Part shown: in pieces, positions 1 through 64,000 of the stretch
Layout of the letters: the number at the start of each line of letters is the position of its first letter
Numbering within the stretch: position 1 is the stretch's first letter
Source of the DNA: Dyadobacter fanqingshengii
GTDB lineage: Bacteria; Bacteroidota; Bacteroidia; Cytophagales; Spirosomataceae
DNA: 64,000 bases
Direction: 5' to 3'
Assembly (NCBI RefSeq): GCF_023822005.2
Contig: NZ_CP098806.1
Span: 1,736,001-1,800,000 of the forward strand
Program-made: the position numbers and the translations under genes
The notes under the pieces: model-generated
Database searches by the model: none
What the model saw: only the letters and a program-made list of their open reading frames with translations
Told to the model about the DNA's origin: nothing

Positions 1-396
1 CCCATTTATAACATTCAGCTTAATTTTGAAGAACTGCCGGAAGACGACACCTGGCTGGAACTGACAGGAAATTCAACATTGCTAAAAACGGCATTTCTGA
101 ATTTGATGGATAATGCCTGCAAGTTCTCTGACGATCACACGGTGAATGTGAATTTAAAAACATCTGCAAGAAGATTGACATTGAGCTTTTCTGACAACGG
201 GAAGGGAATTCCAAAGGAAGATCAGAGTCTGGTTTTTCAACCCTTTTACCGCAGTGACAACACGGCAAATATTAAGGGATATGGAATCGGGCTTTCACTG
301 GTGGAGCGGATCGTGAAGCTGCACTCGGGTAATGTTAACATTTATTCCAATGAGCCGAAGGGTACAACATTCGTCGTCATTTTTTCGAGGCTCTAA
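1..396 (+). CDS. Sensor histidine kinase, C-terminal fragment (HATPase_c)
   Basis: The reading frame is open from base 1, so the gene starts outside the window and only the last 131 codons are present. The fragment is the ATP-binding catalytic domain of a histidine kinase: N box around NLMDNACKFS, G1 box DNGKGIP and G2 box GYGIGLSLVERIV, ending in the usual GTTFVVIFS strand. By family knowledge this domain phosphorylates a conserved His in an upstream dimerisation domain, which is not visible here. The stop is followed by about 125 bases and then a strong hairpin shared with the convergent desaturase gene. The signal it senses and its partner regulator cannot be judged from this piece. Confidence 0.93.
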   Translation, partial: PIYNIQLNFEELPEDDTWLELTGNSTLLKTAFLNLMDNACKFSDDHTVNVNLKTSARRLTLSFSDNGKGIPKEDQSLVFQPFYRSDNTANIKGYGIGLSLVERIVKLHSGNVNIYSNEPKGTTFVVIFSRL

Positions 397-522
397 GCAA
401 ATTCTAACTTTTTATTAACGCCTTTTTAAGTATTGTATGATTAATTTGTATTGTCTCAATAAGACATGCCGATAAAACGGCAGTTTAAAAGGATTTCATT
501 TTTTGTGGTGTTAATAAGCAAA

Positions 523-560
523 CTTGGCAGGTGTATCTCACACCTGCCAAAGTTTTTTTG
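523..560. terminator. Bidirectional terminator between histidine kinase and desaturase
   Basis: An 11-bp perfect stem (524-534 with 540-550, loop ATCTC) is followed by a run of seven T at 553-559. It lies between two convergent genes and can serve the + strand kinase. The minus strand has a weaker U tract. Confidence 0.8.
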
Positions 561-563
561 TGG

Positions 564-1310
564 CTATCCCTTCTTCCTAATCTCAATAATCTTCAACTTA
601 TTCAGCATCTTGATCACCGGGTAAGTTGGGTCCACTTCGTACCAGCGTGAGCCGAAGTTGATGGAGTTTGGTTTCTTGTGGTGATTGTTTTGAAACAATT
701 CACCCATCATTAAAAAGTCGAAAATCAGGGAGTTCTTTGATTTATCATCATTGTCGAAATTCTGATAACCATATTTGTGACCACTCCAGTTGACGATTGC
801 GCCGTGAATCGGCCCCATCAGGAAATGTACGGGCAAGAGGAAGAAAAACGCCCAGTGCATATCCAGGTAAATGTAAGCCAGAATATAAAATGCAGTATAA
901 AGCAATGCCCAGCCCGAACGGGAAAGCCATGAGTCGCCGAGTTTTTCGATAAAGCGCCATTCCGGATAATTCCTTTCGAATTGCGACTCGATCGCGCGCT
1001 TGCGGCTAAGCACAGCATTATAAATATTCTTCGTTTCCCACATCATCGTAAAAACGTTTTTGGTGTGATGCGGAGAGTGCGGATCTTTTTCTGTGTCGCT
1101 AAAAGCGTGGTGCATGCGGTGCAAAATCGCGTAAGCTCTTGGACTTAAATAAGAAGAACCTTGGGAAAGATATGTCAGCAAATAGAAGAAACGCTCCCAC
1201 GGTTTGCTCATAATAAACATCTTATGAGCGGAATAGCGGTGTAGGAAGAAGGTTTGACAGAATAGGGACAAATACCAATGTACAACAAAAACGATAAGAA
1301 CAATATACAT
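564..1310 (-). CDS. Fatty acid desaturase (membrane di-iron, acyl-CoA desaturase type)
   Basis: This 248-residue membrane protein has the histidine boxes of the SCD/OLE1-like desaturases: HRYSAH at residues 24-29, HRMHH at 64-68, NWSGHKYG around 174-181 and NNHH near 208-211. These histidines bind the two irons that insert a double bond into an acyl chain using O2. Hydrophobic stretches at 1-20, 42-58, 133-150 and 152-172 fit the usual membrane topology. The protein is shorter than stearoyl-CoA desaturases (about 300 or more residues) because it begins almost directly at the first His box. A perfect minus-strand -7 element lies 36 bases upstream of the ATG. The substrate (acyl-CoA, acyl-ACP or lipid-bound chain) cannot be decided from sequence. 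The likely role is membrane fluidity control. Confidence 0.9.
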   Translation of the reverse strand: MYIVLIVFVVHWYLSLFCQTFFLHRYSAHKMFIMSKPWERFFYLLTYLSQGSSYLSPRAYAILHRMHHAFSDTEKDPHSPHHTKNVFTMMWETKNIYNAVLSRKRAIESQFERNYPEWRFIEKLGDSWLSRSGWALLYTAFYILAYIYLDMHWAFFFLLPVHFLMGPIHGAIVNWSGHKYGYQNFDNDDKSKNSLIFDFLMMGELFQNNHHKKPNSINFGSRWYEVDPTYPVIKMLNKLKIIEIRKKG

Positions 1311-1346
1311 GGAACGAGATGAAATTATAATATTTTAAACTTGGTA

Positions 1347-1354
1347 CAAAAGTA
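1347..1354 (-). promoter_or_regulatory. Bacteroidota -7 promoter element (TACTTTTG) for the desaturase
   Basis: This is a perfect TAnnTTTG match read on the minus strand, 36 bases upstream of the desaturase ATG. No clear -33 TTG was found at the expected distance. Confidence 0.5.
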
Positions 1355-1463
1355 AGGGTAAGCGTTTACAAAACCGAAAATAGGAAAACCTAATTTGGAA
1401 TTATTTTAATATAGAGAGATACGATTTTTGTCAGGCTACGGATTAAAACAACATTGATATTCC

Positions 1464-2141
1464 TCAAAGAATCATAAAAGCATAGCTCAGCAAGTTTGCC
1501 CCCATTTGCAATGCTTTTCTGCGCATTTCTTCGGGATCATTGTAAACGCTCTGGTCTTCCCAGCCGTTTCCTAAATCCGTTTCGTAACTATAATAGCAAA
1601 CAAGCCTGCCCTGCCAGATAAGGCCATAGCCCTGCGGCTGTTTTCCGTCGTGCTCGTGAACCTTTGGCAAACCTTCCGGAAACACATATTTGATCCGGTA
1701 AACCTGGTGATCAAAAGGCAGTTCTACAAAAGACAGCTCCGGAAACACCTTTTTCATTTCCCGTCTGATGAACTGATCCAACCCATAATTATCATCCACG
1801 TGCAGAAATCCACCTGACAGCAGATAATTGCGAAGATTTTGCGCTTCAGCATCGCTAAAAACCACATTACCATGCCCGGTCATATGCACAAACGGATATG
1901 CGAAAATATCCGGGCTGCCCACTTCGACCACGTCTTCTGCGGGGTTAATGTTCATTTTCAGCTCCGTATTGGCGAATTTGATCAGATTGGGAAGGGATGT
2001 TTTATTAGCATACCAGTCTCCGCCGCCGCCGTATTTGAGCTTGGCTATCTTCAATGATGATTGCGCGAGTGACGCCGTGCTTATGAAAACAAATGCGACC
2101 AGTCCTATCAATTTGCCAAAACTCACTACTGATCTATTCAT
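1464..2141 (-). CDS. DUF4159 domain protein, secreted or periplasmic
   Basis: This 225-residue protein has a Sec signal peptide (about residues 1-26, cut after SLAQ). The mature part matches the DUF4159 pattern: a GGGGDWYA motif early, HMTGHG near the middle, LLSGGFLHVDDNYG, and a late run with GQ, W and YS residues. In Bacteroidota and other bacteria this domain is often found with MoxR ATPases and large membrane proteins, and its fold resembles glutamine-amidotransferase-like domains. No enzymatic activity is established. The gene starts 14 bases downstream of rsmE on the same strand, so the two are probably cotranscribed. The family call is from memory of motifs. Confidence 0.8.
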   Translation of the reverse strand: MNRSVVSFGKLIGLVAFVFISTASLAQSSLKIAKLKYGGGGDWYANKTSLPNLIKFANTELKMNINPAEDVVEVGSPDIFAYPFVHMTGHGNVVFSDAEAQNLRNYLLSGGFLHVDDNYGLDQFIRREMKKVFPELSFVELPFDHQVYRIKYVFPEGLPKVHEHDGKQPQGYGLIWQGRLVCYYSYETDLGNGWEDQSVYNDPEEMRRKALQMGANLLSYAFMIL

Positions 2142-2155
2142 ATGGGTTGGTGCGT

Positions 2156-2866
2156 TTATAAAATATTCTGTGCGAGGTTGATTGCGTGACAGCCGGCCAC
2201 TGCCGCCGTTTCTGTTCTTAAACGGGTTGGGCCGAGTGAGACAGTTGAAAAACCGTGATCGAGTGCCAGCGAAATTTCCCGCTCACTGAAATCTCCTTCC
2301 GGTCCTATTAATAAAGTTGTGCCCAAGCCTTTTTTTACTTTACTAAAAACGTGCTCAACCTTGTTATGATCTGGCACATAGGCTATTAATTTTTCCGGAT
2401 CCGTGACTCCCTTCACCAATGTTTCATATTTATTGCCAATGGTGATAACAGGCAGGTAATGTTGCTGCGACTGTTTCATGGCAGCCGCTGCAATGCGGTT
2501 GAGTCTCGTAAGGTTTACAACCCGGTTGATGGTGTCTGCATTGGTGTGCTCGGTCACCATAAAGTCAATGCGCTCCACCCCTATTTCGGTCATTTTTTCC
2601 ACCATCCACTCATTCCGCTCGGCCTTACGCGTAGGCGCGATGGCCAGATTAACGGAAAAGGGCCGCCTTGGAATGACCTGCGATTCAAGCACCTCGTAAC
2701 CAGCCTTTTTGCCCTGGATATTCAGCACACATTTCTGCAGCGTGCCTTTGCCATTGGTAACATATATAATGTCTCCCGAATTAAGCCTCAAAACTTTGGA
2801 ACTATGCCTGGCTTCCTCTTCATCCAGTTCATAAAGATTGGAGGCGGGCTGATAAAATAAATGCAT
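2156..2866 (-). CDS. rsmE: 16S rRNA (uracil(1498)-N(3))-methyltransferase RsmE
   Basis: At 236 residues this has the normal length of RsmE, the SPOUT methyltransferase that methylates N3 of U1498 in 16S rRNA using S-adenosylmethionine. The SPOUT knot signatures are clear: LLIGPEGDFS at about 186-194 and the hallmark LGPTRLRTETAA at 211-222. The N-terminal PUA-like part contains HSSKVLRL at 21-28 (family HxxxVLR) and the NEWMVEKMTEIGV helix near 85-97 (family K..E..ELGV). It heads a two-gene minus-strand unit with the DUF4159 gene. About 394 bases of AT-rich DNA separate it from the divergent glutamine synthetase gene. Confidence 0.96.
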   Translation of the reverse strand: MHLFYQPASNLYELDEEEARHSSKVLRLNSGDIIYVTNGKGTLQKCVLNIQGKKAGYEVLESQVIPRRPFSVNLAIAPTRKAERNEWMVEKMTEIGVERIDFMVTEHTNADTINRVVNLTRLNRIAAAAMKQSQQHYLPVITIGNKYETLVKGVTDPEKLIAYVPDHNKVEHVFSKVKKGLGTTLLIGPEGDFSEREISLALDHGFSTVSLGPTRLRTETAAVAGCHAINLAQNIL

Positions 2867-3260
2867 GTGAAATTAAATATTCAATAAGATAAAAAAACCG
2901 GGAAGATTTTCAAAATAAGGCTCAAATTAAAGACCCTTTCACAATTAAACGCCATGATTTCCTTATATTATTTCGATTCCCGTAAAAAACCTAAATTTTG
3001 CATTTTTGCAACATTTAGGTAGAATCTCCGGCTTATTTAAGCGCGTTATTCAGGTTTTTACAAAATTATTTTCCAGCAAGCCATATTTCAAATTTAGATC
3101 GTTTTATAAGAATAATACATTTTTTACTGACAATACTACCACAAACGCAATAATATTCTGCATAAGGTTAATTTTTCTTAGGTTTTATTTTTTGGAAATA
3201 CATTTTTGCATTAATATTGTGCCGTTATAATTATTCGTCACCACTTTATCTAGTACTATT
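2867..3260. other. AT-rich divergent intergenic region between rsmE and glnII
   Basis: This stretch of 394 bases has no credible gene. It must hold the promoters for rsmE (minus) and GSII (plus). No perfect TAnnTTTG is present on the plus strand. Near-matches are TAAATTTTG at 2992-3000 and TACATTTTTG at 3199-3208. The 10-mer CATTTTTGCA occurs twice, at 3001-3010 and 3201-3210; the first copy, with its flanking TG, forms TGCA-TTTT-TGCA. A 74-codon open frame at 3006-3230 has low-complexity Phe-rich content and is not called as a gene. Confidence 0.6.
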
Positions 3261-4271
3261 ATGTCAAAATCCAAGCTGGAATATATTTGGTTGGATGGCT
3301 ACAAGCCGACCCAAAGTTTACGTAGCAAAACCAAAATTGAAAGCGATTTCAGTGGGAAATTGGAAGATTGCAGCAACTGGTCATTTGATGGTTCATCTAC
3401 CGAACAAGCGCTTGGCGGTTCTTCTGACTGTTTATTAAAACCTGTTTACATTATCCCTGATCCATTGCGCAAAGATGCATATCTCGTAATGTGTGAAGTA
3501 CTTAATGCAGACGGAACTGCTCACGTATCCAACGGTCGGGCAACAATTGAAGATGATGACAATGATTTCTGGTTCGGTTTCGAACAAGAATATTTCCTTT
3601 GGGATACTGAAACAAACAAACCACTTGGCTTTCCGGCAAATGGTTATCCTGCACCACAAGGTCCTTACTATTGCTCAGTAGGCGCTCAGAATGCATATGG
3701 CCGCGAAATTATTGAGGAGCATCTTGACGCTTGTCTTGAAGCTGGTCTTAATGTAGAAGGCATCAATGCAGAGGTTGCAGCAGGACAGTGGGAATTCCAG
3801 ATTTTCGCGAAAGGCGCGAAAGAAGCTGGTGACCAGATCTGGCTTGGCCGTTATTTGCTTGAAAGAATCGGTGAAAAATATGGTGTTGCTATCAACTGGC
3901 ATTGCAAGCCTTTGGGCGAGCTTGACTGGAACGGAAGCGGAATGCACGCTAACTTCTCAAACTCCGCTTTGAGAACTGCTGGCAGCAAAGAAGTTTTCGA
4001 TAAAGTTTGCGAATCTTTCCGTCCGGTTGTGAAAGAGCATATCGAAGTTTACGGTGCTGATAACCACCTTCGTCTGACTGGAAAGCACGAAACTGCTTCT
4101 ATCCACGATTTCAGCTATGGTGTTTCTGACCGTGGTGCTTCGATCCGCATCCCTGTTCTTGTTCCTCAAAAAGGATGGAGCGGATATCTGGAAGATCGCC
4201 GTCCAAACTCTGCTGCTGATCCTTATAAAGTGGCAGCTCGCATTATCAAGACTGTTAAATCTGCGCTGTAA
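3261..4271 (+). CDS. glnII: Glutamine synthetase, type II (eukaryotic-like GSII)
   Basis: This 336-residue protein ligates ammonia to glutamate with ATP to give glutamine. Its length and motifs are those of GSII: NWSFDGSST at 39-46, the FGFEQEYFLW block at 105-114 carrying metal-binding Glu residues, GINAEVAAGQWEFQI at 167-181, NGSGMHANFS at 224-233 and EDRRPNSAADPY at 311-322. GSII is typical of eukaryotes and also occurs in rhizobia, actinomycetes and many Bacteroidota. The Tyr adenylylation site of enterobacterial GSI is not expected here. The gene has its own long upstream region and its own terminator, so it is monocistronic. A second unrelated glutamine synthetase (GSIII) lies 0.7 kb downstream on the opposite strand. 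Confidence 0.97.
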   Translation: MSKSKLEYIWLDGYKPTQSLRSKTKIESDFSGKLEDCSNWSFDGSSTEQALGGSSDCLLKPVYIIPDPLRKDAYLVMCEVLNADGTAHVSNGRATIEDDDNDFWFGFEQEYFLWDTETNKPLGFPANGYPAPQGPYYCSVGAQNAYGREIIEEHLDACLEAGLNVEGINAEVAAGQWEFQIFAKGAKEAGDQIWLGRYLLERIGEKYGVAINWHCKPLGELDWNGSGMHANFSNSALRTAGSKEVFDKVCESFRPVVKEHIEVYGADNHLRLTGKHETASIHDFSYGVSDRGASIRIPVLVPQKGWSGYLEDRRPNSAADPYKVAARIIKTVKSAL

Positions 4272-4295
4272 TTTTAGCAGAATCACGATATAGTA

Positions 4296-4330
4296 AACAA
4301 AAAAACCACTTATAAGGTGGTTTTTTTGTT
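4296..4330. terminator. Terminator downstream of GSII
   Basis: The hairpin CCAC(T)-TATAA-(G)GTGG at 4306-4320 is flanked by seven A and seven T, giving a long extended stem and a T tract at 4321-4327. It stops the + strand GSII gene. The A tract could serve the convergent acidic-protein gene in the other direction. Confidence 0.88.
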
Positions 4331-4364
4331 TTATCAGCAATCACGAAACGATCGGCATTATCAA

Positions 4365-4919
4365 TCAATCCTGCTCTTCGCTTCCTGAAAATGCGTAAAG
4401 CGTTGGATCCAGTTGAATGCGGCCGGCGTTAAAGCGGATAATGAAATCGTTGATCGTCTTATCATTGATCTCCGTTTTGTTTAATCCAACTTCCAATCCG
4501 ATTCCATAATCAAATGTTTCGTCTGTTTCAACATGTTCGCGGACGGTTATCTCTTCATTTTCTTCGATTTCTTCGATAAATTCGGTAAGCAATAACTCTG
4601 CTTCTTCATCCTGCTCTTCGTCCGCGACGTAATTCTCCGGGCGCTCGTCGAGGGACACGTAATTGGGCATCACCTTTTTCAGCCTTTCCAAAGCAGCGTC
4701 GTAAACAAGGGTCGAATGGTGCAACCGCAACGTGTAGATCAGCGCATCATAGATCACTTCTTTCTCTTTGTAAAAACCTACGAACTGAACGTGTGCATGC
4801 TCGTTGTTTTCCTCTTCGTCCTCTTCCAACTCGTCCTCAACATGTATAAAGCTGGATCGCTCTGCTTTACATTCTTGTTTCAGCACTGCAATTTCTTCTG
4901 GATCAAATCCCGGATTCAT
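4365..4919 (-). CDS. Highly acidic hypothetical protein
   Basis: I do not recognise a family for this 184-residue protein. It has several Glu/Asp clusters (about residues 29-38, 100-108 and 114-124), separated by segments with normal helix and strand composition, and no signal peptide, membrane segment or cysteine motif beyond one Cys. It starts 41 bases after the stop of GSIII with no intervening terminator, so it is probably the second gene of a GSIII operon. Its position between two glutamine synthetase genes suggests a link to nitrogen assimilation, but this is inference only. It may be a Bacteroidota-specific conserved protein. Confidence 0.75.
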   Translation of the reverse strand: MNPGFDPEEIAVLKQECKAERSSFIHVEDELEEDEEENNEHAHVQFVGFYKEKEVIYDALIYTLRLHHSTLVYDAALERLKKVMPNYVSLDERPENYVADEEQDEEAELLLTEFIEEIEENEEITVREHVETDETFDYGIGLEVGLNKTEINDKTINDFIIRFNAGRIQLDPTLYAFSGSEEQD

Positions 4920-4960
4920 AGTCTTAATTGTTTGTTTGAATAAAGCGCTTGCTTTAAAAA

Positions 4961-7147
4961 TTATTCCAAAAATAACATTTCACGGTATTTTGCCAAAGGC
5001 CAGTCTTCATCGTCGATCAATAATTCCAGTTTATCCACGTGATATCGGATCTCCTCAAAAAATCCTTTCACTTCCGAACCATACATTTTCGCGCGTTCAA
5101 ACAGGTCTTCAATGTTATTGGCCGTTTTGCGCTGCTCTGTCATTTCGTGAACAAGTTTTTTAATGATCACGATATGTGTAGAAATGTCTTTAATAATTTC
5201 CTTGATAGGAGCTGCTTCTTCCAGCATTTCCAGGTCTGTAAGCGACCGGGCTGTTTGTGCTAGCTTGAACTGATATTTTACCACCGTCGAAACAATGTGG
5301 TTCAATGCCAGGTCGCCGATCACGCGTGATTCGATCTGCAATTTCTTGACATAATTTTCCAATTCAATCTCGTATCGCGCGTGCAGTTCACGTGATGTAA
5401 GGACGCCCATTCGTTCAAATACGGTGATTGTAGGTTCCGTTATGTAAGCGTGCAGCGCGTCGTATGTTTCTCTGATATTGCTCAGGCCACGGCGCTTTGC
5501 CTCTTCCAACCATTCTTCTGAATAACCATTTCCTTCAAAAAGAATGTTTTTAGACTCAGTAAAATAGCGTTTCAGGATCTCCACCGTCGCCACTTTCTTC
5601 TCTTCGCCTGCGGCAAGCCGCTCGTCCATTTCCCTTTTAAATTCCAGCAATTGATTGGCCACAATGGTGTTCAAAACGATCATCGGCGAAGCACTGTTCT
5701 GCGAACTTCCAACTGCACGGTATTCAAATTTATTCCCGGTGAAACAGAAAGGCGACGTGCGGTTACGGTCGGTATTATCACGTTGCAGGTTTGGAATGCG
5801 GGTTATGCCAAGTTTGTAATAAAAATTCTCGCCTTTTTCGAGCGTGATCTCTCCTTTGTTAACCAATTCTTCAAGCATATTGGTCAGCTCGTTGCCCAGG
5901 AAAACGGACACAATGGACGGCGGCGCTTCGTTTGCTCCCAGCCTATGTTCGTTACCGGCAGAAGAAATGGATGCGCGCAGCAGGTCCGCATGATCGTGAA
6001 CGGCTTTTACAACATTCATTAAGAAAGTCAGGAAGCGCAGGTTTTCTTTCGGCTTGGACGTGGGTGCGAGCAGGTTAATGCCCGTGTCCGTTGAAAGCGA
6101 CCAGTTGTTGTGTTTACCGCTTCCGTTAATTCCCGCAAAAGGTTTTTCATGAAACAAAACCTGGAAATTATGCTTGTCGCCCACCTTTTGCATCAAGTCC
6201 ATCAGCAATGCATTGTGGTCAATAGCGAGGTTCACTTCCTCAAACGTAGGTGCGCATTCGAACTGCCCTGGCGCAACCTCATTATGGCGCGTACGCACGG
6301 GAATGCCCAGTTTTAATGCTTCAAATTCAAAATCCACCATGAACGCATTCACCCGGGGCGATATCGAACCAAAATAATGGTCGTCCAGCTGCTGCCCACG
6401 CGCAGGGCTATGTCCAAAAACCGTTCTGCCTGCCATTAGCAAGTCGGGGCGGGCGTAATAAAGTGCTTTATCAACCAAAAAATATTCCTGCTCAATGCCT
6501 AATGTGGGCGTTACTTTATCAACGTCGCGGTTGAAAAACTGACAAACCGAAGTGGCCGCTTTGTCCAGCATAACGAGCGATTTCAGCAACGGCGCCTTAT
6601 AATCGAGCGCTTCTCCCGTGTAGGAAATAAAAACAGACGGGATACATAATGTCTTCCCTCCCGCCCCATTGTCCATTAAAAAAGCCGGTGAACTCGGATC
6701 CCAGCCCGTGTATCCGCGCGCCTCGAACGTGGCACGCAAGCCACCGCTTGGAAACGACGAGGCATCGGGTTCCTGTTGCACCAATGCACTTCCTTTGAAT
6801 TTCTCAACGGCCTTACCATCCATTGTCAAATCGAAAAATGAATCGTGCTTTTCGGCAGTGGTCCCGGTTAATGGCTGGAACCAGTGCGTATAATGCGTCG
6901 CTCCTTTGGAAACTGCCCAGGATTTCATTGCCGCTGAAACTTCATCCGCAACCTCCCGATCGATCGTCGAACCCGAGCGTATCGCATTGGAAATCTTGGT
7001 GTAAGCCTCAGCTGAGAGCAGCGTTTTCATTACATCGTCGCTGAATGTGTTACTACCATACAAGTCGGTTATTTTTTCTGCGGGAGGGGTAAGTGAAGGG
7101 GCAACCCGGCCTTGAGCAATCTCAAAAGCTTTGGAACGAAAAGTCAT
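4961..7147 (-). CDS. glnN: Glutamine synthetase, type III (GSIII)
   Basis: This 728-residue protein has the length of GSIII, the large glutamine synthetase known from Bacteroides, cyanobacteria and some firmicutes. Visible signatures are an N-terminal segment with VAPSLTPPAEK, LGIEQEYFLVDKALYYARPDL (metal-binding Glu residues), RTRHNEVAPGQFE, and FAGINGSGKHNNWS (ATP/glutamate site). The C-terminal third is helical and GSIII-specific. It makes glutamine from glutamate, ammonia and ATP in the cytoplasm; known members form double-ring oligomers. A perfect minus-strand -7 element lies 29 bases upstream of the ATG. The acidic protein gene follows 41 bases downstream. Having GSII and GSIII side by side implies division of labour under different nitrogen states. 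Confidence 0.97.
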   Translation of the reverse strand: MTFRSKAFEIAQGRVAPSLTPPAEKITDLYGSNTFSDDVMKTLLSAEAYTKISNAIRSGSTIDREVADEVSAAMKSWAVSKGATHYTHWFQPLTGTTAEKHDSFFDLTMDGKAVEKFKGSALVQQEPDASSFPSGGLRATFEARGYTGWDPSSPAFLMDNGAGGKTLCIPSVFISYTGEALDYKAPLLKSLVMLDKAATSVCQFFNRDVDKVTPTLGIEQEYFLVDKALYYARPDLLMAGRTVFGHSPARGQQLDDHYFGSISPRVNAFMVDFEFEALKLGIPVRTRHNEVAPGQFECAPTFEEVNLAIDHNALLMDLMQKVGDKHNFQVLFHEKPFAGINGSGKHNNWSLSTDTGINLLAPTSKPKENLRFLTFLMNVVKAVHDHADLLRASISSAGNEHRLGANEAPPSIVSVFLGNELTNMLEELVNKGEITLEKGENFYYKLGITRIPNLQRDNTDRNRTSPFCFTGNKFEYRAVGSSQNSASPMIVLNTIVANQLLEFKREMDERLAAGEEKKVATVEILKRYFTESKNILFEGNGYSEEWLEEAKRRGLSNIRETYDALHAYITEPTITVFERMGVLTSRELHARYEIELENYVKKLQIESRVIGDLALNHIVSTVVKYQFKLAQTARSLTDLEMLEEAAPIKEIIKDISTHIVIIKKLVHEMTEQRKTANNIEDLFERAKMYGSEVKGFFEEIRYHVDKLELLIDDEDWPLAKYREMLFLE

Positions 7148-7176
7148 TTTATAATCGGATTTATATTAATTCTCCC

Positions 7177-7184
7177 CAAAATTA
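7177..7184 (-). promoter_or_regulatory. -7 promoter element (TAATTTTG) for GSIII
   Basis: This perfect TAnnTTTG match on the minus strand lies 29 bases upstream of the GSIII start codon, in the 147-base divergent region shared with the sulfatase gene. Confidence 0.6.
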
Positions 7185-7294
7185 TTTATTTAAAGGTACG
7201 AACAACAATTCTACGCCACATTTTCACATTTAATCCGTATCAGCACGGCAGGTTGGCACATTTTTCGGAACTTTGCAAATTCTCGAAGACACCA

Positions 7295-9127
7295 ATGCGC
7301 AAAAGATTAGAATTTATTGCCCTTTACGGAATTAGTTGGGTTGTGCTGTTTCAATTTTTCCGGATCGTTTTTCTCGCTTACCATTACAAAAAAACGCTCG
7401 AACTGCCTTCAAATCTTTGGGTTAGCAGCGCTGCGCATGGCCTTCAAATGGACATTTCATTTGCAGGATACATTCTGATGATCCCCGCAATGCTGACAAT
7501 GTTTACAGCCAAAAAATGGCGTTGGTATGGAAAAACGCTTTCAATTTATAGTGCCGTCGTTGCGTTTTGTATCGTTTCGTTGGTTATAGCCGACCTGGAA
7601 TTATTCAAAGCATGGGGTTTTCGCATTGACGGAACATTCATACAGTATTTAAGAACGCCGGTTGAGGCCATTGCTTCCATGGGCGCGGCGCCGGTTTTTC
7701 CGGTTCTGGTTTTGTTTGCTGTCCTCTTTTTCCTCGTTTGGAAGGTCCTGCAAACCATTGTTCGGCGAAGCGTGCTGGCTTTTGAAAAAACCGGCTTTCT
7801 ATATACAATCCCTGTTTTCCTTATTCTGACAGCGAGTCTGATCATTCCAATCCGGGGCGGACTGCAACTTGCGCCGATGAACGAAAGCGCCGTATTTTTC
7901 AGTGATAAAAGTTTCGCCAATTATGCTGCGGTAAATGTTCCCTGGAATTTCATGAGCTCTTTGCTGAACGCTACTTATTCGAAAAAGAACCCTTTTATTT
8001 ATTTCGACAAAAATCAGGCGGACCAGATGGTGAGGTCGCTCTACAAAGCGGATAGCATTTCCGGGCGGGTTGTTAAGGATGGGAAGATCAATGTTGTTGT
8101 GATCATTTGGGAAAGTCTCACTGCGAAAGTGGTCGGCAGCCTGAACGGGGTGAAGCATATAACGCCGCAATTTGATCAGCTCACCAAAGAGGGAATGCTT
8201 TTTACCAATGTGTATGCAAGCGGAAATCGCAGCGATAAGGGAATGGTGGCGATTTTGAGCGGTTACCCAGCCCAACCGACAAACTCCATCATTAAGATTC
8301 CGAAAAAGACATCTTCCCTGCCGTCATTGCCCAAGGTTTTTCATAAAAATGGGTGGTATACATCCTTTTATTACGGCGGCGAAACGGAATTTGCCAACAT
8401 GAAATCGTATTTTCTCCAACAGGATTTCGATCAGATCATTGATAAAAATGACTTTGATGAAGCGGATATGAATTCAAAATGGGGCGCGCATGACCACATT
8501 GTTCTGGATAGATTATTGAATGATCTGGATAAGCAAAAGCAGCCGTTTTTTTCAACACTCTTTACATTAAGCAGTCACGAACCATTTGAAGTTCCGGTTA
8601 AAACCGTGATCGAAGGAAATGACTCGGAACACCTTTTCATGAATGCGCACCATTATACGGACGCTTCGATCGGTGATTTTATAAAAAAAGCCAAGACGAA
8701 GGCATGGTGGGATAACACGCTGGTGATCATTATCGCGGACCACGGTCATCCGCTGCCGGAAACGAACCGGACCAAACCTGCTGAATTTCACATTCCCATG
8801 CTCTGGCTCGGAGGTCCGTTGGAAAAGCAAAGCACAAGAGTGGACTCGCTGTGTTCGCAAACAGACCTGGCGACAACTTTATTGAACCAGTTGCATATGC
8901 CTTCGGGTTCTTTTGAATGGAGTAATGATATTTTTGGCAAAAACCGCGTTCCATTTGCCTACTTCACATTTAACAATGGGTTAGGCTGGATGAAACCAGG
9001 CGGATATCTGGTACGGGACAACATTGGGGGCAACATTACCGAAAAAGCCGGTGCGCTCACTCCCGAAGAAGAAAATTTTGGAAAAGCATATTTACAGTCT
9101 TCTTTCAGCGATTATTTAAATCGTTGA
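7295..9127 (+). CDS. LtaS-like membrane sulfatase / phosphoglycerol transferase family protein
   Basis: Start chosen at the ATG at 7295 (610 residues). An upstream in-frame extension would overlap the GSIII gene and is unlikely. Five N-terminal membrane segments (about 10-30, 50-70, 82-103, 132-152 and 170-190) precede an extracytoplasmic alkaline-phosphatase-fold domain. Visible metal and active-site features are E273 in IIWESL, SSHEP at 426-430 and ADHGH at 481-485. The position that normally holds the catalytic Thr appears to be S313 (context GNRSDKG). Family members transfer phosphoglycerol or phosphoethanolamine to lipids or glycans. Gram-negative Bacteroidota have no lipoteichoic acid, so the acceptor is unknown. 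A near-match -7 element (GAACTTTG, 7268-7275) sits 20 bases upstream of the ATG. Confidence 0.88.
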   Translation: MRKRLEFIALYGISWVVLFQFFRIVFLAYHYKKTLELPSNLWVSSAAHGLQMDISFAGYILMIPAMLTMFTAKKWRWYGKTLSIYSAVVAFCIVSLVIADLELFKAWGFRIDGTFIQYLRTPVEAIASMGAAPVFPVLVLFAVLFFLVWKVLQTIVRRSVLAFEKTGFLYTIPVFLILTASLIIPIRGGLQLAPMNESAVFFSDKSFANYAAVNVPWNFMSSLLNATYSKKNPFIYFDKNQADQMVRSLYKADSISGRVVKDGKINVVVIIWESLTAKVVGSLNGVKHITPQFDQLTKEGMLFTNVYASGNRSDKGMVAILSGYPAQPTNSIIKIPKKTSSLPSLPKVFHKNGWYTSFYYGGETEFANMKSYFLQQDFDQIIDKNDFDEADMNSKWGAHDHIVLDRLLNDLDKQKQPFFSTLFTLSSHEPFEVPVKTVIEGNDSEHLFMNAHHYTDASIGDFIKKAKTKAWWDNTLVIIIADHGHPLPETNRTKPAEFHIPMLWLGGPLEKQSTRVDSLCSQTDLATTLLNQLHMPSGSFEWSNDIFGKNRVPFAYFTFNNGLGWMKPGGYLVRDNIGGNITEKAGALTPEEENFGKAYLQSSFSDYLNR

Positions 9128-9139
9128 TCCTAAAAGGTG

Positions 9140-9147
9140 TAATTTTG
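9140..9147 (+). promoter_or_regulatory. -7 promoter element (TAATTTTG) for mtaB
   Basis: A perfect TAnnTTTG lies 17 bases upstream of the mtaB ATG at 9165. The spacing is like that of prs and the class III aminotransferase gene, where the -7 box ends about 20 bases before the start codon. Confidence 0.6.
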
Positions 9148-9164
9148 CAGAATATTTGAAAACA

Positions 9165-10493
9165 ATGAAAAAAGTCGCTTTCTACACATTAGGCTGTAAA
9201 CTGAATTATTCCGAAACATCGTCCATAGGAAGGATGTTTGAGCAAAAGGGATATACCAAGGTTGAGTTTAATGAAACACCTGATATTTTTATCATCAACA
9301 CGTGCTCTGTAACCGAAAATGCGGATAAAAAATGTCGCAAGATTGTGAGGGAAGCGCAAAAGATCAATGCGGATGGTTATGTGGCCATTATCGGCTGCTA
9401 TGCGCAGTTGAAACCGAAAGAAATTTCAGAAATCCCTGGCGTGGATGCTGTTTTGGGTGCGGCTGAAAAATTCCGTCTGGTAGAACTTATCGATACATTT
9501 GAAAAAACGCCGCTGGGGCAGCCTGCACAAGTCATTGCGTCCAGCATTGACTATGCGGTTGAATATCACACTTCTTATTCACTAAATGACCGCACACGCA
9601 CTTTCCTGAAAGTGCAGGACGGCTGCGATTATCCCTGCTCCTATTGCACCATTCCATTGGCCAGAGGAAAAAGCCGGTCCGACACCGTAGCAAACATTGT
9701 GAAAGCAGCGCAGGATATTGCGGCGAGAGACGTGAAGGAAATCGTTTTGACAGGTGTTAACATTGGCGATTTTGGTTTACAAAACGGCGAGCGCAAAGAG
9801 ACTTTTCTGGATCTGGTAAAAGCGCTGGACGAGGTGGAAGGAATTTTACGCTTCCGCATTTCTTCTATTGAACCGAACTTGTTGACCGACGAAGTCATTG
9901 AATTTGTGGCACAATCAAAACGGTTTGCGCATCATTTTCACATTCCGCTGCAATCTGGCTCCAACACGGTGCTGGGATTGATGAAGCGGCGTTACAAACG
10001 CGAACTTTATGCAGAGCGCGTTGCAAAAATAAAATCGCTGATGCCCGAATGCTGCATCGGGGTGGACGTGATCGTGGGCCATCCGGGCGAAACGCAGCAG
10101 CTGTTTGAAGAAAGTTACCAGTTTTTAAATGCGCTGAATGTTTCTTATTTACATGTGTTTACGTACTCGGAAAGGGAAAATACAGCCGCTTTGAACATCA
10201 GGCCCATTGTTGCCAAAAATGTAAGAGCGGACCGTTCCAAAATGCTTCATATCCTTTCCGAGAAGAAGAAACGGTTCTTTTACGAGCAGCAAGTTGACAA
10301 GCAGGGAATCGTTTTGTTTGAAGACGAGATTCAGAACGGTCAGATGCTTGGCTTTACCGACAATTATGTGCGTGTGGCTGTGAAATACGACCCGCTGTTG
10401 ATCAATGAAACGAAAGCAATTAGATACGATCACATCAATGATTCAGGGTTAATGGAAGTGACCGAGCTTGAAGTGGAGGTTTTTCATTCCTGA
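9165..10493 (+). CDS. mtaB: tRNA (N6-L-threonylcarbamoyladenosine(37)-C2)-methylthiotransferase MtaB
   Basis: This radical-SAM methylthiotransferase converts t6A37 to ms2t6A37 in tRNAs. From the ATG at 9165 it has 442 residues. An in-frame TTG at 9156 is possible but poorer. The N-terminal UPF0004 domain supplies three cluster-binding cysteines in LGCKLN, NTCSVT and IGCYAQ. The radical SAM motif CxxxCxxC is in DGCDYPCSYCTIP. HIPLQSGS and a C-terminal TRAM-like segment follow. LGCKLN (rather than LGCPKN) and the overall pattern favour MtaB over MiaB or RimO. A strong terminator lies downstream, so the gene is probably transcribed alone. Confidence 0.95.
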   Translation: MKKVAFYTLGCKLNYSETSSIGRMFEQKGYTKVEFNETPDIFIINTCSVTENADKKCRKIVREAQKINADGYVAIIGCYAQLKPKEISEIPGVDAVLGAAEKFRLVELIDTFEKTPLGQPAQVIASSIDYAVEYHTSYSLNDRTRTFLKVQDGCDYPCSYCTIPLARGKSRSDTVANIVKAAQDIAARDVKEIVLTGVNIGDFGLQNGERKETFLDLVKALDEVEGILRFRISSIEPNLLTDEVIEFVAQSKRFAHHFHIPLQSGSNTVLGLMKRRYKRELYAERVAKIKSLMPECCIGVDVIVGHPGETQQLFEESYQFLNALNVSYLHVFTYSERENTAALNIRPIVAKNVRADRSKMLHILSEKKKRFFYEQQVDKQGIVLFEDEIQNGQMLGFTDNYVRVAVKYDPLLINETKAIRYDHINDSGLMEVTELEVEVFHS

Positions 10494-10511
10494 AAATAAA
10501 TCGTTTTAAAC

Positions 10512-10545
10512 AGCAAAAGCCCGGAACATTCCGGGCTTTGCTTTT
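10512..10545. terminator. Bidirectional terminator between mtaB and amt
   Basis: The hairpin is GCAAAAGCCCGG-AACATT-CCGGGCTTTGC with one bulged A, followed by TTTT at 10542-10545. It is placed between convergent genes. Confidence 0.85.
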
Positions 10546-10563
10546 ATATAACGTTGAGAAAAA

Positions 10564-11883
10564 TTACGCTTCTATAAGAAACTCATCGTGCTGACTGATA
10601 TCCAATCCAGCTTTCTCATCCAATTCAGAAACACGAAGTGGCAAGATAAGATCCGTGATTTTAAGCAGCAGCAATGAGCCACCGAATGCGAAAACAGACA
10701 CGCCTACCAAAGCAATTACGTGGTTAATGAATAATGTTGTTTCGCCGAAAGCAAGACCTTGATCCGTAACGAGTGAGTTGACACCGCTTGTTGCAAATAC
10801 ACCGGTCATCAACATACCAACCATACCGCCTACACCGTGGCAAGGAAATACATCCAATGTATCATCCAATGTAGAACGAGTGCGCAGGTGAGCAACATAG
10901 TTACTGATCACAGCAGCGATTGTTCCGATGAAAAGGGAAGCAGGAACGGTTACGAAACCAGCAGCAGGCGTGATAGCCACAAGACCTACAACCGCACCGA
11001 TACAGAAACCAAGTGCTGACACTTTTTTGCCTCTTGCAACATCAAACAAAACCCATGAAAGACCAGCGGCACCAGCAGCAGTGTTAGTAGTAGCGAAAGC
11101 AGAAACTGCCAGAGGAGAAGCTGAAAGCGCAGAACCTGCGTTGAAACCGAACCAACCGAACCAAAGCAAACCTGTTCCCAAAAGAACAAAAGGAATATTT
11201 GCAGGAGGCAAAACGTGATCTTCTGTTAGCGACTTGCGTCTTTTCAGATAAAGCGCACCGGCCAAAGCAGCCCAGCCAGCAGACATGTGAACAACCGTTC
11301 CACCTGCGAAGTCAAGCACACCCATTTTGAAAAGGATACCATCCGCATGCCACGTCATGTGAGCCAATGGAGAATAAATGAATACACAGAACAGGATGAT
11401 GAACAATACGTAAGAACGGAAGTTGATACGCTCAGCCATAGAACCCGTTACAAGTGCAGGTGTGATTACCGCGAACTTCATCTGGAACATGGCGAAAAGA
11501 GCGAAAGGAATCGTTCCCCAAACCGGTCCGTCCAACACGCCTTTGAACATGAAGTGCGTCATTGGGTTACCAACAAATCCGCCAAGGTCATCACCGAATG
11601 CAAGGCTAAAACCCACAACAACCCAAAGGACACTGATAACGCCCATTGCGATGAAGCTTTGAAGCATTGTCGAGATAACGTTTTTGTTATTCACCATTCC
11701 GCCGTAAAAGTAGGCCAGACCCGGCGTCATAAGCAAAACCAGGGCAGCAGACACAAGCAACCAGGCGGTGTCACCGGAATTAATGCCTTCCGTTACGATC
11801 TGAGTCGGAACATTGGGGATGAAGGCACCGAGGATACTGATTACGAGCAGGATAATCAGTGGAATGTAATTACGTTTTTCCAT
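10564..11883 (-). CDS. amt: Ammonium transporter Amt
   Basis: This 439-residue inner-membrane protein of the Amt/Rh family conducts ammonium or ammonia. It has about 11-12 hydrophobic segments and the family signatures: FYGGMVNNKNV, MTWHADGIL, FAGGTVVHMSAG and CHGVGGMVGM. The last two carry the twin pore histidines, and FGWFGFNAGSA precedes them. The first hydrophobic segment may act as a signal sequence. It lies 47 bases downstream of the BBP2-like porin gene on the same strand, suggesting an outer-plus-inner membrane ammonium uptake unit. No PII (glnB/glnK) gene, the usual Amt partner, is in the window. Confidence 0.97.
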   Translation of the reverse strand: MEKRNYIPLIILLVISILGAFIPNVPTQIVTEGINSGDTAWLLVSAALVLLMTPGLAYFYGGMVNNKNVISTMLQSFIAMGVISVLWVVVGFSLAFGDDLGGFVGNPMTHFMFKGVLDGPVWGTIPFALFAMFQMKFAVITPALVTGSMAERINFRSYVLFIILFCVFIYSPLAHMTWHADGILFKMGVLDFAGGTVVHMSAGWAALAGALYLKRRKSLTEDHVLPPANIPFVLLGTGLLWFGWFGFNAGSALSASPLAVSAFATTNTAAGAAGLSWVLFDVARGKKVSALGFCIGAVVGLVAITPAAGFVTVPASLFIGTIAAVISNYVAHLRTRSTLDDTLDVFPCHGVGGMVGMLMTGVFATSGVNSLVTDQGLAFGETTLFINHVIALVGVSVFAFGGSLLLLKITDLILPLRVSELDEKAGLDISQHDEFLIEA

Positions 11884-11930
11884 TGTAGTAAATAGTTATT
11901 ATAGGTAGATTAAGAAGGTATATGATTGAA

Positions 11931-13133
11931 TTAGAATTTGTAAATAAATGCTAGGCCGAAAGTTGTCTGGCTGTTTTTAGTCCATTCACCATCAGAATCT
12001 TCAAATTGCTGTACTTCGCCTGCACCGCTTACTTTTGGATAGGCATCCAGACGGAACTCAGGTTTAACCAGGATGTGTCCGTCGGCAAGGCTGATGTTAC
12101 CTGTCAAAGTGATTGAGTTAACGCTCGTTCCCATGCCATCTGGTGTCAGCAAACCGCGAACGCCGCTGTCATTGTTAAAGTACTCGTAACGCGCACCGAT
12201 TGCGAAATTGTCCGTTAATGCTGTGTTGGCATAAACAGCTACACCGCCCCAGGTTTCTGTGTCAGCAGGCCCGCCGTAACCTTGATAATCTCCTTTTTGG
12301 CTTCCGTATGCAGCATTCAATCCAAGCAGGAATTTCTCAGTGATCTGGAAACTTGTAGTAAGGTCAAAAACCTGATAGAATGCAGACGGCTCTTTGAAAG
12401 TAACTGTATCCGGATTTGCTTCGTTGCTTCCGATATAGTTCACATATACATTCCAGTTTGCGACTGGCTGAAAGTAAAGCTGGCTGATAATGCCTTTTTT
12501 CCGGTTGTTATCTCCTAATCCGTCAACATTGTTTACAACACCCACCATTAAAGAGGCTTTGTCTGAAAAAGCATAAGTTGCTTTCAAACCAGCGTGGTAG
12601 AATGGGCCGTTGTTGAATAAGTTTGAAAGAGAGTAGTTGAAGTTGGCCGGTGCGTCGATCACTTCGTATCCGATGTTCGTTCCGAATTGCCCGGCGGTCA
12701 TCGAAAACTTGTCTGTGAATTTGTAAGTAAAATAAGCTTGCTTGATAGCCAGTGCGGTGCTAAACAATGCATTTCCGTAGTTACCCATATTGGCGTTAGG
12801 ACCAAATGTCAAGTCAACCACAGCTTCGGACTTTGCATTGGTATAAGCCACTTTTGTCTGAACCAGGCCCAGAGAAAATTGACCTGAACGCTGATCGAAC
12901 ACGCGTGCATTGCTTCCACCCATGTTAGAACGTGAAGCGGGTTTGTTGAAATTAGCCATGTAATAAGAATCCAGATAGCCTGAGAATGCAAATGCACCTT
13001 TAGCGTCATCCTCGTCCTTCGCCTCAGTAACCACTATCGTATCCGCTTTGGCGGCTTTTTTATCCTCATCTGACTTTGCAAAACCCAAAAAAGGAACCAT
13101 CAAAGATAATACTGTGCAATAGACTTTTTTCAT
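11931..13133 (-). CDS. Outer-membrane beta-barrel porin (BBP2/OmpL-like)
   Basis: This 400-residue protein has an N-terminal signal peptide (about 1-19), a short acidic linker rich in K/D/E, and then alternating polar and hydrophobic strands typical of a beta barrel. It ends with aromatic FIYKF, the usual outer-membrane insertion signal. Motifs such as GYLDSYYM near the start, GQFGTNIGYEVIDAP mid-protein and the length fit the BBP2/OmpL-like porin family of Bacteroidota. It is first in an apparent operon with amt, so it probably passes ammonium or small nitrogenous solutes across the outer membrane. That substrate assignment is inference from context. A long AT-rich leader lies upstream. Confidence 0.88.
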   Translation of the reverse strand: MKKVYCTVLSLMVPFLGFAKSDEDKKAAKADTIVVTEAKDEDDAKGAFAFSGYLDSYYMANFNKPASRSNMGGSNARVFDQRSGQFSLGLVQTKVAYTNAKSEAVVDLTFGPNANMGNYGNALFSTALAIKQAYFTYKFTDKFSMTAGQFGTNIGYEVIDAPANFNYSLSNLFNNGPFYHAGLKATYAFSDKASLMVGVVNNVDGLGDNNRKKGIISQLYFQPVANWNVYVNYIGSNEANPDTVTFKEPSAFYQVFDLTTSFQITEKFLLGLNAAYGSQKGDYQGYGGPADTETWGGVAVYANTALTDNFAIGARYEYFNNDSGVRGLLTPDGMGTSVNSITLTGNISLADGHILVKPEFRLDAYPKVSGAGEVQQFEDSDGEWTKNSQTTFGLAFIYKF

Positions 13134-13503
13134 AATTATATTCTGTTTAAGTTAATACTACTCTCCGGCTGAATTCCTGGATCAAATATTGTACATAAAT
13201 TGTATTAATCAAATATCCTAACCAAAATTTATACAAAAAAACACAATTATCATTTTTTTTTACTCTTTTTTATTGTTTTATAAACATAAATACACGGTTT
13301 TCACATTTTTGAGAAATATATTTAAATTCTGTATAAATGGTTATATACAAAATTTTATACATTAGCCGGACACAGAGTTATTAAGAAATTTTATTATTAT
13401 AATGACATTTGCAACGGTAGGGCACAAAAAAAAGCCCCGCTAGTTGCGGGGCTTCAAACCGGGCTCTCGATGGAGCCTTAAAATCTTATATGGTTAGCCG
13501 GGT
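13134..13503. other. AT-rich intergenic region upstream of the porin-amt unit
   Basis: This stretch of 370 bases has no gene. It contains the minus-strand promoter of the porin (no perfect TAnnTTTG seen; partial matches at about 13184-13210), A/T-rich palindromic stretches around 13330-13360, and the ferredoxin terminator at its right end. Confidence 0.6.
13426..13454 (-). terminator. Terminator of the dicluster ferredoxin gene
   Basis: The perfect stem AAGCCCCGC (13432-13440) / GCGGGGCTT (13446-13454), loop TAGTT, is preceded by eight A at 13426-13433, which form the U tract in the minus-strand transcript. A second small hairpin (GGCTC/GAGCC, 13462-13477) sits between it and the gene. Confidence 0.88.
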
Positions 13504-13911
<408 letters not shown>

Positions 13912-13980
13912 TTATAGTTTCCCAACAATCAGAAAAATAAAAACGAATACCTTAATTTAACTTTTCAGCGTTCAGTTAGA

Positions 13981-15003
13981 ATGATATCGAGAATCCAGCG
14001 GATAAATGCATTTATAAATCTTGGAAAATTCATCACAAACCCTCAAAACGAACCGGTAATTGAAGAATGGATCGCCCGCGCCAATAGCAAAAACAACTGG
14101 TTTACTCCCGAAAATGTAGCGCGGTCGCTCAATGCACTTGCCCATCAATTTTTAAATGCAGATAAGCTAAACGCGTGGGTCGCGCGATATCCTGAATCTG
14201 CTTCTTCTCAAAAAATAGGCGTTGTTATGGCTGGAAATATTCCGGCTGTCGGATTTCACGACGCGTTATCTGTCATCATCAGCGGTCATATATTATTGGC
14301 AAAACCAAGTTCAGATGACCAGATGCTCATTCATTCCCTGCTCGGCACCCTTGTGGAACTGGAACCCGGGCTTAGCGAGCACATTCGTTTCGTGGAACGC
14401 CTGAATGAGGCAGACGCGTACATTGCCACCGGAAGCGACAATACGGCGCGTTATTTTCATTATTATTTTGCCAAAAAACCAAACATTATCCGCAAAAACC
14501 GGACGTCCGTTGCCGTGCTGACGGGCCATGAAAGCAGTGAAGAATTAGCCGCACTCGGCCGCGATGCATTACAGTATTTCGGGCTTGGATGCCGCAATGT
14601 TTCAAAGCTTTTTGTTCCGGCCGGATATGATTTTACCAAGTTTTACGAATCCATTCAGGACCTGGACAAGACCTATCTGCATCACCATAAATACTTTAAC
14701 AACTACGAATACAACAAGTCTATCTTTCTGGTGAACCGGGTGCCGCATTATGACAACGGTTTCCTGTTGCTTACGGAAAGCAAAGCATTGGTTTCGGCGA
14801 TTAGTGTGCTGCACTACGAAACATATGAATCGATTTCGGACATTGAAGCACCATTAAAAGAACAGGCTGAAAAAATCCAGTGCGTGGTCACCAATGCAGA
14901 CATTGACCTTCCGGGATTGATTCCCTTTGGCAAAACGCAGGAGCCGGGATTGACTGATTATGCCGATGCTGTCGATACCATGGCATTTTTAGCAGAATTC
15001 TAA
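13981..15003 (+). CDS. LuxC-family acyl-CoA reductase
   Basis: This 340-residue protein resembles the NADPH-dependent acyl-CoA/acyl-protein reductases of the LuxC group, which reduce activated fatty acids to aldehydes through a cysteine thioester in an aldehyde-dehydrogenase fold. Supporting features are GVVMAGNIPAVGFHD near 80-95 (nucleotide-binding start), AKPSSDDQ, and LGCRNVSKLFVP around 202-213 containing the candidate catalytic cysteine. It is shorter than Vibrio LuxC (about 480), as usual for Bacteroidota versions. It is divergent from the dicluster ferredoxin gene and nearly abuts the convergent esterase gene (4 bases between stops). No LuxD or LuxE partner is seen, so the physiological substrate is unknown. 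Confidence 0.85.
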   Translation: MISRIQRINAFINLGKFITNPQNEPVIEEWIARANSKNNWFTPENVARSLNALAHQFLNADKLNAWVARYPESASSQKIGVVMAGNIPAVGFHDALSVIISGHILLAKPSSDDQMLIHSLLGTLVELEPGLSEHIRFVERLNEADAYIATGSDNTARYFHYYFAKKPNIIRKNRTSVAVLTGHESSEELAALGRDALQYFGLGCRNVSKLFVPAGYDFTKFYESIQDLDKTYLHHHKYFNNYEYNKSIFLVNRVPHYDNGFLLLTESKALVSAISVLHYETYESISDIEAPLKEQAEKIQCVVTNADIDLPGLIPFGKTQEPGLTDYADAVDTMAFLAEF

Positions 15004-15007
15004 TTTC

Positions 15008-15811
15008 TTATTTTTCAGAAAAAGCCCATTTAATAAAACCCGGAAGGGCCTCTGACCAAGTGTTCAGATTGTGTTCGCCTAAGGCGATCTCTTTATAAAA
15101 CACTTCGCGGTTCCAGGCATAACCCTTCTTTTCCAGGATCGCAATGCATTCCAGCGTGTCCTGGATCGAATCAATCACGCCGTCCCCATCGCGGTCATCG
15201 TATTCATCCAGCGAACCGCATTGGAACCAGAATTTGAGATTCTGTTTTACCTCCCCATGGCGCAGCTGCGTGTGCATAATGCGATCAGAATCGTCGTAAC
15301 CATCGTGCAGCGCACGTTTTCTCCACCATAACGCACCCGAAAAAACGCCTGTTTTTGAGAAAATACCAGGATTATTCCAGACAATATCCAAAGCCATTAA
15401 CCCACCCAGCGAAAAACCCGCATAAACAATGTGCTCCTGCGAAACATGGTATTCATCATTTATAAACGGCAGCAATTCCTTGGTTACAAAATCGGAGGTG
15501 GCCCCTGCCCTATTTCCCCGGCCCGCATAATCTGCCTCAGCAGCCACACCATATTCATAGATACGATCATAATTGGCATGAATGCCTACAACCAGCACAG
15601 GATCAATTTCGCCATCGGATTGTAGCTGCGAAATAATTTGTGACATCCCTAAACCCTCAAAATCCTGGCCATCATTAAACAAAACCAACGGATAGGCACG
15701 TGCAGGATCGAAGTTAATTGGCTGTATAACAGATAATGTAACCTCCCTTTCGAGGAAGACGGAAAACACCTTGCGGGCGATTGGAAAAACGGGTTTGTCG
15801 GAGAAACTCAA
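15008..15811 (-). CDS. Esterase-family alpha/beta hydrolase with an EF-hand-like loop
   Basis: This 267-residue protein belongs to the esterase D/Fes-like alpha/beta hydrolases. The nucleophile elbow is GFSLGG with S134. The oxyanion/early strand region is LVLFNDGQDFEG, and the GEHNLNTW motif near 245-252 supplies the likely catalytic His. The acid residue probably lies near 200-206. The segment DRDGDGVID at 206-214 matches a calcium-binding EF-hand/dockerin-type loop, which is unusual inside this fold. There is no signal peptide, so it is cytoplasmic. It is divergent from a second esterase that heads the ATP-grasp cluster, and in that context may cleave or release an ester or peptide-like product. 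The substrate is unknown. Confidence 0.85.
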   Translation of the reverse strand: MSFSDKPVFPIARKVFSVFLEREVTLSVIQPINFDPARAYPLVLFNDGQDFEGLGMSQIISQLQSDGEIDPVLVVGIHANYDRIYEYGVAAEADYAGRGNRAGATSDFVTKELLPFINDEYHVSQEHIVYAGFSLGGLMALDIVWNNPGIFSKTGVFSGALWWRKRALHDGYDDSDRIMHTQLRHGEVKQNLKFWFQCGSLDEYDDRDGDGVIDSIQDTLECIAILEKKGYAWNREVFYKEIALGEHNLNTWSEALPGFIKWAFSEK

Positions 15812-15933
15812 ATTTACTTCTGCGTTGAAATGAATGCGATAAAGGCCTGCAAGTTAATAAATGCCTATAATTTGCTTCCTTTAATTTGTTTTGTATATTT
15901 CAATATCAATGGTATTAAATTAAAAAGCTTCGT

Positions 15934-16641
15934 TTGGAAGAGAAGCATATCAAATATTACTCGCATCATCTGGAAAGAGATGTGGACATACTGGTTTACG
16001 GTAACTGGGGCTATCCACTGCTGCTTTTCCCCACGACTTTGGGAAAATATTATCAGGCAAAAGACATGGGCCTGATAGAATCTGTGCGCGGACTCGTGGA
16101 ATCCGGAAAATACAAGATCTATTGCGTTGATTCCATCGACGCGGATTCCTGGTATGCCAAGCATTTGAACCCGCAGTACAGGGTGCTGAACCACATTCAG
16201 TATGACAAATTTCTGAACAACGAACTGGCGCCCTACATCAGGCATGAATGTAATGTGGATAGAATTGGCGTAGCGGGATGCAGCTTTGGCGGTTTCCATG
16301 CTGCAAATTTCGCATTCAAACATCCGGAGCAGGTTGCCTACATGATCAGCATGAGCGGCGCGTTTGATATCCGCAGCTTTACTGACGGCTTTTACGACGA
16401 TACGGTTTATTTTAACAATCCAATTGATTTCATGCCCAACGAGCAAGGCTGGCGCTACGGCCATATAAAGATCGTTTTGGGAACCTCCGATTGGGATATT
16501 TGTCTGGATAGCAATTTAAAGATGTCCAAAATCCTGAATGATCAGGGAATTGAACACTGGCTCGATATTAGAGGCTGGGAAAAACACGATTGGCCGTTGT
16601 GGAACAGAATGTTCCCCGATTACCTGTCGCGAATTATGTAA
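15934..16641 (+). CDS. Second esterase-family alpha/beta hydrolase (amidoligase cluster)
   Basis: This 235-residue alpha/beta hydrolase has a nucleophile elbow GCSFGG (Ser near 114) and a late WEKHDWPLW segment that provides the catalytic His. No ATG is available before residue 45, so the start is TTG at 15934 or possibly ATT at 15919; a stop codon at 15916 closes the frame. It is followed after 21 bases by the ATP-grasp gene, so it is probably the first gene of that operon. Similar stand-alone esterases occur next to ATP-grasp ligases in other bacteria, as far as I recall. It could hydrolyse a thioester or ester intermediate or act as a transferase, but this is not shown. Confidence 0.85.
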   Translation: MEEKHIKYYSHHLERDVDILVYGNWGYPLLLFPTTLGKYYQAKDMGLIESVRGLVESGKYKIYCVDSIDADSWYAKHLNPQYRVLNHIQYDKFLNNELAPYIRHECNVDRIGVAGCSFGGFHAANFAFKHPEQVAYMISMSGAFDIRSFTDGFYDDTVYFNNPIDFMPNEQGWRYGHIKIVLGTSDWDICLDSNLKMSKILNDQGIEHWLDIRGWEKHDWPLWNRMFPDYLSRIM

Positions 16642-16662
16642 ATACAAAACAAAAAACCGGAT

Positions 16663-17880
16663 ATGAAAAAAATTGGAATCTTGTTTGGAATGGAAAACAC
16701 TTTTCCAAACGCATTTATTGAAAGAGTAAATAGCAAAGACAGCGGTTTCATCGCAGAAGCCGTAACGATTGATAAAGTAGTGCAGGCCGATCCAACCGAG
16801 TATGCGGTGATCATTGATCGTATTTCCCAGGATGTGCCTTTTTATCGTGCATATTTGAAAAACGCCGCGTTATCTGGCACGGCGGTCATTAATAACCCTT
16901 TTTGGTGGAGTGCCGATGAGAAATTCTTTAATAATGCATTGGCTGAAAAAATAGGCGTTCCTGTGCCGAAAACGGTGCTGCTCCCTTCGAAAGAGCGTCC
17001 TGAAAATACTTCCGAGACTTCATTCCGTAACCTGGCATTCCCGATGGCGTGGGAAGAAATATTCCAATACATTGGTTTCCCGGCTTACATGAAACCGCAC
17101 GATGGCGGCGGCTGGAAAAGCGTTTACAAGGTGGTGAACCCGCATGATATGTGGCATAAGCACGAGGAAACGGGCCAATTGGTGATGATGCTGCAAGAAG
17201 AAATTGAGTTTACAGATTATTTCCGTTGTTACTGCATTGGCCAGAAGGAAGTGCTGATTATGCCTTACGAGCCGAGAAATCCACACCATTTGCGGTATGC
17301 GGCAGAGATGAAGGCAACAGGCGAAGAAGGCGAAAAGCTTTTGGAAACAATAAAAGATTATACGCTGAAACTGAACATTGCATTAGGGTATGATTTCAAC
17401 ACCGTAGAATTTGCAGTGAGGGACGGCATTCCTATCGCCATTGACTTTTGCAATCCGGCACCGGACGCGGACATTTATTCCGTTGGTCGCGACAATTTTG
17501 AATGGGTTGTGGAAGCAGCGGCTAATATGGCCATCGAAAGGGCAAAAACCCAAGTTCCCGGACAGACAAACCTGACATGGGGAACATTTGTGAAAGATTC
17601 ACTTGGAATGTCTGCGCCAACAGCGCCAGCGCCGGTTTCTGCTCCTGCTGAAGTGGAATCTGCAAAAGCACCAGAACCTGTCGCTGCAACCGCGCCGGAA
17701 AAAGCTCCGGCCTCAGCAAAAGAAGTTAAAGTAAAAACCGTTGCGCCGAAAAAAGCGCCGAAACTGGTTGAGGATAAGGGCATATTACCGGTTCCCAGCG
17801 AACCAGCACCAAAAATTCCAACTAAAAAAGCGGCGGCGACAAAAGCGCCCGCAGCAAATTCCAAATTGAAAAAATCTTAA
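16663..17880 (+). CDS. ATP-grasp ligase with Ala/Pro/Lys-rich C-terminal tail
   Basis: This 405-residue protein has an ATP-grasp core in residues 1-315 and a disordered tail in about 317-405. Core features are a Rossmann-like N-terminus (KKIGILFGMENTFP), YMKPHDGGGWKSV at 142-154 as the ATP-binding Lys plus glycine-rich loop, MLQEEIEF at 176-183 for the hinge, and EFAVRDGIPIAIDFCNPAP at 249-267, which carries the metal-binding Glu/Asp/Asn triad. ATP-grasp enzymes activate a carboxylate as acyl phosphate and join it to an amine, thiol or hydroxyl. The tail is made mostly of A, P, K, V and E with repeated AP and KAP units, and it resembles linker or histone-H1-like sequence. Next to it lie an esterase and a COG2170 ligase, which suggests a multi-step ligation pathway. 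The substrate is unknown. Confidence 0.88.
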   Translation: MKKIGILFGMENTFPNAFIERVNSKDSGFIAEAVTIDKVVQADPTEYAVIIDRISQDVPFYRAYLKNAALSGTAVINNPFWWSADEKFFNNALAEKIGVPVPKTVLLPSKERPENTSETSFRNLAFPMAWEEIFQYIGFPAYMKPHDGGGWKSVYKVVNPHDMWHKHEETGQLVMMLQEEIEFTDYFRCYCIGQKEVLIMPYEPRNPHHLRYAAEMKATGEEGEKLLETIKDYTLKLNIALGYDFNTVEFAVRDGIPIAIDFCNPAPDADIYSVGRDNFEWVVEAAANMAIERAKTQVPGQTNLTWGTFVKDSLGMSAPTAPAPVSAPAEVESAKAPEPVAATAPEKAPASAKEVKVKTVAPKKAPKLVEDKGILPVPSEPAPKIPTKKAAATKAPAANSKLKKS

Positions 17881-17902
17881 TCCAACTCCATACGCACGCT
17901 TT

Positions 17903-19003
17903 ATGGCCTCTTTCACTCTGGGAATTGAAGAAGAATTTCAGACCATTGATCCTGTAACGAGGAATCTAAGGTCACATATGTCGAAGCTTGTAGAGGATGG
18001 GAAAATAACGCTCAAAGAGCGTGTAAAGGCCGAAATGCACCAGGCTGTTGTGGAAGTGGGAACCAACATTTGTCACAACATTCAGGAAGCGCGCGAGGAA
18101 GTTACTTATCTGCGCAAAATGATCCTGGATCTGGCCGAGAAGCAAAATTTGCAGGTCGCAGCAGCCGGAACGCATCCCTTTTCCGATTGGGTTGAACAGC
18201 TGATCACGCCTGATCCGCGCTATGACGAGATTATCGACGAAATGCGAGACGTGGCACGCGGCAACCTGATTTTTGGGCTGCACGTGCACGTAGGCATTGA
18301 AAACCGCGATGAAGCCATTCAGATTATGAATGCAGTTCGTTATTTTTTGCCGCACATTTATGCATTGTCGACCAATTCGCCTTTCTGGTGCGGCCGCAAT
18401 ACGGGTTTCAAATCCTACCGGTCAAAGGTTTTTGATAAATTCCCGAGAACAGGCATTCCGGATTCTTTTTCGAGCGCGGCGGAATATGACGAATATGTCA
18501 ATCTCCTGATCAAGACGAAATGCATCGATAATGCCAAGAAAATCTGGTGGGACATCCGGGTTCATCCTTTTTTTGACACCATCGAATTTCGCATGTGTGA
18601 TGTGCCTATGCGCACGGATGAGACGATTTGTCTGGCCGCCATTATGCAGGCGCTGGTCGCCAAAATTCATAAGTTGCACCGCATGAACCTGACATTCAGG
18701 CCTTACCACCGCATGTTGATCAACGAAAACAAATGGAGAGCTGCGCGTTACGGGATTCATGGAAAGCTCATTGATTTTGGTAAGCAGGAAGAAGTTGAGT
18801 ACAAACATTTGGTTGGCGAGTTACTGGAATTTATTGAAGATGTCATCGACGAACTGGGAAGCAGGACAGAGATCGATTACATTCATCAGATTATGGCGAT
18901 GGGAACTGGTGCAGACAGGCAACTGGCTGTTTTTGAACAAACTGGAAGCATGAATGCGGTGGTGGACTACATTGTTTCGGAAACGAAAATTGGCCTGGTG
19001 TAA
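17903..19003 (+). CDS. Carboxylate-amine ligase, GCS2 family (COG2170, YbdK-like)
   Basis: This 366-residue protein is a glutamate-cysteine ligase family 2 member with a glutamine-synthetase-type fold. Visible motifs are GIEEEF at 7-12, AAGTHPFSDW at 87-96 and HVHVGI at 127-132, all typical of the family, plus a conserved C-terminal DYI segment. YbdK of E. coli shows weak glutamate-cysteine ligase activity, but most members are uncharacterised amide-forming enzymes. It begins 22 bases after the ATP-grasp gene, in the same operon. A 109-base gap follows before the amidotransferase gene. True gamma-glutamylcysteine synthesis is possible, but no glutathione synthetase is evident, so a dedicated peptide-like metabolite is more likely. 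Confidence 0.93.
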   Translation: MASFTLGIEEEFQTIDPVTRNLRSHMSKLVEDGKITLKERVKAEMHQAVVEVGTNICHNIQEAREEVTYLRKMILDLAEKQNLQVAAAGTHPFSDWVEQLITPDPRYDEIIDEMRDVARGNLIFGLHVHVGIENRDEAIQIMNAVRYFLPHIYALSTNSPFWCGRNTGFKSYRSKVFDKFPRTGIPDSFSSAAEYDEYVNLLIKTKCIDNAKKIWWDIRVHPFFDTIEFRMCDVPMRTDETICLAAIMQALVAKIHKLHRMNLTFRPYHRMLINENKWRAARYGIHGKLIDFGKQEEVEYKHLVGELLEFIEDVIDELGSRTEIDYIHQIMAMGTGADRQLAVFEQTGSMNAVVDYIVSETKIGLV

Positions 19004-19112
19004 TAGGTTAATTTCAAAAAATGCGAACTAATAGTCCCTTAGGTTGTTAGAATGTTTAGCTGATTATTAATACATTATAACGTTTGCCTGCGCACGCGGC
19101 AACCCCTCTAAA

Positions 19113-19955
19113 ATGAATGATGATAAAAAACATTTCCGGATTGCCATTCTGGACATGTATAACGGGTTTGAGAATGAAGGAATGCGGTGTATCAAAAAGA
19201 TCATTACTGCATTCGGTGAGAATGAGTCTGTGCCCGTTGAATACACAATTTTTGATGTAAGACAAAAGCTGGAAATTCCGGGAATGCATTTCGACGCCTA
19301 TATTTCTACCGGCGGTCCCGGGAATCCTTCGCCGGTTGGTGAGCCTTGGGAAAAGCGGTTTTTTAATTTTTTAGACCAAATATTTCAATTCAATGCAAAC
19401 CGGCATAACAAGACAAAAAAGCATCTTTTCCTGATATGCCATTCCTTTCAGATGGCCTGCATTCACTGGCAGCTGGCAGGGGTTAGCAAAAGAAGAAAAA
19501 CCTCTTTTGGAACATTTCCAGTGCATAAAACAGCGCTGGGCAGAAAAGATTCTTTACTGAGTGCATTAAGCGATCCTTTCTGGATCGTGGACTCCCGCGA
19601 TTTTCAGGTGACCCAACCTAACAAATTTAGGTTGGAAGATATGGGCGCGAAATTGCTTTGTCTGGAAAAGGTAAGGCCGCACGTTCCCCTTGACCGGGCA
19701 GTGATGGCCATTCGTTTTTCAAAAGAAATCGTCGGCACACAGTTTCATCCCGAGGCGGACGCGGAAGGTATGCTTCGTTACTTTTTGCGCGAAGACAAAA
19801 TGACCAGCATTATTGCGATGCATGGTGAGGCTAGATACAATGATATGATCTCGCATTTGAATGATCCGGACAAAATTATGATGACCGAAGCGGTTGTGAT
19901 CCCGGCGTTTTTGAAAAATGCATTGAACGAATCTTTCCTGCCTGCCTATGCATAA
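19113..19955 (+). CDS. Class I glutamine amidotransferase (stand-alone)
   Basis: This 280-residue protein has the class I glutamine amidotransferase triad: C109 in LICHSFQMA, H212 and E214 in TQFHPEAD. The oxyanion/early loop STGGPGNPSP is at 65-74. Class I domains hydrolyse glutamine and pass ammonia to a synthase partner. The elbow CHSFQ differs from the common CxGxQ form in having Ser in place of Gly. About 55 residues after the HPE motif form an extra C-terminal helical region not seen in minimal domains. The gene overlaps the next one by 8 bases, indicating translational coupling, so the protein downstream is the best candidate ammonia acceptor. The product is unknown. Confidence 0.9.
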   Translation: MNDDKKHFRIAILDMYNGFENEGMRCIKKIITAFGENESVPVEYTIFDVRQKLEIPGMHFDAYISTGGPGNPSPVGEPWEKRFFNFLDQIFQFNANRHNKTKKHLFLICHSFQMACIHWQLAGVSKRRKTSFGTFPVHKTALGRKDSLLSALSDPFWIVDSRDFQVTQPNKFRLEDMGAKLLCLEKVRPHVPLDRAVMAIRFSKEIVGTQFHPEADAEGMLRYFLREDKMTSIIAMHGEARYNDMISHLNDPDKIMMTEAVVIPAFLKNALNESFLPAYA

Positions 19956-21141
19956 GGAAGCCCGCGAAGCATTCAACCGCTCATTTACAGAAAGCAAATA
20001 CAAAGCGCTGGCCAATTCCTTCGAAACGGACTTTCCGGGCCAGCTGGATTTTCGCATAGCGGAAACGCCAATTTTTGTCCCGAAGGAATTGTTAGAGAAA
20101 ATTAACATTGCCTCGGAACAGATTATTGATACGTTGCGGTCGCCAGAATTTATATTCAATACAGAAAGGGCTGTTCCGGCGGATCAAAATGTGCCCAATG
20201 AAAACACGCACACGTCATTTCTGGCGATTGATTTCGCCATTTGCAAAGACGAGAAAGGAGAACTCACTCCGCAACTCATTGAATTGCAAGGCTTTCCTTC
20301 CGTGTTTGGTTATCAGGCATATCTATCTGAGGCCTTCAAAAAACACTTCGAAATCCCTGACAACTTCCGTTACAGCTTCGGCGCAGATTCCTATGAAGAA
20401 TATGTAGCCAAGTTGAAAGAATTAATCCTCGCGGGCGAAGATCCTGAGCAAGTAATTTTATTGGAAATTTTCCCTGAAAAACAGAAAACGAGAATAGATT
20501 TTGCGGTTACGGAATCAATGCTCGGTATCCAGCCGGTTTGTTACACCAAGTTAATCAAGGAAGGCAGAGACCTTTTCTACGAAAAAGATGGCAGGAAGAT
20601 CCAGATCAAAAGAATCTATAACCGCCTGATATTCGATGATTTACTTAATTATCCAGACTTAAAAACAAGCTATCATTTCACAGACGACGTGAATGTCAGC
20701 TGGGTTGGTCATCCCAACTGGTTTTTCAGGATTAGTAAATTTTCCATTCCATTTCTGAAAAGCGATTACATTCCGGAAACAAAGTTTGTAAGTCACTATG
20801 AGGGCAATTTTCCAGCAGATCTGGAAAATTATGTTTTGAAACCACTCTTTTCATTCGCCGGTTCTGGTGTTCAACTTCACGTTTCAGAATCAGACTTAGT
20901 GGCCATACCAGATCCGGAAAATTACATTTTACAGCGAAAAGTGGTTTATGAACCAGTGATTCAGGCACCGGACGGTTTAGTTAAATGTGAAATCCGAATG
21001 ATGTATGGCTGGAATGATAACGCAGACAAACCGGAACTGCTTATTTCATTGAGCCGGCTCAGTCGTGGGGAAATGATCGGCGTTCGCTTCAACAAGGATT
21101 TTACATGGGTTGGAGGCAGCGCGGCTTTTTTTGAAAAGTAA
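19948..21141 (+). CDS. Circularly permuted ATP-grasp-like protein
   Basis: I recognise no named enzyme for this 397-residue protein. Its motifs fit an ATP-grasp fold of the permuted, glutathionylspermidine-synthase-like sort: LIELQGFPS at 110-118 (acidic metal ligand after a strand), YVLKPLFSFAGSGVQ at 295-309 (Lys plus glycine-rich ATP loop), YILQRKVVYEP at 326-336, and VKCEIRMMYG at 345-354. The order of motifs, with the acidic LIELQG block before the Lys-rich loop, suggests permutation. It overlaps the amidotransferase gene by 8 bases and its stop lies just before a palindromic promoter. It probably ligates an amine or ammonia to a carboxylate in the same pathway as the upstream genes. Confidence 0.72.
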   Translation: MHKEAREAFNRSFTESKYKALANSFETDFPGQLDFRIAETPIFVPKELLEKINIASEQIIDTLRSPEFIFNTERAVPADQNVPNENTHTSFLAIDFAICKDEKGELTPQLIELQGFPSVFGYQAYLSEAFKKHFEIPDNFRYSFGADSYEEYVAKLKELILAGEDPEQVILLEIFPEKQKTRIDFAVTESMLGIQPVCYTKLIKEGRDLFYEKDGRKIQIKRIYNRLIFDDLLNYPDLKTSYHFTDDVNVSWVGHPNWFFRISKFSIPFLKSDYIPETKFVSHYEGNFPADLENYVLKPLFSFAGSGVQLHVSESDLVAIPDPENYILQRKVVYEPVIQAPDGLVKCEIRMMYGWNDNADKPELLISLSRLSRGEMIGVRFNKDFTWVGGSAAFFEK

Positions 21142-21170
21142 ATTATGTTTTATAAAAATTATAAATAAAA

Positions 21171-21185
21171 TACTTTTGAAAAGTA
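21171..21185 (+). promoter_or_regulatory. -7 element inside a perfect 15-bp palindrome
   Basis: TACTTTTGAAAAGTA is a perfect inverted repeat (7-bp arms, central G) and its left part TACTTTTG (21171-21178) is a perfect TAnnTTTG. It lies 13 bases upstream of the aminotransferase ATG. A repressor or activator could bind here, but no candidate is identified. Confidence 0.5.
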
Positions 21186-21198
21186 TTTAACATTTAGA

Positions 21199-22410
21199 AT
21201 GCATATATCCCACCGCCAACATTTTTTTGATCATTTAGCCCAAACCTCAGACTATCCACTTGCCTTAGAAATTGAAAAAGCGGAGGGCGTGTACATGTAC
21301 AGCCCGGATGGAAAGCGCTATATGGACCTCATTTCCGGGATTGCGGTCAGCAATGTAGGGCATCGGCACCCAAAAGTCCTCGCCGCAGTGCATGAACAAC
21401 TTGAAAAGCACATGCACTTGCTCGTATATGGTGAATTCGTGCAAAGTACGCAGGTGCAGCTTGCCAGGGCGCTCACAGAAACGCTACGTTTGGAAAGTGC
21501 AAATCCTTCCCCCTACGGCCTGATTGACAATGTTTATTTTACCAATTCTGGAACGGAAGCGGTCGAAGGTGCGATGAAACTGGCGAAGCGTTTCACCGGT
21601 CGTGATGAATTTGTTTCCTGCTTTAATGCGTACCACGGAGCTACCCAAGGCGCGCTGAGCCTTGCTGGAGCAGAATTTTTCAAACGAAATTTTCGTCCGT
21701 TACTTCCCGGCATAACCAATATCAAACATGGCTTTTTGCCCGATATTGAAAAAATAACGGATAAAACGGCCGCAGTGATCATTGAAATCATTGGTGGTGA
21801 ATCCGGGGTACGTGTGCCGGATGACGTGTATTTTCCTGCCTTGCGAGAAAAATGCAATGAAACGGGAGCCCTGTTGATTTTCGATGAAATTCAGACAGGA
21901 TATGGCCGTACGGGTTCGTTTTGGGCTTTTGAGCAGTTTGGCGCTTACCCGGACATTGTACTGAGCGCCAAAGCAATGGGTGGCGGCATGCCAATTGGTG
22001 CTTTCATGGCATCTCAACAAATTATGGGTGCCTTCAAAAACAATCCGATCCTGGGACACATTACCACATTTGGCGGGCACCCTGTGAGTTGTGCGTCTTC
22101 GCTAGCCGCATTGCAGGTTACATTAGAAGAAAATTTAGCGGCCTCGGCCAATGCAAAGGGCGACCTTTTTAAATCGTTATTAATTCATCCGGCGATTAAG
22201 GAAGTGAGAGGAAGAGGACTAATGCTGGCTGCGGAGATGGAATCTTTTGCGAAGTTGAAAAACACCATTGACCGCTGCATTGAACGGGGCGTTGTTACCG
22301 ACTGGTTTTTGTTCTGCGACAATGCCATGCGCATTGCACCGCCGCTTACCATCACGGAAGATCAGATCCGGGAGGCTTGTACTGTTATTTTGTCAGTTTT
22401 GAACGAATAG
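21199..22410 (+). CDS. Class III PLP-dependent aminotransferase
   Basis: This 403-residue protein belongs to the acetylornithine/ornithine/4-aminobutyrate aminotransferase group. Visible motifs are NSGTEAVEGAMKLAK (117-131), AYHG (144-147, aromatic stacking on PLP), FDEIQTGYGRTG (228-239, with D229 contacting the pyridine N) and LSAKAMGGGMPIGA (255-268, with Schiff-base Lys K258). It could be a biosynthetic ArgD-like enzyme or act on another omega-amine. It has its own -7 element and palindrome after the amidoligase cluster, and ends 6 bases before the epimerase-like gene. Whether it belongs functionally to the amidoligase pathway is open; it could supply an amino or keto substrate. Confidence 0.93.
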   Translation: MHISHRQHFFDHLAQTSDYPLALEIEKAEGVYMYSPDGKRYMDLISGIAVSNVGHRHPKVLAAVHEQLEKHMHLLVYGEFVQSTQVQLARALTETLRLESANPSPYGLIDNVYFTNSGTEAVEGAMKLAKRFTGRDEFVSCFNAYHGATQGALSLAGAEFFKRNFRPLLPGITNIKHGFLPDIEKITDKTAAVIIEIIGGESGVRVPDDVYFPALREKCNETGALLIFDEIQTGYGRTGSFWAFEQFGAYPDIVLSAKAMGGGMPIGAFMASQQIMGAFKNNPILGHITTFGGHPVSCASSLAALQVTLEENLAASANAKGDLFKSLLIHPAIKEVRGRGLMLAAEMESFAKLKNTIDRCIERGVVTDWFLFCDNAMRIAPPLTITEDQIREACTVILSVLNE

Positions 22411-22416
22411 GAACAT

Positions 22417-23295
22417 ATGAATTATTCAATTGAAAATCAGTTTTTGAAGATTTCCGTCCAGGAGCAAGGCGCTGAACTTTGCCAGATCCAGTCAACGGTA
22501 ACGGGTAAAGACTTTTTATGGGATGCTGATCCCGACGTTTGGGCGAGTTATGCTCCGGTGCTTTTCCCCGTAATTGGCGCGATTAAGGATGGATATGTCA
22601 ATTACAAAGGCAAGCAGTACGCCGTTCCGCGTCACGGTTTTATCCGGAATAATGCTGATGTTAAGCTAGTTGATCAAAGTGCTAATAGTCTAACATTTGG
22701 ATTGAAATTCAGTGAAAAGACATTGGAGATTTATCCTTTTGAATTTGAATTCCTCATCACATACAGCCTCAAAGAAAACCGGGTTATTGTGCATCATGAT
22801 GTAATCAATCACGGAACTGGTGAAATGCTATTTTCCCTCGGCGGACATCCGGCGTTCAAATGTCCGCTTCACGATGATGAAGCTTATGAAGATTACTATC
22901 TTGAATTCTACGCCGTTGAAAACGACTCGACCTGGCTTTTGGAAAAGAATGGCTTAGTAGGAAATACAACCAGACCAGTTCTCGAAAACACGAATGTCCT
23001 GCATTTGAACAAACATTTGTTCAACAATGACGCATTGATCTTCAAACATTTAGTCTCAAAGGAGGTCAGTCTGCGCAGTACAAAATCGTCACAAGTAATC
23101 ACGCTCCATTTCGACGACTTTAAATATCTCGGCATATGGGCGAAACCCGGCGGCCACTTTGTCTGTATAGAACCCTGGCTAGGCATTGCTGACAATGCTG
23201 ATTCGGATCAAAATTTTGAAACGAAGGAAGGGATCTTGAGACTTGCTGCCGGTGAAAGGTTTGCTGCTAAGTTTGAGATTGAGGTTTCTGAATAG
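22417..23295 (+). CDS. Aldose 1-epimerase family protein (LacX-like)
   Basis: This 292-residue protein has the beta-sandwich of the galactose mutarotase family. Visible features are LFPVIGAIKDG at 49-59, PRHGFIRN at 71-78 (catalytic His region), SLGGHPAFKCP near 144-154 (second His) and a late CIEPWLGIAD with the catalytic Glu. LacX-like proteins convert anomers of sugars or act on sugar phosphates, and their exact substrates are mostly unknown. It follows the aminotransferase by 6 bases, so the two are probably cotranscribed. The cytoplasmic location is inferred from the absence of a signal peptide. The HicB antitoxin gene is convergent and 9 bases away. Confidence 0.9.
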   Translation: MNYSIENQFLKISVQEQGAELCQIQSTVTGKDFLWDADPDVWASYAPVLFPVIGAIKDGYVNYKGKQYAVPRHGFIRNNADVKLVDQSANSLTFGLKFSEKTLEIYPFEFEFLITYSLKENRVIVHHDVINHGTGEMLFSLGGHPAFKCPLHDDEAYEDYYLEFYAVENDSTWLLEKNGLVGNTTRPVLENTNVLHLNKHLFNNDALIFKHLVSKEVSLRSTKSSQVITLHFDDFKYLGIWAKPGGHFVCIEPWLGIADNADSDQNFETKEGILRLAAGERFAAKFEIEVSE

Positions 23296-23304
23296 GGTTC
23301 AGAA

Positions 23305-23700
23305 TTATAATTCGACAGCCAAAAGCTCACTGCCGAGCCGATGCAGCGCAGCCTCGATCCGCTTTGCCTGCGCTGCTCTCGGCTTCTTTAAGCCAGAGGC
23401 ATAATGGTTTAGCTGCTTTTCGTTCATTCCTGTCAATCGTGCAATGCCTGTTTGGCTAAAAATACCCTTATAGTATTCCAGGAGGCTCTCTACATCAAAT
23501 TTCCAAACAATTTCATAATCTCCCTTCAATGCTGTTGGAATATTTTTATCATCAAATGATTTAACAATTTCAATGCATTCGAGAATCGATTGCTTTACTT
23601 GATCGATTGTTTCTCCACCTCCATTGATCTTGTCGACATTATCACCATATGCCCAAAAGAAGTCTTTGCTCCGTTCAATAATGACGCGAATCTTTTTCAT
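23305..23700 (-). CDS. hicB: HicB-type antitoxin
   Basis: This 131-residue protein has a HicB-like N-terminal part (residues 1-70: ERSKDFFWAYGDNV and a GGGETIDQVKQSI segment) and a C-terminal helix-turn-helix (about 85-125: TGIARLTGMNEKQLNHYASG). The HTH type resembles that of HTH_3/XRE proteins, which usually autoregulate their operon. HicB neutralises HicA and represses hicAB. The gene lies 6 bases downstream of the hicA stop, in the toxin-first order typical of hicAB. Some residues of the HicB degenerate RNase fold differ from E. coli HicB, so the N-terminal assignment rests partly on context. Confidence 0.85.
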   Translation of the reverse strand: MKKIRVIIERSKDFFWAYGDNVDKINGGGETIDQVKQSILECIEIVKSFDDKNIPTALKGDYEIVWKFDVESLLEYYKGIFSQTGIARLTGMNEKQLNHYASGLKKPRAAQAKRIEAALHRLGSELLAVEL

Positions 23701-23706
23701 ATGACT

Positions 23707-23886
23707 TTATTTTAAATTCATTTTTTTAACTGTCTTTAATCGAATCCCCTCAGCCATTTCCTTTGACCCATGATAAGCGACGGTGTAAGTTTCCTCCCCT
23801 TTCTGGTAAATATAATGGCTGCCATTCGACCTGATGCAAACCCAACCATTCCTGCGAATGAGCCGGTGAAACTCTGATGACTTCAT
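23707..23886 (-). CDS. hicA: HicA-type mRNA interferase toxin
   Basis: This 59-residue protein, started at the ATG at 23886, is a HicA with the dsRBD-like fold. The hallmark GSHYIY at 22-27 supplies the catalytic His (H24), and the protein is Lys/Arg-rich with VAYHGSKEM later. An upstream in-frame start would add a hydrophobic stretch (to 23934) and would run through the promoter, so the shorter start is preferred. HicA cleaves mRNA independently of ribosomes when free of HicB. A minus-strand -7 element lies 24 bases upstream of the start. Confidence 0.9.
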   Translation of the reverse strand: MKSSEFHRLIRRNGWVCIRSNGSHYIYQKGEETYTVAYHGSKEMAEGIRLKTVKKMNLK

Positions 23887-23910
23887 TGTTAGTGTGAGTA
23901 ATGTGCGTTC

Positions 23911-23918
23911 CAAAAGTA
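23911..23918 (-). promoter_or_regulatory. -7 promoter element (TACTTTTG) of hicAB
   Basis: This perfect TAnnTTTG on the minus strand lies 24 bases upstream of the hicA ATG. Its position supports the short hicA start. Confidence 0.6.
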
Positions 23919-23950
23919 TACAATAATATACCATTTACAAATCACGCACA

Positions 23951-23975
23951 AAAAAAACCTCCGAACGGAGGTTTT
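23951..23975 (-). terminator. Terminator of trxA
   Basis: The stem AAAACCTCC (23954-23962) / GGAGGTTTT (23967-23975), loop GAAC, has a run of A at 23951-23957 giving the U tract for the minus-strand trxA transcript. It also separates trxA from hicAB. Confidence 0.82.
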
Positions 23976-23996
23976 CAATTATTTAACGGAACAAAT

Positions 23997-24329
23997 CTAA
24001 ACCGTAGCTTCAATCTGTGCGTTTAATTTATCTTCCAAAGTTGTTTTTGGCACAACGCCTACAACTTTATCTACTAACTGTCCGCCTTTAAAGATCATCA
24101 AAGTTGGGATACTGCGGATACCGAATTTAGCTGGCACCGACGAGTTCATATCCACATCCATTTTACCAATAACAGCCTTTCCTTCATACTCACCAGCAAG
24201 CTGTTCTACAACCGGCCCGATCATCTTACAAGGACCGCACCACTCAGCCCAAAAGTCTACAAGTACTGGCTTATCTCCCTGAATGAGATCTTCAAAGGTG
24301 CTATCGGTAATTTCAAGTGCTTTTCCCAT
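23997..24329 (-). CDS. trxA: Thioredoxin
   Basis: This 110-residue thioredoxin has the redox motif WCGPCK with C31 and C34, the upstream VLVDFWAEW strand, the conserved D/K surroundings, the cis-Pro segment SIPTLMIFKGGQ near 75-86 and no signal peptide. It reduces protein disulfides in the cytoplasm and is recharged by thioredoxin reductase, which is not in this window. The gene lies 86 bases downstream of dnaE and is closed by its own terminator, so it could be the last gene of a dnaE-trxA unit or be separately expressed. Confidence 0.97.
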   Translation of the reverse strand: MGKALEITDSTFEDLIQGDKPVLVDFWAEWCGPCKMIGPVVEQLAGEYEGKAVIGKMDVDMNSSVPAKFGIRSIPTLMIFKGGQLVDKVVGVVPKTTLEDKLNAQIEATV

Positions 24330-24415
24330 GTCGAAAAAATGTCTAATGTTTTTTTATTAATCTGATGTAATAAGGATTATAAGTAACTAAAAGTTCCTGA
24401 TTCTACCTCATCCGG

Positions 24416-27400
24416 TCAGTTTAAAAAGAATTTCACACCATGAAATCCGTTAAGCACTTTGAACAGTTCATTGGACGGCGCAACCCTGTAACCGCGGGAC
24501 ACCATTTCTACTTCCAGATGCGTTTCGGGATCTATAACAGTCATATTAACCGCACACGCACCTGGGTGATTACCAAAGGTTTCGTTCAGCAAATGAATGA
24601 ATTGCGCGTCGATCTGATCCAGTGTCAAGTTGATTCGAATTTTACGGCACATCTTATCCCGGATTTCGGTTAAGAGTTGAATTTGAGAGATTTTAAATTC
24701 AAACTGATCTTCCTGTTTCCAGCGGTTTTGCACTTTGCCCTTAATGTAAAGGAACTGCCCCACCTGCAAGTAATTTTTGAACCGAATGTAATCCTCTCCG
24801 CCCAAAAGCATTTCCATCGAACCGCGGTAATCCTCAATTTTGAAGATCATAAACAAACTGCCATTACGCGACATGCGTTCCTGTGCACTCGTTACAATTC
24901 CGCCAACACTAATTTCCTTACCAAAATATTTCGGCGCCTTTTCATTTTCGCCAATCTCCATCACTTTATCAACCGTGCAATTGCAGAAATTGTCCAGCTC
25001 CACCCGGAATGTATCCAACGGATGCCCTGAAATGTAAAAACCTACAACTTCCTGCTCATAGCGCAGCTTAGCAAGATCATCCCAAGCTACGATATCGGCA
25101 GCTTTCGGTTTGGCAATCTCAGCACCGCCACCGGAATGACTAAATAAATCGACCACGCCTCCGCCTTGCGCTTTGTTGGCATAGCGGATCAGTTTTTCAA
25201 TAAAAGTAAGGTTATCATTTGCATCCGTCGCAAAATATTGTGCCCGGTGATATTCAGGAAAGCAGTCAAATCCACCCGCATAGGCCAGACTTTCAATGGT
25301 TTTCTTATTGACCGTGCGCAGGTTTACCCGTGTCATAAAATCAAAAATATCCTTAAACGGACCATTCTGATTCCTTTCTTCAATAATAGCCTCCACCGCT
25401 GCATCGCCGCTTCCTTTCACACCCGCCAGTCCAAAACGGATTTCATGTTTCTTATTGGCATTAAACTGCCTGTCCGACTCATTAATATCTGGCCCTAACA
25501 CTTTCAATCCCTGCGCTTTACATTCCTCCATAAAGAAGGTGATCTTTTCAATGTTGCCCAGTGAGCTTGTTAAAACGGCTGACATATATTCTGCCGTGTA
25601 ATGTGCTTTTAAATAAGCCGTTTGGTAAGCAACAAACGCATAACACGTTGAGTGAGACTTGTTAAATGCATAGGATGCAAACGCCTCCCAGTCAGTCCAG
25701 ATTTTTTCGAGCTTTTTGGCATCCAATCCTTTTTCCGCGCCGCCTTTCATGAAGTCGCCCTTCATTTTGTTCAGCGTTTCTATCTGCTTTTTACCCATTG
25801 CTTTACGCAATGTATCAGCTTGTCCTTTCGTGAAGCCACCCAGTTTTTGGGACAAAAGCATTACCTGCTCCTGGTAAACCGTAATTCCGTATGTATCTGC
25901 CAGATATTCTTCCAGTTCAGGCAAATCGTAAGTAACTTCTTCCAAGCCGTTTTTACGGCGAATGAAGTTCGGAATGTAAGCGATCGGACCTGGACGATAC
26001 AGAGCATTCATGGCGATAAGGTGCTCAAAACGGTCCGGGATAAGATCGCGCATATACTTTTTCATCCCGTCGGATTCAAACTGGAAAATCGCGTTAGTTT
26101 CGCCCCTTTGGAACAATTCAAACACTTTCGGGTCGTCCAGCGGAATGTCGTCAATGACAATATCGACATTATGATTTTGCTTGATCAGCCGCAATGCTTC
26201 CTTAATGATGGTCAGGTTTCGCAGACCCAAAAAGTCCATTTTAATAACCCCGGCGTCCTCAATGATCTTTCCCTGATATTGTGTGATCAAAAAATCGGAA
26301 TCTTTGGACGTGCTGACCGGAATGATCTCGGTCAAATCGCTCGGCGCGATAATAATTCCTGCTGCGTGAATTCCTGTGTTCCTAACCGTTCCTTCCAGTC
26401 GTCTTGCTTCTTGTAAAACACTCGCTTGCAAGTCATTACCTAATGCAATGGCGCGCATTTTTTTCACATTATCCAATTCCTCAGGCGCAATTCCCTCCTT
26501 TTTCGTCAAACTCCCCTCTCCTTCCAGCGGCGCTGTAAAGATGCGGTTCAGGGTCATATTATAGGTAGGCTTGTCAGGAACGAGTTTCGCGAGCATATTG
26601 GCGTCTGCGAGTGGCAGGTCCATCACACGCGCCACATCCTTGATCGCGGATTTCGCGGCCATTGTACCATAAGTCACAATCTGCGCAACCTGGTTGTAAC
26701 CATATTTTTTTACCACATAATCAATTACTTTCTGACGGCCTTCATCATCGAAGTCCGTATCAATATCAGGAAGTGAAATACGGTCGGGATTCAGGAAACG
26801 CTCAAAAAGCAGATCATATTTAATGGGATCAATGTTGGTGATTCCCGTGCAGTAAGCCACCACAGAGCCGGCCGCAGACCCGCGGCCCGGGCCAATGAAA
26901 ACGCCCATTTTACGGCCTGCATCAATAAAATCAGCCACAATGAGGAAGTAACCAGGGAAACCCATGTTCCGGATGGTTTGCAGCTCGAAGTTCAAACGGT
27001 CTTCAATCTCGGGCGTTATTGTTCCATATTTGAATTTAGCGCCTACAAAAGTAAGGTGTTTTAAATACTCCCATTGGTTTAATACATCGGCCGTAAGCTC
27101 CTTTTTCCCAGCCATTTCCGACAATGTGTGCGTCTTAAATTCGTCAGGGATGGGGAAATTGGGCAGCAGGATATCTTTCCGAAGATCCAGTGCTTTTATC
27201 TTATCAACAATCTCATTTGTATTGTCCAGCGACTCGGGTAAGTCGTTGAACAGCTTCATCATCTCGCTGGTGTTTTTGAAATAAAACTGGTCATTAAAGA
27301 ACGCGAAACGGGAGCCCTTTGGAATGCCCTTATCATCATCAAAATCCTTCGCAGAAGGCGTGCTTTGCTTGTCGCCCGTGTTGATACAAAGCAAAATATC

Positions 27401-28054
27401 ATGCGCATTCCAGTCTTCCTGATCCACATAATGTGAATCATTGGAGGCAATGATCTTCACATTGTATTTTCTTGCAAATCTTATAAGAACCTCATTAACA
27501 ATGTATTGATCCCGGATTTCATGGCGTTGCAATTCTACGTAGAAGTCTTCGCCAAACAGATCCAGCCACCATTTAAATTCCTTCTCCGCTTCGGCTTCAC
27601 CTTTACGGATAATGGTTTTTGGAATAATTGCACCAATGCAGCAAGTCGTCGCAATCAGGCCTTTATGATATTTGACAATCAGCTCTTTATCAATCCGCGG
27701 ATATTTTCCATACATTCCCTCGATAAAACCGAGTGAACACATTTTAACCAGGTTTTTGTATCCCAATTCATCCTTAGCAAGCAGCAACTGGTGGTGCCGT
27801 ACGTCCTTTTTATCCTTTGTAAACTGCCGAATATGTCGGTCTTCCACCACATAAAATTCGCATCCCACAATCGGCTTGATGCCCTGCTTATTGCCTTCCG
27901 CCACGAACTCAAAGACGCCGAACATGTTACCGTGATCCGTGATGGCCACCGCAGGCATGTTATCTTCCTTGGCCTTTTTGAAAAGCTTCTTTATATCCGC
28001 CGCACCGTCCAGAAGGGAAAATTGCGTGTGGCAGTGCAAGTGTGAAAACTGCAT
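24416..28054 (-). CDS. dnaE: DNA polymerase III subunit alpha
   Basis: This 1212-residue C-family replicative polymerase starts with a PHP domain (HCHTQFSLLDGA, and ITDHGNMFG near 40-48). The palm has GPGRGSAAGS and the catalytic PDIDTDF around 435-441. The fingers contain the AGIIIAP and YQEQVMLL segments. Helix-hairpin-helix and OB-fold regions lie at the C-terminus (about 850-1120). The length is close to that of other Bacteroidota DnaE (about 1180-1240). PHP metal-binding residues appear largely intact, which in some bacteria supports proofreading, but no claim is made here. It is divergent from the minus-strand DUF2461 gene only by transcription order: both are on the minus strand, with 55 bases between them. 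Confidence 0.98.
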   Translation of the reverse strand: MQFSHLHCHTQFSLLDGAADIKKLFKKAKEDNMPAVAITDHGNMFGVFEFVAEGNKQGIKPIVGCEFYVVEDRHIRQFTKDKKDVRHHQLLLAKDELGYKNLVKMCSLGFIEGMYGKYPRIDKELIVKYHKGLIATTCCIGAIIPKTIIRKGEAEAEKEFKWWLDLFGEDFYVELQRHEIRDQYIVNEVLIRFARKYNVKIIASNDSHYVDQEDWNAHDILLCINTGDKQSTPSAKDFDDDKGIPKGSRFAFFNDQFYFKNTSEMMKLFNDLPESLDNTNEIVDKIKALDLRKDILLPNFPIPDEFKTHTLSEMAGKKELTADVLNQWEYLKHLTFVGAKFKYGTITPEIEDRLNFELQTIRNMGFPGYFLIVADFIDAGRKMGVFIGPGRGSAAGSVVAYCTGITNIDPIKYDLLFERFLNPDRISLPDIDTDFDDEGRQKVIDYVVKKYGYNQVAQIVTYGTMAAKSAIKDVARVMDLPLADANMLAKLVPDKPTYNMTLNRIFTAPLEGEGSLTKKEGIAPEELDNVKKMRAIALGNDLQASVLQEARRLEGTVRNTGIHAAGIIIAPSDLTEIIPVSTSKDSDFLITQYQGKIIEDAGVIKMDFLGLRNLTIIKEALRLIKQNHNVDIVIDDIPLDDPKVFELFQRGETNAIFQFESDGMKKYMRDLIPDRFEHLIAMNALYRPGPIAYIPNFIRRKNGLEEVTYDLPELEEYLADTYGITVYQEQVMLLSQKLGGFTKGQADTLRKAMGKKQIETLNKMKGDFMKGGAEKGLDAKKLEKIWTDWEAFASYAFNKSHSTCYAFVAYQTAYLKAHYTAEYMSAVLTSSLGNIEKITFFMEECKAQGLKVLGPDINESDRQFNANKKHEIRFGLAGVKGSGDAAVEAIIEERNQNGPFKDIFDFMTRVNLRTVNKKTIESLAYAGGFDCFPEYHRAQYFATDANDNLTFIEKLIRYANKAQGGGVVDLFSHSGGGAEIAKPKAADIVAWDDLAKLRYEQEVVGFYISGHPLDTFRVELDNFCNCTVDKVMEIGENEKAPKYFGKEISVGGIVTSAQERMSRNGSLFMIFKIEDYRGSMEMLLGGEDYIRFKNYLQVGQFLYIKGKVQNRWKQEDQFEFKISQIQLLTEIRDKMCRKIRINLTLDQIDAQFIHLLNETFGNHPGACAVNMTVIDPETHLEVEMVSRGYRVAPSNELFKVLNGFHGVKFFLN

Positions 28055-28109
28055 ATTTAATAAATGTGGTTTTGGAATTGTAGACTAATCAAAATGGCAG
28101 GCGCTCAAA

Positions 28110-28781
28110 TCAGGACTCCGCAGGCTGTTCATATATTACATAATTCATATAGTCCGTAAAAGGTTTAAGCAAAGAGATCCCTTGAACGACCATTTTTCCA
28201 AAGTCTTTGGAAGTCACTTCTTTATCCGTGTAATTATGGGAGAAAAAAAGTTGTTTTTGTTTCAATAACTCAATCTCGGGGTGATCTTTGGCGTATCCTT
28301 TTGGCGTAGTTTTCAAAGCCTCACCCTCAATCTTCGGATAGTATGCATGAAAGTCTTTGTCATGGATAATCTGCTTCAACTCATCCGCGTTGTAATCGAT
28401 CTCCTGACGAAATCTGGCCAGTTGCTCTGGCGTAGTTTCCCACATGCCGCCGCCCAGGAATGTTCTGTCGCCAGGTTGGATTTGGAGATAATAATCAATT
28501 TTCCCCGAGCCTTTGCCACCCGGACCTATGCCCGCGCTGAGGTTGTTCTTATAAGGTGCCTTATTTTTGGAAAAACGGATATCGCGGTTGATCCTGAAAA
28601 TACATTCTTTCACCTGCAAATTTCCCAGATCCTGAAATTTGCCAACTTCTTCTATTAAATAGGCAACCAGCTTCTCCAAATCGGCCTTTGCCGCGTCGTA
28701 ATCCTTTCTATTTTGCTGGAACCATTCCCTGTTATTATTTTCGGCTAACTGACTTAAAAAGTGAAGTGTTTTGGATTCCAT
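28110..28781 (-). CDS. DUF2461 domain protein (TIGR02453 family)
   Basis: This 223-residue cytoplasmic protein has the DUF2461 pattern: FLSQLAENNNREWFQQNRKDYDAAK at the N-terminus, INRDIRFSKNKAPYKNNL around 66-83, and YLQIQPGDRTFLGGGMW mid-protein. The function of the family is unknown. The charged N-terminal helix and the W, R and K residues are conserved across Bacteroidota, plants and fungi. It is 55 bases upstream of dnaE on the same strand, so the two may be cotranscribed. A perfect -7 element lies 25 bases before its ATG. Confidence 0.9.
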   Translation of the reverse strand: MESKTLHFLSQLAENNNREWFQQNRKDYDAAKADLEKLVAYLIEEVGKFQDLGNLQVKECIFRINRDIRFSKNKAPYKNNLSAGIGPGGKGSGKIDYYLQIQPGDRTFLGGGMWETTPEQLARFRQEIDYNADELKQIIHDKDFHAYYPKIEGEALKTTPKGYAKDHPEIELLKQKQLFFSHNYTDKEVTSKDFGKMVVQGISLLKPFTDYMNYVIYEQPAES

Positions 28782-28806
28782 CGTGTATTGGTGAAGCTAT
28801 AAAATT

Positions 28807-28814
28807 CAAATTTA
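28807..28814 (-). promoter_or_regulatory. -7 promoter element (TAAATTTG) of the DUF2461-dnaE unit
   Basis: This perfect TAnnTTTG on the minus strand lies 25 bases upstream of the DUF2461 ATG, inside the 93-base divergent region shared with trpS. Confidence 0.55.
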
Positions 28815-28874
28815 CTACGTTTTGTGATTCAATTTAACGAATTTTGGCAAATTAGAAATCGGAAAAATATTTAA

Positions 28875-29852
28875 ATGGCCAGAATCCTTACAGGCATTCA
28901 GAGTAGTGGAAGACCGCATTTGGGGAATATTTTAGGAGCGATCGTTCCTGCTATTGAACTTTCAAGAAACCCTGAAAATGAATCTTTCTTTTTTATCGCA
29001 GACCTGCATTCCCTTGTCTCGATTAAGGATGGAAAATTGAGACACGAGTACGCGCGTGCCATTGCTGCAACGTGGCTTGCGTTCGGTTTTGATTTTGAGA
29101 AAAATGTGTTCTGGAGACAATCCAGGATTCAGGAACATACAGAGCTGGCCTGGTATCTCAATTGTTTTACACCGTTTCCCATGCTGGCGAATGCAACGTC
29201 TTTCAAAGAAAAATCGGAGAAACTGGCGGATGTAAATGCGGGGTTGTTTACCTACCCGGTTTTGCAGGCCGCGGATATTTTACTTTATAATGCCAACATT
29301 ATCCCGGTTGGCAAAGATCAGAAACAGCATCTGGAAATGACCAAGGATATCGCTACACGATTCAATCTGCTTGCCGGAGAAGAAATGCTGACATTGCCCG
29401 AACCGCAGATTGACGAACGCATCATGACCATTCCGGGCGTCGACGGCCAGAAAATGAGCAAGTCATATCACAACTACATTGATATTTTCGTCCCGGAAAA
29501 TGAGTTAAAAAAAGCGATCAAAAAGATTGTTTCTGACTCTACGCCTCTGGAAGAACCCAAGGACCCTGAAACGGACATTACATTCAAACTATATAGCCTC
29601 GTCGCCTCGGAAAGCGAGGTCGCAGCTATGCGCCAGAATTATCTGAATGGTGGTTTCGGGTATGGACACGCCAAACAGGCGCTCCTGGAATGCATGCTGG
29701 AAAAATTTGCAGAGCCTCGCCGCATTTTTAATCATTATATGGAAAATGAGCAGGAACTGGAAGGCATTCTTGTAGCTGGCGAAACGAAAGCGCGTGCCAT
29801 AGCTCAGGAAACAATTGGAAAGGTTCGTAAAGTCCTCGGTTACAGCTCATGA
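28875..29852 (+). CDS. trpS: Tryptophan--tRNA ligase
   Basis: This 325-residue class I aminoacyl-tRNA synthetase has the HIGH-type signature as PHLGN near residues 15-19 and the KMSKS loop in GQKMSKSYHN around 193-202. It charges tRNA-Trp with tryptophan in the cytoplasm. The length fits bacterial TrpS (about 330). A near-match -7 element (GAATTTTG, 28839-28846) sits 28 bases before the start. The stop overlaps the next gene's ATG by 4 bases (ATGA), so trpS and the PAP2 phosphatase gene are translationally coupled. Confidence 0.97.
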   Translation: MARILTGIQSSGRPHLGNILGAIVPAIELSRNPENESFFFIADLHSLVSIKDGKLRHEYARAIAATWLAFGFDFEKNVFWRQSRIQEHTELAWYLNCFTPFPMLANATSFKEKSEKLADVNAGLFTYPVLQAADILLYNANIIPVGKDQKQHLEMTKDIATRFNLLAGEEMLTLPEPQIDERIMTIPGVDGQKMSKSYHNYIDIFVPENELKKAIKKIVSDSTPLEEPKDPETDITFKLYSLVASESEVAAMRQNYLNGGFGYGHAKQALLECMLEKFAEPRRIFNHYMENEQELEGILVAGETKARAIAQETIGKVRKVLGYSS

Positions 29853-30424
29853 CGGAAAGCGTTGACATGCTGATCAATTCGGACCAGGATTTATTTCTCT
29901 GGCTAAACGGTCATCATACGCCCTTGCTGGATTCGTTAATGTACTGGATCACATTCAAATACACCTGGATTCCCTTGTATCTCGGACTGATTGCCCTGCA
30001 CCTGAAAAAGGAGTGGAAAAAAGGGCTGCTCGAGATCGCGGTCGTTCTGATTGCCGTGATTATCGCGGATAAAATTACGTCCGGATTTATGAAACCATAT
30101 TTTGTCCGTTTCCGGCCGTGCCACGAGCCTGAACTGCAAGGATTGGTCCATCAAGTCACGGGTTGTGGCGGACTTTACGGTTTCGCATCGTCCCATGCTT
30201 CCACCAGTTTTGCTGTTGCTACGGCCTGGTTTGCCTTCCTGAGAACCAAGGCTCCAAATATGTGGTTTTTGTTCGTCTGGGCGGCGATTTACTCATATAG
30301 CCGCGTGTATGTTGGCGTACATTACCCGGCTGATATCGTGATCGGCGCAATGATCGGACTGGTCGTTGGCTGGCTTTGTTTAAAACTTTACCACACTTTT
30401 TTGACGAGATATTACCGTATCTGA
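29849..30424 (+). CDS. PAP2-family membrane phosphatase
   Basis: This 191-residue inner-membrane protein has the three PAP2 motifs: KPYFVRFRP near 77-85 (KxxxxxxRP), FASSHAST near 111-118 (normally PSGH, here SSH) and SRVYVGVHYPADI near 150-162 (SRxxxxxHxxxD, with the catalytic His). About five or six hydrophobic segments surround the active site. Family members remove phosphate from lipids such as phosphatidic acid, undecaprenyl pyrophosphate or PGP. The particular lipid is unknown. The gene overlaps trpS by 4 bases. Its stop is 39 bases upstream of the prs start, although prs has its own -7 element within that gap. Confidence 0.92.
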   Translation: MTESVDMLINSDQDLFLWLNGHHTPLLDSLMYWITFKYTWIPLYLGLIALHLKKEWKKGLLEIAVVLIAVIIADKITSGFMKPYFVRFRPCHEPELQGLVHQVTGCGGLYGFASSHASTSFAVATAWFAFLRTKAPNMWFLFVWAAIYSYSRVYVGVHYPADIVIGAMIGLVVGWLCLKLYHTFLTRYYRI

Positions 30425-30435
30425 TTGATTTTATT

Positions 30436-30443
30436 TAATTTTG
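30436..30443 (+). promoter_or_regulatory. -7 promoter element (TAATTTTG) of prs
   Basis: A perfect TAnnTTTG lies 20 bases upstream of the prs ATG, after the end of the phosphatase gene. Confidence 0.6.
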
Positions 30444-30463
30444 CGCAAATTTCAGTCTGGCCA

Positions 30464-31408
30464 ATGGGTTCATTTAATACAGTAAAAATATTTTCGGGGA
30501 GTCAATCCGAATATTTGGCCAAAGACATTGCCAGGTATTATGGCAAAGAGCTGGGAGGTTATACATTAAGGAAATTCAGTGACGGAGAGCTTTCACCCAG
30601 TTTCGAAGAATCGATCAGAGGGTGCGACGTTTTCCTGATCCAGTCCACATTTCCTCCTGCTGACAATCTGATGGAGTTGCTCTTAATGGTGGATGCCGCC
30701 CGTCGCGCTTCTGCACATTATGTAACAGTGGTAATTCCTTATTTTGGTTACGCTAGGCAAGACAGAAAAGACAAGCCGCGCGTAGCAATCGCTGCGAAAG
30801 TAGTTGCCAATCTGCTTACTTCTGTTGGCGTAGATCGTCTCATGACGGTCGATTTGCACGCAGGACAGATCCAGGGCTTTTTTGACCTCCCTGTTGACCA
30901 TTTGGAAGGAACGTCTATTTTTGTTCCCTACATCAAATCACTGAACCTTAAAAACCTGCTGATTGCGTCGCCTGATATGGGTGGAGCTGCCAGAGCGCGT
31001 AACTTTGCGAAGTTTCTGAATGTGGATATGATCCTTTGTGACAAACATCGGAAACGTGCGAACGAAATTGCGAGTATGCAAGTGATTGGTGATGTGGAAG
31101 GCATGGATGTTGTACTCGTTGATGATTTGATCGACACCGGTGGCACACTTTGCAAAGCAGCCGAATTGATTATAGAAAAAGGGGCCAATTCTGTGCGGGC
31201 CATCAGTACACATGCCATCATGTCTGGAAAAGCGCACGAAAACATTGCCAATTCTGTTTTGGAAGAGCTGATTATCACTGATACGATTCCTTTGAAGCAG
31301 CAGAATGCAAAAATACGCGTATTGTCAGTTGCAGAATTGTTCGCAAAAGCAATAGGCCGTATCCGTGATCATGAATCTATTAGTTCTTTGTTTATAAATT
31401 ATCAGTAA
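30464..31408 (+). CDS. prs: Ribose-phosphate pyrophosphokinase
   Basis: This 314-residue enzyme (ATG at 30464; an upstream in-frame TTG at 30425 would include the promoter) makes PRPP from ribose 5-phosphate and ATP for nucleotide, His and Trp synthesis. The signatures are FSDGELSPSFEESIRG at the N-terminus (substrate loop), RQDRKDKPRVAIAAK around 97-111 and the PRPP-binding loop VVLVDDLIDTGGTL near 215-228. The length is near the family norm (about 310-315). L25 follows 37 bases downstream, and prs-rplY adjacency is common in bacteria. Confidence 0.96.
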   Translation: MGSFNTVKIFSGSQSEYLAKDIARYYGKELGGYTLRKFSDGELSPSFEESIRGCDVFLIQSTFPPADNLMELLLMVDAARRASAHYVTVVIPYFGYARQDRKDKPRVAIAAKVVANLLTSVGVDRLMTVDLHAGQIQGFFDLPVDHLEGTSIFVPYIKSLNLKNLLIASPDMGGAARARNFAKFLNVDMILCDKHRKRANEIASMQVIGDVEGMDVVLVDDLIDTGGTLCKAAELIIEKGANSVRAISTHAIMSGKAHENIANSVLEELIITDTIPLKQQNAKIRVLSVAELFAKAIGRIRDHESISSLFINYQ

Positions 31409-31445
31409 ATTATTTCATTTTTTAACTTCTTAATTAAATATTCTT

Positions 31446-32012
31446 ATGAAAACGCATGAGATTGTAGGGTTTAAAAGAGCGAATCTCGGCAAGACGGAAG
31501 CAACCGAACTACGTTCACAAGGTTATGTTCCGTCTGTGCTGTATGGTGGAGCTGAGCAGGTTCATTTTTATGCACCAGCTATGTTGTTCCGCGAGTTGCT
31601 TTTCACGCCGGATATTTTTAATGTTACGCTTAATATTGAGGGTACTTTATATAATGCCATCTTACAGGAAAGACAGTTTCACCCGGTTAACGACTCATTG
31701 ATCCACGCGGATTTCTTGCAGATCGTTGATGGCAAGGAAATTAAAGTGGACGTTCCTGTAAAATTAACAGGTACATCGTCTGGTGTAATGAAAGGTGGTA
31801 AAATGAATCAAAAATTGCGTAAATTGCGCGTACAAGGTTTGGCTGAGAACATTCCAGACTATGTAGATGTTGATGTAACTGAGCTGGATTTAGGAAAATC
31901 TGTAAAGGTTGGTGCAGTAAAGGCTGAAAATTTCGTTATATTAACAGCCGCAAGCAACCCGATTGCTTCAGTTGAGATCCCACGTGCACTGAGAGGTACA
32001 CTTGGTAAGTAA
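31446..32012 (+). CDS. rplY: 50S ribosomal protein L25 / general stress protein Ctc
   Basis: This 188-residue protein is the two-domain L25 (TL5/CTC) form: an N-terminal 5S rRNA-binding domain (KRANLGKTEATELRSQGYVPSVLYGG, near 9-34) and a C-terminal beta domain (VDVPVKLTGTSSGVMKGGKMNQ). It binds 5S rRNA in the central protuberance and is stress-linked in some bacteria. It is downstream of prs with a 37-base gap, and a strong terminator follows. Confidence 0.95.
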   Translation: MKTHEIVGFKRANLGKTEATELRSQGYVPSVLYGGAEQVHFYAPAMLFRELLFTPDIFNVTLNIEGTLYNAILQERQFHPVNDSLIHADFLQIVDGKEIKVDVPVKLTGTSSGVMKGGKMNQKLRKLRVQGLAENIPDYVDVDVTELDLGKSVKVGAVKAENFVILTAASNPIASVEIPRALRGTLGK

Positions 32013-32040
32013 GTATTTTATTTTTCATGGCTAATAGATG

Positions 32041-32072
32041 CAAACGTGCCGACCTTTGGTCGGCATATTTGT
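32041..32072. terminator. Bidirectional terminator between L25 and hydroxyacid dehydrogenase genes
   Basis: The stem TGCCGACC (32047-32054) / GGTCGGCA (32058-32065), loop TTT, has flanking A/T runs (TATTTGTTTA on the right, AAA on the left). Confidence 0.8.
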
Positions 32073-32999
32073 TTATAACCAGTTCTGGATTTGCTCTACC
32101 AGCACTTCGTTGATCCGCACATAACTCTCGTGCGTCCAGCCTCCGATGTGTGGCGTAAGCACCACATTGTCCGAGGCGCGCAGATAATCAAATGCCTCTT
32201 GCTGTGCTAAGGTAAGCTTACCGATCTTCTCATTTTCCAGCACGTCCAGGCAAGCGCCCAGAATTTTCCCGGACTCTAACCCTTTTACAACCGCATCAAG
32301 ACTGACTGTTTCTCCTCGCGAGAGATTGATCAGATAGAATGGTTTGGAAAAATTTGTTATGAAATCGTCGTTCACCAAATACCGCGTAATTTCTGTCAAT
32401 GGAATATGCAGGCTTACAACATCCGCTTCCTGCATGATCTCTTCCAGGCTGGATTCTGTGGCATATGCGTCGCCGTAATTATCACGGTATTTGTCATACG
32501 CAAGCACGCGGCAGCCGAACCCGCTTAACCGCTGCGCCGTTGCTGAGCCGTTGTTGCCATAGCCGATAATGCTAACCGTTTTCTTCATCAACTCTACGCC
32601 ACGGTTGCCTTCACGGTCCCAGGTTCCGTTGCGAACTTGACGATCTGCTCTTAATATGTTGTTAAAAAGCGCCAGAAGCATTCCCAGCGCATGTTCGGCC
32701 ACAGCGTCGCGATTGCCTTTCCCTGCGTGAAACACCTCAATATCGCGCTTTGCAGCAGCTTCAAGATCGATGAGGTCCAGGCCTGCCCCTGCCCTGGCGA
32801 TAAAGCGCAGCTGGGTTGCCACGGACAGCATTTCCTCGTCCACATTGGTTTTGCTTCGGATAATGAGTCCTTCGTAGCCAGAAATGTCGCTTAAAATGTC
32901 TTCCCGACGGAATTCAGGGTGATAGGAATAATCCCAGCCTTGATCCCGCAACATGTCAAAAAGTGAGGGATGCATCGAGTCTGCGATCAGGATTTTCAT
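32073..32999 (-). CDS. D-isomer-specific 2-hydroxyacid dehydrogenase (phosphoglycerate-dehydrogenase-like)
   Basis: This 308-residue NAD-dependent dehydrogenase has FIARAGAGLDLIDLEAA around 87-103, the Rossmann motif GYGNNGSATAQRLSGFG near 146-162, YLINLSRGETV near 235-245 containing the active-site Arg, and HIGGWTHES near 283-291 containing the His/Glu pair. It could be a serine-pathway phosphoglycerate dehydrogenase without the ACT domain or a general 2-hydroxyacid dehydrogenase. Its GYGNNG glycine pattern is slightly unusual for the family (normally GxGxxG). It has a minus-strand -7 element 42 bases upstream and is convergent with L25. Confidence 0.9.
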   Translation of the reverse strand: MKILIADSMHPSLFDMLRDQGWDYSYHPEFRREDILSDISGYEGLIIRSKTNVDEEMLSVATQLRFIARAGAGLDLIDLEAAAKRDIEVFHAGKGNRDAVAEHALGMLLALFNNILRADRQVRNGTWDREGNRGVELMKKTVSIIGYGNNGSATAQRLSGFGCRVLAYDKYRDNYGDAYATESSLEEIMQEADVVSLHIPLTEITRYLVNDDFITNFSKPFYLINLSRGETVSLDAVVKGLESGKILGACLDVLENEKIGKLTLAQQEAFDYLRASDNVVLTPHIGGWTHESYVRINEVLVEQIQNWL

Positions 33000-33041
33000 A
33001 GGAGCACGGGATTTTTTGTAACTTGCCGGTCAATCATTGCG

Positions 33042-33049
33042 CAAAAGTA
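33042..33049 (-). promoter_or_regulatory. -7 promoter element (TACTTTTG) of the hydroxyacid dehydrogenase
   Basis: This perfect TAnnTTTG on the minus strand lies 42 bases upstream of the ATG, within the 95-base divergent region shared with pdxA. Confidence 0.5.
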
Positions 33050-33094
33050 ATACAGAATTACTCAGAAGAACAGTTACAATAGCATTTAACCTAC

Positions 33095-34204
33095 ATGAGC
33101 GATCAAATCAGCGATAAACCCGTCATAGGAATTACAATAGGCGATTATAACGGAATTGGCCCCGAAGTTATACTCAAAGCATTAGAGGGGAATCAGTTAG
33201 CAAAATTGTGCACACCCATTATTTACGGCTCTCTAAGAGTGCTCAACCAATACCGCAATCTTTTAGAAATGAAGGACTGGGCCTTGCACGGTATTCAAAA
33301 AGTGGAGCAAGCCAATCCGAAACTGACCAATGTTATCACCTGCTGGCACGATCACCAAACCGAAGTGCAGCCGGGGAAGATTACCGCAGAGGCAGGTCAG
33401 GGATCTTTTGCATCATTGAAAAGAGCTGTTGAGGATTTGAAAGAAGGAAAAATTGAGGCTTTGGTAACCGGTCCGATCAACAAGGACAACATTCAGAATG
33501 AAGATTTTCAATTTCCAGGCCATACAGAGTTTTTAGCTCAGTCTTTTGGAAAAGAAGATGCGCTGATGTTCATGGTTTCCGGCGAGCTGCGTGTGGGCGT
33601 TTTATCGGGACATATTCCCCTTGAAAAAGTAAGCACAAATGTTACTGCTGAAAAATTGACGACCAAAATCGAGCAAATGCTGCAATCATTGAAAGGTGAT
33701 TTTGGAATAAAAAAACCTAAACTTGCCGTGCTTGGCCTTAATCCGCATGCCGGTGAAAACGGGTTGCTGGGAAGTGAAGAAATCGACGTTATTCAGCCTG
33801 TCATTAATAATTTCAAGGAAAAAGGCAATCTTGTATTTGGTCCTTTTCCTGCGGATGGCTTCTTTGCTGCCGCTACTTACAAGCAGTATGACGCAGTTTT
33901 GGCCATGTATCACGATCAGGGTTTAATCCCTTTCAAAACGCTGGCTTTCAATGAAGGCGTCAATTTTACAGCCGGACTTTCAGTTGTGAGGACTTCGCCG
34001 GATCATGGAACGGCCTATAACATTGCAGGGAAAAATATCGCAGAGCCCGGCTCACTATTGCAGGCGATCTATCTTGCTTGCGATGTTTCGAGGTTTAGGG
34101 TGGTGAATGAGGATATTGACAAACATGCATTAATATCAAAACCGCAACAATCTGAAAGTCAGCATCCTGCCAAGTCAGGCGGGAAGCAGCGCTTTAACAA
34201 CTAA
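33095..34204 (+). CDS. pdxA: 4-hydroxythreonine-4-phosphate dehydrogenase
   Basis: This 369-residue PdxA oxidises 4-hydroxythreonine 4-phosphate in the DXP-dependent pyridoxal phosphate route. Motifs seen are GITIGDYNGIGPEV at 12-25, VTGPINKDN near 126-134, FPGHTEFLAQ near 142-151 (metal-binding His), LGLNPHAGENGLLG, MYHDQGLIPFK near 271-281 (second His) and RTSPDHGTAYNIAG (third His). The C-terminal 25 residues are a Q/S/K-rich tail not typical of the family. There is no close operon partner; yicC starts 62 bases downstream. Confidence 0.95.
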   Translation: MSDQISDKPVIGITIGDYNGIGPEVILKALEGNQLAKLCTPIIYGSLRVLNQYRNLLEMKDWALHGIQKVEQANPKLTNVITCWHDHQTEVQPGKITAEAGQGSFASLKRAVEDLKEGKIEALVTGPINKDNIQNEDFQFPGHTEFLAQSFGKEDALMFMVSGELRVGVLSGHIPLEKVSTNVTAEKLTTKIEQMLQSLKGDFGIKKPKLAVLGLNPHAGENGLLGSEEIDVIQPVINNFKEKGNLVFGPFPADGFFAAATYKQYDAVLAMYHDQGLIPFKTLAFNEGVNFTAGLSVVRTSPDHGTAYNIAGKNIAEPGSLLQAIYLACDVSRFRVVNEDIDKHALISKPQQSESQHPAKSGGKQRFNN

Positions 34205-34266
34205 AATCTGGCTGTCCGCCGGTTTGCCAGGCAGCGCTTCACATATATCTACTAGACCAAAAACCA

Positions 34267-35154
34267 ATGTTAAAATCAATGACCGGATACGGTGTATCCA
34301 ACATCGAATCCGAATCAATAAATGTCACGGTTGAGATAAAAACGCTTAATTCCAAGTTTCTGGACATCTATTGCCGCATCCCAAGAAATTTTTCAGACCG
34401 CGAGATAGAGATCCGCAACCTGCTCACGCAGTCGCTTGAACGGGGGAAAGTTGAATTCACCCTTTCTGTCCAGCCGGTGGGAAAAACCGTGGCATCAACC
34501 TCTGTCAACAAAGCGTTGGTAAATGCTTACTACACAGACCTTTCCGCCACTGCTACCGACTTGGGATTTATTCCCGACGCGACCGAATTGTTGCGCATTG
34601 CATTGCAAATGCCTAATGCTTACAATAACGAAACAGTTGATGATTCCAGCAAGGAAAACGATTGGACGCAGATCAAAGTGGCTGTTTTAGAGGCCATTCG
34701 CAAATGTTCGGTTTTCAGGGAGCAGGAAGGGAAAATGACCTCAGACAAGTTCACAGAATACATTAACACCATTCAAACATTGCTGGACAACGTAGCCGAG
34801 CAGGACAAACTGCGCATTCCGGCCGTGCGGGAGCGGCTTGAAAAGCAGGTTAGGGAACTCCTGGCAGACGACAACTTCGATACCAACCGTTTTGAGCAGG
34901 AATTGATTTACTATGTTGAGAAATTTGATATTTCAGAGGAAAAAATCAGACTTGCCAATCACCTCACCTATTTTACTGAAACATTGCAATCACCCGAGAG
35001 CAATGGCAAAAAATTGAATTTTATTGCTCAGGAAATTGGCCGGGAAATCAATACAATCGGTTCCAAGGCCAATGATGCGACGATTCAGCATTTGGTTGTT
35101 CAAATGAAAGATGAGCTGGAAAAGATCAAAGAACAAACCATGAACATCATTTAA
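34267..35154 (+). CDS. YicC family endoribonuclease-like protein
   Basis: This 295-residue protein has the YicC_N start (MLKSMTGYG, then VEIKTLNSKFLD near 27-38) and the conserved C-terminal block (FIAQEIGREINTIGSKA, near 257-273). E. coli YicC is reported as an endoribonuclease affecting small-RNA turnover, and the family is almost universal in bacteria. It is commonly beside guanylate kinase (gmk); here it is followed directly by a 3-methyladenine DNA glycosylase gene with no gap. Confidence 0.93.
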   Translation: MLKSMTGYGVSNIESESINVTVEIKTLNSKFLDIYCRIPRNFSDREIEIRNLLTQSLERGKVEFTLSVQPVGKTVASTSVNKALVNAYYTDLSATATDLGFIPDATELLRIALQMPNAYNNETVDDSSKENDWTQIKVAVLEAIRKCSVFREQEGKMTSDKFTEYINTIQTLLDNVAEQDKLRIPAVRERLEKQVRELLADDNFDTNRFEQELIYYVEKFDISEEKIRLANHLTYFTETLQSPESNGKKLNFIAQEIGREINTIGSKANDATIQHLVVQMKDELEKIKEQTMNII

Positions 35155-35781
35155 TTGGTGCAGGAAAGTATACTTCCATTATCATTTTACAGCGCCTGCG
35201 ATACCCGCACGCTCGCAGAAAAATTACTGGGCTGCGAGCTGGTACATGAAAGTCCGGACGGAATTACCGGCGGGATAATCGTAGAAACGGAGGCTTACCT
35301 TTACGACGATCCCGCCTGTCACGCATACAACAGGCGCACTACACGTACCGAACCCATGTATGGCGTCGCAGGAACAAGCTACGTTTACCTGATATACGGT
35401 ATGTACGAATGCTTTAATGTTGTGAGCAACAAGGAAGGTGTTGGCGAGGCGGTGCTGATCAGGGCATTACAACCTGTGACGGGCATTGCATTAATGGAAC
35501 TGCGCAGGCAACTTATTCCAGGCAGAAGTGCTCCAAGACTGCGTAACAAACCTTTGAAATTGAGTGATTTGTGCAAGGGCCCTGGCAATCTCGCCCGGGC
35601 TATGGGCATTGAAAGGGCTTTGCATAATAACATCTTATTGAACCAAAGACCCTTGTTTATCAAAGATCGTGTGATCCAAAACCCGGACATTGGCACGTCC
35701 AGGCGCATTGGAATCAATGTTGGTGTGGATTCGCCTTACCGATTTTATATAAAAGACAATATTTTTGTGAGTAAATTGTAA
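35155..35781 (+). CDS. DNA-3-methyladenine glycosylase (AAG/MPG family)
   Basis: This 208-residue base-excision-repair glycosylase belongs to the AAG family. Signatures are LGCELVHE near 24-31, GGIIVETEAYLYDDPACHAY around 39-58 (catalytic Glu), RTEPMYGVAGTSYVYLIYGMYECFNVV and CKGPGNLARAMGI. It removes alkylated purines such as 3-methyladenine from DNA. The start is non-ATG: TTG at 35155, immediately after the yicC stop, or GTG at 35158. No in-frame ATG occurs until after the catalytic region, so an alternative start is unavoidable. It is probably translationally coupled to yicC. Confidence 0.93.
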   Translation: MVQESILPLSFYSACDTRTLAEKLLGCELVHESPDGITGGIIVETEAYLYDDPACHAYNRRTTRTEPMYGVAGTSYVYLIYGMYECFNVVSNKEGVGEAVLIRALQPVTGIALMELRRQLIPGRSAPRLRNKPLKLSDLCKGPGNLARAMGIERALHNNILLNQRPLFIKDRVIQNPDIGTSRRIGINVGVDSPYRFYIKDNIFVSKL

Positions 35782-35852
35782 TTTTTACAGGAAATCTATC
35801 ACTCCTCTCGTTTAAAAAGCAAAATTATCCTGCGCTTTTTGCAAGAACTTTT

Positions 35853-35860
35853 TATCTTTG
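35853..35860 (+). promoter_or_regulatory. -7 promoter element (TATCTTTG) of the TPR sensor kinase
   Basis: A perfect TAnnTTTG lies 87 bases upstream of the kinase ATG at 35948 and 26 bases upstream of a 22-codon open frame (35887-35955). Confidence 0.5.
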
Positions 35861-35947
35861 ATAGTTAACCCACGCTCGACGACTCTATGAAAATTCTGCA
35901 ATTGCCGCGTCTTGCGGCTCATTTTACCCGTAGCGGCAGTCTCATTT

Positions 35948-37741
35948 ATGGGTAACTTGTACAGATTATTAACGATTTTGTCATTAGCGACACTGGTCAG
36001 CGGAAGTCGTTGCACTTCTGGTTCCGCAGACGCACCTGTTGCGCTAAAAAAGGAGATCGTTGAATCTATGCCGGTTGCGGGTTTCGCAGAAGACACCGTC
36101 CTCATTTTAAAATATCACCAGTTTGCAAAAGAATATCTTTTTCAGGATGCCGAAAAAGCAATGTTCTATTCCAAACACGTGCTGAGACTTTCACAAAAAC
36201 ACCAATGGAATAAAGGTAAGATACTGGCTTACAATTTGTTAAGCACGTATTATTTATTGGATGGAAGCTACGACGTACTTCGCGAGCTTTCTAATGAAAC
36301 CATAACCTTGTCCAAAGATATGCCGCTTTACACGGCGCACGCAAAGCGGTTTTTGGCCGAAAGCTACTCCGAATACAGGCAATGGGATTCTGCCCGGATA
36401 AATTACCGGCAAGCCATAGCCATATTTGAAAAGCTTGGAGAAGACAGCGCCGCAGCGACCTGCCTGGATAATCTGGGAAATTCTTATCGGGAGAAGGGAA
36501 TGTTTGCTGAGGCTATCCCCTATTACGACCAGGCCTACGCGCGTTTCGACAAAATGAACTCCGACTGGGGCCGCGCCACAGTTCTCCAAAACAGGGGTTA
36601 CCTGCATGTTGTGAAAAAAGAGGGAAAAGAAGCCGAAGAACTATTGAAACGCTCGCTGGTTCTTTTTCAAAAAATAAACAACCGTTATGGCGAGTTGAAC
36701 GTGCTGAATGATCTGGCCAACATTTACTGTCTGAGCCAGCAAAACGATCTTGCTATCGAAACCGCAGCACGGGCGCTGGATTACTCGACCATATTCCATT
36801 CTTCTCAGCAGACCAACTGGGCGCTGCTCTCGCTCGCACGGGCCTACAAGAACAAGAAAATGTTTCAGGAGGCATTGGACTACATGGAAAAGGTCATTTT
36901 CAACCGCCGGATGCTGCATACCGAGTATGTCCAGCGGCAGTATACCATGTATCAGTTGAGTTATGACAACCAGATCATGGATTCCGAAATACAGGCAAAA
37001 ATCATCGCCGAACAACGTACTGTCCAGCGTTTCCTGATCGGTTTCTCGTGCCTGATCATTGGCTTCGCTGCCTTCTTATGGTTCAATAACAAAAAGTTAC
37101 GGAGAAAAAATGCAGAGATAAGGGAAGCCATGGCGCGCGGGCAAGCTATTGAACGTAAACGCGTTGCAGCCGAACTGCATGATAATCTGGGCGGAACACT
37201 CGCTTCTCTAAACTGGTATTTATTCGGGATCGACAAAAAAGTCTTGTCGCCGGAAGAACAGAAAATTTATGAAAGCGTACATCAAATGGTGGGCGCCGCG
37301 TACCGCGAAGTGCGCAGTTTGTCGCACAACCTGATGCCTGCTGAACTGGAAGAACACGGACTTGTAATGGCACTGCACAGGCTCATCGACAAGATGAACG
37401 AGAACAAGAATATTGAATTCACTTTCAATATTTCAGGCATGTCACACCGGCTGAACAACAAGACCGAATTTGAGCTATATAGCATTGTGCTGGAACTTAC
37501 GAATAACATCATCAAGCATTCCGGCGCCAATAAAGCAAGCATTAATCTCACCGAAAATCACAAGAACATTCACCTGACGATCATCGATAACGGTAACGGC
37601 ATGGTTGAACCTTCACGTCAAGGTGTCGGGCTCAAAAATGTAAAAAACAGGGTTGAAAGTCTGCGCGGGAAGGTGCAGATCATCGGCCAGCAGCCCAACG
37701 GCTTGAAAGTGGATATAGAAATCCCTAAGACCATCGTTTAA
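35948..37741 (+). CDS. TPR-containing sensor histidine kinase (HisKA_3/NarL type)
   Basis: This 597-residue protein (ATG at 35948) has a signal-peptide-like N-terminus, a tetratricopeptide sensor region (about residues 60-325, repeated pairs such as AATCLDNLGNSYREKG), a membrane segment near 360-378, a HisKA_3 dimerisation domain with phospho-acceptor H411 in ERKRVAAELHDNLGG, and an HATPase domain (LTNNIIKHSGANKA, DNGNG, GVGLKNVKNRVESLRG). Such kinases normally signal to LuxR-type response regulators, but none is adjacent, so this is an orphan in the window. Periplasmic TPR sensors are common in Bacteroidota. A Cys near the N-terminus is not a good lipobox. Confidence 0.9.
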   Translation: MGNLYRLLTILSLATLVSGSRCTSGSADAPVALKKEIVESMPVAGFAEDTVLILKYHQFAKEYLFQDAEKAMFYSKHVLRLSQKHQWNKGKILAYNLLSTYYLLDGSYDVLRELSNETITLSKDMPLYTAHAKRFLAESYSEYRQWDSARINYRQAIAIFEKLGEDSAAATCLDNLGNSYREKGMFAEAIPYYDQAYARFDKMNSDWGRATVLQNRGYLHVVKKEGKEAEELLKRSLVLFQKINNRYGELNVLNDLANIYCLSQQNDLAIETAARALDYSTIFHSSQQTNWALLSLARAYKNKKMFQEALDYMEKVIFNRRMLHTEYVQRQYTMYQLSYDNQIMDSEIQAKIIAEQRTVQRFLIGFSCLIIGFAAFLWFNNKKLRRKNAEIREAMARGQAIERKRVAAELHDNLGGTLASLNWYLFGIDKKVLSPEEQKIYESVHQMVGAAYREVRSLSHNLMPAELEEHGLVMALHRLIDKMNENKNIEFTFNISGMSHRLNNKTEFELYSIVLELTNNIIKHSGANKASINLTENHKNIHLTIIDNGNGMVEPSRQGVGLKNVKNRVESLRGKVQIIGQQPNGLKVDIEIPKTIV

Positions 37742-37774
37742 TGATAAGCGCCTGAATCACGAGTCACCCTACAC

Positions 37775-38971
37775 ATGAATATTTTGCCAAAAGTTGAAGA
37801 CTTTATAACCGCATTTGAACAGAGCGTTTCCAACAATTCCTTCATCAAGCTCTCGCTGGGAAACTATCACGGGTCAGAAGAAAATCTTAAAAACATTTAT
37901 GTTAAAAGGATCCTGATTAAGAAGGAAGAAAAATTCAGCTTTACTTACCGATACAAAACCAGGGACATTGTTAAAAATTACAGTTTAGAGGAAGTCAAAA
38001 TCCTTTTTGAAAGTCTGATCGCAACAGATTTCCATGTGGCGACGCTTTTTACCAATTCAGAAGAACTGCAATTTGAGATACTGAAAAACAATAAGGTTAC
38101 TTTAAAAAGGAAGACGACTGAAATCAAAGAGGTGCCCCTGCCCGCACATGATCACACTAAAAACCGCCTGATCAGCAGCGAAAATAAACCTTACTTGCAT
38201 GAACTGAACATTACCGACAAGGATGGAACAGTGTATAAAAAAGCGCAGGATAAGTTTCGGCAGATCAATCATTACATTGAAATATTAAGCGCCCTGGTCA
38301 AGGAAATTCCTACCGATACGCGGCTGAATGTAGCCGATATGGGCTCAGGAAAGGGTTATCTCACGTTTGCGCTTTACGATTATTTACAAAATGTACTGCA
38401 CGTAGACGCGCATGTGACCGGTGTTGAATTTCGCCCCGATCTTGTTTCCCTATGCAACGACATCGCGAAGAATTCCAATTTTAAAAACCTGCATTTCGAG
38501 GAAGGCAGTATCGAAAGTTTCAACAGCGAGGGGATTAATATGCTCATTGCGCTGCATGCTTGCGATACGGCTACGGACGATGCGGTTTTCAAGGGAATCT
38601 CCGCAGGCTCGGATCTGATCGTGGTTGCGCCTTGCTGTCACAAACAGATCCGCAGGGAAATCGAGAAAAACAAAACCGTGAATGATGTCCAGTTTCTTAC
38701 TCGTTACGGGATATTCCTGGAACGCCAGGCAGAAATGGTTACCGACGGAATCCGTGCATTGATCCTGGAATATTTTGGATACAAAACCAAAGTCTTTGAA
38801 TTCATTTCCGATGCGCATACACCCAAAAACGTCCTGATCGTTGGCACGAAGGATACGCGCAACGCACCCGACCAGCCAGCCATTCTTCAAAAGATCCGTG
38901 ATGCCAAGCAATATTTTGGCATTGGTTACCATCATCTGGAAAAAATTACCGGTTTGCAAAGTCACCAATGA
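37775..38971 (+). CDS. SAM-dependent methyltransferase (Methyltransf_32-like)
   Basis: This 398-residue protein has a central Rossmann-type methyltransferase domain: VADMGSGKGYLTFALYDYL near 188-206 (motif I), VTGVEFRPD (motif II), LIALHACDTATD (260s) and VAPCCHKQ, typical of the Methyltransf_32/GSTCD-like group. The N-terminal 150 residues are a separate helical/beta region of unknown role. It has no signal peptide. Substrate unknown: related proteins act on RNA or proteins. Start ATG at 37775. It follows the kinase stop by 33 bases. Confidence 0.85.
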   Translation: MNILPKVEDFITAFEQSVSNNSFIKLSLGNYHGSEENLKNIYVKRILIKKEEKFSFTYRYKTRDIVKNYSLEEVKILFESLIATDFHVATLFTNSEELQFEILKNNKVTLKRKTTEIKEVPLPAHDHTKNRLISSENKPYLHELNITDKDGTVYKKAQDKFRQINHYIEILSALVKEIPTDTRLNVADMGSGKGYLTFALYDYLQNVLHVDAHVTGVEFRPDLVSLCNDIAKNSNFKNLHFEEGSIESFNSEGINMLIALHACDTATDDAVFKGISAGSDLIVVAPCCHKQIRREIEKNKTVNDVQFLTRYGIFLERQAEMVTDGIRALILEYFGYKTKVFEFISDAHTPKNVLIVGTKDTRNAPDQPAILQKIRDAKQYFGIGYHHLEKITGLQSHQ

Positions 38972-39050
38972 TCAATTGGATCGCCTTTTGTAAACATCTG
39001 CTACAACCGGATATATCTTTTGAAAAGTCTCATTTTCTCTTCCCTGTCCG

Positions 39051-39058
39051 TATATTTG
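39051..39058 (+). promoter_or_regulatory. -7 promoter element (TATATTTG) of the RND/MMPL transporter
   Basis: A perfect TAnnTTTG lies 29 bases upstream of the ATG at 39088. Confidence 0.6.
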
Positions 39059-39087
39059 CAACTTTTTGTGGAACTGACTAACTTAAT

Positions 39088-41409
39088 ATGTGGAATAAAA
39101 TAGCAACTTACATAATCCGCTACCGGCTTTTGTGGGTTGCATTGGTGTTCGTTTCGACGATTTTCATGGCTTATGAAGCGAGCAAAATCGAACTCTCTTA
39201 CAACTTCGCCCGGATACTGCCCTCCAACGACCCGGTTGAAAAAGAATATCAGGATTTCAGGAAATTGTTCGGTGAAGATGGCAGCGTCATGGTCATCGGC
39301 TGGCAGGATCCGCAACTATTTGAAATCAACAAATTCCGCGACTGGTGCAAGCTCACCCAACGCATTAAAGATACAGAAGGCATCAAAAATGTGCTTTCCC
39401 TCGCCAATGTCTATAAAATTAACAGGAACGACAGCCTCCGAAAGTTTGATGTCGCGCCCGTAGTTAAGCAGATCCCGTCCACACAAGCCGAAGCAGACAG
39501 CATTCAAAAACAAATTGCCAATCTGCCGATTTATGAGGGATTGATACTCAATAGCAAAACCAATGCAACGCTGATCGTCGTAACATTCAACGACAAGGAG
39601 CTCAATTCCAAACGCAGGCTATCCATCGTGACCGACATTGAGGCAATGGCGGAAGAATTCGGCACTAAACACCAGGCTGATCTGCATTATTCCGGTATGC
39701 CTTACATTCGTACGGTGAATATGAAGAAGATCTCCGGAGAAATGGAGTTGTTCATGGGATTGGCAGTTTTGGTAACCTTACTGATCCTTTGGGCGTTTTT
39801 CAGGTCTCTCCGACTCACGCTGTTGTCTATTGTCGTCGTGCTGATCGGGGTAATTTTCTCGGTCGGGATTTTGCATCTCTTTAACTACAAAATCACCGCG
39901 CTTACCGGGCTTCTTCCACCATTATTGATTGTCATAGGCGTGCCTAATTGCGTCTTTCTGATCAACAAATATCAGGTGGAGCTAAGGTCACATAATAATA
40001 AGGACGAAGCATTACTGGAAATGATCCGGCAAATCGGCCTGTCAACATTCCTTGCAAACATGACCACCGCCATCGGGTTTGGGGTTTTCTACTTCACAAA
40101 CAGCATTTTGCTTGTCGAATTTGGCGTTGTGGCGGCGATCAGTGTGATGGCAACTTATGTACTATGCCTGCTTTTATTGCCGATCACGCTGCATTATATG
40201 AGCGTTCCGAAAGCACGCCATTTGAAACATTTGGACGGGAAATGGGCTTCCGGATTCCTGAAAAAAGTTGATTTCCTGGTGCATAACCGCCGTAAAGAAA
40301 TCTACATGGCCATGGTCCTGCTGATCATCATTTCTGCTTTTGGAATGACCAAAATCAAAACGATCGGTTACGTAGTCGATGACCTGCCGAAAAAGGATGT
40401 TGTTTACACAGATTTAAGGTTTTTTGAAAAGAATTTTAATGGTGTGCTGCCGTTTGAGGTGATGATTGATACGAAGCAGCCCAACGGCATTTTTGCCGAC
40501 CAGGCCGAAGTGCTGTATAAAATAAAGGCGTTTCAGAACGAAATGGAGAAGTTTCCGGAGTTTTCCAAACCACTATCTGTGGTGGAGGCGTCGCGTTTTT
40601 TATATCAATCCTACCGCGGCGGTGATGCTAAATATTACGCATTGCCGGGCGTTTTAGAGTTGAACAAGCTAACCGGTTACGTGCAGGATCAGCAGGGCGC
40701 TGCCAAGCAGTTAAATGCATTTTTGAACAAGGACAAAAGCGTAACGCGTGTCAGCTTCCAAATGGCTGACGTTGGCTCTGAGCGCATTAAGGAATTAATG
40801 CAAAAGATCCGTCCAAAAGTCGATTCCATATTCAGTCCGGCAAAATATAAGGTGAGCCTTACCGGCCACAGTCTGGTTTTCCTGAAAAGCAATGATTATT
40901 TGTTAAGCAATCTGTATGAAAGTCTGCTGATCGCGATTGGCCTCATTGCCATTGTCGGCATGGTACTTTTCAGGTCTGTACCCATCATTTTACTTTCCAA
41001 ATTGCCGTGTTTGATTCCTTTGGCACTGACGGCAGGCATAATGGGTTATTTCGGCATTTATTTCAAACCAACCACCATTCTAATTTTCAGTATTACATTT
41101 GGTATCGCCTCCGACGGAACTGTTTATTTCCTGACCAGATATCGTGAGGAACTGCATAAAAACGGCCTTACGCCATCTCAGGCTGTAACTCAATCTATTT
41201 TTGGGACGGGCCTAAGTATGATTTACACAGCGGTGATCTTGTTCTGTGGATTCTCGATATTCGCTGCATCTAGCTTCGGTGGAACGGCTGCGATGGGTGT
41301 CATGGTCTCAATCACATTGCTTGTAGCGATGTGTACAAATCTGATTTTGCTGCCCGCATTGCTGCTTTCGATTGCTAAACGGCAGGGGAAAAATGTGAAA
41401 CCGAGCTGA
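39088..41409 (+). CDS. RND/MMPL-family membrane transporter
   Basis: This 773-residue inner-membrane protein has about 12 membrane segments in two repeats, each preceded by a large extracytoplasmic loop. Visible features are the N-terminal helix WNKIATYIIRYRLLWVALVF, GLLPPLLIVIGVPNCVFLINKYQVEL (first repeat, segment 4) and FSITFGIASDGTVYFLTRYREEL (second repeat). The acidic residues expected for proton relay are ambiguous. MMPL-like proteins in Bacteroidota export lipids or hopanoid/carotenoid-like molecules, but the substrate is unknown here. It has its own promoter and terminator, and no membrane-fusion or outer-membrane partner is adjacent. Confidence 0.88.
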   Translation: MWNKIATYIIRYRLLWVALVFVSTIFMAYEASKIELSYNFARILPSNDPVEKEYQDFRKLFGEDGSVMVIGWQDPQLFEINKFRDWCKLTQRIKDTEGIKNVLSLANVYKINRNDSLRKFDVAPVVKQIPSTQAEADSIQKQIANLPIYEGLILNSKTNATLIVVTFNDKELNSKRRLSIVTDIEAMAEEFGTKHQADLHYSGMPYIRTVNMKKISGEMELFMGLAVLVTLLILWAFFRSLRLTLLSIVVVLIGVIFSVGILHLFNYKITALTGLLPPLLIVIGVPNCVFLINKYQVELRSHNNKDEALLEMIRQIGLSTFLANMTTAIGFGVFYFTNSILLVEFGVVAAISVMATYVLCLLLLPITLHYMSVPKARHLKHLDGKWASGFLKKVDFLVHNRRKEIYMAMVLLIIISAFGMTKIKTIGYVVDDLPKKDVVYTDLRFFEKNFNGVLPFEVMIDTKQPNGIFADQAEVLYKIKAFQNEMEKFPEFSKPLSVVEASRFLYQSYRGGDAKYYALPGVLELNKLTGYVQDQQGAAKQLNAFLNKDKSVTRVSFQMADVGSERIKELMQKIRPKVDSIFSPAKYKVSLTGHSLVFLKSNDYLLSNLYESLLIAIGLIAIVGMVLFRSVPIILLSKLPCLIPLALTAGIMGYFGIYFKPTTILIFSITFGIASDGTVYFLTRYREELHKNGLTPSQAVTQSIFGTGLSMIYTAVILFCGFSIFAASSFGGTAAMGVMVSITLLVAMCTNLILLPALLLSIAKRQGKNVKPS

Positions 41410-41442
41410 CGACGTTGCAGTTCTTTTTCAGGTTAGTAATAA

Positions 41443-41481
41443 CAAAAAAATGGCTGCCTCTTTCAAAGCAGCCATTTTTTG
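41443..41481. terminator. Bidirectional terminator between RND transporter and Anbu gene
   Basis: The stem CAAAAAAATGGCTGC (about 41443-41457) / GCAGCCATTTTTTG (41468-41481) has A and T tracts on both sides. Confidence 0.88.
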
Positions 41482-42204
41482 TCAGACGATTTTTTCAAAA
41501 CTCTGATCCATCCACTCTTCCGGAATGTCGTCGAGCGCTTGTTTGAGTTTATCGGCCCAGATGTCGGAGATCTGCTCTAAGTCCCGCTTTTCGTAACGGT
41601 GCTCAACAATTTTGAAACTGTCTTTTTTGTATAACACCACATCAATAGGGAAATCTACATCATTGTTACTGACGCGAGTTGAATCAAAAGACAGAAAACC
41701 TGCTTTCAAAGCCTGCTTCATCGTCGATTCACCATTCAGTACGCGGTTCAGGATTGCTTTTCCCTGTCCGGAATTTCCAATGATCACGTAAGGCGAGCCT
41801 TCGTCCAGTTCCACCCAGTTGCCTTCGGAATACAGCAAAAACAGCTTGTGCTCAGCATCATCTTTTAACTGTCCGCCAACAATCGTGTTCAGGTTAAATT
41901 TCAAACCGGCACGTTCCAATGCTGCCCTATCCTCCTCCGCAACGCGCTTGATCTGCTCTCCGAAAGCATTTACGGCCTTGTAAAGCTTATTATAAACAAC
42001 GCCTTCACCGATGAGTTCCTCAAAATAATGAACCGCTTTATCCCGCACGGAACGGAGCCCGCTGGTCATGATAAAAAGGGAATAGTTGTCCTTTTGAGTC
42101 ACATACATTTTCTTTTTTACAGTCGTATTGGTGCCTGCTGTAATGCGGGTGTCGGCGAGTGCGACAAGCCCTTCTTTTACTTTTATTCCTAAACAATAAG
42201 TCAT
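41482..42204 (-). CDS. Anbu-type proteasome homologue (COG3484, predicted proteasome-type protease)
   Basis: This 240-residue protein belongs to the Ntn-hydrolase family. The sequence starts MTYCLGIKVKEG, so removal of Met leaves Thr as the N-terminal nucleophile, as in Anbu and HslV. D18 (LADTRI) and the Lys cluster at 30-32 fit the catalytic Asp and Lys. Later features are NTIVGGQL and SPYVIIGNSGQGK. Known Anbu proteins form ring-like or lock-washer oligomers, and peptide hydrolysis has been hard to show. In many genomes the gene sits with a transglutaminase-like gene, an alpha-E gene and a circularly permuted ATP-grasp gene; here none of these is adjacent. A minus-strand -7 element lies about 76 bases upstream. 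Confidence 0.88.
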   Translation of the reverse strand: MTYCLGIKVKEGLVALADTRITAGTNTTVKKKMYVTQKDNYSLFIMTSGLRSVRDKAVHYFEELIGEGVVYNKLYKAVNAFGEQIKRVAEEDRAALERAGLKFNLNTIVGGQLKDDAEHKLFLLYSEGNWVELDEGSPYVIIGNSGQGKAILNRVLNGESTMKQALKAGFLSFDSTRVSNNDVDFPIDVVLYKKDSFKIVEHRYEKRDLEQISDIWADKLKQALDDIPEEWMDQSFEKIV

Positions 42205-42280
42205 TTTCTACTTTCAATTAAATCGCCCGAATCGCCTGTTTGTAGTGGTCTGATGGGTCGCTAACTATTTAAAATACGCT

Positions 42281-42288
42281 CAAAAGTA
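42281..42288 (-). promoter_or_regulatory. -7 promoter element (TACTTTTG) of the Anbu gene
   Basis: This perfect TAnnTTTG on the minus strand lies about 76 bases upstream of the Anbu ATG, in the 190-base divergent region. Confidence 0.45.
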
Positions 42289-42394
42289 CCAAAATGACCG
42301 ATGGCGCGGACAAAAAATATACATTTAATAGTGATTTTTTTGAAATTGCAACCTTCGCAAAAGCACTGCCGACAACAAAACGAGCCGTTATTTT

Positions 42395-43216
42395 ATGATT
42401 CAAACTGTCCATTTATTCCCGATTCTCGACCAGAAATTAATCGAATTACTCAAATCACTTTCGCACGACGATTGGCATAAAACCACCGTAGCGAGGCTAT
42501 GGAGCGTAAAAGACGTGGCTTCGCACCTGCTGGACGGAAACCTGAGAACCATTTCGGGATCGAGGGACAACTATAACATTCCCCCAGACCGGGAAATTAA
42601 CTCTTATGAAGACATGGTGGGCTTCCTCAATAAGCTGAACAGTGACTGGGTGAATGCTACAAAACGGCTCAGCCCTGGCGTTCTTATTGATTTGCTGGAA
42701 TCCACGGGAAAAGAATATTCGCTGATCATGTCGGAACAGGATTTGGATCGTGAAGCACGATTTGCGGTGGCCTGGGCAGGCGAACAGAGGTCCAAAAACT
42801 GGTTTCACATTGCGCGCGAATACACCGAAAAGTGGCATCACCAGCAGCAGATCAGGGAAGCAACGGGCAAGCAAGGCATCATTACCGAACAACTTTATTA
42901 CCCATTCATCGACACCCTGCTGCGCGGGCTGCCACACACTTACCGCAATGTCGATGCGCAGCCTGGAACGGCGGTAGGCATTGATGTTGGTTTGGAACAA
43001 CCATTTCTAAGATTTTTGATTAAGGAACAAGACGGCTGGAAAATTGAAAATCATTATCCAAACGAGACAAATGCCACCGTTCGCATCCCGCCCGGAACCG
43101 CCTGGAAGCTGTTTACAAAAGCAATTAAACCGGAAGAAGCCGAAAAAGACATTACCATAAGCGGCGATTCAAATCTGGCCAAAGTGGCTTTGAACCTGAT
43201 CGCCGTCATGGCTTAA
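42395..43216 (+). CDS. MDMPI N-terminal domain protein (DinB-like)
   Basis: This 273-residue protein resembles the mycothiol-dependent maleylpyruvate isomerase N-terminal domain of the DinB/YfiT four-helix superfamily. Metal-binding His residues appear as VASHLLDGN near 40-48 and EKWHHQQQIREATG near 145-158. The C-terminal part (about 180-273) is an SCP2-like fold. Bacteroidota have no mycothiol, so the thiol cofactor must differ; bacillithiol is one possibility. The reaction is unknown. It stands alone between the Anbu and SGNH lipoprotein genes. Confidence 0.8.
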   Translation: MIQTVHLFPILDQKLIELLKSLSHDDWHKTTVARLWSVKDVASHLLDGNLRTISGSRDNYNIPPDREINSYEDMVGFLNKLNSDWVNATKRLSPGVLIDLLESTGKEYSLIMSEQDLDREARFAVAWAGEQRSKNWFHIAREYTEKWHHQQQIREATGKQGIITEQLYYPFIDTLLRGLPHTYRNVDAQPGTAVGIDVGLEQPFLRFLIKEQDGWKIENHYPNETNATVRIPPGTAWKLFTKAIKPEEAEKDITISGDSNLAKVALNLIAVMA

Positions 43217-43309
43217 TGTGGCCTGCATTCGATCTAAAACATTTAAATCGCTGTATATAGACAGAAAAAGCGGCTGATAACAACTTAATGGCTGATTGGA
43301 GAGATCGAT

Positions 43310-44005
43310 ATGAAGCTAATTCAAATATTATTCATTTACATTTCATTGTTGTCTGGTTGCAGCAAAAAGGGCGATCCCGGAAACGCTTACAACCCGGGCA
43401 GCAATGAACCCGGTGCGAAATTTCTCGCGCTGGGCGATTCCTACACCATCGGGCAAAGCGTGACGGAAGCCGAACGCTGGCCCGTATTATTAGTAAAAAG
43501 TTTAAAAAATGCCAACGCCCAGTTCCGATCTCCGGACATTATCGCCACCACCGGCTGGACCACGCGTGACCTTATATTTTCAGTTGATAATGCGAAACCC
43601 GCAAACAACTATGACCTGGTTTCGCTAATGATCGGTGTTAACAACCAATTTCAGGGTCGGAGCATTGACGAATATCGCACCGAATTCCGAAGCCTGCTCA
43701 CTAAAAGCATCGCACTAGCCGGTGGCAAAGTGGAGCATGTTTTTGTTTTGTCCATTCCTGATTGGGGCGCAACGCCTTATGGTGAAAGTGACCGTGCCGA
43801 CATCGCCAAAGAGATCGATGCATTTAACGCGGTTGCCAGAGATGAATGCGATAAGCAAAAAGTCATTTTCATAGACATAACCTCTATTTCAAAGCAGGCA
43901 TTGAATGATCCGGCTTTGCTGGCCAGGGACAACCTGCATTACTCGGGCAAAATGCACCAGCTTTGGGTCGATGCCGTTCTGCCGCTGATCAAGTCCAGAA
44001 TATGA
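43310..44005 (+). CDS. SGNH/GDSL-hydrolase lipoprotein
   Basis: This 231-residue lipoprotein has a signal peptide and lipobox LLSGC (C17), then an SGNH hydrolase domain. Block I is FLALGDSYTIG with nucleophile S44, the Asn block is IGVNNQF near 105-111, and block V is ARDNLHYSG near 204-212 with the Asp/His pair. The family hydrolyses esters of lipids, carbohydrates or cell-wall polymers. It is anchored in the outer or inner membrane facing the periplasm. The substrate is unknown. A hairpin follows 17 bases downstream. Confidence 0.92.
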   Translation: MKLIQILFIYISLLSGCSKKGDPGNAYNPGSNEPGAKFLALGDSYTIGQSVTEAERWPVLLVKSLKNANAQFRSPDIIATTGWTTRDLIFSVDNAKPANNYDLVSLMIGVNNQFQGRSIDEYRTEFRSLLTKSIALAGGKVEHVFVLSIPDWGATPYGESDRADIAKEIDAFNAVARDECDKQKVIFIDITSISKQALNDPALLARDNLHYSGKMHQLWVDAVLPLIKSRI

Positions 44006-44017
44006 GTGTTTTGTAAA

Positions 44018-44055
44018 ACTAAAAACCTCCGCTTTACAAAGGCGAAGGTTTATGT
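44018..44055. terminator. Bidirectional terminator between SGNH lipoprotein and 2Fe-2S ferredoxin genes
   Basis: A 13-bp imperfect stem (44023-44035 with 44039-44051, one mismatch and one G-T pair, loop ACA) has AAAAA on the left, giving a U tract for the minus-strand transcript. Confidence 0.7.
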
Positions 44056-44084
44056 ACTCATATTCCAAAATTCTATAACCTTAA

Positions 44085-44408
44085 CTACGCTTCCTGTAAA
44101 GCTTTCAAACGGATTACCAGCCCGTCCATTTGATCATTGCAGCGGAGCTGGCACGCAAGCCGGCTGTTCATTTCGGCATCCGGCAATGTGTCCAGTGTCG
44201 CCAGTTCGTTATCGTTCAGCTCGGGCAACCCCTCGCCGCCTTCCAGCACCGCAATGTGGCAGGTTGCGCAAAGGCCCATACCGCCACAAGTTGCCTGAAT
44301 ATCGTATTCATATGCTTTCAGCATTTCCATTAAATTGAGTCCCATATCTACTGGAACTTCCAGATCCTGACGATCTCCGTTATTATCTTCTACTTGAATA
44401 TTGATCAT
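44085..44408 (-). CDS. 2Fe-2S ferredoxin (adrenodoxin type)
   Basis: This 107-residue ferredoxin has the C-X5-C-X2-C motif CGGMGLCATC (C41, C47, C50) and a fourth cysteine at about 86 (RLACQL), typical of adrenodoxin-like 2Fe-2S proteins. The N-terminal beta-grasp half begins with INIQVEDNNG. It starts 2 bases downstream of the flavin reductase stop, so the pair forms an electron-transfer module in which the reductase reduces the ferredoxin with NAD(P)H. The downstream acceptor is not identified. Confidence 0.95.
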   Translation of the reverse strand: MINIQVEDNNGDRQDLEVPVDMGLNLMEMLKAYEYDIQATCGGMGLCATCHIAVLEGGEGLPELNDNELATLDTLPDAEMNSRLACQLRCNDQMDGLVIRLKALQEA

Positions 44409-44410
44409 GG

Positions 44411-45415
44411 CTAAAATGCATTAACTCCGTTAACAGTGGTGTATTTGAAACTCAATTTCTGGTCCGGGTAAACGAATTTAAATGCGCTTTGCATCATGAT
44501 CGCGGCTTCATGAAACCCGCAGAGGATCAGCTTTAATTTACCCGGATAAGTGTTTATATCGCCGATCGCGTAGATCCGCTCCACATTGGTGGAATAGTCC
44601 ACTGTGTCAACTACAACAGCAGATTTCTCAACGCCCAGCTGCCAATCAGCAATCGGCCCAAGCTTTGGACTCAATCCGAAGAGTGGAATAAAATGGTCGG
44701 TGGGAATTGTGGTGACGCTTTTGTCATTGCCAACAATAGAAATTTCTTTCAACACGCCGTTACCACCCAGGCTGCTGACCTGCGATTGCAGGATCAGATT
44801 GATCTTCCCTTTTTCAGCAAGCTCGAAAACTTTTTCGGCTGAATCGGGTGCACCACGGAAGGTGTCTCCCCGGTGCACCAGCGTTACTTTTAATGCTATA
44901 TCTGAAAGAAAAATAGTCCAGTCCAGTGCAGAGTCTCCGCCACCGGCCAGCACAACGTTCTGGTTACGGAATTGTTCGGGTCTCTTCACCATATAGTGAA
45001 CTCCTTTGCCCTCGAAATATTCTAATTTATCGACCGCAGGTTTTCTTGGTTCAAAACTTCCCAGGCCGGCTGCTATAACCACAACTTTGCAGTGAACAGC
45101 CGTTCCTTCATTTGTGCGGACAATGTAAGATTCGTCCTCCTGTTTTTCCAGCGCTTCCACGCGTTCGCCTAATGTGAAGCCTGGCTTGAATTCCTCGATC
45201 TGGATCATTAAATTTTTGACCAGATCTTCGGCTATGATTCCCGGTGCGCCAGGAATGTCGTAGATGGGTTTTTGAGGATAAATTTCTGAGAGCTGGCCGC
45301 CTACAACCGGCAGGGCGTCGATCAGATGACAACGCATTTTCAGCAATCCGGCTTCGAAGACAGCAAATAAACCCACTGGCCCGGCACCGATAATGCAAAT
45401 ATCTGTGGTAATCAT
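44411..45415 (-). CDS. NAD(P)/FAD-dependent ferredoxin reductase (thioredoxin-reductase-like)
   Basis: This 334-residue flavoprotein starts at the ATG at 45415; a longer start at 45454 would cover the -7 element. The FAD motif is DICIIGAGPVGLFAVFEAG at 5-23. The NAD(P) motif is VVLAGGGDSALDW around 157-169, and YAIGDINTYPG is near 285-295. It lacks the CxxC redox pair of thioredoxin reductases, as expected for the ferredoxin-NADP reductases of this subfamily. It precedes the 2Fe-2S ferredoxin gene with a 2-base gap, which supports a reductase-ferredoxin pair. Confidence 0.93.
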   Translation of the reverse strand: MITTDICIIGAGPVGLFAVFEAGLLKMRCHLIDALPVVGGQLSEIYPQKPIYDIPGAPGIIAEDLVKNLMIQIEEFKPGFTLGERVEALEKQEDESYIVRTNEGTAVHCKVVVIAAGLGSFEPRKPAVDKLEYFEGKGVHYMVKRPEQFRNQNVVLAGGGDSALDWTIFLSDIALKVTLVHRGDTFRGAPDSAEKVFELAEKGKINLILQSQVSSLGGNGVLKEISIVGNDKSVTTIPTDHFIPLFGLSPKLGPIADWQLGVEKSAVVVDTVDYSTNVERIYAIGDINTYPGKLKLILCGFHEAAIMMQSAFKFVYPDQKLSFKYTTVNGVNAF

Positions 45416-45451
45416 GATTGTATGAATTGAATTTTGGAATAATTTAATGAC

Positions 45452-45459
45452 CAAAATTA
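45452..45459 (-). promoter_or_regulatory. -7 promoter element (TAATTTTG) of the reductase-ferredoxin unit
   Basis: This perfect TAnnTTTG on the minus strand lies 36 bases upstream of the chosen ATG at 45415. It argues against the longer start at 45454. Confidence 0.6.
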
Positions 45460-45513
45460 CGATTCATTTGTACAGCATACCAATCACAATTGCTTATAAA
45501 CCATAACCAAAAG

Positions 45514-46425
45514 TTATTGCAAGTTTGATTTTGTAATGACGAAGTGCAGCATTTTTGGTTGCACTTCAATGGTCACTCCGGCCGGCTCTTCCAGCTTAAT
45601 GCGTTCATCATCAATGTGTAAGTCTTTACCTTCCCAAGCCAATTCCACGCTTTTGGCCTTAATGGTCGGGAATTTATATTTTTCGTCTTCACCATTGATT
45701 TGACTTAGTATGAACGCTTCAAATTTCTTTCGCTGCGTTTCCGGGATTGTTACTATTTCAAGTTCGCCATCTCCTGGATCCGCGTCAGGCGCAAGAAACA
45801 GATTAGGTCCAATGGATCGGATGTTCATGACTTCAACCATCAGATATCTACCTGAATGCTCCACACCGTCAGCCACGATCTTACACTCCTTGGCCTCATA
45901 ATTCAATACAATGTCGTAAAGCACTGCAAGCGCAGCTTTGAGTTTTTGTTCTACCGTATCGCCGATTTCTGCTTCCATTTTACTCATCACCTTCATCAGT
46001 CGCGGGAATACGCCGTAACCGAATCCTTCCAGAAAAAAGCGGTCGTCACCCAATCCGTATATTTTGCCGATGTCAAATGGTTGTAAATGTTCGTTATGCC
46101 AGCTTTTCGCGATTTCTTTCGCTTCACCGGTGATTTGCAAGGCAGTTGCAATGTTATTGGCGGTGCCGTGCGGCAATAATGCGAGTGGATATTGTTTGTC
46201 TAGCCGCTTTCTTTCCATTAATGCCTTGGCAACGCGCCTCACGGTTCCATCACCGCCGGCAATGATAAGAAAATCGGTCTCTGTTTTGAAGTCGTCCCAG
46301 CCCTCGTCTTTTACGGAGGAGTAATCACATTTAAAACCTTCCGCCTCAATCAGTTTTACTAATTCTTTTTCGGAAAAATCATTATCCCCGGCCGTGGGGT
46401 TGTGCAAAAGGTTGGTGTTTTTCAT
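45514..46425 (-). CDS. Diacylglycerol-kinase-family lipid kinase
   Basis: This 303-residue protein has the DAGK catalytic domain: LLHNPTAGDNDFS near 5-17, LIIAGGDGTVRRVA near 53-66 (nucleotide motif GGDGT), LALLPHGTANNIA near 81-93 and a C-terminal beta-sandwich domain. Bacterial members (YegS/DgkB-like) phosphorylate diacylglycerol or related lipids in phospholipid turnover. The gene lies 98 bases upstream of the reductase gene on the same strand and is divergent from surE. Confidence 0.9.
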   Translation of the reverse strand: MKNTNLLHNPTAGDNDFSEKELVKLIEAEGFKCDYSSVKDEGWDDFKTETDFLIIAGGDGTVRRVAKALMERKRLDKQYPLALLPHGTANNIATALQITGEAKEIAKSWHNEHLQPFDIGKIYGLGDDRFFLEGFGYGVFPRLMKVMSKMEAEIGDTVEQKLKAALAVLYDIVLNYEAKECKIVADGVEHSGRYLMVEVMNIRSIGPNLFLAPDADPGDGELEIVTIPETQRKKFEAFILSQINGEDEKYKFPTIKAKSVELAWEGKDLHIDDERIKLEEPAGVTIEVQPKMLHFVITKSNLQ

Positions 46426-46519
46426 AGCAAGTATTTAGGATAACGGTTCAAGCATAAAAAACATACCAGGCATAATTTTATTAACGTATAGCTTAAAATA
46501 GCATAAAAAAGATATCACT

Positions 46520-47254
46520 ATGAAAATCCTTGTGACAAACGACGACGGAATATACAGTCCCGGACTTGCCGCCCTTGCCAAAATCGCGGCTCGGTTTGGA
46601 GAGGTTAAAGTAGTTGCCCCCGATGTGGAACAATCATCAATGGGTCATGCGATTACAGCTTCCAGACCTCTGTCATATAAAAAATCCCCCATAGATTTCG
46701 ACGGAATTGATGCCTGGCGTGTGAATGGTACGCCAGCAGACTGCGTGGCGCTGGGCCAGCATTTATGGGATAAGCCTGACGTGGTCCTTTCTGGTATCAA
46801 CATGGGGCCGAACCTGGGTAACGCCATGTGGCATTCTGGAACATTAGCAGCGGCAAAACAGGCCGTCCTGTTTGGGATGAAGGGAATTGCACTCAGCACG
46901 CCCACAGATAAAGAGCCCGATTTTGATGCGCTGGATCCTTTTGTTGAAAAAACGCTGGCATTATTGTTCCAAAATGACCATTTAAATCTGGTCAACGTGA
47001 ATTTCCCGCATGACCCGAAGGGCGTTCGCTGGACTAGACAATCAGTAAGATTGTACGACAATCAAATTGTACCCGCACTCGACCCGATGGGTAGGAAACA
47101 TTACTGGTTTACGGTTATTCCTATGGAGCCGGCAGAAGAAGGCACGGACCGCTGGGCTATCGAAAACGGCTTCGTATCAATAACCCCGCTACGGCTCGAC
47201 CTGACCAATGAAGCCGACCTTGAAAAGGCTCAAAAGGCCTACCCGATCGCCTGA
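46520..47254 (+). CDS. surE: 5'-nucleotidase SurE
   Basis: This 244-residue SurE phosphatase removes phosphate from nucleoside 5'- and 3'-monophosphates. The metal-binding motif is VTNDDGIYSPGL near 4-15 (DD pair). The other blocks are VAPDVEQSSMGHAIT near 36-50 (Ser/His) and LSGINMGPNLGNAMWHSGTLAAA near 90-112 (Asn). The length is normal. It follows the divergent lipid kinase and is 187 bases from the MFS gene. Confidence 0.96.
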   Translation: MKILVTNDDGIYSPGLAALAKIAARFGEVKVVAPDVEQSSMGHAITASRPLSYKKSPIDFDGIDAWRVNGTPADCVALGQHLWDKPDVVLSGINMGPNLGNAMWHSGTLAAAKQAVLFGMKGIALSTPTDKEPDFDALDPFVEKTLALLFQNDHLNLVNVNFPHDPKGVRWTRQSVRLYDNQIVPALDPMGRKHYWFTVIPMEPAEEGTDRWAIENGFVSITPLRLDLTNEADLEKAQKAYPIA

Positions 47255-47441
47255 TACTGACTTACAACAACGTTTGAAAAACCCATATTTCCCGCCGCTA
47301 CAACTCAGCTTGTTAGTGGCAGGATTCTTTTTATTGAGGGTTATACAATCCTTTTAAGGGGTAGAATGGCTAAAAAATAGTCTTCTTTTCTGACAGTCAC
47401 TTTTTAGATCCTGAATCCGAAGAAATCTTTTACCTCTTACT

Positions 47442-48743
47442 ATGGAAAAATCCAAAATTGGCAATTACCGCTGGGTCATTTGTGCATTACTATTTTTTGC
47501 CACCACAATCAATTACATCGACAGACAAATCCTTGGCTTACTGAAACCTACGCTCGAACTGGAATTTAACTGGACCGAGTCGGACTACGCAAACATTGTC
47601 ATGGTTTTTGCCGGTTGTTATGCCTTGGGTTATATCATTTTTGGAAATTTCATTGACAGGATCGGGTCAAAAATGGGTTACTCTATCTCCATTATCATAT
47701 GGAGCATTGCTGCGATTGCGCATGCTTTCGTCAAAAGTACATTTGGTTTTGGCGCGGTAAGGGCGCTTTTAGGATTGGGTGAAGCGGGAAATTTCCCAGC
47801 AGCTGTAAAAGCCACCGCCGAATGGTTCCCTAAGCGCGAGCGCGCACTTGCAACAGGAATCTTCAACTCGGGGACGAGCATCGGTGCCGTTGCTGCTCCG
47901 ATCATGGTGCCCTGGTTGCTGGGCGCATACGGATGGCAAGAAGCATTTTTGATCACCGGAGCATTGGGTTTTATATGGCTGATATTCTGGTGGTTGTTTT
48001 ATGAAATCCCATCGCGGCACAAGAAGATACAGCCCGAGGAATTTGCTTACATTCACAGTGATAGTGAAGATATCGCAACTGCCGATGAAAAGCCGATCAA
48101 ATGGGCCAAGCTCATTCAGCTTCCACAAACCTGGGTTTTCATCAGCGGAAAACTACTCACCGATCCAATCTGGTGGTTCTTTCTTTTTTGGCTCCCCTCC
48201 TACTTTGCCACCACATTCTCGCTCGACCTTAAAAAACCAAGTCTGCACCTGGCCATCGTTTACACGGCAACCACATTCGGGAGCATAGGCGGCGGTTATT
48301 TGTCTTCCTATCTGATAAAAAAATTAGGCTGGGCACCGTTACGGGCGCGTAAAGCTACTTTGTTGGTCGTGGCGTTCGCTGTTTTGCCTATTATACTGGC
48401 TAAGTTTGCGACCGACATCTGGGTTGCAGTGGCCATTATCAGCATTGCGGCGGCAGCGCACCAGGCATGGAGCGCGAATATTTTCACCATTGTTTCCGAT
48501 ATTTTCCCAAAACGTGCGGTAAGCTCAGTGGTAGGCATCGGCGGCATGGCAGGATCCATTGGTTCAACCCTGTTCCCGTTGCTGGTTGGCTCTTTACTGG
48601 ATTATTATAAAGCAGCCGGAAACATTGGCGCTGGCTACAATATCTTGTTCGTTATATGCGGTTTGGCCTATTTTGCTGCGTGGCTGATCATTCATTTCCT
48701 GACCAAGAATATGAAACCGGTGGAAGAAGCGTTAAGAGATTGA
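47442..48743 (+). CDS. MFS transporter, hexuronate (ExuT/AHS)-like
   Basis: This 433-residue inner-membrane carrier has 12 segments and the anion:cation symporter features YIDRQILGLLKP near residues 25-36 and EAGNFPAAVKATAEWFP near 113-129. Loop 2-3 contains GNFIDRIGSKMG, the MFS motif A region. The family imports hexuronates or related sugar acids with protons. The next gene encodes a PVC-type cytochrome lipoprotein, suggesting carbohydrate/sugar-acid use, but no hexuronate isomerase or dehydratase gene is in the window. Confidence 0.9.
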   Translation: MEKSKIGNYRWVICALLFFATTINYIDRQILGLLKPTLELEFNWTESDYANIVMVFAGCYALGYIIFGNFIDRIGSKMGYSISIIIWSIAAIAHAFVKSTFGFGAVRALLGLGEAGNFPAAVKATAEWFPKRERALATGIFNSGTSIGAVAAPIMVPWLLGAYGWQEAFLITGALGFIWLIFWWLFYEIPSRHKKIQPEEFAYIHSDSEDIATADEKPIKWAKLIQLPQTWVFISGKLLTDPIWWFFLFWLPSYFATTFSLDLKKPSLHLAIVYTATTFGSIGGGYLSSYLIKKLGWAPLRARKATLLVVAFAVLPIILAKFATDIWVAVAIISIAAAAHQAWSANIFTIVSDIFPKRAVSSVVGIGGMAGSIGSTLFPLLVGSLLDYYKAAGNIGAGYNILFVICGLAYFAAWLIIHFLTKNMKPVEEALRD

Positions 48744-48810
48744 TTGTTCAGCGTTTCCAGCCTTTCTAATTAAATATTCATCACTAACTGAAAAGAGGTA
48801 ATTCATTGAA

Positions 48811-51129
48811 ATGAGAAAGTCCCGCTACTATATACTTTTCCTGACGATTTCAATCACGCTGTTTTATTGCAAGTCAAATAAGCAAACCGCGTCGAAACAG
48901 GTTATTTCGGAGAAAACGGAAAAGGAAACAACCGCACCTGTCTCCGCCAAAGCCCAGTCGCCCTTTATTGCACCTGGCAAGACGATTGAAAAAATGCAGG
49001 TGGAGAATGGTTTCGAAGTAAAACTGATCGCCTCGGAGCCTTTGGTAAGTTCACCGGTCGCCATGCAGTTTGACGACAAAGCCAGAATGTGGGTGGTGGA
49101 AATGACGGGCTACATGCCCGACACCATCGGAACCGGTGAAGACATTCCCAATGGCAACATTGTGATCCTGGACGATAAGAATAAAGATGGTGTTTACGAC
49201 GATCGCACGGTCATAATTGATTCACTTATTCTGCCAAGGGCCATTTGCCTGATAGAGAATGGCATACTGGTTGCTGAACCGACCAATCTCTGGTTTTACG
49301 AAATTAAAAATGACAAGGTTGGCAAAAAAACATTAGTTGACCCAAAATATACCGAAGGCGGGAATGTTGAACACCAGCCAAACGGACTGTTCCGCGCGCT
49401 CGACAACTGGATCTACAACGCGAAGTCGGACAAGCGCTATCGCAAACGGGGCAATAAATGGGAAATTGAGCACACGCATTTTCGTGGACAATGGGGCATT
49501 AGCCAGGATAATTACGGCCGCCTTTATTATAACAACAATTCACAGAACCTGATTGGCGATTACTTTCCTGCCGGCCTGGGCGCTTCCAACAAAAACCAGA
49601 AGAACGTGGCTGGTTACAATGAAAAATGGGTCGCTAATAACAATGTATTTCCGCTGCATCCCACACCCGGCGTGAACCGCGGGTATATGAAAAATGTCCT
49701 TGACGACAGCCTGCGTTTGACCAATTTTACGGCAGCAGCAGCACCGGTCGTTTATCGCGGAGACCTTTTCGGTGATAATTATCAATTCAACGCATTTGTG
49801 CCCGAGCCTTCCGCAAACCTCATTAAGCGGAACATCCTGTCTGAAAATGGCTATATTGTTAAAGGCGAACAGGCTTATAAGAACAAGGAATTCCTGGCCA
49901 GCACGGATGAACGTTTCCGTCCCGTAAGCCTTTACAATGGTCCCGACGGCGCGATGTACATTCTCGATATGTACCGTGGCATCATTCAACACAAAACTTA
50001 TCTGACGCCTTATCTGAAAGACCAGATCGGGAAACGTGAACTTACTCAGCCACTTTCTGCCGGACGCATTTACAAAGTGGTCCCTAAGAGTGCCAAGGCA
50101 AAACCTGTCATGATCCCGTCGGACGCGAACGAATTGGTGAAGCTTCTGGGCCACGCCAATGGCTGGGTAAGGGATCGTGCACAGCAGAAACTCATTGATG
50201 GAAAATACAACCAAACCGTGCCTGCATTGCGCGCTGCGATTAAGCAGACTGCAAATCCGTTGCTTGCAATACACGCATTATGGACTTTGGAAGGGCTTAA
50301 TTCATTGAAAACCGAAGAAGCGGCAGCCTGGTTGAGACAGTCGAATTGGAAGTTTCGCATGCAGGGGCTCGCTGTTTCGCCAGCGCTCATGACGCCGGGC
50401 TCTTATCAGCAATTTGCTTCCCTATTTAATACAATGGTGGACGCAAATGACACATTATCAGCTCCTTATATTGCACTGGTTGCCAAAACAATTCAACCTT
50501 TCGACACAGCAGCATCACGGGGCTTATTAACTAAGCTTGCTTTGAAATATCCCAATAACCGATATGTAACGGACGCGATCATCAGCAACTTGCAGGATCA
50601 GGAAGAAGGTTTCCAGTCGGAAATTTCCGCGTCTTTGTCGAGCCCGGATCTTTTGCTTAATAAACAGCTTCAACGCGCTATCAACACCGTACAAAGCGCA
50701 CGCGGCAACAGAAACCCGGAAATGCTGAAAAAAGAATTTCCAAAAGGCGAAGCATTATTTACTTCCATTTGCCAGACTTGCCATGGAGCAGACGGCGCCG
50801 GGATCAAATCGCTGGCACCGCCTTTGAACCAGTCGGAATGGGTTACTGGGAATAAGGATAAGCTGATCTCGATCATTTTGTATGGTTTGACAGGCCCTGT
50901 GAAAGTGAATGGCCGCGTTTACCAGACTCCTGAGGTAAGTGGTGATATGCCGGGCATTGGCTACGATAAAGACATGCCCAGCGAGGACATTGCGCAATTA
51001 TTGAGCTTTATCAGGAAATCGTGGCGTAACGATGCCGACAAGATCACAACCGAGGAAGTGGAAAAAACAAGACAAAAACTTACCGGTCGCGAGAAAGCAT
51101 TCACCGAGAACGAGCTGAACGGAATATAG
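48811..51129 (+). CDS. PVC-type haem-binding lipoprotein with beta-propeller domain
   Basis: This 772-residue protein has a lipoprotein-type N-terminus (LFYC at about 17-20, with FYC in place of a perfect lipobox), a beta-propeller of the PVC-type/soluble glucose dehydrogenase-like sort (about 60-430, with repeated metal or Asp-rich turns such as DDKNKDGVYDD), a helical HEAT-like region (about 440-620) and a C-terminal cytochrome c domain with one CxxCH motif (C654, C657, H658). It probably oxidises a sugar or alcohol in the periplasm and passes electrons to the haem. The substrate is unknown. It follows the MFS gene by 67 bases. Confidence 0.9.
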   Translation: MRKSRYYILFLTISITLFYCKSNKQTASKQVISEKTEKETTAPVSAKAQSPFIAPGKTIEKMQVENGFEVKLIASEPLVSSPVAMQFDDKARMWVVEMTGYMPDTIGTGEDIPNGNIVILDDKNKDGVYDDRTVIIDSLILPRAICLIENGILVAEPTNLWFYEIKNDKVGKKTLVDPKYTEGGNVEHQPNGLFRALDNWIYNAKSDKRYRKRGNKWEIEHTHFRGQWGISQDNYGRLYYNNNSQNLIGDYFPAGLGASNKNQKNVAGYNEKWVANNNVFPLHPTPGVNRGYMKNVLDDSLRLTNFTAAAAPVVYRGDLFGDNYQFNAFVPEPSANLIKRNILSENGYIVKGEQAYKNKEFLASTDERFRPVSLYNGPDGAMYILDMYRGIIQHKTYLTPYLKDQIGKRELTQPLSAGRIYKVVPKSAKAKPVMIPSDANELVKLLGHANGWVRDRAQQKLIDGKYNQTVPALRAAIKQTANPLLAIHALWTLEGLNSLKTEEAAAWLRQSNWKFRMQGLAVSPALMTPGSYQQFASLFNTMVDANDTLSAPYIALVAKTIQPFDTAASRGLLTKLALKYPNNRYVTDAIISNLQDQEEGFQSEISASLSSPDLLLNKQLQRAINTVQSARGNRNPEMLKKEFPKGEALFTSICQTCHGADGAGIKSLAPPLNQSEWVTGNKDKLISIILYGLTGPVKVNGRVYQTPEVSGDMPGIGYDKDMPSEDIAQLLSFIRKSWRNDADKITTEEVEKTRQKLTGREKAFTENELNGI

Positions 51130-51211
51130 GCGGTTAAGCCAGAAAGCACTAAGTTTGTTCTTTTACAAACAAACAATATCGAGCTGATCGCCGAAAAGCT
51201 TACCGCCAAGC

Positions 51212-52402
51212 ATGTCATATTTCACAACTCCATCCCGCGTCATTATCACTTGTCACAAACGCCTTGCGCCTTATCTGGAACAGGAAGTGAAGGACCTGGG
51301 ATTCGACATTGAGGAGGCTTTTGTAACCGGTTTACGGATCAAAGCATCTATTAATGAGTGCATTAAATTAAACCTGAATCTCTATTGCGCAAGTCAGGTT
51401 TTATATAGTCTGGGCTCGTTTACAGCCCATCACCCCGACGATGTTTACCGGTTCTTGGTTCAAATGCCGTGGGAGGATATCATTGCCGGTGAAGGCTATT
51501 TTTCGGTCACCAGCAATGTGCAAAATCCGACCATTAACAACAGCATGTTTGCCAACCTGCGCGTAAAGGATGCCATTGTGGACAGGTTCAGGGATAAAAA
51601 GGGCACTCGGCCAACAACAGGTTCCGATCTAATCGGCGCGGTGATCCATTTGTTCTGGAAGAATGATTCTGCTGAAATTTTCATAGACACTTCGGGTGAT
51701 TCGCTGGCAAGGCATGGTTACCGCAAAATCCCGGGCCGCGCGCCTATGCTGGAAGCGCTGGCCTCAGCAACTATTCTGGCAAGCCGCTGGGACAGAAATT
51801 CAACATTTATCAATCCCATGTGCGGTTCGGGTACATTGGCCATTGAAGCTGCATTAATCGCCACGAACAGCCGCCCGGGCCTTTTTAGGGACAATTTTGC
51901 ATTCATGCACGTGCTGGGTTATGACCAGGAAATATATGACGCTGAACAGGCTAAGCTAGAAGAACAAATTCGCGACGTGCCTGGCCTACGCATTATCGCG
52001 ACGGATTACAGCAATGTAGCCATTGCCAATGCCAGGAAAAATGCGATCGCGGCTGGCGTTTCAGAATTGATTGATTTTGAATGTTGTGATTTTGCAGAAA
52101 CCGAAGTGCCTAAAGAAAATAAGGGCGTGTTTTTCATCAACCCCGAATATGGCGACCGGCTTGGGGAAATTGCTGAGCTAGAAGAAACCTATGCCCGGAT
52201 TGGCGATTTTATGAAACAAAAGTGTGGAGGATATTTCGGCTATGTCTTCACCGGAAATCTGGATCTTGCCAAGAAAATTGGTTTGAAAGCCAAGCGCAGA
52301 ATTGAGTTCTACACCAGCACAATCGACTGTCGCTTACTGGAATATGAACTTTATGAAGGGACGCGCAGAGAATTTAATCCACCCGCTGCACCATTGGCAT
52401 AA
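51212..52402 (+). CDS. THUMP-domain rRNA/RNA methyltransferase (RlmL N-terminal/YpsC-like)
   Basis: This 396-residue protein has an N-terminal THUMP RNA-binding region (about 10-165) and a Rossmann methyltransferase domain (about 170-385). Key features are HGYRKIPGRAPMLEALASA near 169-187, INPMCGSGTLAIEAAL near 201-216 (SAM motif I), ATDYSNVAIANARKNA and FINPEYGDRLGE near 310-321 (the catalytic NPPY-type motif, here NPEY). By family it methylates guanine N2 in 23S rRNA or tRNA. The NPEY variant is notable. Confidence 0.92.
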   Translation: MSYFTTPSRVIITCHKRLAPYLEQEVKDLGFDIEEAFVTGLRIKASINECIKLNLNLYCASQVLYSLGSFTAHHPDDVYRFLVQMPWEDIIAGEGYFSVTSNVQNPTINNSMFANLRVKDAIVDRFRDKKGTRPTTGSDLIGAVIHLFWKNDSAEIFIDTSGDSLARHGYRKIPGRAPMLEALASATILASRWDRNSTFINPMCGSGTLAIEAALIATNSRPGLFRDNFAFMHVLGYDQEIYDAEQAKLEEQIRDVPGLRIIATDYSNVAIANARKNAIAAGVSELIDFECCDFAETEVPKENKGVFFINPEYGDRLGEIAELEETYARIGDFMKQKCGGYFGYVFTGNLDLAKKIGLKAKRRIEFYTSTIDCRLLEYELYEGTRREFNPPAAPLA

Positions 52403-52441
52403 TTTTTAAAATATAGTTGTCAGAACCAAATTACGATTGTC

Positions 52442-52618
52442 ATGAAACAGTCACAAAATTCGGGATCGATGCAACAGTCACAATCTCGCAACAAGCCTGA
52501 AAACAAAGACAACATTGATAGCAGGCATAAGGAAGAGGAAATGGTGAAGGGAGATCATATTACAAACAATCAGAAAGAGCACCATAGTGCTGGAAAACAG
52601 CAGAAACAACAGCAATAG
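52442..52618 (+). CDS. Small hydrophilic protein, Gln/Lys/His-rich (58 codons)
   Basis: This open frame of 58 codons lies in the gap between the methyltransferase and DUF3891 genes. The product is entirely hydrophilic: MKQSQNSGS at the start, two SQ-rich stretches, many charged residues, and a KQQKQQQ end. It has no membrane segment and no recognised family. A strong terminator starts 33 bases after its stop, which supports real transcription. A near-match -7 element TACGATTG lies immediately before its ATG (52433-52440). It may be a small basic stress-type protein; function unknown. Confidence 0.5.
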   Translation: MKQSQNSGSMQQSQSRNKPENKDNIDSRHKEEEMVKGDHITNNQKEHHSAGKQQKQQQ

Positions 52619-52650
52619 CAGTCGTTTGAAAAGCAGTTTATCGGAATATA

Positions 52651-52678
52651 GGCCAGGGAAAATTTCCTGGCCTTTTTT
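52651..52678 (+). terminator. Terminator after the 58-codon gene
   Basis: The stem GGCCAGG (52651-52657) / CCTGGCC (52666-52672) is followed by a run of T to 52678. It has the form of a plus-strand rho-independent terminator. Confidence 0.88.
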
Positions 52679-52702
52679 GCACATCAACATTTAGCATAAA
52701 TT

Positions 52703-53425
52703 ATGATTGTTAATTATAAGGAAGACGGCTGGCAGATTATCTCGCAACGCGCCCACGGACTACTTTCAGGACAAGTATGCTTCCATTGGAAACAGGACTT
52801 CCGCCCTGAACGCTGGCTGGAAACGATCATTGCCACGACCGAACACGATGATGCGTTCAATGAATTTTTCAATGACGACCTTTTGCTGAATGAAAACGGT
52901 GGGCCGGTAAATTTCAAAATGCGGAAATTTGATGCAGAAAAATGCGAAGAACTCCTCCAACTTGCCCTTTCCAAAAGCCGTTACATTGCCCTGCTAACCT
53001 CGCAGCACATTCAATTTCTATATCAGAAAGAAACAGACAAGCAAATTGTCGCTTACTGTAAAAAGCTGGAAAAATGGGATAAAAAGTGGCGTAAAGAATC
53101 GGGTCTTGACGAGAAAGAGATCAAAACCGCATACCAGATCCTGGAATGGTGCGATGCTTTTTCACTACTGATATGCCAGAACCTGGTGCCACCCGAAGGT
53201 CGGAAAATCGAGGTCAGCCGCGGACCGGACGATTGTAATTATGAACTTTCATCACCCGAGGAAGGTGTTCTGAATGTTACGCCCTGGCCATTTGATGTTG
53301 ATAGTTTTAAGATTTTTTTTGAAACCAAAACCATGAAGCAGCTGAAATTTGACAATGTCATCGAGTTCAGGGAAAAATTGAAAGATGCCCCTGTAACGCT
53401 GCACACCTATTTAATTTCCAGATAA
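52703..53425 (+). CDS. DUF3891 family protein
   Basis: This 240-residue protein fits the DUF3891 pattern, with the start MIVNYKEDGWQIISQRAHG and a conserved TTEHDDAFNEF region near 45-57. It also has SRGPDD and WPFDVDSFKIFFE late. HD/His-rich segments suggest a metal-dependent hydrolase-like fold, but no function is known for the family. It has no signal peptide. It stands between the short gene with its terminator and the lipoprotein gene. Confidence 0.85.
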   Translation: MIVNYKEDGWQIISQRAHGLLSGQVCFHWKQDFRPERWLETIIATTEHDDAFNEFFNDDLLLNENGGPVNFKMRKFDAEKCEELLQLALSKSRYIALLTSQHIQFLYQKETDKQIVAYCKKLEKWDKKWRKESGLDEKEIKTAYQILEWCDAFSLLICQNLVPPEGRKIEVSRGPDDCNYELSSPEEGVLNVTPWPFDVDSFKIFFETKTMKQLKFDNVIEFREKLKDAPVTLHTYLISR

Positions 53426-53510
53426 TCATTGCCCATTGCCGCACATTATTCAATTTTGCAGACATAGTTTCGTTCATAAGCTGATCAACAGTCTGAATCG
53501 CGCGACGATG

Positions 53511-54095
53511 ATGAATATTCAAATGAAAACAGCCCTCTTTTGTGCCTTACTTCTTGTGATAACAGTTTCCTGCGAATGGGTCGGAAACACGCCCAGCTTT
53601 GGGGATGATTTTGTCACTTACACCATAAAAGCAGGACAACACGAAGTTGAAAAGAATGTGAATACGCCATTCGCGGCAAGTTCGCTGCGCTTCCAGGCGG
53701 TTTTCGACAGTTCATGCATTTATAGTGCAGCAATTCCTGAAAATCAGTTTGACATTAACAAACTCTATGGATTCTCGGATTGCAGCTCTCAGCACCAAAG
53801 CAACAGCGCCAGGTTTGGCTGGAACTGGCATGAGGGTGCCATTCACATTTATGCATACACGTACGCGAATGGCGTACGCGAGGCAAAGGATCTGGGCACT
53901 GCAGAGCTAAATGCGACCAACAGTTTCAAGATTACATTGGAAGATAACTTCTACGTATTTTCCTATCATGGTGTTGACACCAAAATGAAACGCCACTGTT
54001 CAGGTGGCGTCGGAATTGCTTATAAACTATTACCCTATTTCGGTGGCGACGAAGTGGCGCCACACGAAATAAAGATCAAAATCAGGAATTTGTAA
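53511..54095 (+). CDS. Putative lipoprotein of unknown function
   Basis: This protein of about 194 residues begins with a signal peptide ending VITVSC, a lipobox with Thr at -3 (weaker than the consensus). Start candidates are ATG at 53508, 53511 and 53523. The mature part has beta-rich composition with three further Cys residues in pairs (DSSC, FSDC, RHC) that could form disulfides. Aromatic-rich segments such as RFGWNWHEGAIHIYAY suggest a ligand-binding surface. I recognise no family. Its stop overlaps the convergent treZ gene by 14 bases, so the two 3' ends share sequence. Confidence 0.75.
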   Translation: MNIQMKTALFCALLLVITVSCEWVGNTPSFGDDFVTYTIKAGQHEVEKNVNTPFAASSLRFQAVFDSSCIYSAAIPENQFDINKLYGFSDCSSQHQSNSARFGWNWHEGAIHIYAYTYANGVREAKDLGTAELNATNSFKITLEDNFYVFSYHGVDTKMKRHCSGGVGIAYKLLPYFGGDEVAPHEIKIKIRNL

Positions 54096-55911
54096 ATATT
54101 GCGAAGCTTTCAGGAGGCAACATTACCAGCCTGTCGGCAGGCGGATCGGTGACATTTCCCAATCCATTCCACTCAGAATCCGAAGAAGCAATCAGCTTTT
54201 TCCATCCGCTGTTTTGCTCCGGCAGCCATATCTCACGAACTGATTTGGAGAAATTCAGGATCGCAACGATCTGCTGCTCCGCAGACCAGCGACGAATCGT
54301 AAGAGTCTTATTATCAGCATTAGACTCAACTTCAATTGCATTCCTGTCCATATTGTTCAGCGCAGGCTGGCTTTTCCTCAGCCCGATCAGCTTCTTGTAA
54401 AACTGAAACATCGTTTGGTGCGGCTCTTGCGCAAGCAATGTCCATTGTAATTTCGAACTGTTGAATGTTTCAATGCCCATTGGATCGGGCGCTTCACCTT
54501 CTATGTGAAACGCGGCAAACTCTCGCTTTCTGCCTTTCCTGACCGCTTCCGCCAGTTCGGGATCTGTGTGGCTCACAAAATACATGAAGGGATTGCTTTC
54601 GCTGTATTCCTCGCCCATAAACAACATAGGCAAATAAGGGCTCAGGAAAACTGCACCTGCAAGCAATTTTTGCATTTCAAACGAAACGAGCTGGCTTGTC
54701 CGCTCACCCAGCATCCGGTTGCCTACGTGATCATGATTTTGAGAAAAAACTACAAACTGTTCTCCCGGATGTCCGTCGGCCTTCACGCCAAACTTCCGCT
54801 TACGATGTTCCGAAAACGCCCCGTCATATACGTAGGCATCTTTATAGGATTTAGCCAACGACGTTATCGGCTCAAAATCAGAATAGTAGCCGCTTCGTTG
54901 CTGGCCGGAAGAGACGCGCAATGCATGGTGAAATTCGTCAACCCATTGTCCATCCATACCATAACCGCCTTTTGAAACCGGACTAATGAAGCGTGTATCA
55001 TTCAGATCCATTTCTACGATCAGGTAATGTGATTTGCCGCTTTGCTCAGCCAGCTCATCCACGCGTATTTTCATTTCCTGCAAAATATGAACCGGGCTCA
55101 TGTCTTTGATCGCGTGAACAGCATCCATGCGCAATGCATCAATGTGAAAATCCCGAAACCACATCAGCACATTCTCGATAAAATATTCGCGGACACCGTC
55201 GCACCAGGCATCGTCGAAATTGATTGCGTCGCCCCAGGGTGTATTGTATTTATCTGTAAAATATGGCCCATATTGAGGCAGCACATTGCCTTCGGGGCCA
55301 ATATGATTGTAAACAACATCCAAAATCACAGCCAGCCCCTTCTCATGACATGCATTAACAAGGTGTTGCAACGCCTCCGGTCCGCCGTACGAATCCTGCA
55401 CGCAATACGGGAGCACGCCATCGTAGCCCCAATTGCGCGCGCCGGCAAATTGTGAAACCGGCATAATTTCAATGGCATTAATTCCCAGTTCAACCAAATA
55501 ATCGAGCTTACTTTCCATGGCCGCAAATGTGCCCTCTTCCGTAAACGTTCCGGTGTGCAGCTCATAGATAATGTAATCTTTCAGTGCGATCTGAGGCAGA
55601 TTTTTGTCTGTCCATTGAAAATTTCGGAGATCGTAAGCGGCGGAAGGACCGTGCACGCCTTGTGGCTGCCAGATGGACGCCGGATCGGGCAAAGGTTTAT
55701 CATTCACAACGAACTGGTAAATGTCGCCGGCTTTGAGTTCTTCCGTTTGCACCGACCAATAGCCCAATTGCCCCTTTTTTAACGGCAGTTGTTTTTCTGA
55801 TTCTACCAGTAGTAACGCAACTTCATCTAACTCGGGCGCCCATACAACCGCGTTGGCTTTTCCGAACTCGTCGAATCTTACTCCCGGCAGCAGCTTTTCC
55901 TTATCAATCAT
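54082..55911 (-). CDS. treZ: Malto-oligosyltrehalose trehalohydrolase
   Basis: This 609-residue GH13 enzyme releases trehalose from the end of maltooligosyl-trehalose. The N-terminal carbohydrate-binding module precedes the (beta/alpha)8 barrel. Visible GH13 motifs are VILDVVYNHIGPEGN (region I), DALRMDAVHAI (region II, with nucleophile Asp), LIVEMDLND (region III, acid/base Glu) and SQNHDHVGNRM (region IV). It overlaps glgX by 4 bases (ATGA), so glgX and treZ form an operon. The partner treY (maltooligosyltrehalose synthase) is not in the window. Confidence 0.93.
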   Translation of the reverse strand: MIDKEKLLPGVRFDEFGKANAVVWAPELDEVALLLVESEKQLPLKKGQLGYWSVQTEELKAGDIYQFVVNDKPLPDPASIWQPQGVHGPSAAYDLRNFQWTDKNLPQIALKDYIIYELHTGTFTEEGTFAAMESKLDYLVELGINAIEIMPVSQFAGARNWGYDGVLPYCVQDSYGGPEALQHLVNACHEKGLAVILDVVYNHIGPEGNVLPQYGPYFTDKYNTPWGDAINFDDAWCDGVREYFIENVLMWFRDFHIDALRMDAVHAIKDMSPVHILQEMKIRVDELAEQSGKSHYLIVEMDLNDTRFISPVSKGGYGMDGQWVDEFHHALRVSSGQQRSGYYSDFEPITSLAKSYKDAYVYDGAFSEHRKRKFGVKADGHPGEQFVVFSQNHDHVGNRMLGERTSQLVSFEMQKLLAGAVFLSPYLPMLFMGEEYSESNPFMYFVSHTDPELAEAVRKGRKREFAAFHIEGEAPDPMGIETFNSSKLQWTLLAQEPHQTMFQFYKKLIGLRKSQPALNNMDRNAIEVESNADNKTLTIRRWSAEQQIVAILNFSKSVREIWLPEQNSGWKKLIASSDSEWNGLGNVTDPPADRLVMLPPESFAIFTNS

Positions 55912-58130
55912 ATTTTTTGTTGTTCCAATGCGTGTTTAAAAACGACTATTGACCGGCTGTCGACCGTCACCGAGGCATCGGGGCCAACGAGCTCGCCGTC
56001 CTCCGTGATGTAATCTGCGCTCGTATCAATTACCTTATGCCATTCCGTGCCGTACTTTTTTGGAGGAAGTGTATATTCAACAGGCTCGTAATGCGCATTG
56101 AAAATCATATAAAAGCTATCATCGTGAATCGGCTCGCCTTTTTTATTTACATGTCGAATCCCTTTTCCATTGAGAAATACAGCCAGCGATTTGGCATAAT
56201 CGTGATTCCAGTTCTCTTCCGGCATTTCACTTCCATCCGGCAAGAACCAGGCAATGTCTTCAAGTCCCTTGCCTTTGATAGGTAAACCACGGAACCAATC
56301 CCTTCTTCGGAATGTACGGTGAGCCTTGCTGAAAGCGATCAGCTTCTGGGTGAATGTCAATAAGTCCGGATCCACCTTTTCCCAATCCAGCCACGAGATC
56401 TCATTATCCTGGCAGTACGCATTATTATTTCCGCCCTGTGTCCTCCCCCATTCATCGCCCGCAACGAGCATTGGCACGCCTTGCGACAGGAAAAGTGTTG
56501 TCAGGAAATTTCGTTTCTGCTTGTGTCTGATCTGTAAAACTTCCGGGTCATCCGATGGACCCTCATGGCCGGAGTTCCAAGAACGATTGTGGTCGTCTCC
56601 ATCATTGTTCTCCTCGCCGTTTGCAAAATTACGTTTATCGTTATACGACACCAGGTCGTTCAATGTAAAACCATCGTGAGCAGTTATAAAGTTAATGCTC
56701 GCTGTCGGTCTGCGGTATTCCCCTTTGTAAAGATCTGAACTGCCGGTAAAGCGCTCAGCAAACTCTGCCAGCATACTATCCGCTCCACGCCAGTAATCAC
56801 GCATACAGTCGCGGTAACGACCGTTCCATTCCGCCCAGCCAATTGGAAATTTACCAACCTGATATCCGTCATAACCAATGTCCCAGGGTTCCGCGATGAG
56901 CTTTACCTGCGAAATAATTGGGTCCTGGTGAATAATATCGAAGAATGCGCTAAGCCTGTCCACTTCATGCAATTCCCTTGCAAGCGTCGAAGCAAGGTCG
57001 AAACGGAAGCCATCTACGTGCATTTCCGTGATCCAATAACGCAAACTATCCATGATCAGGCGCAGCACGCTCGGAAGCCTCGCGTTCAATGTATTGCCCG
57101 TTCCCGTATAATCCATGTAGTAGCGCCCGTCCATTAACCGGTAATACGACATATTATCGATTCCCCTGAAAGACAATGTTGGGCCCATCTGGTTTCCTTC
57201 GCCGGTATGGTTATAAACCACATCCAGGATCACCTCAATGCCCGCTTTGTGCATTTCCTTGACCATGTTTTTGAACTCATTAACCTGCTGGCCAAGCGTT
57301 CCTGAGCTGCTGTAACGTACATCCGGCGCGAAAAAGCCGATTGAATTATATCCCCAGTAATTGGTCAGTTCGCGCTCTTTTAAATGCCGGTCTGAAATGA
57401 AATGGTGAACAGGCATCAGCTCAACAGCATTAACACCCAGATCTTTAAGATATTTGATGGCTGCCGGATGCCCCATAGCAGCATATGTTCCGCGGATTTC
57501 CTCAGGAATATCTTTATTCAGATAGGTGAATCCCTTCACATGTGTTTCATAAATAATTGTGTCGTGATAAGGAATCTCGGGTGCCTGAACACCTTCCCAG
57601 TCAAAACTTGAATCTATAACAACAGATTTGGGAATGTATGGAGCGCTGTCGAGCTCGCTGAAACTCAGATCCTCATTTTCGTCACCGATTACATAGCCAA
57701 AAAGTGCATCGTGCCACTGGATCGTACCTGAAATGGACTTTGCATAAGGATCTATTAAAACTTTATTAGGATTAAAACGAAAGCCGTACGTCGGCTCATA
57801 AGGTCCGTGCACACGATAGCCATACAGTTGTCCTGGCTTCAATCCGGGCACATACACATGCCACACGTGATGGGAAGCTTCTTTGATCTCGATCTTGATT
57901 TGCTCACGCTGACTTTCCTGACTCTCGAACAGGCACAATTCCACACCCGTAGCGTTTTCAGAATATAATGCGAAATTAACCCCCTCGCCATCCCACGTGG
58001 CGCCTAACGGATAGGGTTCGCCCGGATAAACAACAATTTTACTATGCTCTAATTCCTTAACAACTTTATTGTTAGATACTTTTTTCATCTTTGAATAATT
58101 TTCGTTAACAATTCCCACACCGTTCAGCAT
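55908..58130 (-). CDS. glgX: Glycogen debranching enzyme GlgX/TreX
   Basis: This 740-residue GH13 debranching protein hydrolyses alpha-1,6 branches of limit dextrins or glycogen. It begins with a CBM48-type N-terminal domain (PYPLGATWDGEGVNFALYSENA). The GH13 regions are EVILDVVYNHTGEGN, VDGFRFDLAS, LIAEPWDIGYDGYQVG and ITAHDGFTLNDL. ATG at 58130 is used; a second ATG at 58088 (MKKVSNNK) is also plausible. Together with treZ it forms the debranching/release half of the TreX-TreY-TreZ route. Confidence 0.93.
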   Translation of the reverse strand: MLNGVGIVNENYSKMKKVSNNKVVKELEHSKIVVYPGEPYPLGATWDGEGVNFALYSENATGVELCLFESQESQREQIKIEIKEASHHVWHVYVPGLKPGQLYGYRVHGPYEPTYGFRFNPNKVLIDPYAKSISGTIQWHDALFGYVIGDENEDLSFSELDSAPYIPKSVVIDSSFDWEGVQAPEIPYHDTIIYETHVKGFTYLNKDIPEEIRGTYAAMGHPAAIKYLKDLGVNAVELMPVHHFISDRHLKERELTNYWGYNSIGFFAPDVRYSSSGTLGQQVNEFKNMVKEMHKAGIEVILDVVYNHTGEGNQMGPTLSFRGIDNMSYYRLMDGRYYMDYTGTGNTLNARLPSVLRLIMDSLRYWITEMHVDGFRFDLASTLARELHEVDRLSAFFDIIHQDPIISQVKLIAEPWDIGYDGYQVGKFPIGWAEWNGRYRDCMRDYWRGADSMLAEFAERFTGSSDLYKGEYRRPTASINFITAHDGFTLNDLVSYNDKRNFANGEENNDGDDHNRSWNSGHEGPSDDPEVLQIRHKQKRNFLTTLFLSQGVPMLVAGDEWGRTQGGNNNAYCQDNEISWLDWEKVDPDLLTFTQKLIAFSKAHRTFRRRDWFRGLPIKGKGLEDIAWFLPDGSEMPEENWNHDYAKSLAVFLNGKGIRHVNKKGEPIHDDSFYMIFNAHYEPVEYTLPPKKYGTEWHKVIDTSADYITEDGELVGPDASVTVDSRSIVVFKHALEQQKI

Positions 58131-58280
58131 AGGTTTTCTATCTGAATCAAACTATACACACCATTACCGCTGGAATCATATTTGAGAACACACTTTGCTA
58201 TAAAATTATGCCAGGATAACCAGGAGTTGTTCGGGAAAATATTCCACAGGAGCTCCGGATGGGAGCATAACAATGAAATT

Positions 58281-58529
58281 ATGGATAAAAACAAGCTGCC
58301 GGAAATGCTGGCGTTTTTGCAAAAGGTTAGTGAAATGAATGAAGATACGGTCTACGATTCTTCGGACGAATACCTCGTAAATGCAATTATTGATCTGGTC
58401 CGTGATAAAGGGTTCACCTCTATTTCAGAGGACTTTAATACGCCATTTATTCATCCAATGATCACAATCCAGAAGTGGGCGGAAGAATTGAAGCGGATTG
58501 TCATTGAAAATTTCAGTGAAAAAAATTAG
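58281..58529 (+). CDS. Small hypothetical protein (82 aa)
   Basis: ATG at 58281 is preferred; a longer frame to 58182 has a poor, unrelated-looking N-terminus. The product is acidic and mostly helical (LPEMLAFLQKVSEM; YLVNAIIDLVRDKG; PMITIQKWAEELKRIV), without Cys, signal peptide or membrane segment. I recognise no family. It lies between the divergent glgX gene and the two-component block with 224 bases of AT-rich DNA after it. Function unknown. Confidence 0.5.
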   Translation: MDKNKLPEMLAFLQKVSEMNEDTVYDSSDEYLVNAIIDLVRDKGFTSISEDFNTPFIHPMITIQKWAEELKRIVIENFSEKN

Positions 58530-58753
58530 GATAATCAGTAAAAAGTGCAAAAATTCGCGTGTTTTGGTATGATTTTTGTATAAAACAAAGGAATTAATAC
58601 TTATTTTACCTTGATATTGAGCTTGTTACTGTCACTGTATCTTAAATGATTGGATTGCAGCGTATATACATACAAGTTTAATTCCGATTAGATGAGAATC
58701 ACTTCACAGCTGACAAACAACAAGGACTGCATGGATAATTTTTTACCCATATT

Positions 58754-60349
58754 ATGATTCTGATTGTCGACGACAGGCCTGAAAATATACTTCCTTTAAA
58801 GAAAATCCTGGAACTGCACAATTTCCAGACGGATAGTGCGGAATCCGGTGAAGAGGCATTGAAAAAGATCCTCAAAAACAGCTATTCTGTTATCATCATG
58901 GATGTCCAGATGCCGGGTATGGACGGCTTTGAAGTTGCTGAGGCCATCTCCGGCTTTGGTAAAGCGAAGGACACACCCATCATTTTCCTGTCTGCTGTCA
59001 ACAAAGAGAAACGGTTTATTACTAAGGGCTATTCGTCCGGAGGCATCGATTATCTTACCAAGCCCGTTGACCCGGATATTTTGCTGCTCAAAGTCAAGAC
59101 ATTCAACAAGCTTTTCGAACAGCAGCAGGAATTGAAAACAATTCAGCATTCCCTTCAATATGAGATTGATATAAGAAAAAAAGCGCAGGAAGAACTGGCT
59201 GGACGGATGCAGGAATTGCGGTTTATCTTGGAATCCCTGCCACAAGTCGCATTCACGATCGGTGTGGACGGCAAGATCGAATTCGTTAATGAACATTGGT
59301 TTCAGCTTTCGGAAGACGCCACGATTTTTCCTGAATCTCATCCTGAGGACGACTTTTACAACAATTGGGAAACACATCTAAAAAATGGCCTGGAATTTAC
59401 AACGGAGGCGAGATTAAAGCATCTGGATACGCAGGAGTACAAGTATTTTCTGATCAAAATCATCCCGATCCTGCAAAACGGCTCGACTATCCGCTGGGTA
59501 GGCACATTTACCGACATTCACCAGCAAAAAATGGCAAACGAGCTGCTGGAACATAAAGTTGAACTCCGGACAAGGGAACTCCTGGTGAAGAACTCGGAAC
59601 TGGAAACGACCAATCACGAATTGCAGCAATTTGCCTGGGTTGTTTCCCATGATTTGAAAGAACCTTTACGGAAGATTCAGACATTCAGTCATTTAATAAA
59701 GGACAAATACCTAAAAGAAAACCCGGAGGCAATTTCTTACCTCAACAGGTCGATCAGTTCCTCAGCCAGAATGTCGCGCCTCATCAGCGATTTGCTCGAT
59801 TATTCAAGGCTTTCGGTCAAGGCACATTTCCAGCCTACTGACCTGAATTTGCTTCTGGAAGATCTTTTGTCTGATTTTGATGAGATCATGTTAAGCAAAA
59901 AGGCAGTGATCCAGCTGGACAAACTGCCTATTATCGACACCATTCCGAGTCAGATCCGGCAGGTTTTCCAGAATCTGATCAGTAATGCGCTTAAATTCTC
60001 CAAAGAAGGCATGCCGCCCGTGATTACCATTTCTTCGACCATCATTGCTGAAAAATTTGTAGACGCGGAAGTCAGTGAAGAAGGGCATTTTTGCAGGATC
60101 GTGATTGAAGACAACGGCATAGGCTTTGACGAGAAATTCCTCGACCGGATATTTGTCATCTTCCAGCGGCTCAATAACCTGAATACTTACGAGGGCACCG
60201 GGATCGGACTGGCTATTGCAAAAAAAATCATGGACAAGCATAACGGGATTATTTCAGCCAGGAGTGCTGAAAATCACGGAGCGCAATTTATTCTTATCCT
60301 GCCCCTGGTCCAGGAGCAGGTTTTAACCGAAATCAGAACTGAAAATTAG
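58754..60349 (+). CDS. Hybrid two-component protein: receiver + PAS + histidine kinase
   Basis: This 531-residue protein starts with an N-terminal receiver domain (phospho-acceptor D50 in IIMDVQMPG, acidic pair VDDRP, switch Ser/Thr, Lys near 104). A PAS-like domain (about 150-260, with LPQVAFTIGVDGKIEFVNEHW) follows, then HisKA (H299 in VVSHDLKEPLRK) and HATPase (NLISNALKFSKEG, EDNGIGFD, TYEGTGIGLAIAKK). Having the receiver first is typical of cytoplasmic kinases modulated by another system's phosphotransfer. No membrane segments are present. It precedes the large hybrid kinase by 13 bases. Confidence 0.93.
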   Translation: MILIVDDRPENILPLKKILELHNFQTDSAESGEEALKKILKNSYSVIIMDVQMPGMDGFEVAEAISGFGKAKDTPIIFLSAVNKEKRFITKGYSSGGIDYLTKPVDPDILLLKVKTFNKLFEQQQELKTIQHSLQYEIDIRKKAQEELAGRMQELRFILESLPQVAFTIGVDGKIEFVNEHWFQLSEDATIFPESHPEDDFYNNWETHLKNGLEFTTEARLKHLDTQEYKYFLIKIIPILQNGSTIRWVGTFTDIHQQKMANELLEHKVELRTRELLVKNSELETTNHELQQFAWVVSHDLKEPLRKIQTFSHLIKDKYLKENPEAISYLNRSISSSARMSRLISDLLDYSRLSVKAHFQPTDLNLLLEDLLSDFDEIMLSKKAVIQLDKLPIIDTIPSQIRQVFQNLISNALKFSKEGMPPVITISSTIIAEKFVDAEVSEEGHFCRIVIEDNGIGFDEKFLDRIFVIFQRLNNLNTYEGTGIGLAIAKKIMDKHNGIISARSAENHGAQFILILPLVQEQVLTEIRTEN

Positions 60350-60362
60350 CAGCAAGGCACCG

Positions 60363-63300
60363 ATGAGAAAAACCTCTAACTCTATCATTCAGCAATTACA
60401 AATTGTATTTTCCTTCTCCATATTACTGCTGATATTCAGCCTTTTGGCTTCCTATTACAGCACGCAGAAACTAATCAACAACTCCGAGCTGGTTAACCAC
60501 ACCAACCAGGTCCTCATTGAAGCCGAGAGCATTATTTCATATGTTAAGGACGCGGAAACGGGCCAGCGGGGGTATTTGATCACAAATGAGCAAATCTTCC
60601 TGGACCCCTACTCGGACGCGTACACAAAAACCACCATCAGTTATAACAACCTCAGTGAACTTACGGCCGATAATCCTAACCAACAGAAAAACCTGCGGGA
60701 AGTGAAAGCATTGTACGAAGCAAAATTCGGGCAGATGCAGAACATTATTGATCAGACACGCAGAAATCCGACCTTTGCAGACGACCAGGATGGCAGATTA
60801 AAGGAAATGATTAAGGGAAAGAAGATTATGGACGATCTTCGTCTGGTGGTGGAACGCATTAAATTTGACGAAAACAAAATTCTGCAAGACCGCATCGAGC
60901 AACAGCAAATTTACATTCGTTATACGCCTGTCCTGCTGGTCATTGCCGCATTGATCTCAATCCTGATCACTGTTTTCGCCTATATGCGAATTAAGAACGA
61001 CATGGACAAAAGGCTTGCTGCACAGCTGCTGGAAGAACAAAAATACGCAGAAACGGAACGCAGGATCAGCCGCATTGAGCAGATTACCCGGCAAGTTTCC
61101 GATGGGGATTATACCGTAAGATCACAAGATGAAAGCGATGATGACCTGGGCCGCATTTCGGCAGCGCTTAATACTATGACGGCTTCGCTGGAACAAACAT
61201 TCAATGATCTCACAACTAAAAACTGGCTGCAAACCGGCGCCGTTGAAATCAGTGATGCCATTCGTGGAGAGCGTATCCTCAAAAAACTGGCGACAAACCT
61301 TATTAACACGGTTACGCGCTATGCCAAAGCGCAGCTCGGGACCATCTATATCCAGGATAACGACTGGAATTTCAGGCTTGCAAGCAGCTATGCCGCGGAG
61401 CATGCACCTGACAGCATTACGCCGGGTGCTGGTCTTGCGGGGCAGGCGATAGAAAGCAAAAAGCCACTGATCGTGTATGACGTACCTGAGAATTACCTCA
61501 AAATAACATCGACGATTGGCGAAACAAAACCTGTTACGCTCGCTATTTTGCCACTTATTTATGCTTACGAATGCATTGGCATCATTGAACTTGGCTTCCT
61601 GAACAAACCAGACAAAAATGACATCCAGTTTTTGGAAGGCAACCTGGAAGCGATCGCGACGGGTATCAATTCCGCGCTGGACTATTTAAAACTGCAAAAC
61701 TTCCTGGAAGAAACCCAGGCACAGTCCGAGGAATTGCAAACGCAGCATAATGAGCTGGAAAACCTGAACGCGGAGTTGGAAGCGCAATCACAGAAGTTGC
61801 AGGCTTCCGAGGAAGAGCTTCGCGTACAGCAGGAAGAGTTACAGCAAACCAATGAGGAACTGGAAGAGCGGAGCGGTTTATTGGAAGAAAAGAACATTGA
61901 AATTCAGAAAAAAGCCGAAGAACTCGAACTCACAACGCGCTATAAGTCGGAGTTCCTGGCCAATATGTCGCACGAACTTCGGACGCCGCTTAACTCAATC
62001 TTGCTGCTGAGCCGGTTGTTGGCCGAAAACGATGAAAAAAATCTGAATGGAGAGCAGGTGGAATATGCAACGGTAATCCAATCGTCGGGCAACGGCTTGC
62101 TAGGGCTGATCGATGAGATCCTTGATCTGTCCAAGATTGAAGCCGGAAAAATGGAGCTCGACTATGTGAGCGTTTCTGTGAAAGAAATAGTGGACGACTT
62201 GAAAGGCCTGTTCAGTCCGATAGCGAGAGAAAAAGGGCTGGATTTCAAAATAAACATTGAAAACAGTGCTCCGCTCGTGATTGAAACGGATAAAATGCGC
62301 CTGGAACAAATATTGAAAAATCTTATTTCCAATGCATTGAAATTCACCTCACAAGGTTCCGTTCAAATTGATATCCAACGCAAGCCGGGTATGGAGAATA
62401 TGATCAGCTTTGTCGTCAGCGATACAGGCATAGGCGTAGCACCCGAGAAGCAGCAGCACATTTTTGAAGCGTTCCAGCAAGCCGACGGATCCACCAAGCG
62501 AAAATATGGCGGAACCGGATTGGGATTGTCCATCAGCCGCGAGCTGGTTAAATTACTCGGCGGTGAGATTTCATTGACGAGTAAGCTGGATGAAGGCAGT
62601 GTGTTTACGCTTTGTATTCCGATTGCGAAAGCATATAGCGCACAAGTCAGCGAGCAGCAGAATTACTTCCTGAACCATAACGAGGAATCGCTGAAGACAA
62701 AACCGGAGGGCATTGATAAGCGATTTATCAGCACAGTAATTCCACAAAGCATCGACGACGACCGTGACAACATTGAAAGCGCGGACAAGACGATCCTGAT
62801 CATTGAAGACGACACGACCTTTGCAAAATCATTGCTCGATTACACCCGGAAGCTGGGTTACAAAGGCATTGTTGCCGTAAGGGGCGATGAGGGTTTGGAA
62901 CTTGCCCAAACATTTACGCCGATGGGTATTTTGCTGGACATTCAGCTTCCCATCATCAGCGGCTGGGACGTGATGGATGAATTAAAATCGCGCCCTGAAA
63001 CCAGGCATATTCCGGTGCACATTATGTCGTCGCACCGCATGAAAAATGAAAGTCTGCTCAAAGGTGCGGTCGACTTCATTGATAAGCCCGTTGCCTTCGA
63101 AAAGATGGAAGAGATTTTCAAAAAGATCGAATTCGTGGTGAACAGGCAGAGCAAAAAAGTGCTTATCGTTGAAGATAATTCCATGCACGCAAAAGCACTC
63201 GCCTACTATCTGTCGTCTTTCAACATTAATTCCCAACTGAAAAGCGATATTGGCGAAGGCCTGGAAACATTGCAGAACAACGAAGTGGACTGCGTGATCC

Positions 63301-63965
63301 TGGATATGGGCATACCCGATAAAAAAGCTTATGAAATGCTCGAAATGGCCAAAATGAATCCAGGCTTCGAGCATATCCCGATCATTGTATTTACCGGAAA
63401 AAGCCTTTCCATGACCGAAGAATTGCGTATAAAACAATACGCAGACTCCATCATCGTCAAAACGGCCCACTCCTACCAGCGCATGCTTGACGAAGTCTCG
63501 CTGTTCCTGCATGTGGTTGAGGAGAATAAAAAGTCGCCCCAGAAAATGTCGGACCGGCAGAAATTAGGAGGCCTGAGTGAAATATTGAAAGGCAAAACAG
63601 TCCTTATTGCGGACGATGATGTCCGAAATATTTTCTCGCTTTCAAAGTCTTTGGAAAACTTTAAAATGAATGTGTTGACTGCCCTTGACGGCAAAGAAGC
63701 ATTGCAGCGACTGGAGGAAAATCCGAATGTAGACGTGGTGTTGCTGGATATGATGATGCCACAAATGGATGGCTATGAAACCGCAAGGCGCATCCGGGAA
63801 AACCACAAATGGCGTAACCTTCCCGTCATTGCCGTAACCGCAAAAGCAATGACAGGCGACCGAGAAAAATGTATCAATGCGGGCGCATCCGACTATATTA
63901 CGAAGCCCGTGGACATCGATCAGCTGATGTCGCTGCTGCGTGTATGGCTTTATGAGAAATCCTGA
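60363..63965 (+). CDS. Large hybrid histidine kinase: CHASE3-HAMP-GAF-HK with three receivers
   Basis: This 1200-residue membrane kinase has TM1 near 13-33, a periplasmic CHASE3 domain (AETGQRGYLITN near 62-73), TM2 near 184-207, HAMP (about 215-270), GAF (about 290-440) and a Glu/Gln-rich coiled coil (about 440-525). HisKA (H537 in MSHELRTPLNS) and HATPase (SDTGIGV, GGTGLGLSISRELV) follow. Three receiver domains have phospho-sites D859, D981 and D1129. The coiled coil is typical of CHASE3-HAMP-GAF kinases in Bacteroidota. The three receivers allow branched phosphorelay. The input signal is unknown. Confidence 0.95.
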   Translation: MRKTSNSIIQQLQIVFSFSILLLIFSLLASYYSTQKLINNSELVNHTNQVLIEAESIISYVKDAETGQRGYLITNEQIFLDPYSDAYTKTTISYNNLSELTADNPNQQKNLREVKALYEAKFGQMQNIIDQTRRNPTFADDQDGRLKEMIKGKKIMDDLRLVVERIKFDENKILQDRIEQQQIYIRYTPVLLVIAALISILITVFAYMRIKNDMDKRLAAQLLEEQKYAETERRISRIEQITRQVSDGDYTVRSQDESDDDLGRISAALNTMTASLEQTFNDLTTKNWLQTGAVEISDAIRGERILKKLATNLINTVTRYAKAQLGTIYIQDNDWNFRLASSYAAEHAPDSITPGAGLAGQAIESKKPLIVYDVPENYLKITSTIGETKPVTLAILPLIYAYECIGIIELGFLNKPDKNDIQFLEGNLEAIATGINSALDYLKLQNFLEETQAQSEELQTQHNELENLNAELEAQSQKLQASEEELRVQQEELQQTNEELEERSGLLEEKNIEIQKKAEELELTTRYKSEFLANMSHELRTPLNSILLLSRLLAENDEKNLNGEQVEYATVIQSSGNGLLGLIDEILDLSKIEAGKMELDYVSVSVKEIVDDLKGLFSPIAREKGLDFKINIENSAPLVIETDKMRLEQILKNLISNALKFTSQGSVQIDIQRKPGMENMISFVVSDTGIGVAPEKQQHIFEAFQQADGSTKRKYGGTGLGLSISRELVKLLGGEISLTSKLDEGSVFTLCIPIAKAYSAQVSEQQNYFLNHNEESLKTKPEGIDKRFISTVIPQSIDDDRDNIESADKTILIIEDDTTFAKSLLDYTRKLGYKGIVAVRGDEGLELAQTFTPMGILLDIQLPIISGWDVMDELKSRPETRHIPVHIMSSHRMKNESLLKGAVDFIDKPVAFEKMEEIFKKIEFVVNRQSKKVLIVEDNSMHAKALAYYLSSFNINSQLKSDIGEGLETLQNNEVDCVILDMGIPDKKAYEMLEMAKMNPGFEHIPIIVFTGKSLSMTEELRIKQYADSIIVKTAHSYQRMLDEVSLFLHVVEENKKSPQKMSDRQKLGGLSEILKGKTVLIADDDVRNIFSLSKSLENFKMNVLTALDGKEALQRLEENPNVDVVLLDMMMPQMDGYETARRIRENHKWRNLPVIAVTAKAMTGDREKCINAGASDYITKPVDIDQLMSLLRVWLYEKS

Positions 63966-63976
63966 AAACCCTTCCT

Positions 63977-64000
63977 ATGAATAAGAAAAAAGTGCTGATT
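63977..64000 (+). CDS. Start of another gene, probably a response regulator (partial)
   Basis: ATG at 63977 begins an open frame that runs off the window end after 8 codons (MNKKKVLI). The N-terminus resembles the start of a receiver domain (KKVLI). The spacing of 11 bases after the hybrid kinase suggests the same operon. The identity is a guess from eight residues and context. Confidence 0.4.

Follow-up and report, generated by a model that had tools for sequence, protein, structure and literature searches.

Glutathionylspermidine and trypanothione synthetases join a peptide to a polyamine, and the biosynthesis of their products relies on three successive amide ligases. In the synthesis of the osmolyte NAGGN, a peptide ligase and a glutamine-dependent amidation yield a dipeptide amide, the enzymes being an acetyltransferase/ATP-grasp fusion and an asparagine-synthetase-type amidotransferase. 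Carbamoyl phosphate synthetase has a class I glutaminase subunit that feeds ammonia to an ATP-grasp ligase. Neighbourhoods in which ligases are found together with hydrolases were reportedly covered by the amidoligase cluster survey of Iyer et al. in 2009. Among published accounts, one describes the Anbu/alpha-E/transglutaminase/ATP-grasp operon as such a ligase and hydrolase neighbourhood (PMC5666114), another terms YgiC and YjfC peptidylpolyamine synthetases (PMC12568646), and a third mentions glutathione amide, a natural amidated tripeptide, in Chromatium and reports N-methyl-bacillithiol in one Bacteroidetes strain, bacillithiol being predicted in others from gene content (PMC6282198).

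The locus analysed here lies in the window, i.e., the whole stretch of 64,000 nucleotides of Dyadobacter fanqingshengii DNA that was studied (source genome of 6.27 Mb in 2 contigs), and comprises the genes H and A to E (Table 1). Like glutathionylspermidine/trypanothione biosynthesis, it has three amide ligases, with C in the glutamate-cysteine-ligase family and E showing the GspS/YgiC/trypanothione synthetase fold; unlike it, B is RimK/LysX-like, a glutaminase-like protein (D) and two esterases are added, and bacillithiol is the expected thiol, as a BshC gene is present. The set C-B-E follows the same logic as glutathionylspermidine synthesis, but there is no good reason to take the thiol as glutathione. 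The E. coli peptide-spermidine ligases YgiC and YjfC are distant (12-14% identity) and, to our knowledge, do not occur in such a five-gene block, while the E-64 ligase Cp1B differs in being fungal, in using an acid without an alpha-amino group and in leaving the second step to an unrelated ligase. As in the Anbu/alpha-E operon, ligases occur here with hydrolases, and elsewhere in the source genome an A-type esterase is found beside a PF14403 ATP-grasp protein; however, Anbu, alpha-E and transglutaminase were absent among the nine proteins scanned (13981-23295). The peptide ligase and glutamine-dependent amidation of NAGGN synthesis resemble what is proposed below, but neither NAGGN enzyme type was present among the nine neighbours scanned. 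The D-E pair, a class I glutaminase-like protein with an ATP-grasp enzyme, recalls carbamoyl phosphate synthetase, from which it differs in that E belongs to another ATP-grasp family. We place the block among the amidoligase clusters, a known kind of locus, and do not regard it as categorically new. The preliminary description knew of no named pathway with this gene set, and neither the exact set nor a pathway explaining it was found among the papers listed by literature searches, to which the survey of Iyer et al. (2009) did not belong.

Gene block and predicted enzymes

Five open reading frames (A to E) follow each other on the plus strand with gaps of 21, 22 and 109 bases and an overlap of 8 bases between D and E, and the esterase gene H is divergent, exactly as had been reported. 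Gaps within the whole H-to-E block do not exceed 122 bases. The TTG start of A agrees with the aligned starts of its relatives. A gene for a LuxC-like protein lies upstream of the block, and an aldose epimerase gene follows the class III aminotransferase gene on the same strand after 6 bases. Four sites in the window combine arms of 9 bases or more with loops of up to 3, among them the inverted repeat beyond E, a candidate operator or transcript end. The Bacteroidota promoter motif TAnnTTTG gave no signal: 54 sites were expected in the window and 52 were present.

Table 1. Genes and other features at the locus (positions within the window).
Feature	Position	Strand	Support
H, divergent PF00756 esterase	15008..15811	-	PF00756, 102 bits (cut-off 22)
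A, small alpha/beta hydrolase (esterase), TTG start	15934..16641	+	PF00756, 38 bits (cut-off 22)
B, RimK/LysX-like ATP-grasp ligase with Ala/Pro/Lys-rich tail	16663..17880	+	predicted fold
C, GCS2/YbdK-family carboxylate-amine ligase	17903..19003	+	NF010039, 561 bits
D, class I glutamine-amidotransferase-like protein, Cys-His-Glu intact	19113..19955	+	PF00117, 26.1 bits
E, glutathionylspermidine-synthetase/YgiC-like ATP-grasp ligase	19948..21141	+	fold
Perfect inverted repeat between E and the aminotransferase gene (arms of 10 bases, loop of 1)	21168..21188		
Class III aminotransferase, 57 bases 3' of E, accessory neighbour	21199..22410	+	PF00202, 333 bits

C exceeded the curated cut-offs of NF010039 (371 bits), TIGR02050 (309 against 176 bits) and PF04107 (GCS2; 211 against 21 bits), and aligned with E. 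coli YbdK (1r8g) over residues 3-341. By sequence, C is a YbdK-type carboxylate-amine ligase (COG2170, GCS2), in agreement with the preliminary description. For B, no Pfam match was obtained at an E-value of up to 1, and NCBIfam returned only weak matches below cut-off, to RimK, LysX, D-Ala-D-Ser ligase and MptN (25.1 bits against a cut-off of 143.4 for the RimK family, TIGR00768). The structural model of B has a RimK/LysX-type ATP-grasp fold, which bears out the earlier assignment as an ATP-grasp ligase. Some relatives of B are named 'glutathione synthase' by their sources. The C-terminal tail of B (window 17640-17877) is of low complexity and rich in Ala, Pro and Lys; since the open frames of its relatives range from about 310 to 575 amino acids, this tail is not universal.

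E showed no Pfam match above cut-off and a single one, far below it, at an E-value of up to 1; PF03738 (GSP_synth) did not match E of the window at that E-value, and reached 13.8 bits, under its cut-off of 29.3, with a fused relative of E (L132). All 26 Foldseek rows at an E-value of up to 0.001 had the fold of YgiC, GspS or eukaryotic-type glutathione synthetase, Cp1B included, and the fold of the glutathionylspermidine synthetase/YgiC family was recognized in E together with its pre-ATP-grasp part. The nearest relatives of E are YgiC, YjfC and GspS; the nearest named ones are Dyadobacter proteins (88-89% identity), and one relative is called 'glutathionylspermidine synthase-like' by its source. 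E thus belongs to the ATP-grasp enzymes of glutathione synthetase/glutathionylspermidine synthetase/YgiC type, so the former label of a permuted ATP-grasp-like protein was nearly correct. When searched as single sequences against solved structures, B, D and E gave no match, and their profiles gave weak ones, for B one to biotin carboxylase (E-value 0.0024), for D to a putative protein and to homoserine succinyltransferase, and for E one to YgiC (E-value 0.0095).

The match of D to PF00117 (GATase) lies barely over the cut-off of 22.8 bits, and its nucleophile motif, ICHSFQ, departs from CxGxQ, the canonical motif of class I glutaminases, in having Ser in place of Gly, with the Gln retained. 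With the PF00117 match and the Cys-His-Glu set kept, the assignment of D as a class I glutamine amidotransferase was upheld, and so was that of A as an esterase. The preliminary description had also spoken of amide- or ester-forming enzymes; three amide-ligase types are indeed present, but A and H are alpha/beta esterases of hydrolase type, and bond formation by them was not sustained. In alignments in which the same genome may appear twice, conservation covered the Glu/Arg/His set of C (87 rows), Lys144, Asp261 and Asn264 of B (81 rows) and, at 95% or more, C109, H212, E214, Q113 and SxGGPG of D (93 rows), S134 and H247 of H (51 rows), and S117 (GxSFG), D188 and H218 of A (58 rows, which may include two paralogues from the source genome). 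The conserved residues of A are thus the Ser, Asp and His that an alpha/beta hydrolase should have, and those of H the Ser and the His of that set.

A paralogue of the A-type esterase adjoins a circularly permuted ATP-grasp protein (PF14403, 546 bits) elsewhere in the source genome (L188:7607-9901, C1 near 3.49 Mb), which means that this esterase family pairs with an ATP-grasp protein at a second place there.

Co-inheritance and gene order

E, C, B and D each served as query against one and the same sample of 198 Bacteroidota genomes, and the genome lists were compiled by hand. Strong matches were found in 60 genomes for E (two weak matches, in G013 and G181, being dropped), 62 for C, 72 for B and 50 for D. 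The genes occurred as BCDE in 34 of the 198 genomes, BCE in 20, BD in 7, BDE in 4, BCD in 4, B in 3, C in 2, CE in 1 and CDE in 1, and 122 had none. C and E were both present in 56 genomes, one alone in 6 and 4, and neither in 132; for B and E, the corresponding numbers were 58, 14 and 2, and 124. Fisher tests gave p values from 1e-15 to 6e-39, of which the direction alone is usable since related genomes were treated as independent. The A family, counted with paralogues elsewhere in the genome and after dropping matches below 90 bits (81 of 102 genomes kept), was present in 70 of the 72 genomes with B and in 58 of the 60 with E, and esterases are frequent companions of B.

Of the 56 genomes with both C and E, 34 have the starts of the two genes no more than 4 kb apart (including G066, where E is split over two contigs and was scored as linked to C via a short fragment), and the cluster was therefore not one of usually unlinked genes. 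In three single-contig genomes (G033, G043, and G059), E is far from B and C and all three genes are kept. This co-retention of B, C and E without linkage is the best evidence that they share a function.

A protein of 640-654 amino acids with a GCS2-like part and CBS domains was also seen (L180:277-2241, L179:1366-3288). The fusion reached at least 480 bits in 54 of the 198 genomes (counted by hand) and was rejected as a substitute for C, being unspecific and found both with and without B and E.

The genome contigs were further scanned with the E alignment, which gave at least 596 stretches, at least 588 of them encoding a relative of E. The best 80 were taken as loci, 63 of which extend more than 8 kb before and more than 3 kb after E; as these are the best-scoring relatives, the counts are limited to them. 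Among these best 80 of at least 588, the full order H-A-B-C-D-E was found in 40, shorter blocks in a few (A-B-C-D-E 2, H-B-C-D-E 1, B-C-D-E 2, B-C-E 1), C-D-E in 7, D-E in 16 and E alone in 10, and one locus had B and C on the other strand. H was found in 44 of the same best 80, and 43 of these 44 copies run in the opposite direction to E; a class III aminotransferase lay within 6 kb of E in 23 and a LuxC gene was present in 14. The gene order thus recurs across Bacteroidota, and the three different amide-forming ligase types noted previously stand in a conserved, co-inherited block. Hosts named among the matches listed included Dyadobacter, Runella, Larkinella, Spirosoma, Hymenobacter, Pedobacter, Chitinophaga, Cyclobacteriaceae, Saprospiraceae and one Ignavibacteria MAG. 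Among at least 120 matches listed in a further search, most of them nameless, three E-like proteins (P0249, P0273, and P0335) were named from Blastocatellia, Acidobacteria and Thermoanaerobaculia, which suggests that E is not confined to Bacteroidota.

In 69 of the best 80 of at least 588 loci, D was encoded no more than 1 kb upstream of E, and the two genes overlapped by 4 bases in 7. When the presence of D was mapped onto a tree of 45 E proteins, 3 changes sufficed, whereas shuffling gave a mean of 11.5; this shows joint inheritance of D and E but does not imply joint action. The split of the block in G190, with A-B-C on one contig and D-E on another (no H match in the stretch examined), is consistent with a D-E module. 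In the sample of 198, 49 of the 50 genomes with D also carry B. In genomes without E, the orders A-B-X-D (L157 and L158) and B-X-D (L153) were found, X being a permuted ATP-grasp protein that exceeds the PF14403 cut-off in L153 and L157 but falls short of it in L158; X stood in place of C and E in all three loci tested. As D occurs with B plus one of two ligases, E or X, it may serve the ligase, and these arrangements suggest that it does.

In the three loci with X, a distant H-like esterase follows (L153:5659-10034, L157:23-6049, L158:4845-9851), and L155 and L156 resemble them in architecture.

Proposed pathway and alternative readings

Taken together, the block probably makes a small peptide-like compound stepwise. 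Folds, the conservation of active-site residues, shared inheritance and gene order were observed; the substrates, the order of steps, the coupling of D to E, the part played by the esterases and the product are what we infer in the following. C would activate a carboxylate, probably glutamate-like, and form the first amide bond, and B would add the next residue, giving a short non-ribosomal peptide. E would then activate the free carboxyl of this peptide and join it to an amine. In genomes with D, this protein would hydrolyse glutamine and pass the ammonia on to E, so that a peptide amide results; without D, E may use free ammonia or another amine, the main alternative being a polyamine in view of the nearest relatives of E. 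The hydrolases A and H would act on an intermediate or on the product by trimming, releasing or recycling it. The site is presumed to be cytosolic, no signal peptide having been seen by eye. Two observations speak against this reading: of the 54 genomes that combine B, C and E, 20 lack D, and in four genomes of one family B, D and E are present but a GCS2 protein of ordinary length is not. We give the whole scheme, in which C and B build the peptide, E caps it with ammonia from D where present and A and H act on it, an even chance of being right.

We hold more tentatively, and on balance doubt, the wider proposal that an undescribed class of non-ribosomal peptides with a cap is made by some 27-30% of the Bacteroidota sampled and perhaps also by certain Acidobacteriota, in which E-like proteins occur; GCS2 and RimK-like ligases would build the peptides and E would amidate them with ammonia supplied by D as a dedicated class I glutaminase. 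If this is true, glutathione amide or glutathionylspermidine would have a counterpart in the core metabolism of bacillithiol-using bacteria. The phylum-wide retention of three unrelated types of amide ligase, even where their genes are scattered, points to a shared metabolite or modification, which is now masked by annotations such as 'glutathione synthase' and 'hypothetical protein'. If the amide-capping scheme is right, metabolomics of gene deletions would give a new compound and substrates for these ligase families.

The relatedness of E to YgiC, YjfC and GspS also fits peptide-polyamine conjugation, in which C and B would supply a peptide that E links to a polyamine in the manner of glutathionylspermidine and trypanothione synthetases, while D, instead of donating ammonia, would act as a cysteine hydrolase and take off the amine or a gamma-glutamyl group. 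The set C, B and E parallels gamma-glutamylcysteine ligase, glutathione synthetase and GspS, and the aminotransferase found within 6 kb past E (in 23 of the best 80 of at least 588 loci) has its best match, below cut-off, to the acetylornithine type. However, this aminotransferase is outside the wider conserved core, and D adjoins E and retains the glutaminase-type Cys-His-Glu, SxGGPG and Q113, so that we regard conjugation to a polyamine as unlikely, if still the strongest competitor of the amide-capping scheme.

Somewhat less plausible again is the tagging of a protein or peptide, in which B would add residues in a RimK-like manner, C and E would build or cap the tag and A and H would remove it. 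The block has no carrier or target gene within its short gaps, and Anbu, alpha-E and transglutaminase are lacking among the nine neighbours scanned. The C-terminus of LysW reads E-D/E-WGE, and no such end is encoded in the window. A RiPP/graspetide or LysW-type carrier was rejected on the same grounds, as there is no space between the genes and no LysW-like C-terminus encoded in the window.

PuuD hydrolyses a gamma-glutamyl amide in putrescine breakdown, and the class I amidotransferase-like fold of D is one that we take to include PuuD-type hydrolases. With a class III aminotransferase downstream and a LuxC-like protein upstream, catabolism of an amine could be envisaged, in which C would protect the amine by gamma-glutamylation, the aminotransferase and the LuxC-like gene product would process it and D would hydrolyse the amide. 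This is improbable, since B and E form the co-inherited core although catabolism of this kind would not require them, D is often missing, and of the best 80 of at least 588 loci, 23 have the aminotransferase gene and 14 the LuxC gene.

A disguised glutathione pathway (C giving gamma-glutamylcysteine, B glutathione, and E glutathione amide or glutathionylspermidine) would have the same enzyme types in the same order and agrees with the names given to relatives of B and E, but is very improbable, as the source genome carries BshC (391 bits) and the NCBIfam matches of B are weak and limited to the four families named above. An anti-phage defence system was dismissed, none of six proteins having a PADLOC match at an E-value of up to 0.01, and a plasmid-borne element was rejected, as E had no match in 72,556 plasmid records.

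Other neighbours of E and its relatives

In one family, E occurs with a sodium:solute symporter, fused to it in one locus (L132:5637-8240) and adjacent in another (L134:7790-10369); a symporter fused to or beside E could possibly take up the substrate of E. In two other loci (L136:5605-8610 and L138:4974-7990), genes for a ferredoxin, a protein of 480-489 amino acids and E stand in a row, the middle gene of L136 encoding an amidohydrolase (PF07969). A ferredoxin gene related to those of these two loci is also found near the cluster in the window, at 13504-13851.
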